Shown here one piece after another: positions 1-64,000 of a DNA stretch of 64,000 nt (the first letter of the stretch is position 1; each line of letters begins with the position of its first letter). A program made the position numbers and the translations under genes. Source of the DNA: Tubulanus polymorphus (Eukaryota > Nemertea > Palaeonemertea > Tubulaniformes > Tubulanidae); NCBI RefSeq assembly GCF_964204645.1, contig NC_134030.1, forward strand, positions 8,306,278-8,370,277, read 5' to 3'. The notes beneath the pieces are model-generated. The model was not told where the DNA came from, searched no databases, and saw nothing but the letters and a program-made list of their open reading frames with translations.

Positions 1-1190
1 TTATCCAGTGAAAATAAGTCAAAATGGTTCAACTATATGAAGGAACCTGTATAGATGAATCTACATAATTCTTTCCAAATATATCTTTAATTATGTACTC
101 CTTAATGTCTCTAAATTCATTAAAAAACGAATGGAAGGAACATTCTAACAGTCTTCAATAGAAATTATCCTCTTTAAAACTAACATTTGACTTTGTCTCG
201 AACTGAAAAGTGGGACGATCTTACAGGACATAACAACAGAAATACAGAAACCTAGAAATTACATTGCTACGTACATGTACACACAAATTATTAGTAATAG
301 TTTGAGTAGTAGACGGTAGTATGTCTATGTCCTATAGTTTTCAATGGAACCACGAAAATCGACGGTTTAGCGAAAAGAAAAAATTTATATTGAAGCACGG
401 ATTCGCTTTCGATTGCATTACTCGAGCCCGTAAGGTAACTATTCAAAAGGGCAGTTCTATCATCGTCAAAAAGGGCACACTGGTAGCAAAAAATGATGAC
501 ATCTTAAAAATCAATGTGAAACAACAAACTAATCATTAATCTATCAAAATCATCAAACTGATCAACAAACTATCGGCCATTGGCCCTTGTATACGGCCTA
601 TACAATATATACATACATGGTAGTTACACATGTACGTATATCAAGTAGGTGCGGTCAAACGTTTTAGCGTAAAAACCATTGCGGCTTGTAGAAAAAATAT
701 TACAGAATCAAAGATAGTGCACTAACATCGAACCATCTGAGGGTCAGGCCTCAAAATAAGCGTATTTGAGAAATAATATGATTTTCAAAAGTGCGCTTTG
801 CTCAAAAAGTCCGTTCACTCGAACGGGCAAATGGGCCTACTGGCTCGAATACGACCGGGTACGTTAGTTTGTCTACCAGTGCTGGAGATAGCCACACGTA
901 ACAACAAAAGAAATCGGCGGATTTACAAACTTCGAAGGTCTGTCATGCTTAATGTGTTCGACCATGGACTCTTTAAACAATCCAATATCAAAATCTATCA
1001 AAAATATATTGCAAGTTTTTGATACTGCAACCAAATGCAATGACTAAGACAGACCTTGGTTCTGTGGCAAATGAAACAAATGACGGACGAACTTTTTACG
1101 GACGTTCACAATAATGTGTAAAAAGTGCAATCCGATTTCAAGAAAGCCGGGGTCGTGTGTTTGATTTCAACTTCGGGTCTGACGACGAGT
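1..1190. other. No gene recognised; sequence 3' of the annexin gene
   Basis: AT-rich sequence downstream of the stop codon of the minus-strand annexin gene. A 72-codon plus-strand ORF lies at 321-539; it has lysine-rich composition, no family I recognise, no signal peptide and no clear splice sites, so I do not call it a gene. I see no RNA gene, tandem array or terminal inverted repeat here. Confidence 0.5.
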
Positions 1191-4100
1191 TCAGCACTTC
1201 GCCAGGTGTTTGACGAGTATCAAACGTGTAGCTTGATCACTGATAGCGTGTTCGATGTCAGTCGTTAAGTTTTCCAGACAAGTCTTTTTATAACAGTTTT
1301 TCACATCGCGTAAAACATGCTGAAAAAAACAAGATAATTCGTACGTGTAGGCGGTTAGCGGTAAAAATCCCTTTTCTTCAAAGCAGGTAAAAATCCTCCG
1401 CCTTTTAAATGGAGTGCAAGTAGGTAAGTAGATACAATCTTGAAGTCAATTTACCGATCAAAAATATTCCAGGTCGAATTCGGAAATATTACAAATAAAA
1501 AATTCACTAATTCTAAGAATTCATTTACGAATTTATCGCAAAGAGTTCCTTGCACGGTTCAAATATTGCAGTTTTATTGCAAATAGAGATTTACCCAGTG
1601 GAATTTTACCGACTTTGAAGATTTGGGGATTCTTGCGTTATTGTGAATGCAGCGTCCGGCGATAAATGCATTCAAAACACCCTCAGAAATTCAAAACATA
1701 TGGTTTGGTTATCAAAACAAGCATTAACGGGTAACTTTCAGTTAACAGGTATACATAATTTTACTTTCTTGAACACATCGTTTGGAATGTGCGTGCACCG
1801 ATGACGAACGAACCTCGGGTCTGGATAAAATCGTAAATATCAGTTGCTGTCGGGATTCCGAATGATCTTTCGCCAACAACGCCTTTATCTTGTCAGCGAA
1901 GTAGTATTCCTTTTTGCGCAAAGCGTCAACTGCAAAACAAATATTTACAAATGCTTCAAATTGAACGATTAAAACCGCGTTTTTCTTTGGATTGAAATGT
2001 AGCGCAGTATATTGTCGACCCTGGATGCAATTAGTTAGATTACATCATTAATGTCCATATCTTTGGATAACAAATATCAATGGACTCACTAATAGATGCA
2101 TTAATTGCGCGTGCATCGCTAAGATCTACTACACAACAGTTACATTTGTAATGGGAGAATGAATCGACAAATATTCCCAGGTTCATTTCTATCCTACCGA
2201 GTGTCGTCAGTGTCTGACATTTTTCCCTGTCTTCCCAATAGAATTTCTCCAGTTCAACCGTTAGATCTCTGCCAGATTTCTGTAAAAGAAATTTTCGGGA
2301 AGAAATTTTTGTATAGTCGAACATGCCAATAAGCTTATTGGATACTATAGCAGAATCAAGTGACGTGGTAGTTATAGTATGAGAGATGAAGCTGGTAGAA
2401 ACTCCGAAAAAAAAAACAATTACTTGTCTTTCCAACGGTACCATGAAAGTGCAATCTCTAAAATTTTCTAGCCAACTTTTTGACAGTCATCTTCCATGCT
2501 ACGTTGGTAAGAACGGTAAGAACGCTTGGTAAGTATACCTGAACGAAACCTTCGAATATATCTCTAAGTTGGATTCTTGATCTCGAAGAACAGGTTCCGA
2601 GGAATAACATCTTATTTTCGAAAAGATCGTTCGTTTGTAGTGCATCGGACAGCTCGACAATGGTCTGCTTGACTACGACCAGATCGTTTTCCTCGTCTTG
2701 GGATTCAGCGCGCTGTAGAAAACAAGAGCTATGTGCCTTTATTTCATCGAGATCGTCCCGGATATTTTGATCACCCCGGAAAAAGCTCATCGGAAAACAT
2801 TAACTTATTTTTTGGAAATTCAGAGAACAAGCTTATGAATTTAAAGTTTTTTGGTATCTAGTTTAATATGTTTCTTTTATCCGTAAAATTTCAGGGCAAC
2901 CTGACATGCTTAGGTGGTGAGCACCCCGGCACCCTCACCTTGGACCCACCCCTGAAATAGAGTAACGAGTTGCCATGATGTTAGTTAGCAGTTCAATGAT
3001 GCACAATTGTATTTCATTGTAAGCGCATATAACAAGTTATACCGAAAACTAATTGCGATAGGAAAAAACTATGAAGTGTTGTGAAATTGGATTAGGATAC
3101 CAAACAAAGTTGCACAGCTGCTTTTGAAAGAGGCATGGATCAACTTTTTATGACGGGCGAAATTAAGATGCATATATAATTATATATATATATATATATA
3201 TAAGTTGAATCCATTCGCAAAAGAGATAAGGCGTCCGCAAACTGGTTCAAGAGTTATTTTCTTTTTATATGCAAAAACCTATGGAGTATAATGAAATCAG
3301 ATTAAGATACCAAACGAAGTTGCAAAGCTGCTTGTAAAAGAAGCACGTTAAGGTGAATATATGATTATAAAGTTAAATCCATTTACAATAGATCAAGTGT
3401 CTTGGAAAAATGGTCCATGAGTCAATTTCTTTTCATATGCATAACGACCAAATCTGGTTAGTGGTAAATCATTTCCATGAGATTGAAATAAAAACCCTAA
3501 ACCGTCGCATCCTTTCATGTCGGTATTATTAAGAAACCCCGCGCACACACGCGCAAAAAAATCAACGAAAATCAACAGCCAGGAATCATGGTTGCCATGG
3601 TTTTCGAGGATAAAATGTAAGTTGGATACTGAAACGAAGCTTTATTATGCTAATAATTGATATTGCTCTCATTCGTGTGCGCTATGTTATAAATTGCTGT
3701 TAATTAATCGGACAGGAAACGTACGTTCCACGTTATGAATGTGTGTCCTATTTAAAACAGGACTCTCGTGATCGAACCAAGGACAAAAAGCGTTAGGGAA
3801 TAAACGGAATCGATAGGGGTGGATCTAAGGGGGGTGTTTTAGGGGTCGCGGTCCCCCGCTCCGGCGTTCGAAAATTTTCTGATAGCGATATCAATCGTAT
3901 TGATATAATGATGAAACATATCAACAATTCAAATCTTTCGATTCAATTCAAATCTTTATCAATTGCTGTTTCGGCGTCTGCCAGAAATTACTGTAGGTAG
4001 GTAATTCACAAACCTTTATGAATGAAATAACTATCGCAAAGTGGCTCCTGAAACTGGAAACCTTTTTATTCAGGAATCCGATGCCATGATGAAACAGCAC

Positions 4101-6983
4101 TGATTTTACATTACTATCGTGAACAATGATGCATCCGATCGAATGATCGATCGATGCATTCCGGAGATTAAGCAGAAGACACGAACAGGATGCGATAAAT
4201 GATGATGACACGCGAATAAGAGTTTTTAAGTTGAAGAGTTTTTTCCGTGGCAAACTTTTTATTAAGTAGCGGACATAATAACTGTAATAGGGCCTATACA
4301 CAGCGTTTTACAGAAGGATAATTTGAAGAGGGGTGTGGCCGGTTATGCTTAAGGTTTTTATACGTTTAAAGGGCACATGCCCAATAAATTGTACTTTTCG
4401 TAATTAGTAAACCAAATGCTACTTTTGTATACAAATTACAACCTGAGATGTGACTGATCGAAAAAAGATGACAGATTAGCTCTAAATTAGACATTTAATT
4501 ATTCTTGACTTAGTTTACGTACTTCACCTACATCCCGCAGTCGGCGCTATTTTTGACGGTATCTTTGTTATAAACAAGCACGTGTGTGCTCACAGTGCGC
4601 AGTAGCCTATATAAAATCAATAAAATCAACATCATTTGTTTGCTTTAATCACAGCTATATACACCCACTAATATATGTTTATCATGTCATATATGACGGC
4701 ACCAAAATATACAATAGTTTAGAATTCATTAATTCTAAAAATCTTCCGAGAGGATAAAATGACCTTTGCAATGTCTAGTGAAATGACTGGAAACAGTTAG
4801 CTTTCAACAAAGATGACGTCAGAAACACGCACCTGCACACATAAACAATAACAGTGAGCACGTGCTGAAATTGCTGATTTAAAAGTCTTATTTCTCAGAG
4901 AAGGCTAAACTGAAATTGAAATCAGTAGCATATTTATAATTTGTGAACATATTACTTTAAAGAATAACTTTTATATGATATTCTATTTAGTGGGCATGTG
5001 CCCTTTAAAATGAACACTCAAATAACAGTAACAGTAACAGTTACAGTAACAGTAACAGAACAGTAACAGTTGGTGAGATTAAGGCCGTGTTGGCGATCTT
5101 AACAACTGTTTAACGATACACGGAAAACACATGAATGAAAATTAACAAAATTGTCCGAAACAGTATCTGAATGGATTTAGTCATACCTTAAAGTTATAAT
5201 TACACATTGGAACGCGAACCGTTTAACGGCCGTTGGAAATCATTCACTCTTTATGAGCCCCAGATGGAAATTGTGGAAATTGCTTGTCGGAAATGTCCGA
5301 TAAAATGACAAATCGCGAATAATATTCACGTGATACACGATATACAGACCTTGCTCAGCAGGGACAACAGTATCTGCCGAATCTCATCGTCTAAATGCGA
5401 ATTTCTAAGAACGTCCGGCAAGTTCTCGGCCCAGATGTCGGAATATTCTTGTTGTAGCGACGTAAGATTCAATTCTGAGTAGGCACAAATGATCTCTATC
5501 ACAGAGGTGTAGTCTTTCGTATCCAGGCTCTGTTTTAGGTAGAAGGCAATCGCTCGCAAGCGGGAATTTATGCGCATTGACACGAAAGTTGACATTTCAG
5601 GCGACAGTTTACTTTGCGCCATATCCATTAGATTGACACCGAACGCGTGTTCGAACGTTTCGGCGAGTTCTTCGTAATCTGTATCTTTGTATTTGTAGAA
5701 AATCGTGATAATCACTTGATATTTATCTGCAACGGAAATTTATCAATAAGTATCAATGCATTCTTGGGCTTTTCAATGAAATAAGTGGACAATTCACCAA
5801 ATGAATATTATAGTTGATGCCTGTACCAATTTTGAGGTTGGCACTTAACATACCTACGTAGCTTTTCATTTTGTCGAAAATGTTATTTTCTTACAATTTA
5901 CGCACTTATGCAAAACCCGACCATCTAATCATCTAATTTTTTCGTAAGCCGCGATCACACGGAAACGCCCGGATCAGATCCGAGTCAAATTTGGCCCGCG
6001 CCTAATAAGAGAGCGCGTTCACACATAAGCCACTCGCTCGATAATTAACGAAAAGAAGGGAGTCACTTTCGGAAACATTGCATGCAATAATTTGACCCGT
6101 GCTAAATTTGGTTGAGGCCAAACAGGCACGGGCCCATTTGGCACCCATAAGAACGGTTGCCTTGGAACTTATTTGGCACGAGCCAAATTTGACCCAGGAA
6201 AAAACGCTCGTGTTCATACAAACGCCGCACCTGCCGGAATGAAACAGGGTGTTTTTTTAATCTCAGGGATTGCCCCTCTTATTCATTTGATCGATTTTGA
6301 TTTGACTTGATGCCCCTTACAAACCAACCACACCTACCGTGGATGAAAAAAGGGGTTCGCATTTGAAATCCGAAATCGAAGTATACAGCATATCTAAACC
6401 ATAGAACTCAAAATTATACTATGTCTTAACTAAGAGGCTGTCTGTACATAGGCCTAAGGCCTTTTGAGGGTAAATGATGATATGATATGATAAAGATATA
6501 GATATAGTTGGATGAACGTTCAAATTTACAGACTTTTTGTATGATATAGGTGCGTATATATAATATAATTAGAAATTTCGGTCCCGGTTCGTTTACAATC
6601 TTCCAACAAGCCTGAAAAAGTGATTGAGGTTAGATTTTGTTTGCTGTGAACTTAACACATCCAAATGTGGAAATAAAGGTAAAAGGTCCGTCCTCAAAGC
6701 TATTCGGCTAATAATCGGAATCGGTTTCCGACCTCAGTGTACGATCCTCTCGCGTTTCTCATCCCTTCGTTCCATAGTTTAACAGGGATCGCTTTGCCCA
6801 AACAAAGCTATCTCTACCTACCTGCTTAGTCATATACTTACTATCGGTGATGGCCTTGTGGAGCTCGACGACCAGACGATCGGCATAGAATGACTTGGGC
6901 AAATCGCAATCGCCGAGTTTTGGACGGAGAGGTTTCGCATTCTTATCCGAGACAAGAGCCGACTTTGAATTATCACAACCCAT
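1191..6983 (-). CDS. Annexin family protein, N-myristoylation motif, calcium loops lost
   Basis: Six coding exons on the minus strand: 6842-6983, 5350-5726, 2539-2712, 2198-2279, 1814-1929 and 1191-1319. Phases agree at every junction (1, 0, 0, 1, 0) and the joined frame is exactly 340 codons including TGA, 339 aa, the usual annexin size. Four annexin-type repeats can be read, for example AFGVNLMDM in repeat 1, AFYLKQSLDT in repeat 2, GTCSSRSRIQLRDIF in repeat 3 and YYFADKIKALL...ILSRPE in repeat 4. Annexins are cytosolic proteins that bind acidic phospholipids through calcium held by a Gly-x-Gly-Thr loop plus a distant acidic residue. That loop is absent from all four repeats (ITDNKY, LDTKDY, QTNDLF, AKDHSES). 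The N-terminus is MGCDNSKS, which fits N-myristoylation with a palmitoylatable Cys; vertebrate ANXA13 is the known myristoylated annexin. The exon 2 (GTCTGT) and exon 5 (GTTCGT) donors are weak; the other sites are good. The family call is firm; orthology to ANXA13 is only a guess. Confidence 0.8.
3168..3203. repeat. TA dinucleotide microsatellite
   Basis: An almost pure AT/TA run inside the third annexin intron as transcribed. It is a simple sequence repeat with no other feature attached. Confidence 0.85.
4370..5004. mobile_element. piggyBac-type non-autonomous element (635 bp)
   Basis: Perfect 14-bp terminal inverted repeats, AGGGCACATGCCCA at 4370 and TGGGCATGTGCCCT ending at 5004, are flanked on both sides by TTAA (4366-4369 and 5005-5008), the target duplication of piggyBac transposases. 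No transposase ORF is present, so it would depend on an enzyme supplied elsewhere. It sits in an annexin intron. The ends are seen directly; the superfamily is inferred from the TTAA duplication. Confidence 0.75.
5022..5071. repeat. ACAGTA-type hexanucleotide short tandem repeat
   Basis: About seven imperfect copies of a six-base unit (AACAGT/ACAGTA) just outside the right end of the TTAA-flanked element. Probably a simple repeat that grew next to the insertion. Confidence 0.8.
5946..6235. mobile_element. Dispersed inverted-repeat element, family R1, copy 1
   Basis: Starts with AGCCGCGATCACACGG, contains GGATCAGATCCGAGTCAAAT and GAGAGCGCGTTCACAC, and its right half carries inverted versions of the same words (GCCAAATTTGACCC, CGCTCGTGTTCATAC). 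At least five related copies occur between 53.7 and 59.7 kb. No coding capacity, so non-autonomous. It lies in the first annexin coding intron. The exact ends and any target duplication were not resolved. Confidence 0.6.
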
Positions 6984-9019
6984 TACTGTTCATTTGCACA
7001 GCTGACAATGCAAAATCGATCATATTTTCTATAGGCCTACGTATCGTACATGAGCAATATGTAAAAAAGAAAAAAAATATTTCAGAGATACTATACAGAC
7101 CCAGCTCCACGCACTTCATAGTGAAAGTGATTTCGGTTCATAAAATAAATCGTAGGATCGGCATAAAATTTTGGATGAAAACATGAAGGCGTGTTTTTAT
7201 TATAAGAAATATATTCAGTAAGATGAATATTTTCTTAAACCTAATATTAAATGTTACTCGAGCAGGGGCCTCCAATGCATGAGTCTCGGGAAACATGGCA
7301 CCACTGCTAGGTGCGGCCGGAATTCATAACGGTCGCTCCACGGTCAAAATAACAACAGATTTTGATGGGAAATTCGTAGGGCTACTTCGAGGATTCGGAT
7401 TTTAGTATACATATTACTAATTGAGTGGTTTGTGCAAGCGGTGATCAGTTGGTGTATATATATGTAAAAAGGGCGCGGAACATGCTAGGAAGATTATCAT
7501 TTGCACTTGACGCGTCCTTAATTATCATGTGACCTCGGTGATGTTCTTCGTAGATCACATTTCTCATCGTCACTAATATAAGGATTATATCTTCATAACA
7601 TACCGTCATGCTATGTTTCTCCGTCGTACTATTTGATCAGTCTGATCCGTAATGATTGAATGCGCTGGCTTATCTTAATTATCGGTTGACGTCGCATCAA
7701 CGGTATTTCACCACTTATCATAGGCGTGTTTAAGCCTAGAGAACCGACTACAACGAGGTGGCAAAAATATTGAACCGTACAAAATGACGTTAGAATTATG
7801 TACGAAAATTTGAAACAATTTGAAAGGAGTTTCCTGGTGGTGAAATCATATAGGGAGTTGACCTGTATAACCGATAATAGTAGCTAAGATACAAGATACC
7901 CGTGGCCCTCACAAATTTATTCCCATTACCTATATTACTGCTCGTTAAACTGCACTGTTTTATCGATAAAACTATTGTTGTGTCATACTTGATACCATTA
8001 GTCAATAATACCCATACGCCATCTATCCGAATTGGCTGTCATTGTCGTTGTATCTGATTTGCTACATGTACTCTACTAGTCGTGCCGGCAAATATGCTTA
8101 AGCTTTGCGGAAGAATTTCTTACTTCATTTTTCAATATACCGATAGATTAATTTCAGCTCATACCGACTGGCATAGCGTTGAAGAAACCATGCGTCACGT
8201 CAAATTTTGTCTCGGAAACCCCCGCTCCTACTTCCCACTACCAATGCGATAAACAACTACTCATGACAGCTATCGAATGTGTGGAGATTCCTGTGTGTTT
8301 TATGATGGGCGTATATTTCAAACCTTCACAATTAGTGAATGGATACTATATAACTATGGCGATGAAAATAAATTCAGCGACGTGTTGATTCAGCATCGTT
8401 TTGAAAAAAAAGGTTTCGCGCACGAACGTGTCGTGAAATAATCAACATGGCCGTGTCACATTTCATCCGATGGGAATCCCTGCGAGATGCAGGAAAACGT
8501 ATTAATCTGGTTTCAGCACCAACCATCAATCACGATAATGGACTCGACACCAACAAAGCCTAGCTGGTTGTCGCGTAACATAAATCATCGATAGTGATCG
8601 AGTCAAAAACGATCGATGAATTCCTGCATTTATATTCAAAAAGTGTTCCAATTTCATCGAGCGTTTCACGGCATCGAACGATTGGTTTCAATTCAAATAG
8701 CTAATGTATAAAATGTATTTGTACCTCTTTCAACTGTCGAAGTATAAGAGATGACAAAATTGTTTTTTGGCTTCCTTGTGCGTTCTTGACACAAATGGGA
8801 TCGCTCACCCTAGATCCCTTTTGTAAGAACGCATATAGATCGATAGATAAATTGAATATCTCTTATTTTGTCAAGAATCCGGAACTCCTGATATCTTGTT
8901 CTCACATTGATTCTAAACATATATACAAAGAATTTCAAAAAGTGTTCTTATAGAAATGGTAAATTGCATGTGTATATGTATATATATCAACAGGCTAAAT
9001 AACTTTAAATTGCACTTAC
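6984..9019 (-). other. Probable intron in the annexin 5' UTR; no other gene seen
   Basis: An acceptor-like stretch ending TTGTCAG lies just 5' of the annexin ATG on the minus strand, and a strong donor (AAAAAG|GTAAGTGC) lies at 9020/9019. The interval would then be a 2 kb 5' UTR intron. Short ORFs inside it (7796-8005, 8179-8388) show no recognisable domain. A hairpin at 8788-8832 is listed separately. Confidence 0.35.
8788..8832. repeat. Short hairpin, stem about 20 bp
   Basis: GCGTTCTTGACACAAATGGG is followed, after a short loop, by its near-perfect inverse (GATCCCTTTTGTAAGAACGC), with one small bulge. It could be a cruciform relic of a tiny element or a small-RNA precursor. Neither arm matches a conserved animal microRNA that I recognise. 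Confidence 0.5.
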
Positions 9020-9290
9020 CTTTTTGTGTTGAGTTGAGCGCGGCGGCGGCGTCTTTTTGAACGACGACAGACTACTGACGGTAAAATAAACGTTCTAACG
9101 TTAAGTCGTCGCTACGGTGACGCCGAGAGGACAAGACGTCAACGTCGGCTTTTAAAACGCTATCGCCGTGGAGACAACGACAACTGCTATCAGCTGTAAC
9201 AGCGCGACAACATGATAAGTACGCTTTACGCTGCAGGTGGTTACGACGCTGCACTACGTACGTTAGCTGCGTCGACTGTATCAAAAATAA
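9020..9290 (-). promoter_or_regulatory. CpG-rich promoter / first non-coding exon, probably of the annexin gene
   Basis: A local GC- and CpG-rich block with GCGGCGGCGGCG and many ACG/CGT words in otherwise AT-rich DNA. It ends on the minus strand in a consensus splice donor, AAAAAG|GTAAGTGC. The next gene downstream on that strand is the annexin, whose ATG is preceded by an acceptor-like site. The open frames here look like shadows of base composition. The 340 bp between here and the TspO-like stop codon (9291-9632) holds nothing I recognise. Confidence 0.4.
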
Positions 9291-9632
9291 CGCTCATTTA
9301 ATGGGCAAACGACATTTGCTGAAGCCACAAATCTCACGAAGATACATCAAAATTCTTATTGCAGCAAATCCGTATATGTAACTATAAGCAGAATCGTCAA
9401 TGTCGATATAATATTGTAAGGCGTTGCTATTTTCTGATAGTAAAACCATGGACTATGATTAGATAAAAGTTTTGTGGCTGTTAACTTTACGTGCATAAAA
9501 TCTAACTCAATGACTAGAACACATCGCAGGGAGGAGCTATAGAATATTTTATTACGACTTGTTTACATAACAAATTCAAATTTTACCCCAAAACCATAAA
9601 TCCAACGTCGCGTAATGTAGATAGATACGAGT

Positions 9633-12041
9633 CTACTCCTTGGTGAATTTCACTGGGTTTTCAAAAACGGGATTTTCAATTTTTCGACCGGGCTTGACAA
9701 CTTTAACAATGTAGAAAATTTGTAGAGCAAGTCCAACGACGGATATAACGAAACAGACGACAGTCAACACGCTGTTGGTATCACCTGATCTCCAGTTAGC
9801 CGAAATTACTCCCGATAAGGCGAAAATTACGACAACGTAAGGCGAAAATGTGAAGACCAAATACTTTCTGAGAAATGCGTTAGTAACGACCCAGGCGACT
9901 TGCGCGCTTATAAGGATGGACAAACTGATAGTGCTTGCCGTGTGTTGAACGACAGCTCCCGTCGTATAGGAAAGGACTACTGCAAAATTGATCAAGGTCG
10001 CTATCGTCACCCATGATGCGTAGAGCGCAAGTCCATTCTGCACGAGAAATCTCACGAACCAGATCTCGCGGCCGAGTCCTTGTTTTTGCAAGGCGTCCTC
10101 GTTTGCCGCCAGATTTCGATGCGATATGAATATCGCAGCGTACAGAGTACCGGCCATCAATGCGCTCATTGGTAGCGAAAATTCTGGCAGGGCGCGGTCC
10201 CACAATATTATCCATGCCATGTTGAAAAGCAAATTCGCTATGTACCATACGTAAATCGTGATCGGCATGAAATCTGGCTTGTAATAAAGGTGGCCGCCAT
10301 CGCTGCTTCTGCAAATGGTCGTCACTCCGTATATCAACCATAATACCTGCCAGGTATAGATTATACCCCAAATAGAGAACGTCCACCCTGCTGGTGTGAT
10401 ATCAGTTGGAAATATGTTGGATATACCACCAGTTGTGTTCAAAAACGGAGCTAAAACGAAAAAGCGAGATATATTTGAAATCATGATCTAGATGCACATA
10501 GAAGTGCCAATGATGATATATCATTTTTACTTTTAATTTACCATATACGAACATCGGTGACTGTGATTACATGCATACGTATACCATAGGTAACAACATT
10601 TCTAAATGCCCTTAATCAATTAACGCTTCTAAGGCCTGTGCGCGAAACTTGCAGACTATGGATATTTGATAATTGTTTCCCGAATTGTAACGTGAAAGTT
10701 GCTAATGGATTAATGGTCCTCTAGGTATACGATACGTAGAAACATTTCAAAATTACATACACCCTCAGATTTCATCAACTGCTCTGATATATCCTGGTAG
10801 AGAGTTCAGATGATTAAAAATCCATAAAAGAACAAACAGTTTCATTTTCCATATATATATAAATCATGTTGAATAAGTCGAACGTTTTCGGGTTAACATA
10901 TACCCCTTCTCAAGACAAGTAACAAATGATGCAAAACTACAGTATGTTAAGATATAAGTTTACAGAAACAGGTCAACAGTGGTGCTTCAAATAGCAGAAG
11001 ATTACATAATATAACCTGGCAACAACCAGACCAGGACGTTCGACTTATTCAACATGATTTATATATATGGAAAATGAAACTGTTTGTTCTTTTATGGATT
11101 TTTAATGCTCTGATATACACTACAAACTGTTTTTTGCTTGTATGTACATTTCAACGTTAGAATATTTGTTATATCGGCATTCGAGCTCAAACTTGCATCA
11201 ATTTCCGAATGCTAAAATACGATTTGTTTTTGAGACTAGCCTGCTCAATTTGCTATTCATAGTTAAAACAGTATTTATCAGAACGCGCTAATCAATCTAT
11301 GATTTTCATATTAGCTATGCAAAAAAACGAATAATACCGATCAGTAAAACTCGACTTTGTCGATTTTATTACAGTAACAGCTGCGACGTGTGAAACGTTA
11401 GATCCGATCGCGATTACAGAGATAGATTTCGATTTTATTCGAAAAACGACGACCCCTTCAGAACGTATATTCGTGCGATACTTTGATTTATTAGATTCAA
11501 ACTCGTGAACGATATTCATAGCGAATGCCTGGCTGATTTTCTTCAAGTAACAGCTTCCAAAGCGATAAAAGTGAAAAACCCACGATAAGATGAAAAAACT
11601 AGGAGAGAACCTGACGTCTCGACTAAAATCTATGAGCCATTTGTGAAATCTTTTTCCTCAAAAAGATCTTGAAAAAGACTCATTTGAGTCGAAACGTTAG
11701 ATTTTCTAGTTCTTTCATTTTATTATGGATTTTTGAAATCTATGAGATATTTTCGAAATCTTATTTTTTCAAAAAGATCTGGAAAATGGCTCATATATAC
11801 ATTTCAGTCGAAAAGTCCGTAGATTCTCTCCTCATTTTTCATCTTATTGTGGGTTTTTCACTTTATCGTTATCTGACAGTGACTTGTCTATGGAAAACAG
11901 CTTCCAAAAGCAATGGTACGACGACGGCTGATAATACTTACAAATCCCCTGAGCTGCCAATGCATTTATAGTGACGGTCACTATAAATGTCAAACAAGTC
12001 CAAAATATGACGGAAATCCTTACAATATCGTGTTCTGGCAT
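9633..12041 (-). CDS. Polytopic membrane protein, TspO/MBR-like
   Basis: Two coding exons on the minus strand. Exon 1 (11942-12041) starts at ATG and encodes MPEHDIVRISVIFWTC and a first hydrophobic helix, then donor GATTT|GTAAGT. Exon 2 (9633-10450) follows acceptor TTCGTTTTAG. Both are phase 1, and the joined frame is 306 codons (305 aa). An in-frame ATG at 10484 lies in the intron and gives a false start. The signature TPAGWTFSIWGIIYTWQ, followed by several hydrophobic helices rich in Trp and Tyr, resembles the tryptophan-rich TspO/MBR family, whose members bind tetrapyrroles and sterols in mitochondrial or bacterial membranes. At 305 aa it is much longer than the roughly 170-aa classical TSPO, so it belongs at most to the long, poorly studied branch. 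The tail KNGFPVKF-like basic end is cytosolic by inference. Function unknown. Two inverted-repeat elements occupy its single intron. Confidence 0.7.
10813..11106. mobile_element. Inverted-repeat element with about 72-bp arms (TTAA-flanked)
   Basis: The left arm 10813-10885 and right arm 11036-11106 are near-perfect inverted copies (TTAAAAATCCATAAAAGAAC...GTTCTTTTATGGATTTTTAA), differing by one AT unit in an internal AT run. The outer TTAA on each side could be a target duplication. The 150-bp middle is non-coding. Located in the intron of the TspO-like gene. Confidence 0.85.
11563..11868. mobile_element. Inverted-repeat element with about 45-bp diverged arms
   Basis: GTGAAAAACCCACGATAAGA near 11571 pairs with TCTTATTGTGGGTTTTTCAC ending near 11863, with further pairing inward (GAGAGAA/TTCTCTC). 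Inside is a stem-loop GACTC-ATTT-GAGTC followed by GAAACGTTAG. A direct repeat AACAGCTTCCAAA lies at about 11549 and again at 11898, bracketing the unit. Non-coding; in the intron of the TspO-like gene. Confidence 0.65.
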
Positions 12042-12427
12042 CTTCTCTATACTAAGAGTGGCTTTATGCCCCGCGTCTTTATGCCCCTTAGTATGCTAGT
12101 GGTACGTATTTCTAGAATGACCGCTGTTTGCCAGTCCGATATCAAATAAACCGAATATGTCACGCGAGAGATAAGATAGAATGTGATGTATTGAGCAATC
12201 CTGAAATGTCTCAATGTTGTTGAAACGAGCACCTTCGATTGGCCTACAGCCAAATATCATAATAACAGCTGATATCAGCAAAAGCCTTGCACCGAGTCTT
12301 ATCGCATCATGCCTAAATCTTCCTAAATCCGCATTTATTTCCTCGTTTTGGAAGAAACAGCTACAATCAAGTTCTTTTCGTACTGTGTGCGTGTGTGCGT
12401 GGCACCGGATTTCTTTTAGAAATTACA

Positions 12428-12476
12428 TAAGTCATACAATCGCTAAGTAATACTTTTCAGCGATTGTATGACTTAG
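12428..12476. repeat. Hairpin, about 18-bp arms
   Basis: TAAGTCATACAATCGCT is followed, after a loop of about 11 bases, by AGCGATTGTATGACTTA. It lies between the 5' end of the TspO-like gene and the 3' end of the lectin gene on the same strand. It may be a remnant of a very small element; nothing else is recognised in 12042-12534. Confidence 0.7.
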
Positions 12477-12534
12477 GCCTTACTACGTACTATGTAGCGC
12501 GAAGAAACTCAAACCATTCGAAAAACCTTCAATC

Positions 12535-12621
12535 TTTATTCATGTGAGAACAGACAAAATACTTGAAAAATGCATTCTTTTCTTTACATTTCTAAAGACT
12601 ACAGCGAATTCGATGTTTATT
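12535..12621 (-). terminator. Poly(A) signals of the lectin gene
   Basis: Two AATAAA hexamers on the minus strand (12616-12621 and 12535-12540) follow the lectin stop codon by about 10 and 90 bases. The second is better placed for a normal 3' UTR. Confidence 0.5.
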
Positions 12622-12629
12622 GTAGAATT

Positions 12630-14153
12630 TTACAGAGTTTTTTCGCATAGTGCCGCAATGTCGAAAGAATACGTACAACTGCTTTCTCGCCAGTAAACCC
12701 GGGCAGGTGAATACTGTACGTACAAGCACTGTGAATATGGTGACACGTATCGATTCTTCTGTTCAGGATCCCAAAACTTGAATACTTTGAGATCACCGGA
12801 CATGTTCCATTTCCATTTGTTGTCAGAATATTTCGCGCCTAACCAAAAGTAACCGCGTATTTTCTGAGGCCCTAGAATACAGATCCATACACCCTTATGC
12901 TTAATACATCAAGTAGTAAAATTGTTCATAAAGATATATATCGATAATACGAATGAATATAAAACCCTTAACTGTGCAATGATAAATGAAACGGCAAGAT
13001 AAAAGATTATACCTCGATTCACGAGATTTTGACGTCCGAATAGTCATCACGGGATTGAGCAATGATTGTCATTTTCGATGTAGCCCAATTAATGGATTGA
13101 AAATCAAACTTGTTTTGACCGATGATTCAAATTGAAACCAATGTAGACTTGATTGAATTACCGTATATTTCTGAAGCTAGTAGATTATGTTCCGATTCGG
13201 TTTCTATTTCTGTCAACTGTGCGCCCATATTTTCGCACCTTTTCTTCGCATCTTCATAATTTTCCGCAACTTCGCTAAAATAGTACAGACTGTTTCCCAG
13301 TTTCCACCAACCGTCCGGTCGCGGAAGATCCGGATCCACATCAGGCCCACTATTTTCTCGTTTCTAAAGAGTAGACAATGCTTCATATGCTAAATTCTAT
13401 ATTCGGAGGTAACCGTTCACGGTTAGCATTGCCGTCAACGGTATGGTGTTCTCAATGCAGTCGGGCATGAAGATACGCTTAAAGAAACCTAACTTAAAAG
13501 TTTATCGACGCCTTGAAAAATAATACGCGCGCATGAATTATGATTCTATTTCAATATATCGATAAAAAGCATTGAATTGACCGGCAACCAGTCTAGCCCC
13601 GATATGTTGATGAAAGTTATCATTAAGATTTATCAAGAATAGAATAAGAATTGAATGAAATATATTTGATTACAAAACAATCGCCAAAATTCTCAATTCT
13701 AATTATTATTTTGAATCGCTAACATGATGACCTCTCACAGAGCCCCTCATAAAACACATGATAGGTGTCAATGTATATAAATATTATTTTAACGGTTTTT
13801 ACGGCGTCAAAAAATACCTCAGATTTTTTAAGATTAATCTTATTTGCTTCGCACTTACCGGTACCTTGATTAATGGCTGTAAAACTAAAAATAAATGAGG
13901 AAGGGTCAAACTTTATAAATGAGGATGGGTTAAACTACCGTATATGGTTTAATTAGCCTGAGTGTGGGTATACATCAATCACAATTATCGGTAGGCGAAA
14001 TCGAAGTAGCTTGTTCAAGTTCGAATTCCCTGTCAAATCATCTTGGAACTACTTATTCGCAACTTACAAAGTCAATGCGTATATATACGTACCAGCGACC
14101 GATTGAGAAAAGCATATGAAAAACGAAACAATAACCGCAAAACGAGACAGCAT
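12630..14153 (-). CDS. Secreted C-type lectin-domain protein (176 aa)
   Basis: Four exons on the minus strand: 14093-14153, a 26-nt microexon 13859-13884, 13162-13363 and 12630-12871. Phases 1, 0, 1 agree and the joined frame is 177 codons. Exon 1 is a signal peptide (MLSRFAVIVSFFICFS). The C-type lectin fold starts at GWWKLGNSLYYF, followed by an A-x-x-x-C helix (DAKKRCENMGAQL), the core WLGAKY, and the last exon with QCLYV, SSCTY and LCEK. The four canonical Cys are present; the fifth Cys of long-form domains is replaced at PDGWW. The sugar- and calcium-binding motifs (EPN or QPD, and WND) are not recognisable: the regions read DPEQKN and YWRESSC. It is therefore probably a non-classical, calcium-independent lectin-like secreted protein. 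The microexon and the precise acceptor of exon 3 are the least certain parts. Confidence 0.8.
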
Positions 14154-15981
14154 TTTTTCTTTTAGTCTTGAAGTTTTGAATTCGTAGCTCATTGCATTCG
14201 TTTAATACGCGGAAAACAATGATAAACATTCATTTCTAATAGATAAGATATGAAAATTAAACCGTTTTATCATAGCACGTATGATGGATTGTTGTGTTCA
14301 GACAAACAATACACTATACTTTCATCAGGGTGTTTGGTTAAAAATCCTCGGGTTAACAAAATATTTACAGGCAGTACACAAAACACGTTTGCTCTTCCAG
14401 GAACATTCCACGAAACTTCGCTTCATTAGCCCCAAAAATGGTGGTTTATTAGTACACGATAATACATTTTTAAAATTCTAAAATTTTGCATCGGTTATGC
14501 ATCAATCGTCTCTTTTTAAAATGAAAATTAAAACCCGCTCGCCCGCATAGCTGTATAGTGTCCGACAGTGGTTTTTTTCTGTGGGCGTTTATATGCTCAC
14601 CGTCGACGTACTCCTGGTAATCCACGGTTGAGATAAGATTGAGATAATTGCTCGTAGGTCTTGGGAAACCAAGATCCAAGCGACGTAAAGCAAAACGCCC
14701 GTGGCAATGTTAAAACCGCCGCTCGATTCGCTCAGTACCGTACCCCTGCGCCATCTATGTCCATTCACGGCACGCGAGGTTCAGGAGACGACAAATCACG
14801 CGAGATAAATCGCGAGGACGCGATATTTCAATGGGCGGCGGAGTAGGTAGGAAATCGGTATGTTTATCATCTTTTTAAAGCGACTTTAAAAGGTCACCGC
14901 GTAACTTAAACCAAATTTTCTTAAATTAGAGGTCGCATGTGTTAGTTTCGGAGTATTTCCTGATCGTTGAAACGCCTAATTTGGGCGTTAAATGACGTTT
15001 CAATGGAGCGTGACGTGTCCGTCTACCCCGCCGAGTCGAGTATTGTTGGTAGATTCCTGCTTTTCTCCCCTTGGTTTTGATCACGAATAACCTCTCCCAA
15101 TCTAGGCCCGAAGTTCGCTATTATTTCGTTGTATGGGTTTCGAGAGGGGGAGGTGGTCAGTGGGGAGCGTTCGGGCTTTTCTCGCCGGTAGAGTCTAAGC
15201 TTTCGATACGTCAGATTCAAAAATCTCTATTGAATTAATTATAGATGACAATCAAGAAAACGTAAATTAAGAAAAACAAAATGTCACCCTTTCCCTGGCC
15301 ACACGTATACTCAGACACACCACATAAAATCGTAACACACACCACACACTTCAATTATATTTGTAGTTTTAACATATTTAAGTCATGGAAGAAGAAGCAT
15401 CAACAGAGGGTCCAGGGCAGTTTATTAATTACCCTTTTCACTTAGGGCCTACACCTACATGATTGAAAAGTTAGGCCCAAAAACGAAATTTGATTCCAAA
15501 TACAAATTTTTCCTTACTGAAAATGGGCTCGGTCTCAGATCTGCTGGCTGGCTGTGTGATAATTCTTTCTGCCCTAAAATTAAATGAATTTCTGTCCTGA
15601 TTAGAATGTTGGAATCATGAAGGCATATATGCTGCCCTTCTTGTGAATGTTATTATTAGCCTTAGCCTACCAGAACTTAAAAAAAGACTGCTCAAGACTC
15701 AGTTCTCAAAATTTACTGCTTCGATAGTCTGTCCCCTCCAATTCAGGACTATAGGTCTAAACTAGATAGATATATCGGGAATAGTAGGCAAGTTAACTTT
15801 GCCATCTGTATCTAACCGTATATATATAGGCCTAAATGAAGTCCTGAATGATCCTTTAGATCCTTAGAGAATAAGAAATTCAAAACTACGAAGATGGCCT
15901 TCCATCAAGATCAAAAGGGATTCTAGTTTGTTACTATTTCTCGGTGACAAGAGTTTTAAATGTCTTTTCTATTTTTTCCAG
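14154..15981. promoter_or_regulatory. Intergenic region between lectin (-) and PRDM10 (+), with CpG-rich promoter candidate
   Basis: The two genes are divergent. From about 14,660 to 15,230 the sequence becomes rich in CG dinucleotides and contains a candidate donor (GGAGTAG|GTAGGAAA, near 14,849) that could belong to a non-coding first exon of PRDM10. A good acceptor (ATTTTTTCCAG) lies at 15,981. ORFs in both directions here (14661-14846, 15023-15220) have no recognisable domain. The remainder is AT-rich with nothing identified. Confidence 0.4.
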
Positions 15982-16062
15982 ATATGAAACATAAGAAAGG
16001 AAAGGACCTATGATTTAAGAATAAACATCGATTTACGCGGATCGCTCGATAAAGGCCCAATA

Positions 16063-19000
16063 ATGGACGGCGGAGGGAAGGAACGTTCCGTCGATCATCT
16101 GACATCGTGGGCGAATCAATCGCAGAATCATGAAGTTGATTATCAAGTAGTGGCGAGTACATCCTCGTCGTCGTCGTCAGCCGCTGCTTTAAATCAACAT
16201 CTTCCGTATACCTCGTCGCACTCGTTCGTACAGACGTTTTCTCAAGCGCACTTCGTACACGACGGACAGTACGACGCGGTTACCTCGACTTATCGCATCG
16301 GCAATGAAACTTATCAGTTAGCCACTCCAGTAAGTGAGGTGTGTATTACTTGTCAAACCAGGGGCCAGTTGCTCAAAAGTTGGTTAAAGATAAATGGCCG
16401 TTAAATACCATAGTAACTATGAAATTGTCACCATATCAACTATCCACTGGTTTACTCTAACCAACTTTTGAGCAACCGGCCCTAAGTTAGCAACTATCAG
16501 GGGCGGATCCAATGCCTACTTTTTGAAGGTCTTGACGCATTTAAGGACTTACTTACTCCAAAATTTGTTTGGAGTATTTTAGCAATCAAGAGAGCAGCAT
16601 ATTTGAAAATCAGATGAACAGATCAGATGTATTTAACAACATTTCCAATTAAAGAAAACTTATCCTGCCAATTATAGGCCCTATAGAAGTTTATAAGATA
16701 ACGAGAGAAATCAAAAAAAAAATAGAAAACTAACTTTACTAGGGCACTGAATCATTTCACAAATATTAAGGTTATCAAATCCAGATTTCATGAAAACACT
16801 TTGTGAATGATATTGATAATTGCCACTAATTGACTTTTGTATTGAAGGACAGGACCTGCCCCTTTTCATATGTAGACTAAATTATAATGATGCTGGCTTG
16901 TTTACACCAGGGGGAATGAGATCCCACCTCCTTCCCCGGGAGTAATGCCTCAGCAATTATTTCTTCAAGTTCATCAAATCCATAATCAAACTTATAATAG
17001 ATAACACAGCCTTAGCGCTGCTTGCATTGTGAGAACTGCCATGCTTTGTTTTCAATTTCGTGAGAACATCGCAATGCGGTTCTGATGATAGTTTCCATGA
17101 TTTTCATTGTTGCGCTTTTTACAACATGAAGTTAGAGTTTAGTTTCGATGTTTTAACTATTCATTGACAGGTTTACCAGCCTCCGCATTCAACTTACGAG
17201 CGTGTTGTGTCTCCCGACGAAGACGGTTATCCAGAGGCGTCAACGAGTTCGGATACTCTACAACAGTTACATACCCTACAGCCTGATGATGCTGCTCAGA
17301 TGGTCACTATACAGATGGATAGGAACGCATTACAGAGAACGGCTGAAGTTATGGTAGGTTGTGTAATCATTATAACAACTGGGTAATATTTAGGCCTTTT
17401 GGTGGTTGAGGTCCAAAACTTCGCACTAAAGACCTATATTTATTTGTTTCCATAGATATTGTTACTATGGTAGTTATGATTTGGGCTACTGGGCCCAGGG
17501 GCCGGTTCCATAGTCATGACTTAGACTTAAGACTGGTCTAAGACTCTTTTAGTTATATAGCATATCTAACAGCTTAAGACCAGTCTTAAGATTTAAGACC
17601 ATTTTTGGACTTATGTCTCGACTATGGAACCGGCCCCAGGTGCAGTCATGACTTAAGTCCAAAAGTGGTCTTAAATCTTAAGACTGGTCTTGAGTTGTTA
17701 GTTTAGCTACCAGAACTAAGTTGGTCTTAGACTGGTCTTATATCTAATCCATAACCACGCAACTGGCCCCAGGGGCTGGTTCCATAGTCGAGACTTAAGT
17801 CCAAAATTGAGACTGATCTTAAGTCGTAAGATTCACAGAGTCAGAACCAGGATGGTTTGATTCCGGAGCCTGATCCATTGAATTGCTGTCGGAAGTTGTG
17901 CACTTAGCTCGTGGAACTACATACTGAGATATTGCTTTCGTTGTAGGGTTATCCGATGCAAGTTTTACTGCAAGAGCGTCGTCAAACCGATTCTCCGATG
18001 TCATCTCATTCTCACAGTTCGCAAATGGATCGCAATCAATCACCGATGAGACTTGTTCAGTCAAACGAAGCACAAAGCGCTAGTCATTTGATGCAACTTG
18101 TAAGTATCCAATGGGCAATGGAATTTTCGAATTCTTTGCTGTTGAAAAATGTCAATGTTCTCACCAGATTTAGAGTTAGGGTGTGGGAGTTGATGGAAAT
18201 TTTGATGGGGTGGTGGTTAAACTCAGAATTCAGGAATCGAAAGCTTTCCAAACATGGTTGTGTTGGTAAGCCTACTTTAGTCTTTGGAATTGTAATAAGG
18301 CTTGTTAAAGCTTACCACATGGAGGATATTGCATTTCGAAAATAAACTAAAGTGGAACTCACTAAATTCGGATGACCTGGGACTGCCCAGATTTATTTTG
18401 ATTAATTAAAATTCGAATTATGAATAACAGTTTGCATGGTTCCAGGTCAAATGGACCAATTATTTCAGCAATATTAAAGGAAAATCGCGATTGATTAAGT
18501 GAGTTCTACTGTATTACGAATTATTTTTATTGACAAAAAAGAAGAGTTTGTCCTTATACTAATCATGATTACACGTCTACCTACTGTAAAGCTATTGGCT
18601 CACATCCGACTGAAGTCAGTTTAGTTCTGCTGATTGGCGGTTAACGCTGTATTTTAGAAATTGAGAATAAGTTTTGGAATTCTTTTTCAGGCACAACAGA
18701 GTCACAATATTTATTCGCCGGCTGAATCAACGGTAACACAAGCCAGTGTGCTTCCGTCGTTAATGAATCAAAGAGGTATACGCATACAGGTTCCGGCGCA
18801 GCATAGTTTTACTTCGCAAGCCGAAGTGGCATCGAGTTCGGGTTTAGGTGGACACCAGTCCGACGAAGAGACCGATCAGGCGGTTAGCTCGATAAGTTTG
18901 TCGTTTCATCATCAGCAGCCCATTTTGAGTAAAGTTCATACTGTAAGTTATTACTAAATTGATGTTTGAGATAGTTAAGACATAGATGAATCGTTGACCT

Positions 19001-22000
19001 GTTCAAATGAAGAAACCTCTGGAACAACTAGAGATTTATGTCGGAATTTGTTTATTCACAGCTGAGTGACAACTTTTCTGCCGAGCCTGATACGACTGGG
19101 GAAGAACTGACTAACGATTTAGAGCCTCATCAATCAACTGGTACGCATGTAGCGAACTGTATTCCATCTGTATTCTCCATATATTGACAATCACTGTCAT
19201 GTTATTCACTTTGTTCCCAACTGTGATCGACTGTTCAAAATTCACCCATTATTATTGTAGGTCACTCGCCAGTGTTCGCTAATCAAACTGATGAACATTC
19301 GCTAGATTCAACTGTTAACACGTGTCACCTGCTGCCCTCTAGTAGCCACCTCGTCGACGACGGTGTCCAAATGATACAAGGTAATTATCAGTCGTATGAT
19401 AATAATCCTCAACTAGGTACGTTATGATATTATATATATTTCATTAATTAAACGCTGCGTTGAAAATTCTGCTGCTCGCATTGAGTTGATGAATAGACAT
19501 GTTAACTTGAAATTCTGTCATTGGCTCTTCTCTCTAATGCAGTTGTTTTATGAATGACTTATAGGCTTTGATGAATTATCAGGGTAGCCACTTACGTGAC
19601 GATGGGGGAAAAGTCAGCGATTTTTCTTTAATTCAAATAAGTCAGGGAATTTTGTGAAAAAAAAAGAAGCTTGAAATCAGGGAAAAATCGGGGAAACATG
19701 TTGAGATGATAAAATCAAACAGTTTCCGTCTATATCTTAGGTATTTGACTTTGTTGATTGATTGGATTCTTAGCATGCCTTGTCAGGGAAAACAACCTGT
19801 ATGTCAGGAAAAAGCAAGTCAAACCAAAATCATTGGCCACCCTGATAATCACATTTATATGTAAAGCTTTGTATTTGATTACATCGTCATATTGTGGAGC
19901 CTCGTCAGGGACCAGTTTTAACTTCAAGGGATGAGATTCAGCTAAATCAATGCCTAATATTGAAATGCGTATTATTTTGTGTTTTCACTACATCGTCTTA
20001 TCGATATTTTGATTGGTATTTAGTTTCAGGTGGAAATGAAATTTACGACAATTCGCTGGTTTTAGTCGATCCGAATGATCAGGTTTCGCAGAGCAATCAA
20101 CCGATGGAGATTCCGGTGATTGAAACTAGGGAGGTTAGTACCGACTGAATCCCGTAGACAGGTCTAACGTCTTCATTGTCCATATCTCATAAAACCTGAC
20201 TTGAAAAATCAATTCGAAAACATTCTGTATGTGTTATACATTTACTTATATCCAGTTGAGAAAGTCGGCACGTTTGACCTACCTGGAAGAAGAACAGTTA
20301 AAGTATGTGCCACGACCGCACTATGACCCAACAGTCAATGTTTATAATCAAAATGAAATATGTAAGTTGAAATCATGAGATCTTGGTTCTTTCTTTATCT
20401 TAAAATGCGGATTGTCCGTGCTGTTTATTTGGTTGGAAAATTTGTTTCGATTTGGTGTTCCTTACAAACCCACCACACCTGCCCGGAATGATTAAAATGG
20501 GTTTTGATTTTGAAATCTTAAATCGAAGTACAGATAGGCCTATAGTTGTGCAACCAGTGGCCGAATTTACAGAGATTTTGGTTACAAACTGAGTAGGTTT
20601 TTACTTCAGTCAGATATTGGGCATTTGGTCACTAATCTACGTTGACATGATTTTTTTTAGGGTGCGAGGACTGTATGAAGACTTACACAAATGAATGTCC
20701 GTATCATAAACTTACGTTAGTTCTCGATAAAGTAGTTTTGTCTCGGGCTTGGGCCAGTTTGCCGTCAATCCTTCAGATATTTCGTCTCGGTGACAGTGCG
20801 GGTAATAAAAAATATTCTGCAGTGATCTTTGAAATAGATATAAGGAGTCTGGATATTGACGATATATTTTTCGATTTCAGATTTGGGTGTATTCGCAAAG
20901 AAGAGTATTCCCAAGAATACGCAGTTCGGGCCGTTTGTAGCTAGCATTGTGGACTCAGAAGCAGCTCTTTCTCGCAAAGACTTCATTTTGAAGGTAATTC
21001 AAAAAGATCAGACTTGTTGGGCCTATCGAAAACAAAACCTTATACGATCAAATTCAGTTCAGTTGTCATCGAATAATCAAATAATTCGTCATTTGGATAA
21101 CATTTGGATGTAATGATAATAGCCAAATACAACTTTGACTATATAGTAGCTTAACCAAATAAAAAAAGTCAGAAACGTTGTTGATTTTTATGAAGAAAAA
21201 AACAAACTACAGCAAAACCTGCTTAATCCGGATCGGTTTAATCAAATTCAGATTTTGGTCTACCGGTAATGCGGACAATAGTTGCAGTCCATATGTTCAT
21301 TGATATAATACAAGAAAATGACTTTTAATCCCAAATTATCTGAATTAAGCGGATTCTACTGTATAATAATTCCATAATTGGTCGCATGAAAATGTACGTC
21401 ACAGGTGTATAAGAACCAGCTATTATTTGTTTCGATGTTTAGATCGATGACTATCAGTCGAGCGGTGAAACGGTTTACCTCGAGACGTCTGACGAGAATA
21501 AATGTAACTGGATGATGTTCATACGACCGTCGCAGAGCTACGCCGAACAGAATCTCGTGGTATATCAATACGGCAGCGAATTGTATTTTACAGTTTGTAA
21601 ACAGATCGACGCTCGTTCTGAACTAAAGGTACTCATAGAACAACACCTCTACGACTCCTTGATTTCTGAAAAAGAAAAACTTAAATAGAAAATGGTGAAG
21701 CTCTTTTGCCGAGCAAAATGCCAGAAATTCCTTTAAGGCTCCTTCAGTTTTGAGAAATAGGCAATTAGAAATTTTAGAAGTTGTACAGTAAATAGACAGT
21801 TATTGAATTAGAAAGGATAGAAATTTGCTTAAAGGACTAGTTTTCAGAAAGAATTTGGGCGCATTGACTTTATTTTAACGTTTTCGGTACTTATGAATGT
21901 TGAAATCTGATCGTATTAACGTTGATTAATTCTAAAATAGGTCTGGTATGCAGCTCACTATGCCCATCATATCGGTGCAGCAGTTCATAACCTGACCAAA

Positions 22001-25000
22001 GAAGAACAAGAAGGTTTGTATCAAAATTCCAGTCATTAAGTATACGTGTGCTTTGTAGGCGGAAAAGTACACTATTCTTGTTTAATTGATTTCAGCCCTT
22101 GACCAGGCGGAAAATAAATGGCCGTGTTTTGAGTGCAATCAACGATTTAAGACGTCAGCTCTTCTGCAGCACCACCTGTTGGAGCACGACGATGACAACA
22201 CTAATCCTTCCGCGTCGATTCTCAATCCGCAAGCGTCGACCTCCGGTGAAGGCGACTCTAAATCGAAAAAGGTGCGTTTCAATGTTCCACAATAAACCCT
22301 TGATGTGACATTTTTCGGCTTTACATAACTTAACAGTCTCGAATACAAATTTTATCTTTCTGTGTATATTGGTTCTTGGGCTTTTGTTATGAGACCCTTA
22401 TTCTCTGACTTTCGGCTGCTTAGCTTCGTTAATAGTGGGTCGATCTTGATGAAACTTTGGTAAAATGATAGTGTGGGGGTTTAGTTGTGCAGTGCAAAGG
22501 ATGGGCCCGATGCACACACCATGGCTGAATAAGCACTAAAAACTCATCCCTGTAATTGAGGAACTTGACAAAAATTAGCTTTTGGTCCTAGATACAACAT
22601 ATCCAAAATGGGAACTAATGCATGGCAATTTCGGAATCTGAGACCGAGAACTGTTGTCGCCTATGTCTTCAAGCCGTGTTTCTTTTACAATGAAAAGAGT
22701 ATTTTGTTATTCTGGGTCTACTGTATACCAATATAGCTTTGTTGAGTTTGTGAATTGAATTTTGCAGGATGGGTCTGGATCAGCGCATTCTTCATTTCAA
22801 AACTGGAAGAAGAAAAAGACAAATATATTCTTGAACAAGTAAGTCATTTAAAAATATGCAAAACGCTTAGGTAAATAATGGACTCTAATCTATTAACATG
22901 TTCACTGCCAGCTAGGAATGTACCCGTGCTTTACGTTCAGTTACCAGTGCCACTACGAATATATTCGTAGCTCATTCTAGCTATTTACAGTTAAATATTT
23001 GCACCTAGGCACATAGGGATGAAACAGTTTCTGATTGTGAACAAATTCAGCTTCACTCTCAATGTTCATAGTTGAATTTCGCGCAAAAGCTGACTAGTTA
23101 ATTGCTCCAGTGCTGCCCTACGAGTTTGTTTGTAGTGACAATTGGGGCGGCGCTGTATTATCAAGCTGGCAGCAAAAACGATGAATTGACAAATATTATG
23201 ATATCTCGTTCATTTGTACTTTCAGACATTTGAAGAAGGTGAAATATGGCAATAGCGGTGGCGAAACCTCAAAACGACCTATGAAATCATTGTTCAAGAA
23301 AAAAGAAAGTAAAGTCAATGGCGGTGCTCAAGAATGGGTTTGCACTAATTGCGATCTGACCTTCGACAATCCCAGTTTACTGAATCTCCATACGTTGACG
23401 CATGCGGCTGAAAATGTCGGACTCGAAGAGATTAAATTTTTGGCCGGTGAAATCGCGAACATCCCGGCCGGTATGGAGAACATGGATTTGACCGGCGACT
23501 CGCACACGCCGGAAGGGGAAGACATCAGCACGCTCGGCGGTAACCAAACGATGGAATGTCCCGTGTGTAAGATGCTTTTCACGTCGAAGTTGGAGCTGAT
23601 CGACCACGCGAGCACGCACGGCAAAGCGAAAAAGCCGCCTGTCCTACGGCCGTATAAATGTAGCAGTTGCTGGAAGGCTTTCCGCTGCGAGGAGAGTCTA
23701 CACAAACATCTTCTGTGCCACGGATCGGAGGACGCGAAACCGTTACAGTGCGTCGTGTGTTTGAAGCGTTTTATGAATAACAGCGCGCTCTCGTGTCACA
23801 TGAAGACGCATTCGTCGCGTAAATACTACATGTGTCCGGTTTGTCGAGAGGAGTTCGACGTCGTGTCGAAGCTGCGCGAACACACGGTGAAACACGAGGT
23901 CAACGGCCAGTATCCGTGTCCTGAATGCCCGAAAATCTTCGCCGAATTCAACCAGATACGCAAGCACATGCGCGCGTTCCACTCACAGAAGTCGTACCCG
24001 TGTCCCGAGTGCCCGAAGGTGTTCCCGCGGCCCGACAAGCTGAAGCTGCACTTACTGCGCCACTCGTCGCATCGCGAGTTCATGTGCGAGCTGTGCGGCC
24101 GCCAGTTCAAACGTAAAGACAAACTGAAAGAGCACACGCGTCGCATGCACACGGCCGAACGCGAAGAGAAGAACACGCAACAAAAAGCGCGTCCGGGAAA
24201 ACGTCGGTTCACACCGAAAGTATCTCCGTCGGATTATCACCGATTCATCTACAAATGTCATACCTGTTTGCTCGGGTTCAAACGACGAGGAATGCTCGTC
24301 AATCATCTCGCGAAACGGCACCCGGATGTCAAGCCGGAAACAGTGCCCGAACTGAACTTACCGATACTGCGTACGCAACGCGATTACTATTGCCAGTACT
24401 GCGACAAGGTTTACAAGTCGAGCTCGAAGCGCAAGTCGCACATATTGAAAAATCACCCGGGCGCTGAGTTGCCGGTGAGCGGTCGCAAGAAAGACAACGA
24501 ATACGGCTTGGACGTCGAGTGCGGCACGAGCGACGGCACGTACTCCCAGCCGGTCGGCAGCGTGACGACCGTGCCGCATCCATGCGAGTGCTGTCACAAA
24601 CAATACGCGAGCAAAGCGAAACTGATGCAACACCAACGCAAGAAACACCCGGGTCTCGTTGCTCCGCCGAAAGCCAGGCGCATTCTCGAAACGTTGAACA
24701 CTTTGCAAATGCAGCATTTGGCGCCGATGCCCGATGAGTTGCCGACCGTACAGCAAGTGCACGTGCAGGGTCTACACGATCTACAAGCGGCCGATTTATT
24801 AACGCAGGCGATGAGCGAACTGACGCAGTCGATGAATGATTTTCGTCAACAGCCGAACGCCGAGTTGCAGGTGCCGCGACAAGCGACGCTGGTTCAGCCG
24901 GGCGGCCAGACGACGACGATCGAATTCACCCAACTCGGAGCGGCTTTGGCTCAGTTCCAGCCGCAAGCCGGGGCCGTATCGGTGACTCCAGTCGCGAACG

Positions 25001-25143
25001 CCGGCCAACAGATGATTCACTTCACCGGAACAACTAGTCAACAAGATGGATCCATTCCGCAAAGTTTAACCGTACCTGTCTCAATTCAGCCGATTCCTCA
25101 ACAGCAGAAATGGCCCAGTTATACGTACACCACAACTCGCTGA
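16063..25143 (+). CDS. PRDM10: PRDM10 orthologue, PR/SET-domain zinc-finger transcription factor
   Basis: Fifteen coding exons: 16063-16329, 17171-17353, 17947-18099, 18691-18942, 19062-19140, 19261-19416, 20030-20133, 20256-20361, 20661-20789, 20881-20993, 21443-21628, 21941-22013, 22096-22271, 22768-22838 and 23226-25143. All have GT-AG borders, phases match and the sum is 1,322 codons (1,321 aa; vertebrate PRDM10 is about 1,150). The order is: low-complexity acidic and Ser/Gln-rich N-terminus (1-430); WCEDC...CPYH knuckle (from 434); PR/SET domain (about 477-600, GVFAKKSIP, TQFGP, NWMMFIRP, VWYAAHYA); one C2H2 finger (609-631); eleven more fingers (about 720-1162); Gln-rich tail. Finger linkers and spacing match PRDM10, for example KRKDKLKEH and KSSSKRKSH. 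PRDM10 is a nuclear DNA-binding regulator. The last exon is visibly GC-rich. A nine-codon upstream ORF (ATG 15984) lies in the same first exon, which starts at acceptor 15981. Confidence 0.95.
16361..16483. mobile_element. Short inverted-repeat element in PRDM10 intron 1
   Basis: GGGGCCAGTTGCTCAAAAG at 16361 pairs with CTTTTGAGCAACCGGCCC ending at 16482; the arms extend through GTTGGTTA/TAACCAAC. The element is 123 bp, non-coding, and begins only 31 bases after the exon 1 splice donor. Confidence 0.8.
17498..17831. mobile_element. Nested inverted-repeat elements in PRDM10 intron 2
   Basis: GGGGCCGGTTCCATAGTC at 17498 pairs with GACTATGGAACCGGCCCC ending at 17637, a complete 140-bp unit rich in GACTTAAG words. 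A second, rearranged unit with the same words (GGGGCTGGTTCCATAGTC and AGACTGGTCTTA) fills 17638-17831. It ends about 115 bases before the next exon, so the intron 3' end is built largely of transposon DNA. Confidence 0.75.
18348..18513. mobile_element. TA-flanked inverted-repeat element (pogo/Tigger-like ends), PRDM10 intron 3
   Basis: The left end TAAAGTGGAACTCACTAAAT and right end AAGTGAGTTCTACTGTA are diverged inverted copies bordered by TA. The word (C)AGTA-AAACTC...TAA is typical of pogo/Tigger-type mariner relatives. Non-autonomous. Two similar elements lie at 21208 and 27329. Confidence 0.55.
19576..19848. mobile_element. Inverted-repeat element, family R2 (CAGGGTRGCCA ends), copy 1
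   Basis: TTATCAGGGTAGCCA at 19576 and TGGCCACCCTGATAA ending at 19848 are terminal inverted repeats. The inside is rich in CAGGGAAAA words. It sits in PRDM10 intron 6, about 180 bases before the next exon. Related copies are seen near 55848 and 61330. Confidence 0.75.
21208..21363. mobile_element. TA-flanked inverted-repeat element (pogo/Tigger-like ends), PRDM10 intron 10
   Basis: TACAGCAAAACCTGCTTAATCC at the left end (shown in part) pairs with GGATTCTACTGTA and TGAATTAAGC at the right end, with flanking TA. It occupies part of the PR/SET-domain intron between exons 10 and 11. Non-coding. Confidence 0.6.
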
Positions 25144-25655
25144 ATCGTTATTGAAGTCTTTATGGACGTTTTATCTATTAATGCTAGCAATGTGAAACAT
25201 TATAGTAGTTACCATGCGTAGTCTTATCACTTTATCGGACGTTTTCTTATTATTCCTATGATAGGCTTGTAGGTGATGTTACTGTGGGTAGTATGCCCCT
25301 ACTGTTAATTACAGGGTAGATGCGGTATTGTATGTATATATACCACTCGTTTTGTCTTGCATTTTGTGTTGGAAGGGCCTTGAATTGATTAAGTTTAAAC
25401 GCGGTACTTCATTTGAAGTTAGTGGTGTCTTGTTTAGAAAGATGGATATTTACTGAACCCTGTAATACATATGATAGATTCTCACATAAAAGTTTGTGCA
25501 ATATCTTAGGTTTTATATATCTGTAATACATAATATGTATGTATGAACATGTAGTAATATTTCATCCAAAACGAATTAGTTCTTGAAGTATTTCCTTATC
25601 AGGAATTATGTTACGGTATATTCTTCGCTTTAATAAAACTTTGCTTTAAAAATCG
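25144..25655 (+). terminator. PRDM10 3' UTR and poly(A) signal
   Basis: An AT-rich 3' UTR follows the TGA at 25141-25143. A consensus AATAAA is at 25632-25637 (TTTAATAAAACT), which would give a 3' UTR of about 500 bases. Confidence 0.6.
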
Positions 25656-25919
25656 ATAACTTTTTCAATTGTAAATAAGCATGGGCGTTACACGTGCATT
25701 TATTCACTAGTAAATATGATAACGTAGTGTTTTAATCAAAAAGTATATGAATACCGTAGTGTGAGTGCGTGTTGATGTAAGAAAGGGTGTGATGAAGAGG
25801 CTCAGGTCGACTTGCAATAGATATTGGTATATTATCTACTATTATATAGTGGTTTTAGAATTTAGGATTGTCGTAATTGTCATGAATTTTCCATAGTCAC
25901 GTGTACATATAGTTGGCTC

Positions 25920-26265
25920 ACAACTGGGGTTCTTACGGGTTTTGGAAAAATTGTATGCAGGCCCTGGAAAAGCTAAGAAAACTTTTTCTCTATGTTTATT
26001 TAGAAAATCAGAAAATGGTCTCAAAATAAAATTTTCCCTTTTTTTAGGCTACATGCCTAAATGTCTTACTACACATTTGTAAACTAACTTATGAAAACAC
26101 ATGGTTGATGGTATTGATAATGGGAACTTATTTACTTTGAATGGGCCTACATTGTTTGTTCTTGGTTGGCAATATGTAACTTAGGACTATGGACATTTAT
26201 GATCTGGGTATAGAAAAGGTATGAAAAATGAAATTGGGAGACTCGTAAGAACCCTGAAAACCATA
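25920..26265. mobile_element. Inverted-repeat element with GGTTCTTACGGG-type ends
   Basis: GGGGTTCTTACGGGTTTTGG near 25924 is matched in inverse by GAGACTCGTAAGAACCCTG ending near 26260. A partial relative is seen at about 56740-56915 (CAGTATTTCG...AAACCCGTAAGTACG). No coding capacity. The rest of 25656-28186 contains AT-rich unassigned sequence and the element at 27329. Confidence 0.5.
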
Positions 26266-27328
26266 ATTGACAACTTTGATGTATCTCCGTGGAAAAGGTT
26301 GAAGATATTTCTTTGGATCTTCAAATAAATGACACACAGTATGTACACGTATATTCTATATATTTTCTATCTAAGCTTTCAATTTTTGTCCTTCTAAATA
26401 TCTTCTCGCTCTTTCTCATCTCATTATAAAAGGCAAGGCACTTTTATTTCCTTAGTTGATAATGCGAATTGAATTTCTTGAAATAATGAAGAATATTTTT
26501 GCTGTTTTGTATGTACTGTAGTTAACGGCATACATATTATCGATGTTGATTTGTACTATTTCAGGTCTTCTGTATCAAAAATTTTGAATTTCATTCAGCA
26601 TCGAAAAAATTAAAATGTGTTATGAATGTTTGAACATTATTTATTATGAGGGTATAACCCGTTCATACTCAGGCTTGAGTTCGTCTGAACGCGCAATGTG
26701 TCCAGTCTCTATAAAATTCAACCAAACTTATCCGGCAACAACCTGTTTTATCTGGTTGGTGCTTTATCGTGAAATTTACAGTATTGAGTATTTGCTTTGA
26801 TTTTGTGGTTACGCATTTTTTTCTATGCAAGGAACGCGCTTATGATAGGTCAATATGATACAAAATATCCGTGAAAGATGAATATACGAATGAAATCCCA
26901 TTATAATTCAGCCAAAGATGTAAGGTTCCCGAGTAGAAGAGATTTTGGCTAAAGACCGTTAGTAGATTCATCAGGCGTACTGGTTAGCCGAAACGTAACT
27001 CAAGATCTATACTCTTTTACTCTAAGAACTTTTACATCATTGGCTGACTTATTGTGGGATTTCTCTTGTATATACATCGTAAGATTCTAGGAGTTCCACC
27101 ACTGTCGTAAATTCAGTTTTTGATTATTTGCATCGAATTAGGTTCTTAATCTTAGCACTGAACTCTAGGCCTATAACCAGGTCTAGATTTGTACCAGAAG
27201 TTTCACACAGAGAATTATGTTATTGTTTTCACTCACAAATTATGAAATTGGTAAAACAAGAAATATATAGATATAATATATTCACTCTTTTGATCCTTAG
27301 ATTTTTCTTAGCGTCAATTCTCTGTTAC

Positions 27329-27505
27329 TACAGTAAACTTCGCCTTACTCGGACATGGTTAACTCAGAATTTTGACTAACGTGGACAAAAACGAAATCAT
27401 TTCTGTGACTTGCTAACGTATTTTCCTCTTCCCGACTGGGACTTCACTTACCTGGGACCAATTTTGCCGGTCCCAGTTAGTTCGAGTTAGGCAAGTTTTA
27501 CTGTA
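27329..27505. mobile_element. TA-flanked inverted-repeat element (pogo/Tigger-like ends)
   Basis: TACAGTAAACTTCGCCTTAC at the left and GTTAGGCAAGTTTTACTGTA at the right form diverged terminal inverted repeats with TA on each side, 177 bp in all. It is the clearest of the three elements of this type in the window and lies between PRDM10 and the minus-strand coiled-coil gene. Confidence 0.7.
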
Positions 27506-28186
27506 CATGTATCTCCTATTATATGGACCATCTATTTTCTCTACAATAGATCAAATTCATCAGTTACTTACTTAATCTTCTTCCACTTGGACCGGTCCTT
27601 AGCTGTGTGTTGGAGTGGAAATACATCAGTAGTGATGCTTAGATGATGGAAGAGATTGGATGGAAATTTTTTAGGAACTTGTGCGCGCTTAATAGAAATA
27701 TGGAAGCACATTTTGCGAAGGCTCTACAGGTCTTGCATGTGATGTCATAGTTTGTTTGCAAACCACTGGTGGACACTTGCCAGGGGATTTAGATACTTCA
27801 AGGGTGCATCATTGTTGTCTAAAGGACGTGGATGGCTGCAAGAACTCAATAGATGTGAGGATCATCTGAAGATTTTTCTGCCAAAACTAGAAATATTAAA
27901 TGGAAAAACTACAAAATCTAAACCAACTACAAGTGATTTTGAAATAATATACAGATTATTTATTCATGGACTTCGGATGAAAATAATTACAAGTAAACTT
28001 GTACATTGTATAAAAAGAAAAATACAATTCTTATTGTAAAATACGAAACAATATTGCGATATCCACTTTTTAAAAGGAAATATTTTTCACATCGACCGTG
28101 TTACACAATTGAACAAGTCGATTTAAAAACTAAAAGAAGATGTGTCCTCCTACGCAACAAAACTTCTGTTGCTTGAAAAGATTTGA

Positions 28187-29161
28187 TTAGATCGGTATGA
28201 TAGGAACTAACGGTTTCCGTCCAGATGTCCAATTCGTTCCCCGTCCGTTTCCTCTTCCGCCTCGGTTAGCCGGAGCGCTCGTTGTCAGTTGCCCTACAAA
28301 ACGAAGAAAAAACGCGTCGCTATTAATATGATTTAACAATTCATACAACAATGAATGTAAATATACTCGAATCTTACCGTCGTTGATATTTTGTACTTTG
28401 ATTTCTAGTCTACTCAGTTTATTTTCGATCTCATCAATTTCACTGCTCAATTCGTCCAATTTAGAATTGATAAGAATACTGCAAAAAAAGTAATTAAATC
28501 GAATAGCGTTAAATAAGAAAATTAGAAATCAATTCGATGATAAAAATCACAGATTTCGAATGAGTTAAAATGCAGTTTTGTAGCAATATACGTACAACAT
28601 CATGTCGTTGGTTCGTTTCGTTTGGTCCAGATCCACTGAAATTGAAGTGATACGAAAAGGTTTTATGCTTATGCGATGCTACAATTTCTCTCCAAAACGA
28701 ATACTAAATTAACCCAAAAAATACAATTTTGATACAGATAATAATGAATTGGGGTCCCACCTGGCGAATTGTTTGCTGCATGGTTCGTTGGCGATGGCGC
28801 CGAGACATTACTGAAATAGAGAAATTGAATTTGAAAAAGCCAACATATAGGTTGTATAACACTTCGGTAAAAGTTATACGGAAATAGAGCGAAATAACTA
28901 TTAATTCATAAAATTACCTGTTTATGCGGGGTGTTATACTTTCATCCTAAAATTTAGATATATCACAGATAAACTCATTTTTTCCGGATTTAATTTTGAA
29001 TCGAAATGGAACACCATGGAAACGTATATTGCTGTATCTATTCCATTCGCAGTCCGTAGAATGCATACACTTACCTCATCGAATCGTGCCACGGGCTTCG
29101 CTTGAATTCGGTGCGAAAATAAAGAAGCCAAAATGAACACGAGGAAAACTGCGAATTTCAT
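28187..29161 (-). CDS. Secreted coiled-coil protein of unknown family (137 aa)
   Basis: Six small exons on the minus strand: 29075-29161, 28918-28946, 28761-28810, 28596-28635, 28378-28478 and 28187-28293, of 87, 29, 50, 40, 101 and 107 nt. All borders are GT-AG, phases (0, 2, 1, 2, 1) match throughout and the sum is exactly 138 codons, which is strong evidence for a real gene. The first exon is a signal peptide (KFAVFLVFILASLF, then a cleavage site near IQA-KP). Then follow a short Ser/Pro/Asn-rich part with possible N-glycosylation sites (NVS, NNS), a heptad-patterned coiled coil (LDELSSEIDEIENKLSRLEI) and an Arg/Gly-rich tail (NRGGRGNGRG) ending in PLVPIIPI. There is no Cys in the predicted mature protein. 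I do not recognise the family. It could be an extracellular matrix or granule component; this is a guess. The gene lies tail-to-head 0.7 kb from the E2 gene on the same strand. Confidence 0.75.
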
Positions 29162-29874
29162 GACTGTCGTCGATTCTGATCCTTCCTTGCTGACCGGGTA
29201 CCACGAAATGGACGACTGGTTGTGGTCAATGACCAATGGAAGGTCAATTATCTTTGGAAGGGGTGTTAGAGATCCAAAATTTCGATTACAGATAGCCGCA
29301 ACGAACATTTGAAGAAATTAAACGGATTCATATTTCTTGGCTAACTGGTATATTGGCATTTAGATTCATATTTTTGTGCTAAAATTGTGCTTTATTGTCA
29401 TATTTAGTCGGGATACTCAACGATTAATATATGAACGCTAAAATAAAACGGTGGTCAAAGGATTGCACCATCACCCCTTTCGATTTCGATTGTCTCGACT
29501 GAAGATGAACTCGCTATCCGTGCCAAGGACAGCCGGCTTTGTCCGATTCATGTGTTAGAATCGTTCGGAAAGGTCGACCACAGACATGCTAACCAGACAT
29601 ATTTTGAACACACACATTTCAGAACAAAACAACTCATTTAATTTCGCATATACACATAATTCTACATACATATCTATCTACATTTTCATAACATCCCATG
29701 TCTTGTAGCATGGTGGCTGAATACGAAACATTTTAGTGAAAGACTTCTTACTAAGAGCTTCGATTCGTGTCGGGTATTTTTCTTAAACATTTGCAATTTT
29801 GGTTTCTGCAAAGAAGTGTAAACGAACGCGATGTTTTCTGGCGTCTTGTCATCGAGTTCTTCTGGTTCGGCTAT
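29162..29874. other. Short intergenic region between two minus-strand genes
   Basis: Contains the 3' end of the E2 gene and the promoter of the secreted coiled-coil gene. I see no consensus TATA box near the ATG and no AATAAA immediately after the E2 stop. No gene or repeat is recognised. Confidence 0.4.
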
Positions 29875-31341
29875 TCACGTCCAGAAATTCCGCTCGAACA
29901 CGGCACCCTCGACTTCTCCGCCGAGCAACGAGCGTTTCACTTTGGCGGCAAAGTCTTCCTTGGGTTCGCAGGACACGATCGGCGAAAGAATGTCGTCCAA
30001 ATTGGGTTGATAGAATAGATACAAAATTCCTTGAACGAGATCTTCTAGCGTGGCGAGCGGTTGCCATTCTTCCAGCACAGAAACGCACACGTTATCTTCG
30101 TCATTGTCGTCGTAAAATGGCAAACAGTTTATGTTCGGGTGGTAGAGTTTAGTCAGACATATGACGCTGGGGACGTTAAACGGATATTTCTCGTCCAAAA
30201 TAATCTGAAATACAAAAGACAAACCAACAAAATCAATATATATATTCGAAAGAAATTCCATTTCAGCCGAGGATGTAAAGTTGTTGAGAGTGTATATATT
30301 CAGGGGTGGATCCAAAGGAAGGGTGCAGGGGTGTGCCTCCCCTTTAAAAGTTCAAGTTGCCCTGAAATATATACATATTACAGGAAAATGAAGAATAATG
30401 TACTGATAGCACAATGTTTAGCTTCATAAGCTTGTTTTCTGTGTTTCTTTTAGGGTGTCCTTTTAATCATATGATATCCCTGATATTTCGAGCAACGTTT
30501 CGGCTATAAAATAAGCCATCATCCTCTACTCAATAACTTGACATCTTTGGCCAGAGCCATCGGAAGGATTTTTTGAAAATTCAATCGCCGGAGATGCGTT
30601 TTGGGGCCATTTCACGGTCTCATTCACAGAAGCATGAGAAGTCGTGTACCAACCACCTAGGAGAACGACGAGCTGCTACGCGGTACAGCGTGCTTTTGAA
30701 AAATTGTTTGTTAAGCGAAAAAGTGGGGCGGCTTTGGCCGCCCCTGCCGCCCCTGTTCCGACGGCCCTGTTGGCTGAGATTATTCAGGGAACATACGTAT
30801 TCATCTTACACGGATATTATGTATCTTCCTATAAAACCTATTATCTCAATCAAAAACAAGTCCTGCATTTGTGTCCAAATACAACTCGAGTTATCAAACT
30901 AAAGTGGATTTAGATTGTACCATAGAACTCAAATCAAATCTGATTTGAGTTCTATGATTGTACACAAAGCACGTGTTATCGAGACGATCTACATAATCGA
31001 TTATTCATAAAATTCATTATTAAGTAGCCTATACAGAGAAATAGCCTCAATATACGTAAATGATATTAATTGTGTCGGGAATATCGGATTCGCACCAATG
31101 GCACGGCCCCCATTTTGTTTCAATTACTTACCTTGAACAAGAATGTTCCACCGTGATAATATCCTCCATTTGGTTTAATTTCTACTTTGAATGTGTCAAT
31201 GCGTCCGTTTTCGAAATCGTGAAATATCTTCGCTTGTTCGTTTGACAAATTGTCAATATTTCTGATTAATTCCATGGTGTCTTTTTGCAGACGATTGTTT
31301 ATCAAATCCAGATGGTTGGTCCCGGCAACTCCCATTTGCAT
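29875..31341 (-). CDS. E2 conjugating enzyme, NEDD8-type (UBE2M/UBE2F-like), diverged
   Basis: Two exons on the minus strand: 31132-31341 (70 codons, ATG near 31341) and 29875-30204 (109 codons plus TGA), both phase 0, giving 179 aa. The UBC fold is complete: RLQKDTMEL helix 1, GGYYHGGTFLF strands, YPFNVPSV, CLTKLYHPNI with the HPN motif, the likely catalytic Cys in NVCVSVLEEWQP, and the C-terminal GG...FER element. E2 enzymes carry ubiquitin or a related modifier as a thioester on that Cys. YHPNI, EEWQP and the final GG-x(6)-FER resemble UBE2M (UBC12), while GYYHGG and CLTK also resemble UBE2F; both conjugate NEDD8 to cullins. The NEDD8-E1-binding N-terminal extension of UBE2M is missing, and an acidic insert (PFYDDNDEDN) precedes the Cys. 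It is therefore probably a divergent paralogue. A retrotransposon begins 233 bp upstream of the ATG. Confidence 0.8.
30300..30900. repeat. Repeat-derived sequence inside the E2 intron
   Basis: The single E2 intron (30205-31131) contains a CAGGGGTGGATCCAAAGGAAG-type GC-rich start, a stem-loop with CAACGTTTCGGCTATAAAATAAGCC, and a short frame (30573-30902) with no recognisable domain. Similar GGGGYGGATCCA words occur at 3828 and 16500. It looks like decayed mobile DNA. Confidence 0.4.
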
Positions 31342-31573
31342 AAATTTATAATTTGATTACATATGTCGTTAATACGTTTTAGTAATACGGGTAATCATTT
31401 AAGAACAATTTGTGACGTTTAAACCAATACATATCAGGTAATGCGCACTATGAACTCAACACTGAACATAACACGTGTTATAGTGTGTAGGCCTATATAA
31501 TCAATGTCGAATGTGATTGCAACAGCATTACACCAACAAGGTTCTTTTATAGATAGCTCATATAGAACCTTGA

Positions 31574-31625
31574 ACTATCCACACTGATCATGTGACACTA
31601 GTGACGCGGTCACTTCTTAGTTTGC
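31574..31625 (+). repeat. Split direct repeat A1
   Basis: A 52-bp sequence from ACTATCCACACTGATC to TCTTAGTTTGC, identical by eye to A2 at 38480-38531. It marks the left end of the retrotransposon. Confidence 0.92.
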
Positions 31626-31800
31626 TTTCGAAGCTATCGGACGTGTGTGGTCAGCTGTTTTGTGGTGAGTTTTGTCTCCTGCGTTTGCCGATTTTCTGTG
31701 GTTCCTTTCCGGTAGCATTTGGTATTTTTCTTTGGAACTTTGTTTGTGGTTTCCTCTTTAGTTTTGGTCCCCTTTTGCCTGGTTTGGAGACTTTGGTGTA

Positions 31801-32045
31801 GTCATCTTGGATGAAACACTGGGTTTATTAGTTTTAGTGCAGTCATTTTGGATGAAACACTGGAGTTTATTGATTTTAGTGTAGTCATTTCGGATGAAAC
31901 ACTGGTTTTTATTTATTTTTGGTGCGGTCATTTCGGATGAAACACTGGTTTTGTTAGTTTTAGTGCAGTCATTTAGGATGAAGCACTAGGTTTGTTAATT
32001 TTGGTGCAGTCATTTCGGATGAAACACTGATTTTGATGTTTTGGG
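31801..32045 (+). repeat. Tandem repeat of about 42 bp, six copies, in the element's 5' leader
   Basis: Units start at 31801, 31842, 31884, 31927, 31968 and 32009, each built around GTCATTTCGGATGAAACAC followed by a T-rich spacer. Degenerate further copies (GGATGAAGCACGGG) occur near 32115. The array lies between the left terminal repeat and the first splice donor, so it is probably promoter or leader sequence. A function in transcription or packaging is speculation. Confidence 0.85.
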
Positions 32046-32588
32046 TTATACTGTACCGTGATTTTGGGTTTAAGCACGGGCAGATGGTCTTTTAGATTTT
32101 CTGGGATAAGTGCAGTGTTTTGGATGAAGCACGGGAGATGGATTGATAGTGATTTTATTGAGGCAAAATTCTCGGTCAGGTTAGAAGTACTAGGGTACTT
32201 TGGTACATTTTGACCGTCAATGACATTTAGGTTACAGTGCTACATGCGTGATTGCTTTTGCCTTTATTGGGACGTGGGTAAATACTGTAAGTCACAGTGC
32301 GTGCATTTTGCTAGATTTATTTCATTCATAGGCGCATTTCCAAGGTCTGGATTTGGAATTCTTTTGTGGGATTTCATTGGCTTTTCAAAATTCGGTTTAA
32401 TCTTACTGGGCGTGTAAAGGCAATCTGGTGACGTTTTACCTGGTCCTTGGTCTCGTTTTGTAGTTAGCGGTAGTGTTGGGTTAGCATCAAGTCCTGTTAG
32501 TCAAATCGCTTTTCAGATTTGAGGACAGTTTTGGAGCTCGGTGGTATTATTAGACTTGTTTGACTGTGTATCGTACAGATGAGTTAAG

Positions 32589-32823
32589 GTGAGTTTTTAT
32601 TAGTGTATTACTGTCGTATTAGTTCTTGTTTAATTTAAGATGGTGGCTAAGGAAAAATTACGGCATGTGGCCGAAAATTTAACGTTTTTCTGGTCTGGTC
32701 ACATGTATATATTTTGTTAAACTTTGTCGACGGTTGTTAGGATCAGTTTGCTAATACTTTTAAATTTTATTCCTGGTACGAGGCGGTAGTAATTTTGATG
32801 TTCTTTTCGCTTATCTGTTTCAG
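32589..32823 (+). other. Predicted 5' leader intron of the retrotransposon
   Basis: Donor TTAAG|GTGAGTTT at 32588/32589 and acceptor CTTATCTGTTTCAG at 32823 are both near-consensus. The acceptor lies two bases before the Gag ATG (32826). Such an intron would remove several upstream ATGs from the leader. Confidence 0.6.
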
Positions 32824-32825
32824 AG

Positions 32826-34236
32826 ATGGAACCGGTGGTTTTAAAATCGTCAGACGGTTTGAAAACGGTGGACATCATCCCCATGTTATTAAAATTAAGA
32901 GGGTTAGATTTGAACGTAGATCGGCCTACAGCCTTCGCTAGGTTCGAAAGGCTTAAGCCACTAGAAGCAGCACCGAGGAAGTATGTGGATGATGCGGTAT
33001 TTTCTCTGACTGGTAAAAAGATGAATGATCTGTTAACGCTGGTGGACTGGGAGGAGACGGAAGGTCCGCTGCTAGCGCACCACTTGATAATTTTTGCTAA
33101 CGAGAACGCGAACAAGCTCCCTCAGGTACCAAAGAAAAGGAAGTCTGTGCCCGCACCTAGTACAAGCACGGTCGGTGCGGAGAGTGATGCGGTAACCCCA
33201 GATGGGGTTTCTGAACCGGTGAGTGTTTTTATTTTCTCAGTTTTATATCTGTATTTGTAGCCCCCGGGTTTGGTCGGTAGGCCTGGACTGGGTAGATTTA
33301 TTGGGAAATTAATAGACATTTGTTTAAAACATGTGTAGCTCTGTGCGTTTAAGGTTTATTGCTCTGGGCCTTGCACATACCAGGATTTAGTGGGTACAGA
33401 ATGGGGATCTGTTTTGGTTAAGTTAGAGGATTTTTCGTTTCCTTTACTGGAGGAGAAAGTTTATAGAGATTAGGTTTTTTAAAAGACAGCTTCTGAAAAT
33501 GTAAGACGCAAGATGGAATGTAAAGATAACCCATTAAGATGTAGGTAATGGTATGAAGGAGAAGCATGAAACATTTAGGATGATAGATTTGACTATAGAT
33601 TGTTCGTTAACCGAAATCATGGCGATCTTTTAAACTATTTACTGCGAAGTCATGCTGATTAGTCTATATTTGTATTTATCTCGTGTGTTTCAGGACAAAA
33701 AATTGTTAAAGCGTCTGGAGGAACTCGAGAAGAAGGTTACACATCCAGCTCGTTCAGTAGAGAGCGCTCTGATGCAGGTGAGGGCAGCGCTTCAAAGGCC
33801 GGGCTCTTTCTTTGATCCATACTTCCTTCTCGGTTGTATGGAAGGCTTGGTAGAGGTGGCAGCTGAAACCACAGATCCGAAAAAAGGGTATTTTGATTCT
33901 GTGCTGAAAAGTATCAAGAGAAATATCGATTCTCCAGACTTACCTGCTTTGTGTAGGCGTTTGATTGGCTACCCGGATGATGAAAAAGTGGCATCAGTGG
34001 AGGCAAAATGGGCTAAAAAGCCGCACACAAACAATTATTACCCAACTTACGGCTATTGGGGTGGGTCGGGTGTAGGCAGGGGATATGTTGGGCGCCGAGG
34101 TTACGGTACAAGGAGAGCAGGGAGAAGTTCCAGGGGGAATTGTTTCTTATGCCGCAAAGAGGGTCATTTTGTTCGCGACTGTCCTGAGAATAAGCAACCA
34201 CAAGTGGTAACGAAGACTGAAAGTGAGGTTGTCTAA
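32826..34236 (+). CDS. Retrotransposon Gag-like protein, two exons
   Basis: Exon 32826-33218 (131 codons) and exon 33694-34236 (180 codons plus TAA), joined in phase 0 across an intron with donor GAACCG|GTGAGT and acceptor CGTGTGTTTCAG, give 311 aa. Without splicing the first exon runs into a stop at 33258. The first exon holds a compact helical N-terminal domain and a linker with PKKRKSV, which resembles an SV40-type nuclear localisation signal. The second begins with a coiled coil (KKLLKRLEELEKKV), then a helical domain, a Gly/Tyr/Arg-rich stretch and a CCHC zinc knuckle, C-x2-C-x4-H-x4-C, whose residues map to 34141, 34150, 34165 and 34180. Gag packages the RNA and forms the particle. A phase-0 donor candidate, GTG|GTAACG at 34206/34207, could alternatively join Gag to the next block. 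Confidence 0.8.
33219..33693 (+). other. Predicted intron splitting gag; its donor is a candidate shared donor
   Basis: 475 bp, donor GTGAGTGTTT, acceptor TCGTGTGTTTCAG, phase 0 on both sides. The donor also fits in phase with acceptors at 34482/34483 and 36850/36851, so it could feed three alternative exons (see findings). Confidence 0.65.
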
Positions 34237-34482
34237 ATGAGTTAGAACTTAGAGTTAGATTGAATTTAGTTTTGGATGATACGTAATGTTATATTGTGTT
34301 GTTAAAGATGTTAAACAAGGTTATTTTCTCTCCTTTAAATTGATCATATGTTGGATAATTCATTTTGTTATCGGTTGTTTGTGGTCGGTTGGCTTTGTTG
34401 TCACAGGCTATCTAAGTCTGTTGTCACGGCTTATGTCGTGCTGGCAACGGGGCTGGACTGATGGACCTTAGTGTCTTTTCAG

Positions 34483-36663
34483 GATTTTGTTCCGTTGAAG
34501 ATACCTGTGTGTAAAGACGTGTTTTGGGTTGGTGCTAGAGGTTCATCCGTCCAGTTACCGTTGCCTGAGGTCGTCTCAGCCGAGACCGTTTCGAAATCGG
34601 CGGACAAGTATAACAATTTGACAATTTTTGACCTGCCCCTCAGGGACCCGGAGAATTTCGTCGCAGGTGAACTGAGTCGCCATCTGGAGGAATGGGAATT
34701 TATTCTACGGCAGTCAGAGGATCCGTTGTCAGACACGATTTTATCTTGGGTGCGAGATGGTGTTCATATCCCAGATTTCTTTAAGAGGTTTAAGGGTCAG
34801 TTTAAAGGCAAGACGTATGATTGTGATGCGCCCCCAAAAACGGTGTTCCCGAATTCTGGAAACTGCGAACAATTTGAAGATTTCATTTCTACAACATTAA
34901 AAGGTCGGGTGGCTAATGGATCACTCAAGGTCTGGGGAAAGGTTGGGGTCGATCCACCCCCGCATTTAGTTATGCCCTTGACGGTTGAACCCACGAAACC
35001 CAGAATGTGCCACGACGAACGATTTCTAAATCTATGGATTCGGGACTCGCCTTTCCATTTGGAAACTTTGGTAAACGTACCTCGCATGCTACATAAAAGC
35101 GCGTTTATGACCTCTGTCGATGATAAAAGTGGTTACGACCACATCAGGGTAACACCGGGAAGTGAGGTGTATTTGGGAATCAGCTGGAAAGGTTGGTATT
35201 ACGTTTACACCGTTATTCCTTTTGGTTTTAAGGCCTCGGCCTATATATACCAGAACACTGGCTTGGTTGCAACGGGTTACCTTCGAGACCTAGGAGTACA
35301 GATAACTCAATACATTGATGACCGTTTAAATGGGGAGCTTTTAAGTTCCTCGGCTAGGGGTTTAGAATCCATCACAAAGGCTAGGTTAGCTCTATATATG
35401 ACTGCCCAAGTTTTAACAAGACTAGGGTATTTTCTAGGCCTCCATAAATGCGTCCTGGAACCGTGTCAGTTATTAAAGCATTTAGGCTTATTTGTTAACA
35501 CTATAGAGGAACGTTTTGAGATCCCAAATGATAAGGTGGTAAAATTTGCCATTTTAAGGGACAATATTTTATCGTCCGAATTCGTTAACATTAAAACGAT
35601 TCAGCGGTTTGTGGGTAAGATCATATCCTTCTCGCTGGTTGTACCAGCTGCGAAGCTTTATACAAGGGAGTCAAACTTAGCTATTTCTAAGGCATTCAGA
35701 AACTCGAGACTCATTAGGGTTGAGGGCAATCTCAGAACTGAGATAGAGTACTGGAAGATAATTGAATGTTTGCCAAGGGTGGTAAGGTGGCGCCAAGAGT
35801 GGCATGTCAGAATTCAGATGTATACGGACGCATCCTCTTATAGATGGGGTGGGATAGTCACGATTGGTGAGCAGAGGTTTGAGCCCTCCGATTATTGGCC
35901 ACAGGAGCTGGTACAAAAACCCATTGTAATAAAGGAAACCTTGGCACTTAAAAACGTGTTAATGGTGGTTTCTGATAAAATTAGAGACAGTAGAGTAGAC
36001 GCTTTTGTAGATAATAAAACTATGATTGCGGCATGGGTTGGTGAAGGTTCCAAATCACATGATCTGTCAGAAGCAATTAAGCTTTTGTTTGAACTAACAG
36101 CAGAACAAAATGTGTTGTTGAAATTGCATTATGTACCGTCAAAAGAGAATCTAGCAGACGCTCCCTCGCGAATTTTGCGAAAATCGGAATGTATGTTATC
36201 TCCGCGTATATGGCAGCACGTGCAACGTGAATATGGGGGTGAAAACGGACACTCGGTTGATTTGATGGCCCTTGATTCGAACGTAATGGTAGATTTGTCA
36301 GGCTCTCCACTACGACATTTTACGCCAACGCCATCTACTGATTCTAGTGGTGTAGATCTGTTCGCACAAAATCTATGCGACGAGGTTAATCCATATGTGT
36401 TTCCGCCAATTTCTAAGATACCGGCGGTTTTACGATTCTTGGCAGACGCAGTCAAAGAAGCATCTATCGTCATTCCAGAAATCTTTCCGAGGCCATTCTG
36501 GTGGCCTTTGGTAACCTCTCGTGCATCCAAACGTCGCCTGCTTGGCAAAAAGGGAGATGTGGGTGTTTTGAAATATCCGACTAAAAAAGGTTTTGTGGAG
36601 GATACAGTAGGCATACCGTGGGATCTGTTTGTTTATAGGATAGATTTTGATAGATTAGATTGA
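34483..36663 (+). CDS. Retrotransposon reverse transcriptase / RNase H
   Basis: An open block of 726 codons starting right after the acceptor GTGTCTTTTCAG (34482), in phase 0. No ATG opens it; the first in-frame ATGs are deep inside the RT domain, so a spliced 5' exon is needed. RT motifs include SVDDKSGYDHI (about residue 212), PFGFKASAYIYQ and the catalytic YIDD at 35311-35322 (residue about 277). RNase H follows with YTDASSYRWGG (from 35821), VDNKTMIAAW and YVPSKENLADAPSR, a pattern typical of DIRS/Ngaro-type elements. The last 130 residues (DLMALDSN, GVDLFAQN, FPPISKIPAVLRF) match the extra C-terminal region often found after RNase H in this order of elements, whose role is unclear. No frameshift or stop is seen, so the protein could be active. 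Confidence 0.9.
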   Translation, partial: DFVPLKIPVCKDVFWVGARGSSVQLPLPEVVSAETVSKSADKYNNLTIFDLPLRDPENFVAGELSRHLEEWEFILRQSEDPLSDTILSWVRDGVHIPDFFKRFKGQFKGKTYDCDAPPKTVFPNSGNCEQFEDFISTTLKGRVANGSLKVWGKVGVDPPPHLVMPLTVEPTKPRMCHDERFLNLWIRDSPFHLETLVNVPRMLHKSAFMTSVDDKSGYDHIRVTPGSEVYLGISWKGWYYVYTVIPFGFKASAYIYQNTGLVATGYLRDLGVQITQYIDDRLNGELLSSSARGLESITKARLALYMTAQVLTRLGYFLGLHKCVLEPCQLLKHLGLFVNTIEERFEIPNDKVVKFAILRDNILSSEFVNIKTIQRFVGKIISFSLVVPAAKLYTRESNLAISKAFRNSRLIRVEGNLRTEIEYWKIIECLPRVVRWRQEWHVRIQMYTDASSYRWGGIVTIGEQRFEPSDYWPQELVQKPIVIKETLALKNVLMVVSDKIRDSRVDAFVDNKTMIAAWVGEGSKSHDLSEAIKLLFELTAEQNVLLKLHYVPSKENLADAPSRILRKSECMLSPRIWQHVQREYGGENGHSVDLMALDSNVMVDLSGSPLRHFTPTPSTDSSGVDLFAQNLCDEVNPYVFPPISKIPAVLRFLADAVKEASIVIPEIFPRPFWWPLVTSRASKRRLLGKKGDVGVLKYPTKKGFVEDTVGIPWDLFVYRIDFDRLD

Positions 36664-36850
36664 AAGATTAAATTGACATGTTTTCCTGAGCGATAACATG
36701 GTGTTGCGTAACGGTGGTCTTTATTTTCTACTCTGATCTATGCACGGTAAAATCCGGATGCATAACTCTGCTTTTACGTTAATAAACGTTTTGTCTTTTC
36801 TGATATACCTCGTTTATTATGGTTCTTTTAAGATCTGTCATATTTTACAG

Positions 36851-38190
36851 GATCTGTCTCTGCATCACGAGAACCATTGTGCGGACTGTGGACATCGCTC
36901 GCGACAGCACTCAAATTTCTGCTACAATTGTGGTTCAGAGTTAAGCAATGCGGATGGCGAGAACGGTACATTGCTAGCCTTACCATTAAAAGATTTGGAT
37001 GCCCGGTTAAATTCTATGTCAGTGAGTGAGCGCAACTCTGTTTATGGCCGAAAGAAGTCAAAACTGGAAGAAGATTTGGTCTTGTTCCTCAGGTCACTGC
37101 GCCCATCGAGATCCTTGTTGACGGCATCACCTAGGGATATCTGTAGGTTCATGGTATTCAGGGATGCTCGGGGTAAAACAGTAGTACACTCTTTAACCTG
37201 TCCGGTACGAGGTTGGAAAGCAGTCTCGAAGGCCTCACCAAGGACCGGTGGTTGTTTATGCCCCAAAAGACTGGCAGCCGGAACGGTCGATTCCTATCTG
37301 GGTCAGATAAGGGCAATATTTAACTCGATTGGTAAAATTGGCTGTTGGCATCCCGAGCGCGGAACTGGGAATCCTACCATATCAGAAGAGGTAAAACAAT
37401 ACCTGAGAGTGACTAAGAAGGAGCAATCGGTGGCTATGATCACCCCTAAACAAGCCGTCCCAATGTACCTTAGCAAATTGACGGCAATGATTCTCTCTAT
37501 TGATAAACGCTTGGCTGTCCCAGATTTACCCGCGGTAACGGAGTATATTTTAGCAAGGGACCAGGCTTTCTTCAAACTTGATTTTCTAACAGGACATAGG
37601 GCGGCAGACTTAGGTCGGTTTTTGACAGATGGGATCTCTCAGAGTGACGATGGAAGGGTAATCATTTTAAATCTAACGTTCGGGAAAACACTGCGGGATG
37701 GTTCGGTTTTGACATCCGTAGTTACTCGTTTTAACAACCCGGTTCTGTGCCCGGTTTTGGCGATTGAAAGGTATTTTGCTGTTGTAAAGGCGCTTGGAGT
37801 TGACCTTGGGGGGGGGGTTACTTATTCCGGATAACGAATAAAGAGGGCGCTATCGTTAATAACGGACTCGACTCGAATGCGGTGGGAAGCCGTTTGAAAA
37901 CTTACCTAAAAGAAATTTGTATGTATGACGGTGAGACCCCGCATAGTTTTAGGGTTGGATGCTCCGTTATGTTGGCTTCTTTGGGCCATACATCTAAAGA
38001 GGTGACTTCTTATATTGGTTGGAAGCATCAGTCCATGGCAAAGCATTACACCAAACATGCTTGTGTGATGCAGGGTAAAGTCTCTGACTCTCTCGGTCAG
38101 GCTATGGGACAGTTAACTGATAAAAGTGTAGAATCATATCGCCTGAATAATGCTACAAGCGGGTTTAAACCAATGTTTTCATCCATGTAG
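36851..38190 (+). pseudogene. Retrotransposon tyrosine recombinase, frame broken at a G10 run
   Basis: Begins after acceptor CATATTTTACAG (36850) in phase 0. A zinc-ribbon-like motif, C-x2-C-x10-C-x2-C, has its Cys codons at 36878, 36887, 36920 and 36929. A SAM-like helical region follows, then the catalytic core. The first Arg is in GHRAADL (codon at 37598). The second half carries HSFR (37942-37953), GWKHQ and the nucleophile Tyr in KHYTKH (codon at 38047), ending at a stop at 38188. The two halves are in different frames: the first runs to a stop at 37834, the second is open from 37804. The switch falls in ten consecutive G's at 37808-37817. This may be a real mutation, a sequencing error or programmed slippage. 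Tyrosine recombinases insert the circular cDNA in this class. An upstream ATG at 36740 exists but the encoded leader is hydrophobic intron-like sequence. Confidence 0.85.
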
Positions 38191-38413
38191 GTTCTACGTA
38201 CGCCAATTTATATCGATAAGAAACTAGACGCTAATACGAATTTTGTATATTAATATACCCGATTTCTAAGGCGGGTCTAAATAAATCGACTGCGGATGCA
38301 TATTCTGTCTTCTGATTTTTGGCCTCGTTTCACTCGGCCTAGTATAGTTGGGGTTTGGGTGTAGTTGTGGAAAGGTTTTTAGTATTTGTTGTGGTTATCA
38401 GTAAGGGGTTGGG

Positions 38414-38483
38414 TCGTTTTTTATCCCCAATCACTACATAACCGCGGAACGAGAAACCACCGATCAGTGTGGATATTATACTA
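38414..38483 (+). repeat. Split direct repeat B1
   Basis: 70 bp from TCGTTTTTTATCCCCAATC to GTGTGGATATTATACTA, identical by eye to B2 at 38668-38737. It overlaps the start of A2 by four bases (ACTA). Confidence 0.92.
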
Positions 38484-38531
38484 TCCACACTGATCATGTG
38501 ACACTAGTGACGCGGTCACTTCTTAGTTTGC
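38480..38531 (+). repeat. Split direct repeat A2
   Basis: 52 bp identical by eye to A1 at 31574-31625. Together with B1 it forms the internal copy of the joined element ends. Confidence 0.92.
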
Positions 38532-38667
38532 GGAAGATGGGGAGTCGAGTGTGACAGGTGTGCCTTGTACAGTGGAGGGAATGGGCCAATGAAATACAGG
38601 ATGGGTTAAGATATTTAAAAAAAAAAAAAAAAAAATACCCAGCGTATGTGGCTACTTGTTCCGGGTT

Positions 38668-38737
38668 TCGTTTTTTATCCCCAATCACTACATAACCGCG
38701 GAACGAGAAACCACCGATCAGTGTGGATATTATACTA
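38668..38737 (+). repeat. Split direct repeat B2, right end of the retrotransposon
   Basis: Identical by eye to B1; beyond ATTATACTA the sequence (AGCGCTTTAG) differs from that after B1, which fixes the element's right end. A poly(A) run of about 18 bases lies in the 136-bp spacer between A2 and B2. Confidence 0.92.
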
Positions 38738-39512
38738 AGCGCTTTAGTTCTATGGATATGCAATGGTACTGGGAATTCCATGACGAAAACTTGACGGATC
38801 GTTGTGCAATGCATTTGAAGTATTAGATGATAATGAATGTACACTAACCGCATTAGACAAAAATATTTATTTAATCGAGAAAATAGAACTGCGACATTTT
38901 TTTCCAATTAACTCAAGAATTAAATGGGTTAGTTGTTCTAAACCTTGGCATGGCATTTGGTATGATATGAACATTCTTATCTGTTTTTTGTTGGAAGGAT
39001 TGCCAAAAAGTAAAAAATGCCATGCGAACTAAAAATTAAACGGGGTTCGAACCAACTTATGTTTTTGGTGCAAAAACCTTGCAGACCTGGTAACATAAGT
39101 ACGAAGGGAAATACCATAACAATTAGCTAAAAAGTTGTTGGGACAATAATTTGAACTGATCGTGTGAATTATCTTAGCTCAGATCGGGATTCGAACTAAA
39201 AACTTCATGCAAAATCCGTTGCCAGACAATGGCGCCATCATCTGGGCTTGTGTCGAACTAAGAATAAATTTGCATAACAAATGTCGGGATGCAGCAGGTA
39301 GTGCGTCGTGTGGTAGATTTAGTGGTTTAAAATGTCAAATTAACGACGTTCACGATGAGATCTGGCGTAACGAGTCAACAGAATCAAAAGGTAAGACTGA
39401 TACGTCGATTTACGGGGTATTCTGCGCACGGACTGGCGCTATTTAACCGCCGAGTCGTCTTTCTTCACCCTGTTAAGTTCTCTCCTAAATTCTTACTGTC
39501 TTCTGCTCGTAG
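38738..39512. other. No gene recognised
   Basis: AT-rich sequence between the retrotransposon and the next element. Near 39044 and 39190 there are GGTTCGAAC/GGATTCGAAC words like a tRNA B box, possibly from a tRNA-derived SINE, but no complete cloverleaf can be drawn. The 79- and 76-codon frames here show no domain. Confidence 0.4.
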
Positions 39513-41996
39513 TAGGGATTTCAGGTTGAAAATTTCTATGTGTCCTATGTGTCTTTTTAATAGGTTAAAATGAAGAAGGGGATAGCATAAGGATATAGCA
39601 CTTTACAGAATCAAAATCGGTCAAGCGGTTCAAAAGTTATAAGCAATTAAAGGGTGGAAATTTGGGGTATATTTGTCATTCGATTGCGCAATACACTCTA
39701 GTTCATTTTCAATTAAAGAGTCAGACAGGAAGTGTCTAGGTTTTACTGCTTTTTAGCCTGATTAAAGTAGTAAATTCAACATTAAAACTAATATATCTCC
39801 CAAAATTTCTATCCGATTGAAACCAAACTTGCTCAGCACGTTGTTGGTAAAAAGAGTATTGAGATTCTAGAAGTATTTATGCAAATATGTAAATTAGGCT
39901 AATTTGCATACTCATTAACTAATTAATACATACTACAATACCATTAATACACTATATGAGAATTTCTTTTTCAAGATAAATGATACTGGAATACATCCAA
40001 TATCAATTTTGAGGTAAATACAATGGAGACATCGAACAACTAGGTTATACCGGTTACCGTGGTAACCATAAGGTGAGTATTGAGGCGGCCATCTTGAATC
40101 TAATTAACTTCCACTGAATTGTAAATAGCTCATTCGATATGGCCTTTAGGCCTATATTGTTAACAATAATTCCTCTTCTAGAATATCTCAATGTTCCTAA
40201 GATCATATTCCTGCATTTTGAGATGCTCAGATACTAATAATAATCATTATATTTTCAGATCCTCACTTGCCGCAGAAGAATCAGACAATCATTTGAAGAG
40301 ATTTATCAAGTTCAGAAAAAATGAATGTATTAAAATGAATGTGTAAACCCTTGTTATTCTTTCAGAGATCCTTAAAAGACATCTCGAAAAAATATCTTTA
40401 TCATGATATCTCAGATTGTGGCTCACAAGAAGGCGGCCATCTTGTTTTATGTCGATATTTCATCGGAAGTGACCAATTTCAACAAAGTATGTCATGTTTG
40501 GTATCTAATGAAAGGTCTTTTTCCTGGAAGTTTCTTCTATTGAATAAGAATGATGACAAACTAGCTCAATTGAATGTATTAGACAAGTATTAGTCTGTAA
40601 ATATTGATCCCAGAAGATAAGATGCACAATCATGAACATTAGGACATCCGTGTTCACATCTATCATTTCACAACGTAGGGCCTAGCCGATCAGTGAAAAT
40701 AATCCTAACATAAAATGTTTCACTCATCAGTATGGCCACCCATGAAACATTAGTACCTCATAGTCATCAAAGTCAAAGCTGTATTGGTTTGCCTATTGAT
40801 GGAGGTTTCGGGAGCCGAAAGTCTTTTTTACTAAAACGCAAAATCTCAAGGCCTTAGTTATATAGTTTTTTTTCTGATTTTGAGTAATATATTCCACAAC
40901 ATCAAGAGGATAGACCTACGTAGGCCTATGAGAGGTTAGATTTAGGTGACCAACATCATTTGGCTCGAAAAACCATTGATTGGGTGTTTTAGGCCTACTG
41001 CACTACTGGCGGCAGTTACATTGCAGTGGTAGGCCTAGGAGGCCTCGAGTCAAAAAAGCTCAAATAAGTAAATTTCATTTCAGGAGCTATCCTAGCATTT
41101 CCTTTAATTGTGAAGATGAATATTTCAACTTATTAGGCAAAGGAGATTGGGAAAAGTAAATTTTTGCTTGGGAAAAAATTTGCACAAGACAAGGCCTGGA
41201 TTCTGGTGGAAAATACTAAAGAATTTGCCATTCGATAGCCATTATTTTACTTATACTTGGCCGATTTCTTAATAAAGAATAAATTTATTGAGTAACATTG
41301 TCGTTTTAGTTGCTAAATTGCCATTTAGAGTAGCAAAAACGAACCAGGAAGTGTTTTAATTGATCAGCTGGCAGCCGGTGTGGAGCCGGAAGTGACCCGG
41401 ATGTAAACAATTTTAAGCACCTCGCCAACTTTAGGTCAAAATCCGCGAAAGACTACTAAATCAATCATAAAAGTAATTAAAGAAAATGATTAATTAAGTA
41501 TTCAATTTTGAAACGTATGGGTGTACTTTTTGTCAATTATTATAATTTTCGCATATTGAAGCTTTGAAATACGTTCATCGCTTAAAAATAGCAAATACAC
41601 GGCCGGGCAAAAAAGTACGCACCACTACGTTATAGCCGAGTAATGTTTTTAAAATGTTCCGAGGTCAAATAATCAGCCAATCAACAGCGGGCTTGCGGAT
41701 TTGACCTAAAAAATTGCATGTGGTTTTCACGTGATTGAAAAATGCACGTTCAAACATGGCCGCCATTTTGTTTCCTAGAAATCCGGCGATGCGCGCTGAA
41801 CTACGATTTATTTCTCTGTAACTACGCAAGATACACTCATGAAATTTACACCACAACAAATAACCGGTAAATTGAGCATACTGAGCAAGTTTGGTTTCAA
41901 TCGGATATAAAATGCGTTTTTTGTGAGTGAATAAAAATTTGAAGCGAGGAAAACGCTAATTATGACACATTTTGATCACGTGACCTGAAATCCCTA
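39513..41996. mobile_element. Non-autonomous DNA transposon, 2.48 kb, 7-bp target duplication
   Basis: Terminal inverted repeats TAGGGATTTCAGG at 39513 and CCTGAAATCCCTA ending at 41996 are flanked by the direct repeat CTCGTAG (39506-39512 and 41997-42003). A second inverted pair inside is perfect over 26 bp (39811-39836 and 41881-41906, starting ATCCGATTGAAACCAAACTT). There is no long ORF. The TAGGG ends and a 7-8 bp duplication fit the hAT superfamily best, but this is inference. Several copies of GCGGCCATCTTG occur inside. Confidence 0.75.
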
Positions 41997-42391
41997 CTCG
42001 TAGTTGGATGATGATGGATTGTGGATTTTCTAGCTGCGTCACAACGCAATAAACCCATCAATTCTGAACTGGAAACCTTTTTCGTTTTAAAAATCCATGA
42101 GATTGAAACCATCAGTTTTTCACAGTGACAGATAGAACTGAGACAAGTGTTGTCAAGTTGATAACCGCGCTGTGTTGGTCTCTTCTGCCTCTGGCGTACG
42201 CTAAGCTTACCTGCCACACAAGTTTTGCTGGGTTCATTCAAATTTGAAAAATGATTTAAATGGTGTAGGGCCTCTAAGCATAGAAGCCTATATACATTTA
42301 TGGAATTGGGGATTTTTGTCATTAGGGTTGTTGCCAGGTTTTCCTTTGAAGCAGAACTCATTTTTTGGACATGGTGTAAAAATCGGGGGTG

Positions 42392-42912
42392 GATCCATCT
42401 ACTGTCTGTCACACCTACTCTCCGTGCGACGTTTTGGTCCGTAATTTCGTTAATAATCGGTTTTTCTACCTTTATTATGCATCAATTTGTTCAGCGAGGA
42501 ATTTGCATTCAGAAATAAACAACAATTTTCACTTAAGTTGTTTTTGTTTTCATTTATGAGCGATAGTTTACTCAGCATACGCTCGCGTAATGCTAAAAAG
42601 CCGCTCCGCGGACGCTCGGAAACGTTACAGTGACGTCATCACCTGCTCATTAGCATATCAAAATACTGTAGGTGGCGCCAAGTGACGGGCCATAAAAGCC
42701 GTTTTTCAGCATTACGCGAGCGTATGCTAGGTAAACTATCGCTGATAGAAGAAAACACAAACAAATTTCTGCCAGTTCATGATTTATTTCTGAATGCAAA
42801 TTCCTTACTGAACAAATTGATGCATAATATTTACAGATCAACCGATTATTAACGGAATTACGGACCAAAACGTCGCACGAAGAGCATGTGTGACAGACAG
42901 GTAGTCCATGAA
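42392..42912. mobile_element. Long palindromic (foldback) element, arms about 210 bp
   Basis: The left arm (about 42392-42605) and right arm (about 42695-42912) are inverted copies with only scattered differences. Examples are GCATACGCTCGCGTAATGCT at 42577 versus AGCATTACGCGAGCGTATGC at 42708, and GCGACGTTTTGGTCCGTAAT versus its inverse at 42856. The middle is about 90 bp. It has no coding capacity and would fold into a single very long hairpin. Confidence 0.85.
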
Positions 42913-44289
42913 CGCATGAAAATCTGGAATTAGTAGGGAATTAGGTAACAGGTAGCATTAGTACTAAAGGAAGGGCCCACTGTTTATCTTTGGTGGAATG
43001 TGCGCAGGCCCTACAAAAGATGTAAAAGAAGTAACTTGTTTCTCCCCTGAAAATTATGAAAAATAGGCCTCCTACAAGTAATAGACCTGATATTTTCTAG
43101 CATGCTTCTGGGAAATCGATAAACCTGGTAGGCCTCGCTGCCTTAAAACACCCAGCAAGCATTTACCTAGATGTCGACCATTAGACCTAGCTGTGATCCC
43201 ATCAGCCTAACAGCCAATTCAAAATCATATTTTATTGAACCTGTGTTTGAATTCATTTCTTTCCATGAAATTGCTGAGTAATAGTGTCTCCCGTAACCTG
43301 CCCACATTCCAGGCACGTACGCAGCCTCTATTTTGGGTGGGTGCGAATTTAATGATAGGCCTAGTGAGTCTAATTAGGTCTAGCGTTTTTAGATACATTT
43401 CCGGCCAATATTAGTGAATATTGCATAACAAAATCACTGAAACATCAATGTAATCTGATAAATTTTCTCTGACAAAAATGACAGAATTCGGAACCCCCTG
43501 CACCCCCTGGGTACGGGCCTGCATTCTACCCCACATGTATAGAGCCTATACGCGTATGGATCCATTCACAAAGATTCAACCTATATCCGGATTGGGTTAC
43601 TTAGCAATTACCAGTATGCAACAGGCTATCTGATAGGCGCAAGTCGATTTCAGAGTGGCTGAAGCTGCATAACTATAGGCCTTAACCACTGGGTGCTAGG
43701 CCCTAGTTGGAATCCCTGTGGTGGGGTATGTAAGCCTATAAGCCAACTGCTTCAGGATGGAAAAAAAGCCATTTTCGACCGACCAATAATCAGCGGCGTC
43801 TTTAAACTAGGCCTAAATGATTCATCTACGTAGTCACAACCGAGAGAGAGATAGAACGAAGCGTTGCTCGCTCCGAATAATCGAGTTAAAAAAAATTACC
43901 TATCCAGGGAAAAACAGCTAATTAGCACTTCTGGTCGGGGGTTATCAGATAAATCAGCTGCGGGAATCTTTTAATGCGCCGGATAAACTTTGATGTGTTT
44001 ACCTCTGGGGGATACGCGACGTTGGCAGATCGGCTTTTAAGCCGATTCGAAAGAAAATGACATCTCGCGGGAGACGTGTGGCTTTATGTAAAGATCTCTG
44101 CGACTGCCGGGAAGACTACCTGATTCTTGATGCAGTGGTATCTATAATTTGAGATGACTCGAGCCGAAAAAGGGTTATGAACGATTACGCGCGGTTGTAT
44201 TTATCGGGAATAAACTTTCTATTCTTTCGTAAAACTAGACTGAAACATATCAGAGGCAAATTGAAAACCTTAAACTCAAAAATCCAGGG
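42913..44289. other. No gene recognised
   Basis: AT-rich sequence with fragments of GC-rich repeat (GGGTGGGTGCGAATTT, CCCCCTGCACCCCCTGG near 43490). No long ORF, exon pair or RNA gene seen. Confidence 0.4.
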
Positions 44290-44470
44290 ACGGGCTCAGG
44301 ATAACCCTGTAGTTAGTGCTAACCGTGGTTAGGCATAAATGGGCACAGGAAACCGCTGTTAGCTAACCTTGTCTTCGTGTGGCTTCTTATTTCAAGCTGG
44401 TTAGCCTAACCACAGATAAGCCACTAACCACGGCTAGGCTAACAGGGTTTGCCTGCGCCTGCCCCGAGCT
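44290..44470. mobile_element. Short fold-back element rich in GCTAACC
   Basis: GGCTCAGGATAACCCTGT on the left and TAACAGGGTT...CCCGAGCT on the right, with multiple inner inverted matches (CTAACCGTGGTTAG, CTAACCACGGCTAG). A compact palindromic unit with no coding capacity. Confidence 0.55.
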
Positions 44471-44729
44471 TCCTCATTCAAATTGTTTTCAAGTGTTTTC
44501 AATGCTAATTATTAGTTGATTTGGACACGCTTGAGAACTACCTCAGCTGTGTAACTTCTAAGCTTTCTAATATTTTGGGTATAACTGAGAATTGTTGCTC
44601 TGAATTTTGGCATTTTCTTCAATCTCGAATACTCTTTGAAACGTCCTAAAACTCCACGATGATCAAGTTGTGTTAACCCTAAACATCTAGGTGCCTATCC
44701 TGATATTTAAGTTGAGAATCATAGTGTTT

Positions 44730-45140
44730 GTATGCCGGAATTTTAAGGGTATGACGTTGTGGCTGCTGAATTAGTGAGGCTTACAATCCCGCAAAGAATA
44801 CAGAAACTAGCTTGATTTTGGTTTTGGTGTAGGGTAGTCATCTATTTCTGGTAGGGCAGGCAGTGCAAATATTTTGTAAGGGGTGGTTCAATCCTCCCTA
44901 AAATAAATGGGAACTTAAGCTTAATTTTGGTGTAGGGTAGTCTTCTATTTCCGGACAGGGCAGTGCAAATATTTTGGAAGCGGTGGTTCAATCCCCCAAA
45001 AAATACAGAAACTTAAGCTTGATTTTGGTGTAGGGTAGTCTCTTCTATTTCTGGTAGGGACAGTGCAGATATTTCATAAAGGGTGGCTGATTTTCAGAAT
45101 GAATGGAAGTAAAAATGAAATGGGTGGCCACCCCTCTAAA
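44730..45140. repeat. Dispersed repeat family R3, copy 1, with internal triplication
   Basis: Begins TGCCGGAATTTTAAGGGTAT and contains three head-to-tail units of about 110 bp, each with TTGGTGTAGGGTAGTC, a CTATTTCTGG stretch and GGGTGGTTCAATCC. Other copies: about 47275-47500 and 60545-60845. No inverted ends were resolved; the origin is unclear. Confidence 0.6.
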
Positions 45141-45352
45141 ACCTGAACACTGAATCAGCTTTATGTCAAATTGCTGCTTAAATCTTAGGTTGATATTCAG
45201 TAGAATGTGTAGAAATACTTTTAATGATAGAGATAATTTATGAAATATTGGATGACGTTAATTGTTCTCATTTCCCCGAAAGACCAGCTTGCCGTCTCGG
45301 CGCTTTTTTTAAAAATTGTCTCTATAATTTCTGTTGTATCTATTATTTCCAG

Positions 45353-45493
45353 TTCAACTATAACCCAGGTGCGCAGCCATTTTTACCGCAATCGGCGTCT
45401 GCTATCGATAGCGGTATATCGGATTCAGATGAGACGCTCGCTGGATTCAATAAATCACAGATCATGTTGAAAAATGCCACTAAAAACGGCCAG
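45353..45493 (+). CDS. Isolated internal exon (47 codons) of an unidentified gene
   Basis: Acceptor CTATTATTTCCAG (45352) and donor GGCCAG|GTAAGAAA (45494) bound 141 nt open in phase 0. The peptide contains FNYNPGAQPFLPQ and an acidic Ser-rich stretch, AIDSGISDSDETLAGF, which resembles a DSG-type phosphodegron. Coding-like composition, good splice sites and lack of any repeat match support a real exon. The ATG at 45224 lies upstream of the acceptor in intron-like sequence and should be ignored. No partner exon was found with confidence within the window on this strand, so the gene must have very long introns, probably extending beyond 64 kb. Family unknown. Confidence 0.55.
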
Positions 45494-45640
45494 GTAAGAA
45501 ACAGTTCGCAGTCCAGTTTCATGCTTTAAAAAACGAGCACATTTCAAATTGCTAATTCATTCGCAGTGCTAAACAGTATTGACACCGACCAACACGAGAT
45601 TCTGATTGATTGAACATGAATTACGGTTACGTAACTCACC

Positions 45641-45850
45641 CAGAGCTGCCAACTGTTCCTGATTTTCAGTATTTGTTAACTCTTTTATAATAAGTAATAC
45701 AGATTACATTTGTTTGATGCATACAGAAATATGAAAGACATTACTGAGGGTCTTACTGTTGATTACTGATAAAATTGAACATTTTCTTTCATATTTCAAT
45801 GACATGTTACTGCATATAATAGCACCTTTCAGTGGTTGGCACCTGGGACG
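45641..45850. mobile_element. Inverted-repeat element, family R4, copy 1
   Basis: CAGAGCTGCCAACTGTTCCT at the left and CAGTGGTTGGCACCTGGG at the right. The second copy at 49563-49772 shares the internal order (TTTTCAGTATTT, GAAAGA-GTTACTG, GATTACTGAT, ATGTTACTG). A 5' fragment occurs near 56707. Non-coding. Confidence 0.65.
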
Positions 45851-48800
45851 GGTTACCGGTATACGAACTGACTGCCTTCGCGCTATCGCTAGTTAGTCCG
45901 TTCAAATTTGGCCGGTGCTGGAACAGATCAATTTTAGGATGGACCGAATCGATGCTGCGTGTTAACACATTTTAAACTCAGTTGTTGTTTACTGGGCCAG
46001 CCCTATATGCAGCACTGTGATTGATAGGCAATTAAAGGAAGGTTTCTATTCACACACAGAAAATTGGTTGGTTCTGAAATTTAAGATGGACCTGGATTGG
46101 TCACTTAAGTTGGTTTAAGATAAATGGTCTTGTCTAGTAGACTAAATTCACTATGTATGCAGTGTGAATGTGACACTGTTAAACTAGAATTGAGTTCATA
46201 AGAATATATTATAACCCTACAACTTGGATTTCCCTTGTTTGCATTCTGGAATTACTCGTCTTAATTCACAACTCAAAGCCAAAGTAATTTTGCCTCCTTA
46301 CAAACTTGCTGAATTGCGTTCTATTTTCGCTTGAAACGTTTTTTTGTGATTTTTTACTATGGTAAGCGTCTAACTCAAGTTGCACTAAGTCTAAGATCCG
46401 ATCCGATCATATGTGATTCAGTCAAGAATACTCATGTTAGGTCGCGATCGGGCCGATACTCATTGGTTGGATCGTAGCTATTCTCAGGTCACCTGAGATC
46501 CACGATCTTTTTGGAACCGAACGCTTAAATCACATGATTTATAGATCGCTGTTCATTGGCTACGACCTTACAATCGGTCGTATTAAGTACACTCCGGTTG
46601 TATAAGATCCGGTTCCGGTTGTCGTAAAAGATAAAACACTTCCGATCGGCTTGCGACCGGTCTGCGATCAGTCTTAATGATCTTCGGTACAATCACGTTG
46701 AAAAAATCCCCCGACTGAAAAATCGGCGTATCTGCTTGTCCTTGATTCCTTTAATGTAGCCAATAAACAGCGAATTTCACGAAAGGTTAAATCAGATTGA
46801 ATTCGACGAATTTGAAAGCTCTAAGCGTAGAATCAATCGGGAAAGAAATTATTCGAGGTTCTGCCGTTGAAAAAGATAAAACATACTCGATAAATTTCAG
46901 ATCGACTGACTGATAGTTGAGTGACGACTATTGCTTCGATGCGCTGGAATAAAAGTTCCGTTGACGTCACGCTGAAATGATTTCTGCGATTTTCATCGCG
47001 CCGGGTTCGTTGCTATCCGCTGAAAGGTTTCGTCTATGCTCGACGTTTCTGGCGCTAATTCAATTTGTGGAATTATCTGGAATGATTTCTTGTCATCTCT
47101 TAAATACGCAAACGGCATCGCTCCCTATATTACTCCGGCTGCTATAGCGTTCGTGTGTGAAACATTGTTCATAACTCTTTTTAAACACGTGCCGCCTTAA
47201 CCCAATTTCTTACTCGTGTAAGATTTTTCTATAATTTACAAAAAAAGAACAGCATCTTTGTTATATAGGGCCAAGTGTTCTCCGTATACTGGAATTTTAA
47301 AGGGACTGCCCTCATTGTTTATTTGTATGGCATTGTGGCTGCTGAAGCAGCATGGTGTGAATAGCCTAAAAAATACAGAAAATGAAGCTAAATTTTGGTG
47401 TTATCTCTGGTAGGGGCAACAAATATTTTATGAGGGGTGATTTTTTGAGGGGTTGACGTAAAAATGAAAGGGGTGGCCGCCCGTCTAAAACCTGTTGTGG
47501 AGAACAGGGAGGACCTATCCTGAAACAGGGTGGCGCCTTACTTGGAAGTCAGCGATGAGTCTTGGAATTTTGCTTGTTTTGAAAAATTACTTTGTTTTGA
47601 GTTACTGGTTTATCGAGATAAACGTTACTGATTCATAAGGTGTCTACAGTTATTGGGATTTGAGATTTATAAGAGAGTGATGCAGCTATGCTTCCCGCGA
47701 AATTTGAAATTTTCTCTTTTAAAACTACTTACATATCCAGAAATGACCGATCTGTGTACGGAAGGGATCCTGCATCGACAAAATTCAAACGCCGCCATCA
47801 GTGCTGATGATGCGATTGTGTAGGGGGTGACTACCAATAATCGAAGTTTACCGTCGGCGCAAAAAATTGCCGAGGCAAAATAATCGCCGGTTCGCGTCGC
47901 GTGGACAAATCGTTCGGTTAGCAATCAGTGCAATAGTCGATCCGCGCGGCGTGTTCGCTGCACGGGGATGGACGACGGCGGCCGACGCAACAGGCAAATA
48001 ACTGTCGACATATCACCCTGGGAGAAAACTAATAAATCACCGCAAGTGTTCATATAGGCTGTGATTGCACCTTTGAAAGTATTAAGCCGACCTGTCTGTC
48101 TGTCTGTCTGTCTGCCTGCCGATGGTTGGTTTCTGTTAAGTCGCTTTGGTTTGCGTACCTCTGATATGATGTCAGATTTTCATCTCGGGAGACGTAAACC
48201 AACTGCTGACTTGTAATCGTATCGGAAAAAAACCAATATGATCCGACAGTGAGCCATACACGACTTCGGTATAAGACTCAGTAAAGGCCGTTGTCGAACG
48301 TGCGTCTCATTTCGGGTTGATTTCGTACAAATTGGAAAACCCATTGTGATTAGATTATAGACGTATATATGAAAAAGTGACCAGTCAACGCCGTCGGTTT
48401 CATTTTGATTAAAACTGATAGGTATTGGTGATATACGGTTCTGTTTAGCGATATTTCAAAATTCATCAGCCAGTCTAGACATATTATATGTAGGTGTAAT
48501 GAATTACCAGTACCGTTGAAGATCAGAAGAATACTATTCATTGCAATGGCAGATTTTGGGGAGGGAGGGTAGTTCCGGGTGGACTGTTGCACCCCTTTCA
48601 AAATTAGAATGTGCCCTCCAAAATGTCTGGCTATTTAGTTTTTGCAAAGGCAATATCTAAAAGTTGAGATATCACACCGAATGGGCCCAGATACGGCCCA
48701 GAAAAGCCCTGTTAAATCCTGAATATTCTGTAGGTGGGTTACAGTACCCCCATTATTGTTTGTGCTTGCAGCCCTCGCATTGCTGAATTTGCCTTTTTCA

Positions 48801-49562
48801 AATTTAGTGCCTATTCCTATTTTCAGGTCTATCCCCTTCTAAGGAGCCTACATCCGCCCTTGCATTAATCATTAAAAAGACTACCACTACCATACCAAAC
48901 AGACCTATATATATATATATCGTCCATCGTAAGAAAAGATGAACTTTATTTGAGAATTTTAGAAATAAAGCGGAATTAAATCATAGAAAGGCAAGAAAGT
49001 GTTGCTATACTTTTTTTGAAGAAGTAAGCGAAAAGGCTCATATTTACTTGTATCTAGAAAACCGATGGCTGTGTCTAGCATAAAATGCCAAACGGCGTTA
49101 CATCACCGAGGTTTGCGTCGACTGTGAGGTAGATAGATTTATGGCGTCGTAACGCGGTATTTTATCGGGTGTCATCTAGAACGGAGTAAGCTAAATGTCG
49201 TGCTTAATGCGTGACCCGGTGAGATTACATTTCCTCCGATGGCTTCGGTTTTTGCAGGCGCGCGCGCCGATTCTGTAACGCGAAGAAATTTCCGGCAATA
49301 GGTGATTCCGGTGAGACGGTTTTGCGGTTTCCTTTCCTCAGCACGCGAGGCTATATAATTCATTTAGTTGATAAGGCTGCATTTGACGCCGACGACAATC
49401 GAAAAGGCTATTAGTTGATTCGATGCGTTTAGGTCTAGTGGAAGGGAGGGGTGGCTGGTTTGACTCAGCAGCCTGGAGTCCTCCATTTGCAGATATTCAC
49501 CATTTGTCTGGTGTTTTTTGTTGTGAATTTCATGTTGGCGGAGCTGCTTGGCTTCGTGAAGA
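45851..49562. other. Gene-poor region with one R3 repeat; no gene recognised
   Basis: 46,370-46,700 is rich in GATCCG/CGATC inverted words and may be a decayed fold-back element. 47,275-47,500 is a copy of repeat R3. 47,900-48,010 is CpG-rich and could be a promoter. A minus-strand frame (47667-47924) ends at a donor-like GATAT|GTAAGTAG, and a plus-strand frame starts MDDGGRRNRQ at 47967. Neither can be tied to other exons, so I do not call a gene. Confidence 0.35.
48093..48120. repeat. GTCT tetranucleotide microsatellite
   Basis: About six units of CTGT/GTCT with a CTGCC tail. Simple repeat. Confidence 0.85.
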
Positions 49563-49772
49563 CAGAGCTGCCAACCATTCTTGATTTTCAGTATTTTGTT
49601 ACTATTTCTTCCCGAAAAATACTGATTCGATTCGCTCGATATGTACAAAAATGCGAAAGATGTTACTGCGGGTCATAACTGTGATTACTGATGATCTTTC
49701 TTATCTCAATGAAATGTTACTGGAAAAAAATGACTGATACTGATAGCACTTTCCAGCGGTTGGCAGACCTAT
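49563..49772. mobile_element. Inverted-repeat element, family R4, copy 2
   Basis: AGAGCTGCCAACCATTCTTG at the left and CCAGCGGTTGGCAGACCT at the right; the body aligns with the copy at 45641. It directly abuts the element at 49782. Confidence 0.7.
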
Positions 49773-49781
49773 GAGACATTA

Positions 49782-50139
49782 AGCCTAGCGCACATCGACA
49801 CTGCGATTGGAGACAACTAGTTGCAAGGCAGTTTTCGGCGCATGAGAGGAACTGGCTGGATACGATCAGTTGCTTGAATGTGTCGATGTGAGCGAGCTTA
49901 CGATTGGTAAGCGTCGATCTATCTCCAGTTCCAGCCAGTTGCCCATGTTCTACTTTTGAGCAACTGGTTGTACTCAATCGTAGTCATATCCGTCGATATG
50001 CGCGCTCTGGATCTCGACGATCGACACGCGCCATGCAGTTGCTGCAACTGACCGGTTGTAACTAGATTTCAATGTGCGCGGGGTAATCGTTCGGTAGCAA
50101 CTAGTTGTCTCCAATCGCAGTGTCGATGTGCGCTAGGCT
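49782..50139. mobile_element. Harbinger-like non-autonomous element (358 bp)
   Basis: Perfect terminal inverted repeats of more than 40 bp (AGCCTAGCGCACATCGACAC ... inverse ending GCGCTAGGCT) are flanked by the 3-bp direct repeat TTA (49779-49781 and 50140-50142), the duplication type of PIF/Harbinger transposases. The inside is a set of degenerate CAACTGGTTG palindromes. The near-perfect arms imply recent activity. Confidence 0.85.
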
Positions 50140-50142
50140 TTA

Positions 50143-53100
50143 GACGTCATTTTGGTCTTGGATCTAGTGCCATGCGTGGTTCTGGCTCTGGCCTATATCA
50201 TCTGCTTTAAAGACATGATGAAAAACAAGTTGTGCACTGAGCTACCCTGAAAAGTTTATACTTTGTATAAGATCTTGAAGCTGTACACGTGTATCCGGGT
50301 TCCTTCGGATATTGATCGATTGTTCCTATATCTTGATATACACGGTGTTAGTCTACCTGGAATCGATTGCCTCTGATTATCAAGTGCCCTCTACGACAAT
50401 GTATGAAAAAATCTTCCTACTCTAAATCATCGTGATAATTACCTATCCCTGCTTCGACTTGGTCGCAGAATTCACGTACCGCTGTGAGAATTCACCAGGT
50501 TCGCTAGCGTAGGGTCTTTATTCAGTATCCCTATGACTCCTTGATTCCTTAAAAAACTTCTAAATGGAAAATGCTTTTGAAGGTGCTTGAAACTCCTTTA
50601 ATTTGGGTAAAATGTCAGGAACTCCTTTAGAATTCACTCACTTCAATTTTGAGAAATAGGTAATTAGATAGATAAGAAGTTATACGACTTCGTGTACAGT
50701 TGGAACCAGGATCTTTTACTTACCCCATTACTGTGTTACCGCATTAGAAATCAAGCTTTTAGTAACTTCAAGGATGAAATTTTGCTTTTATAAAACAATT
50801 GAAATAATGGTAAACCGAGATAAACCGTACTGATTGAGGAGGAGACTACCATGATTGGGATGTGAAAGTGATGCGGACACTTCCTGGAAGAATTTTCTCC
50901 TTGAAAAATCCTTGAAAACTCCTTATATCCTGCATTGACTGATCTGTAGGGATCCTCCTGTCATTGGTCCTGTGAGATCTGAGGCAAGATGAGCGCACTG
51001 TTTTTAAACAGAAGTGAAGGTTATCTCGTTTATTGTGGAGCGACGCGCTGTTAAGCGCGGCCAGCCACTTCCACCTTTACCTATATTGAGAAATGATGGA
51101 CAAAAAGCCTTGGACTAATGTTTGGTTAATAATGTCATCGTGCGTGCCTCTTAGCGCTGAAATGTGAATCAATGACCTGTTGACTCGATATCATCAACTC
51201 CCTGATTGACCTCTTCGATTCGAATTTCTTCTACAAATGACGAAATACCGGTGAATGAGCGACGCGACCACGCGCTGGTTTATACAATGTCGTTGTCTCA
51301 GTTGATGATCAGTTGTAGGTATATATACGTACCTCTAAGTCGAACCGTCGTCCATTATCTCGCGTAATTACGCGTTGATGAAGGTGATCGCAACCATAAA
51401 TTGAAGAACTACGACCCGAGCCGAGTGGCAATCATCGCTTCTCTTCACAAACCGACGATTGCCTGTCAAATAGAACGCATTTGAACGTATTTCATCGATT
51501 GTGCTTAACCGCGCTCTCTCTCTGTCTCTCTCTCTGGCTTCCTCCTTCAATCGGCGTGCGGTTGCGCCTCGTCGCCGCGCTGCGTAACAGTAGCGATGTC
51601 CCGAAGCGAGGTTAGAATATAGAAGGAAAAAACGATCGCTTCGTGTATAATGACTAGAGGCTTTGTGCTACTTCGGCATGCGGGGATTCTATTGAAGGCA
51701 ACAAGCGAGTATGTACCGGGGGTCGCTGGAGTGGTGTGTAATTGGTTCATTTGCGCTTCAGATTTCTACATTTCAATTGAAACCCTATCGAATTTTTCCG
51801 CGGTGGAGTCTAATGAAACGTATGCTAGGCTTCCAGAGTAGAAAAGTCTATTTTCTATCCTTTTTTGACGCCTTATAAAACGTTACCATTATGAAACCTA
51901 AACAATGATAACCATTCAGCGTCATTTTACAAACGACAACCGTAAATCGATGTGAAAAACGTCACAGGTTTATGTGTACACATACAAGCTATTTGGCAAA
52001 ATATTATTGATAAAGATGTAGAATGGCTCCCTGGGATTATATAATGACCTCTATTTGAATGTCGAAATGTTATATCGCATTGAATATCGTGAGAAGACGT
52101 ATTGTAATAGTAAAGGATGTATGATTATATCAGGAGCGGCAGGGATAAATAGAAATGATAAGTAAATCGGATTATTCGGTTAAATGGCGGATGTATTCAC
52201 GATTTGGAAGTCTGATATAAAAGTCAGACCCTGACATGGGGATGCTAGTGGAATGACGAAGCTATCTACGATCTGAGTTGGGCCAGCGTGAATTTCATCG
52301 GCGGCTACAAGCGGTCTATATAAAAACGTGTAAACATATAATTTCAATATTCAAATGTTTTAGAAAATATGTTCGATATTAGACGTATGCAGGAGATTAG
52401 CAATTTATAATAGCATAGCTGTCATATACGGCTCCGCGTCCACTGATGGCATGTGTATAAGGTGACAATTCAATTCAATACTTTATTGATCCTTATTACA
52501 TTGAAATTCCGGGATAAAATTCCAAAAATCAATAAATTTGCAAATTTTAAAATAAGAAAATACAAGACACACGGGTAATTCATACAGAATAACATGAATA
52601 AGTTATTTAAATGACAATGTCTACTTCAACCCAGACTCAAGTCTAGGATATCAAGTGACAGTCAGACCGGGCCCCAGGACCGGGCTGGCTGGCTACACGA
52701 TATGCTCAAAGTCATGATGAAGCAGACATCAGAAGAGCTCTTTCTTCAACCATGGAGGCAATGAAGTTGCAGACCAGCTTAGAGGCAAAAGTGAATCGAA
52801 GTCACAAGTAAACAATTTTTTTTAAAATTAGACCAGTCGAAGACTATCATCTACCCAATCGCCAAATCTCATAATTCCCGAAATTTCTTTAAACTTCGAT
52901 TTCAAATTTGCAATTCCACATTAGCTTATACCAGAAATTCTACATTTTTTTCGCAGGCGTCAAATAATTTATTAAAGTTAATTTTCTTGTTTGGTGGTTG
53001 GAAGGGAGTAGGGATTTAGGGAGTACCTGAATTTATTCGCTTCAACCATTGGTACTTGGAGGCAGACTATTAAGGCGGGCGTAGGGCCTCACTGTGACGC

Positions 53101-53737
53101 GATTCACAGCCACTGTCAGCGACTGCATCACAATGACCCACTGACCTATGTACCCATGCTACTGCCAGCGGAGATTGTGTCACGACCCACCAACCTGTCC
53201 GCCAAGGTTGCACCTGTCAGAGATGATGGCGTCACAATGACCTACGCGCCATTGCGACATGTTCTACTTTCTGCGACTTGGCCATCTCTCCGTGACGACA
53301 TACGCTGCTCTTGCGACTGACACCGAAGCCCGGCTTTAATGGCGCCAACCAGTGGTACAGCTTGTAAAGTACGTGATGCGATGTATTTGCATCAATATCG
53401 CAGTGTGGTAAGAATGGAAACCACAGGAAGAATTGAAGTTCTGTTTTCTGGTGCTATTATTGAATTATAGATTTCATTGATTTTTTCATGTTATGTAAAG
53501 CCCTAGTAATTAGATAACCTTGTCTGTTGCGGGAGCACTGATATCAGCTTATTCCATCACTTCTTCTAGGGATAAGTTAGAAGATGATCATCTTCATCGA
53601 TTCTCATTCCAATCAAACCATTGTTCAGCCTAGCCGTTCTTAGATAGCCGCGATATCAATTGGTCACTAGACTTTTTGCTGAAGCAACTACCAAGAAGCC
53701 CCAAATTGTACATCAGCACAGCTTTATGGAATAACTT
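50143..53737. other. No gene recognised
   Basis: Holds a repeat at 50520-50720 (ATGACTCCTTGATTC, AACTCCTTTA, TTGAGAAATAG) that also occurs in PRDM10 intron 11 near 21650-21790. CpG-rich patches at 51,360-51,760 give open frames on both strands without domains. Nothing else recognised. Confidence 0.4.
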
Positions 53738-53968
53738 TTCTGACTGCAAGATGGCCCCATGCCTGTTTGGCCGACCAAAAACAGATCAGGTCTGAGCAAT
53801 ATTTGAGCAGTGGTCAAATTATCGGAAGTGACAAACCTCGCTTTGTTAATGCATCGTTTAGTATTGAGTGAGTGGTTTACACGTGGCAAAATTTTGACTC
53901 GGTGGGGGGCCCCTGTCTGTGCCAATTTTAATTTGGCCCGGGCCAAATCTCTCCGTGTGATCGCGACT
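53738..53968. mobile_element. Dispersed inverted-repeat element, family R1, copy 2
   Basis: CTGTTTGGCCGACCAAAAAC at the left and GGCCCGGGCCAAATC...CCGTGTGATCGCGACTC at the right, in the same word set as the copy at 5946. Diverged, non-coding. Confidence 0.55.
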
Positions 53969-55437
53969 CAATATTCCACCTGCTTGGATTTTGTATGTAT
54001 GCCTCCGAAGTGTGCGCCCTTATGTCCCTATGTGTTGAATAGGTGACAAAATAGCAGTATGACCTTTGGGAATGAATTGTAAGACCTTACCAGAAATTGA
54101 TGTTTGGCTGCATAAAATCTATTCACAACGCTACTACCATTGAATAACTGTGTAACATCGATACATATCTATAATTGAATCGCAAAGCGTTGGCGTGTCC
54201 TAAACTTGATCGTTCATATCGTAGTGACATCGATAACTTTACTGCTGGTTCAATTTTCACCCGAGTAAAGACCGTTGAAGCGAAGACGAAGAGGATCGTC
54301 GCCTTTCATGGGCGGAAAATGCGTCTCTTTTTGAAGTCGGGAGAGCAAGTTCGTCGTGTCATCGGCCTCGAGCAGCGGTTGCGTCGGTGGAAGATAACAG
54401 TACGGCGAGAATCTTCGTCGCAGCACCGCCGGCCAGTCAGACGTTCCTCTCAATCATCTGACAATCGGCAATGTCAACACAAGCTGGTGATAAATGAACA
54501 AAATCGAGTTAACTTTGCTTGGTTGAATTTGATTAAGATAAAGGACAATCTATTACACATAATCTGTGCGCGCGTCTCTGCGATGTCGTCTTCTTCAGAC
54601 TCGAACCGTAGGAAATATACGCGGCGTATTCTGGCCAAAAACTGACATTATGTCGCCGGCTCTCTGGTGAACCGTCGAATATGAACTAAAGCGTTGAAAC
54701 TGGGGGAAATTAATTTGAAATTTTGAACTTTTTGTCGCGCTCATTTCCGTAAAATCTGTTTCACTTACCTTGGATATTAAGTAACAGTAAGCTGATTTAG
54801 GTCCCTGATAAGCGTTTCAAATGAACAAATACTGAAAATGACTGATATTTCGATTTGGAAAAATAGAAAAACCATTTTAGATGGAGTGACCATATTCCGC
54901 AGTTCACCTAGAAATTTGCTCATTGATTTACCATATTCAATGTTCCCCATGCGGTAATTTAATTAATTCTCCGCATTCAACATGTATGGCCATGTACAAT
55001 ATTAGATGGTTTGCCAAAAAGGGAAAAAAATCATTTTCAACAATTATATATCCTGAGTAATTAGTTGTCCGATCCATGGTACCGATTGAGCACAAATGAA
55101 ACTTTTAAACATGGCGATTTTGATGGTAAATTTGGCTCAATTCTCAATGAAAATTGCGTAATATTCGATGATTTGCTGGAAAGCCAGCGACAGTCGATTT
55201 TTAAGATGTCTACGTTTCCGCTTAGATTTCCGTATTTAATTTTAACTGAGGCTTTGAGCTGTCTCCGCGTTGCTGCTGCTGCTGCTGTTGTTATAATCCG
55301 TTTGATGTTTATAATTATTTTACCAGTCTGAAACTTTTGTCTTAACGTTTCCGACAAAAACATCTCCGATGAATTTCGGTCAAAGCCGCTTCGCTTCTGT
55401 GAAATCGACTAGTAATTTTGTATACCAGTTGCGAACC
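53969..55437. other. No gene called; one 156-codon open frame of doubtful status
   Basis: A plus-strand frame at 54175-54645 is Arg/Ser-rich with no recognisable domain and lies in a CpG-rich patch open on both strands. It could be part of a first exon, but there are no supporting partners. Confidence 0.3.
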
Positions 55438-55605
55438 TATAGCCACGATCGCCCGGAGATGATTTGGCCAAGGTTGAATCGGCACGGATCAGGCCCGAGT
55501 CAAATTAGGCCCGTGCCTAATTAGAGAGCGCGTTCAAACGTACTCATTCACGCGCCAGTCTGAACAGTAGTTCTGGCCAAAAATGCTGCGACTGCGGCTT
55601 AATTC
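55438..55605. mobile_element. Dispersed inverted-repeat element, family R1, copy 3
   Basis: CACGGATCAGGCCCGAGTCA and TGCCTAATTAGAGAGCGCG match copies 1 and 5 closely; the right end GGCCAAAAATGCTGCGACTGCGGCT is also shared. Confidence 0.65.
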
Positions 55606-55847
55606 TACTGATTTGGCATTTAAGTTGTTTTTGTATTGTCTAATAAGAAGAAAAAGATGACGACACCCACTCAGTCTCATCAGTTAAGATTACGCCTTTG
55701 TGCGTCCGCGACCGTAATTTCGTAAATAATGCTCATTAAACCTGTAATAAGTCTTGATAAAAGAAAGTCAAGAAAACCTTGTGCGTGTCAAATTTTCTTG
55801 AGCCTCGAGTCATGAAACGTGTTCGAATTAACTTTTTTTTTAGATAG

Positions 55848-56100
55848 ATGGCAGGGTGGCCACTGACCTGGTTGATTGGGAAAAAGAATTTGCAAGAAAG
55901 GAAAACGTATTCGCAAGAAAATGAGGAAACTCGGGGTTTAATTCAGGGTTTGCTTGACGATACGTTTCTTTTTAATTTCAACATTTTTAACAAAGAAACT
56001 ACAGATCATCTGCTACAGATTCACTCTTAGGAATTTTGTTTTATAACATGGCTAAATTAGGGAAATATCCTGGAATTTGTAAATGGGGGAACATCGCCAT
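55848..56100. mobile_element. Family R2 element fragment, copy 2
   Basis: GGCAGGGTGGCCACTGACCTG followed by GGAAAA/AACTCGGGG words, as in the copy at 19576; the right end is not evident. Confidence 0.45.
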
Positions 56101-56544
56101 TGTGGATGGGGTGTAAACGAAAAGGAATCGGCATAGTTAGGTCTGAACTGAAGTCTTGAAAAAGTCTCTAAAACTTTATATGGCCGCGCTGTGTATTGAA
56201 ATAACTATCCGGGGTGTTCGTCTCGTTTCATGATCGTCGTGTGTCTTGTGTGAGATCTGCTGAGAATTGAATCCCTGTTGCTTATTGTCGATTGATTAAT
56301 TGATTTACCGTATAAGTCTTAGTGTCCTTTAGATAGGTTGATTACATCGCTGTGTACTTAACCTTTCGATCGATAGCTATCACTGGTGACTAGGTCGTCG
56401 CTGCTGTATCAATCAAAATCCGGTTAAAGCGATTGTCGTCGTATGACAATCCAATGAAACAGATCGGTTGCTCATTGTTTAATCGCAATCGTCTTCCGGT
56501 TAAGTAGGCATGGACTACGGTCCCTTCAGGTCAGAGGCCCCTTC

Positions 56545-56668
56545 ATAAGCGGCGATTTGGCTCCGGCCAAATTGGCATGGACCACGCCCGAAATTTGACT
56601 CGGGTCAAACAGGAATTTGGCACCCGTATGATCAGTTGTTCCGTCCTTGGCCCGGGCCAAATATAGTA
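56545..56668. mobile_element. Dispersed inverted-repeat element, family R1, copy 4
   Basis: TTTGGCTCCGGCCAAATTGG and CTTGGCCCGGGCCAAATAT are inverted ends, with GAAATTTGACTCGGGTCAAA between. A short version of the family. Confidence 0.55.
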
Positions 56669-56919
56669 GATAATGTACATTTTTTATGAACGGCCATTAC
56701 TTCTCCGGAACTGCCAGCCGTTCCTGATTTTCAGTATTTCGTTTATCCTGGAAAATACTAAAATGCACAGAATTGGCGCTTATTTACTTTGAATTGGCCT
56801 ACATTGCCTGTTCTAGGTCGACGATGTGTTGCTTAGGGGTATGGATAATTTGTAATCTATATCTATGGAAAAGGTATGGGAAATAATAAAAATATTGGAA
56901 AACCCGTAAGTACGCTTTG

Positions 56920-58125
56920 TTTGAAAATGGAGCGCATTTTTTTTTTTGGTTCTACATGTGTGCACACAGAGGTAGGTCTTATCCACTCTGACTAATGATG
57001 AAAAACCTTTTATTTATAACGAAATATCCCCAAACCATCCCCCCTGCCGCCAGTCATGGATAACGGACTGTTGTTGATAATAATAAGTCACACCTGGGTT
57101 TCTATTAGGATTGAGTTACACGTGAACCACCTGTATTAATACAGCTCGGCGTTTATACAAGCACACATACGTATGTATTAATTTCACCTTGACGCTCAAA
57201 CAACCATACACCCAAACACGCGTTACTGGTGAAGTATGTGTGTGTTGTGGATATTGTCGCAATGTTTATATCCAGACGTAAACAGAGCGCTTTTGTGATG
57301 TCATTAACGTTGTCTATCAGCGCTGGCGGTACAACAACGTGTACACGGGCTTTATTGCGCGCATAATGCCATTCGGTTATTGGACCTGAACGGTGAGACA
57401 CACGGCGGGAGAGGCAGAGATACAGCCATACTACAGAGAACAGTCATCCAGTCAGCTGACTGATGTATATACACACGCGACGTAATAAAAACGTTAACGT
57501 TAACAATCGCGGAATAAAATCCGGCGAAGACCGATCGGCGCGCGCTTTATTGTCGCGAGTTTAAAATGATCTACGGCATTTCTCGCGATAACGGATAAGA
57601 ATGACAACTACGCGGTCGTATCGTACTATTCACCCGGTATCTTCACGATTTGATTTCTCGTTCCTCTAATCGGATAACTAATATTTTCACGCTTGTGATA
57701 TACGACGGATTTTGTTTTTATGCCGGTGGATTAAGTTGACAGGAGATGAATTAGAATATGGTAAGCGATTATTGCGCGTAGCGTGCTCGGATTTCACCGG
57801 GCACGTTATGTATCACCAAAGAAATATACCTATCACCGGTTCGATTCGATCGAATTGAATTAATTAACCGGTTTCCTGTCTAGACCCGATATCGATGACC
57901 TATAGTGCGCGTATCCACTCTGCGCTACCTTTATAGCCACTTGAATTCGTTAAAAAGACATGAAAATTAATTCAATAAAAGAGAGAGTCATGAAATTTAA
58001 TTATTTAGATAATAGATGCCAATTATTTTGAAACGCCAATAGTACCCATCGACCAACGCAATACCCCTTAAATAATGCATAGTAATTGGCTTTGTATGAA
58101 AATATTTTATAACTGTTTTGACGCG
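56920..58125. other. No gene recognised
   Basis: CpG-rich patches near 57,380-57,620 (CGCGCGCTTTATTGTCGCGAG and others) interrupt AT-rich sequence. They might be a promoter or first exon, but I cannot define one. Confidence 0.35.
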
Positions 58126-58129
58126 TTAA

Positions 58130-58415
58130 CCCTTTCAGTGCGTCTACACCACAGTGCGGTGTGTAAATCAGTGATAGATTTTGCTATTACACCGCAGTGC
58201 GATGTATTGATGTAATTAGTGATAAGTAAATTTATCTCTTGAAAAATGGCAGCACCTGTCAAACATAGTGAAATACTAGTAACTAATGATACACTGCGCC
58301 GCGGTGTAGACGCACTAGTGGTATTCCCGTTATTCAACACACTAGGGTGAAATTTTTCAAAATTTTCAGATTATCCCCAGTACTATTGGGTATTTATTAG
58401 TCAGCACTGAAAGGG
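58130..58415. mobile_element. piggyBac-type non-autonomous element (286 bp), family R5, copy 1
   Basis: CCCTTTCAGTGC at 58130 and GCACTGAAAGGG ending at 58415 are exact terminal inverted repeats, flanked by TTAA at 58126-58129 and 58416-58419. The inside has a second palindromic layer around CACCGCAGTGCGATG. The related copy is at 62524. Confidence 0.85.
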
Positions 58416-58613
58416 TTAAACAACATTCATTCATCCCGATAATATAAGATGCAATTAAATATGCTACTTAATCGTAGACCACTTATCAGGTTAACGCTCA
58501 CAATGACCTGTGACCAGTTTCAACTTTAACTTAAAGCTGAATTCTATCTACAAAACTAGTCACTGGTCTCGGTTTGAGAGCCCCATCAAAATTGTTTCAT
58601 AGAATCGAGTTAG

Positions 58614-58870
58614 AATGTAGCCACGAACACATGGAGACGGCACGGATCAGGTGTCCACCGTAGTCAAAATTTGGGCCGTGCCTAATTAGAGAACGCGTTC
58701 ATATGTAAACCACTTACTCGATACTAAACCATGCTCCAACAAAGCGAAGTGATTCACTCCCAGAACTAGTTGCAATTTTACATTCTTGACCCGTGCTTAA
58801 ATTCGGCTGGGCCCGGTCCGACGTTTCTGGTCCGGCCAAAAATGCTCGCGTGATCGCGGCTTTCGTGACT
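58614..58870. mobile_element. Dispersed inverted-repeat element, family R1, copy 5
   Basis: TAGCCACGAACACATGGAG...CACGGATCAGG at the left and GGCCAAAAATGCTCGCGTGATCGCGGCT at the right (shown in parts) with GAGAACGCGTTCATATG in the middle. The best-preserved copy of the right end. Confidence 0.7.
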
Positions 58871-59579
58871 CACGTCTTCGTCGGGGTCATGTGGAGAGAA
58901 GGGCGTGTTATATATTTCATCACTAAGATGGATGTTTGCTAATACGTTTGTTATTTGATGCGCTGCGATGTTACGTATAGCAGGGAGATGCAGCAGCGTA
59001 CGTGTGCGTGTGTATGTTAGTATGTGTGCGTTTATATGATTTACGAATCGTCTCAGGTGTCCGGAAGACGACGAGGACTGTAGATTCCGATGATATTCAA
59101 CTCGGCAATCAATATATCTCACAGTAGTAGAATCAGAGAGAGAGCGAGAGCGAGGGAGACGATGGCGATATTTTTATACATGCTCTCGTGAGCAATCGGA
59201 TGATAGCTGCCTGCAGTTACTTATTTCCTCAATCTAAATTATGATGGTATTTGAGCGTGCGGTTCTTTTTATCGAGACATATATCAGATGAGATTACGCT
59301 CTATACGAAATGGTGGTTCTTTTTATGACGACGTAAGTTTGTGATCTATTGGGATATATAGGTAACCATACCCCCTCTACCCCAGAGGAACATCATTATT
59401 ATGGATTTGTTCGTTACTTCCATTGCTTACGTCGTAAATGCGGCTGATCAATCTTCAGTCTAGAACCAAAGCTCTGAGCGCGTTTTGAATGCTTGGTCAT
59501 ATATCTAACACCTGGCATTTGAAGTCCATTGTTACTTTATTCATCGGCTGAAAAGGGGATGGATGGCGATAAAAGTTGT

Positions 59580-59700
59580 GATTGTACAGAGACGATTTGG
59601 TCCGGGCCTAATTGGCAAGGACCAGGCCTGAATCGAATTTGACCCATGCCCATGGCCCAGGTCAAAAATGCTTGTGTGGTCTCGGTTATAGGGTCGGATA
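59580..59700. mobile_element. Dispersed inverted-repeat element, family R1, copy 6
   Basis: GATTTGGTCCGGGCCTAATTGG and CCAGGTCAAAAATGCTTGTGTGGTCTCGG (in parts) match the family ends. Short version without the middle. Confidence 0.55.
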
Positions 59701-60544
59701 TCTGAAGGTCCAGAAGGCAGATCCATAGCTTCTCTAATCAGAAACTTCAATTACGCTTGTATTCAATGCCCTTAGTTTTCTCTTGACTTGATTTTCCTGA
59801 AAGCAGACAGGTGTGACAGCAGACCTTGTGCCAACAAGCTGGGAGTCTAACAGCAGATTAAACTTCCCATGAATCCTATTCTGGACTTAAACTCCTAACT
59901 GAACCCAATGAATGGGGATGCTCGTTTAAACGACGATCAGAGAGCAGTGTGTACGTTTTTCCATCAAACCTCGTGTGGTCGATCGGCCTGCGAAAACATC
60001 CTCCGCTAATAACGTCTCATCTCGGCTTGAACTCGACGGCGTGAGGCGAATACTGTCGGTTTAGTCGAACTGACTACCACTACCTGCACCACCACGGTTT
60101 TGTTGATGGTAGATAAAATCTTTCACGGCGTATACGTACGTCATACTCCCGTATAGTCACAGCTTGTGTGATTGAACGAAGGTCTGAGCTGATACCGAAC
60201 AATCCGTATTGATTAAACATTATTCTCACCGGTAGACGTACGTACCGGCGCGTTCTTCGACACCGGCGCGCTCCTCGCCGCTGCCGTGCGACTATTGTCC
60301 GTAAAATTATCGCAAACTAGAATTGTCCGATGATGAAGTGTTATGGATTTTGTAATGGCGCTTTGAACGTTGATTTATCGCTTCATTGTCTCCGTCATCG
60401 GATAAAAATTGATTTTGTCCTCTGTTGCTGGTAACGCGGCGGCCGCTCAGCGGTGCTGGTAGTGATTATCTTGGTATTGGCGACGGCGAAAAGTTCAAGG
60501 GAAAAGAAGTCTGAATTTGGAGCAATTAGTTGTGATTAACATCA
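59701..60544. other. No gene recognised
   Basis: Contains a GC-rich patch at 60,230-60,480 (CACCGGCGCGCTCCTCGCC, GCGGCGGCCGCTCAGC) that could be a promoter, with no linked exon found. Confidence 0.35.
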
Positions 60545-60845
60545 GAAATGCTGTTTTCTCTGTATGCTGGAATTCTAAAGGGGCTGTATTGTGACATCAT
60601 GGCTGCTGAAGTAGCAAGGCTTTCAAACCCTCAGAAATATACAGAAATTTTAGCTTCATTTTTGCGATAATCTTCTATTTTTTCACATTAAGCTCAAACT
60701 GTTTTAAAGCAATTATCGGCATTGATAGAATTGACATCCACTCTGGTAGGGGCAGCGGATATTTTACGACGGATCGCTGATCTTCAAAGGGGATGCAAAA
60801 TGAAAGGGGCGGCCGCTGCTCCAAAACCTGTTGATGTTGTGGAGA
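60545..60845. repeat. Dispersed repeat family R3, copy 3
   Basis: Shares CTGTATGCTGGAATTCTAAA, ATCATGGCTGCTGAAGTAGC and GGGGCGGCCGC-CCAAAACCTGTTG with the copies at 47275 and 44730. The 104-codon frame at 60722-61036 overlaps it and is not called as a gene. Confidence 0.6.
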
Positions 60846-61329
60846 ACACTGTTAAATGTGCATGTTGTAGTTTGAAATTATCTTTTCCATTTGACTTTTC
60901 CCCTCACCGTATTGCCACCGTAGGCAGAATAGTGTGGATAAGTGTCAATTTTACAATAGATAAAAGGATTGAAGTAGTCCTCGTTGTTGGTATGTTTGGT
61001 AAAAACTGTTTTGCGCAGCCAAACATTCTGGCATGAAAAGCGAATAAAGAATAAGAGTCTTAATTCGTTCGCTACGCTGACCAGGTCTTTTTGAATCAGG
61101 TGCTATTTTTAACCAGTAGTGGTGACTAATTTATGCGTATTTATAGATATATATACCGGATATTTGAACTCTGGTTTAAATTCAGTCCTTAATACTATTC
61201 TGGATTGATATTGATCCCTGAACTTGTGAATAAACTTAAACGCTAGAGTCCATGATAAAACTTATTCATAATATCTCTGAGACTCGGATAGATGTTAGTT
61301 TTGAAATTTTCACCATAAGTGTGTTGGTA

Positions 61330-61640
61330 ACTCAGGGTTCTGAAATCTCCGACAGACCACCAAACTGGAAAACCTGAAAAACACAGGGAATCAGAAGAAA
61401 TATAGATAAAAATCAGGGAAAACTCGGGGGGAAATTGACCGATTTTACGAACAACCTGGAAAACTCAGGGATTTGGATAATGCTATTGACCAAGTGTTTC
61501 AATGAAAAATGAATGAATTTTTACATTTTGAACCATGACTTTTTCTGATTATTTCTGGGAATTTTATGTGACCACATGATAAAATCAGGGAAAACTAAGG
61601 GGATTCGTGAATGGGTGGAAAGTAGCTACCCTGCGTGGTT
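61330..61640. mobile_element. Family R2 element, copy 3
   Basis: Multiple AATCAGGGAAAA words and a right end GTAGCTACCCTGCGTGG, the inverse of the CAGGGTAGC end seen at 19576. The left end is diverged. Confidence 0.45.
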
Positions 61641-61755
61641 GAAACATCGACTAGCTCATAGCTTCGAAGCGCAATCTTCAACGATACTATTACTGCCGAT
61701 TGATAGAACTACCCAGAGGTGAAATTGAAATACTGCGGCAGCGTCCGTCGTCGAA

Positions 61756-61758
<3 letters not shown>

Positions 61759-61811
<53 letters not shown>
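61759..61811. repeat. CT dinucleotide microsatellite, about 26 units
   Basis: A pure CT run. The minus-strand frame across it encodes an Arg-Glu repeat that is an artefact. Confidence 0.95.
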
Positions 61812-61813
<2 letters not shown>

Positions 61814-62523
61814 GCTGCCGTGATCGCAAGTTGACAATGTAGCTTCTCATAACTGTGGAATTAAATTCTTAAGTCAATATTCGATGCGATATGCGCGGAT
61901 CGAATAATCAAAACGAAATAGGCATGCACATATGACTATGATTGTCATTCATTTTATCGATCATTTGTGCGCTGAAATGTTGCGTTGTGATTGAACGCTG
62001 GGCGAGATGGAGAATACCGACGGTCCTCTGCTAGTCCTCTAGCTGCAATATGTAGATGGTTTATTATATATGTATATGTATATACATATAATTATATATA
62101 TTTTGAGGTAGTAAAAGATAGAGTAGAATTGGCCCTTGATTATCACTCGTTGATGTAATGATGTAACTGCATGGAATAGATGACCAGTTCATTAGGGATT
62201 ACCGGCTACAGAGAGGTCTGGGTTGGCTGTCATCGGTTGTTGGTGGTGGTGAAAATTTCTAACGGCATAGTTACCCAGCTAGTTCGTCGTTCTTCAGGGG
62301 GGCCGCATTTCTGAGCCTAGTTAACGAATGTCGTGTACACATATGATTTACATTATTTACGGGAGTTGACACTCGGAGGGTAAATGATTAACGGAATATG
62401 ATATCACTTCCCCGTGAAAATGATGTGAAAATATATACGTGCACATAACAATGGTACGTTAGCATAGGCTTGGGTAATTAGTGCTAAGGTTTGCTATAGT
62501 ATTCAACGTTCAATGTGTTTGAT

Positions 62524-62822
62524 TTGATGCGGTGTATTGATGTCATAAGTTACTAGTAGTTATCTGTATTAAAAGACAGCAGCTCGTGTCAAACATAGTG
62601 AAATATTGGTAACTGATGATACATCGCACTGCAGTGGTAACTAATGATACATCGTACCGCAGTGGTAACTAATGATACATCGCACTGCAGTGGTAACTGA
62701 TGATATGTCCCACCGCGGTGTAGATGCACCAAAGCGGTATGCCCATTATTCAACACGCTGGGGTGGAATTTGAAAAAAATGGTATTCCAGTACTTTCGCG
62801 TATTAATCAGCACTGAAAGGGC
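62524..62822. mobile_element. piggyBac-type element, family R5, copy 2, with internal minisatellite
   Basis: Aligns with the right three quarters of the copy at 58130, ending GCACTGAAAGGG; the flanking TTAA has decayed to CTAA and the left end is truncated. At 62611-62714 a 28-bp unit (TGATACATCGCACTGCAGTG plus 8) is repeated about 3.5 times, absent from copy 1. Confidence 0.75.
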
Positions 62823-64000
62823 TAAGTCTTGATTGTAAAAACTGGTGGTGGTCATTTGTTCCGTCAACCGCAGACAGTCGAGAGAAAGATGATAGGAATG
62901 ATGGAAGTTGTCGAAGAAGAAATCGGGCGGTGCGTGATGTTGTCGAATGTGATTACGTGTATAAATGGCGCGGTAGCGTAAAATTGAAAATGCAAATGAG
63001 GAACGGATTGTTGGAATACGTGACGACTACATGAATAATTCTATTAATTCTGCCTTACAAAATAGAACGTGAATGAAACATCGACACGACAAGGAAATGA
63101 TAGAAATTTCCTGTCGAATTTTCGTTCGTTTGTCGTTGAGGTTCTGATTCGCGATTTCGAACCGACCGTCGTAAAATGCGGCGTCGTCGTCATCGTTGTC
63201 ATCGTCGTAGAAATTGTGGTTAACCGATCGTGTATGTTGACAGGAAATGGAATCGTATTGCCACTGTCAAAACGGGCTGCGCTACTAATGGGTCGGAGAA
63301 AAAGTCGCAGATGAGCTTTCAGAAAAATTTCAGGAAATGACTTAGCACCGGCCATTAATCTCTTGTATTTTGACTTCTCGAAATGACGTTCCGAATCAGG
63401 TTTAGGCCGGGGGAAATATTAGTTAGAAATGCAGTTATATTAATCAGCTCTAGACTATACTCCAGTTTTAATCTTCCTAGATATTTCTTCTTTTGGCTTC
63501 TATAGATAAATGTTCAGTTGTTTTGCCCAGTATTAGAATTATTATCCATAACTTAAATTAATGTAGATTACATTAGTTTAGTCTACATTAGTTTAAGTAT
63601 CTTTGTTATCTAAACCTCATCGTTTCTTTGCTCATCGCCATTTCAGCGATGTTTTATAGCTGAAGAAACAAGTCACTAAATTTTCACGCTACATCCAAAA
63701 ATGTGGAGGTGTAACGTCTCTGGTATTAACCCCTGAACCCAAGAATGGACATTAGAAATTGGAAACTGATATAATGACATGGATTCTATGAGGGTGTGGT
63801 TCTGGGTGTAAGTGTGATACTTGCACTTAAATAAAGAGTTATATTCAGTGGATCCACTGAGTCTCACTACACAACAAGTGACACTTTGTTGACTATTGAC
63901 ATTTAATTCGACGAACAAAGCTCGTGCATTATGAGCAACGTTTCGATTCACTTTCATTATGTATATTTACACGAATAGCGCTTAATAGTAAAAGACGCCG
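62823..64000. other. No gene recognised
   Basis: AT-rich to the window end. Opposed frames at 63044-63355 and 63069-63314 cover a TCGTCGTCATCG simple stretch and have no domains. Confidence 0.4.

Follow-up and report, generated by a model that had tools for sequence, protein, structure and literature searches.

The retrotransposon and its copies

The window analysed here is a stretch of 64,000 nucleotides of Tubulanus polymorphus DNA on contig C6 of a 267.8-Mb genome. Its forward strand contains, at 31574-38737, an element that is, on sequence grounds, a tyrosine-recombinase retrotransposon of the PAT (split-direct-repeat) type with an ALOG domain in its recombinase. The element is bounded by two identical pairs of split direct repeats, all on the forward strand, in the A1 ... 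B1A2 ... B2 order expected of PAT elements. The 52-bp repeat A1 (31574-31625) forms the 5' end and recurs internally as A2 (38480-38531), and the 70-bp internal repeat B1 (38414-38483) recurs as the 3' terminal repeat B2 (38668-38737). Where B1 and A2 adjoin, an inverted repeat (38441-38516) surrounds a short TTATAC-like spacer, an arrangement with the appearance of a tyrosine-recombinase crossover site. Inverted arms around this recombination site are short only and 71-72% complementary. The inverted terminal repeats and internal complementary regions of DIRS1-like elements were not found, the termini being split direct repeats.

The two enzymes expected of a PAT element are also present, as a tyrosine recombinase catalytic domain (Phage_integrase match) and a reverse transcriptase (RT; RVT_1 match). 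The ALOG-recombinase class is indicated by matches to ALOG_dom (E 5.8e-20) and to the zinc ribbon DZR (2.7e-4, below its curated cut-off). PAT elements carry a methyltransferase-like domain between RNase H and the recombinase, which Ngaro elements lack; here the RNase H part is followed by ~150 conserved C-terminal residues, for which Pfam gave no match. The split direct repeats are also compatible with Ngaro, and by its repeats the element would be classed as PAT-type rather than clearly Ngaro.

At least eight near-identical copies occur in the genome, with 98-100% identity in the RT block (over 2.1 kb) and 95-100% in the leader. The element is a young retrotransposon, in a genome of animal type. 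A search of viral contigs for its relatives found none. One copy (L016/L017, C3:16456087-16459153) has an insertion of ~2.7 kb within the leader exon, and the leader pieces overlap by 18 bp, resembling a target-site duplication. Copies L007 and L008 (C6:12.37-12.38 Mb) stand in opposite orientation ~11 kb apart with identical RT disruptions, which suggests a segmental inverted duplication and not two insertions. Also in the window, a minus-strand open reading frame (29875-30351) has, by eye, a likeness to the ubiquitin-conjugating (E2) fold and is probably a host exon.

Coding blocks

All coding blocks lie on the forward strand. The 5' untranslated region contains tandem repeats of ~42 bp (31792-32028); the relatives L075 (C1b) and L077 (C7) have different tandem arrays at the same place. 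The N-terminal exon of Gag, here called the leader, comprises 131 codons from the ATG at 32826 to 33218, as had been predicted, and ends at a phase-0 GTGAGT donor. It has homologues in relatives, most of which also share its basic KRK motif, a conceivable nuclear localization signal. An AlphaFold model of the leader on its own (pLDDT 46) gave no useful information. The rest of Gag (33694-34233) consists of a coiled coil, a next helical part and a CCHC zinc knuckle (zf-CCHC match).

The RT-RNase H block (34483-36660) has 726 codons, an RVT_1 match and a weak PDB match to Ty3 RT. The predicted lack of an initiating ATG was borne out, as no in-frame ATG occurs before the conserved block, which starts at 34525, or for 149 codons after that start. 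The recombinase block (36851-38187) contains the zinc ribbon, the ALOG domain and the catalytic domain. Its in-frame ATGs at 36740 and 36758 precede the acceptor, in what had been described as intron-like sequence, and the next are found only within the conserved part. The recombinase frame of the window copy is broken near 37800-37834; other copies retain an open frame of 483 codons, and five copies keep an open RT frame of 733 codons.

Splice sites in the element

Splice sites precede or interrupt every coding block (a slash marks the exon boundary below). The 5' untranslated region has an intron at 32589-32823, running from AAG/GTGAGT at 32588 to TTTCAG at 32823 (TGTTTCAG; extended acceptor CTGTTTCAG), three nucleotides before the leader ATG. 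A second intron, inside Gag (33219-33693), extends from donor D1, CCG/GTGAGT at 33218, to acceptor A1, likewise TGTTTCAG, which reads GTGTTTCAG/GAC and opens the exon at 33694. Acceptor A2 (34481-34482), CTTTTCAG/GAT, opens the RT exon at 34483, and acceptor A3 (36849-36850), TTTTACAG/GAT, opens the recombinase exon at 36851. Each of the three acceptors is in phase 0 with its open reading frame, in agreement with the original prediction. A further phase-0 donor, D2, which the original prediction had overlooked, reads CAG/GTGAGG at 33777-33778 inside Gag and is a candidate common donor for the RT and recombinase blocks.

All splice sites are intact in eight of eight copies. The sole variation at D1 is GTAAGT for GTGAGT in one copy, and an 80-nt probe across D2 was 100% identical in all of them. 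With a generic, vertebrate-like scoring matrix, the donor of the 5' untranslated intron was the strongest of the 5' region (8.4), and D2 scored 7.4 against 6.4 for D1. The aspartate codon that follows each acceptor in the window, GAC or GAT, had been taken as a shared feature; it is real there, but a conserved Asp first codon was rejected since the blocks of relatives begin with Gly, Ser, Asn, Val and others.

Acceptors in diverged relatives

Protein searches of the same genome identified at least some 14 anciently diverged relatives, mostly with 40-58% protein identity and mostly decayed. In one of them (L028/L042, C2:10841585-10848863), the leader, Gag end and RT start are partly duplicated inside a single element. 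In all eight loci where its start is readable (the window and seven relatives), the RT block begins at a phase-0 YAG acceptor rich in pyrimidines, and so does the recombinase block in all 12 of its readable loci (the window and 11 relatives); in C2a and C5b, which carry frameshifts, the recombinase phase was assigned by eye. The recombinase acceptor is the top-scoring acceptor of its interval in every readable locus. The RT acceptor is one of the two or three highest-scoring sites in all loci but the decayed C1a, where it was judged by eye as the automatic frame was off. C7, C2a and C1a each have, 29 nt before the RT acceptor, a higher-scoring acceptor that is out of phase.

No conserved start codon is found at the start of either block across the relatives. 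In-frame ATGs before the block are missing in most of them and differ in position where present. Relatives with an ATG-opened RT frame and no acceptors, named beforehand as the case that would speak against splicing, were not encountered among the eight RT loci. These recurrent phase-0 acceptors are difficult to account for if the two blocks are not joined to a phase-0 donor further upstream. Splicing into the RT and recombinase blocks from a phase-0 donor in Gag is therefore strongly supported by the comparison of these loci, and such dependence would give both enzymes an N-terminal part in common with Gag.

The choice of donor

The original prediction assigned the donor at 33218 (D1) to all three acceptors. 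Its premise of an upstream phase-0 donor for RT and recombinase is supported, and the readable related copies and families have kept both acceptors and their phase; D1 as that donor is not supported, since it is missing from C1b, C4, C7 and C1a. D1 opens the intron inside Gag; its equivalents, all in phase 0, were found in C3a (GAG/GTAGGC), C6 (AAG/GTGGGT) and C10 (AAG/GTATGG). C1b, C4, C7 and C1a have no interruption between leader and Gag at this place; their intron is found earlier in the leader instead, after LT(G), in phase 1, so that it cannot feed phase-0 acceptors. Every relative whose leader region can be read has an intron in Gag, at one of two different positions.

D2, in contrast, is a phase-0 donor in six loci (the window, C3a, C1b, C4, C7 and C1a), where it reads CAG or AAG followed by GTRAGR, or by GTAAAT in C1a. 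The six hexamers (GTGAGG, GTGAGG, GTGAGA, GTAAGG, GTAAGA and GTAAAT) vary only as donors tolerate. In C1b, C4 and C7, D2 is the only donor of the Gag region scoring at least 3. Its preservation exceeds what codon choice would give: synonymous recoding attains the observed score with a probability of 0.06-0.14 per family. The product over all six is 9e-7; ~1e-4 over the four well-separated families is the fairer value because of shared ancestry. In C6 and C10, a donor is absent at the D2 position and a phase-0 donor exists at the leader end only, so any splicing in this branch would have to start from the leader-end donor.

For the window, D2 is favoured because D1 is already paired with acceptor A1 and the retention of D2 would otherwise be without a reason. 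D1 is, on this evidence, probably not the key donor. The N-terminus defined by D2 consists of the 131 leader residues and 28 more and ends shortly after the coiled-coil-like stretch. Gag, RT and recombinase thus probably share ~159 residues, comprising the N-terminal domain, the KRK motif and the coiled coil.

A Y-shaped RNA element

The intron upstream of the RT acceptor contains a sequence (34386-34461, forward strand) that folds into a stem with two hairpins. In an alignment of six families, 92% of cells were paired, compared with 35-52% when the alignment was slid, and seven pairs were changed on both sides. A model built from the six families matched the expected place in their copies and also an older relative, L018 (61.5 bits). 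It matched C5a and C3a independently, with weak scores. A search of Rfam with the element gave no match. The position of the element varies, and in C3a it lies within the Gag intron, 25 nt past D1. It is intronic wherever the anatomy is readable, which suggests a mark of unspliced RNA. Such a mark would be carried by unspliced RNA and be absent from spliced RT or recombinase messages, and may serve in export or packaging.

Proposed expression and its alternatives

It is proposed, with a probability of roughly 0.6, that the element expresses its genes by spliceosomal alternative splicing in which D2 is joined to A2 or A3. The splice sites, their phases and their conservation are read directly in the DNA; from these we infer that the sites are used, and how. 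Removal of the 5' untranslated intron and the D1-A1 intron from the primary transcript would yield the Gag mRNA. In a fraction of transcripts, D2 (33777/33778) would instead be joined in phase 0 to A2 (34483) or A3 (36851), giving an RT-RNase H or a recombinase whose N-terminus is formed by the first ~159 Gag residues. This shared part would provide the start codon for both enzymes and could bring both into Gag particles, as a Gag-Pol fusion does elsewhere.

Since the introns are kept in all copies, the genome must be the fully unspliced RNA. This RNA cannot make Gag, because its leader frame meets a stop at 33258-33260, inside the intron. Genomic retrocopies with a D2-A2, D1-A2, D2-A3 or D1-A1 junction were absent at up to three mismatches, which is weak counter-evidence to splicing. 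The relative L018, whose match begins at the RT acceptor, was considered as a spliced copy and rejected: it is an internally deleted copy, ~86% identical over the Gag-RT segment. A broader reading, that in a lineage of tyrosine-recombinase retrotransposons all enzymes are Gag fusions made through a donor within Gag and the genomic RNA, from which Gag cannot be translated, is marked by the Y-shaped RNA, is put forward tentatively, at somewhat less than even odds.

Joining of D1 to A1, A2 or A3, so that the three proteins would share only the 131-residue leader, is unlikely but the most serious alternative. D1 is strong and in phase 0 in all copies, even where one base has changed, and C6 and C10 have their only phase-0 donor at the leader end; these points also count against D2, whose use is further burdened by the stronger out-of-phase acceptors of C7, C2a and C1a, by the generic scoring matrix and by the decay of most relatives. 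However, the RT and recombinase acceptors of C1b, C4, C7 and C1a are in phase 0 although these families have no such donor and their other Gag intron is in phase 1, and the conservation of D2 would be left unexplained. A serial fusion, in which donors at the Gag end (34206) and the RT end (36606) would yield one long Gag-RT-recombinase protein, had been offered as the alternative to a common donor and is scarcely credible. Weak phase-0 GT sites do exist at these places in the window, but neither reached its scan threshold (3 for the Gag end, 4 for the RT end), one copy has GTTACG at the Gag-end site, and C7, C2a, C1b, C1a and C10 have no conserved donor near the Gag or RT ends.

Alternatively, RT and recombinase could be translated internally, without splicing into either block, with the Y-shaped RNA as a ribosome entry site for RT. 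A conserved structured RNA shortly upstream of RT would fit, but the recombinase, which likewise lacks an ATG, showed no comparable structure ahead of it, the structure of C3a precedes the second exon of Gag and not RT, and the presence of acceptor motifs wherever a block begins would go unexplained; this reading is very improbable. Hardly better placed is the view that the splice motifs are ancestral and now decorate decaying copies, the window element being no longer expressed. The broken recombinase frame of the window and the decay of other families agree with it, yet five copies retain the open 733-codon RT and several an open recombinase at 97-100% identity, which implies recent movement and makes this view improbable. 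Alternative splicing from D2 is thus the preferred reading.

Relation to known systems

Most retroelements proportion Gag and Pol by frameshifting, readthrough or a single polyprotein. If the proposed mechanism is true, alternative splicing replaces these devices and the genomic RNA is set apart from all messages, which would account, in this group, for the delivery of the enzymes to the particle and for the survival of introns through retrotransposition. The Y-shaped RNA would be a candidate element for export or packaging, and annotation of DIRS-type elements by open reading frames would miss the shared N-terminus.

ALOG-domain DIRS-type retroposons were reported from cnidarians, molluscs, an echinoderm, amphioxus and Ectocarpus (Iyer and Aravind, 2012; PMC3537659). 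The element shares with them a recombinase in which a zinc ribbon at the N-terminus is combined with an ALOG and a catalytic domain, as well as an upstream zinc-knuckle Gag and RT-RNase H. The metazoan copies were called inactive in that study and introns were not mentioned, whereas here open frames are present and splice sites organize all of the reading frames. With PAT and the echinoderm form of Pat1-like elements (PMC4157794; PMC3266345), the element has in common the A1...B1A2...B2 split direct repeats, whose internal pair is placed after a forward recombinase, and a CCHC Gag. Introns in DIRS or PAT elements were not mentioned in the open-access literature checked, including these two papers.

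In murine leukaemia virus, a donor in gag joins the N-terminus of Gag in frame to a piece of pol, giving the SD' RNA and P50 (PMC10496198). That product is an accessory protein of an unrelated element, whereas here the products would be the essential RT and recombinase. The spliced Gag mRNAs of copia and BARE1 separate the RNA pools for translation and replication (PMC3735527); splicing favours Gag in those elements, whereas in the element described here it would create the enzymes.
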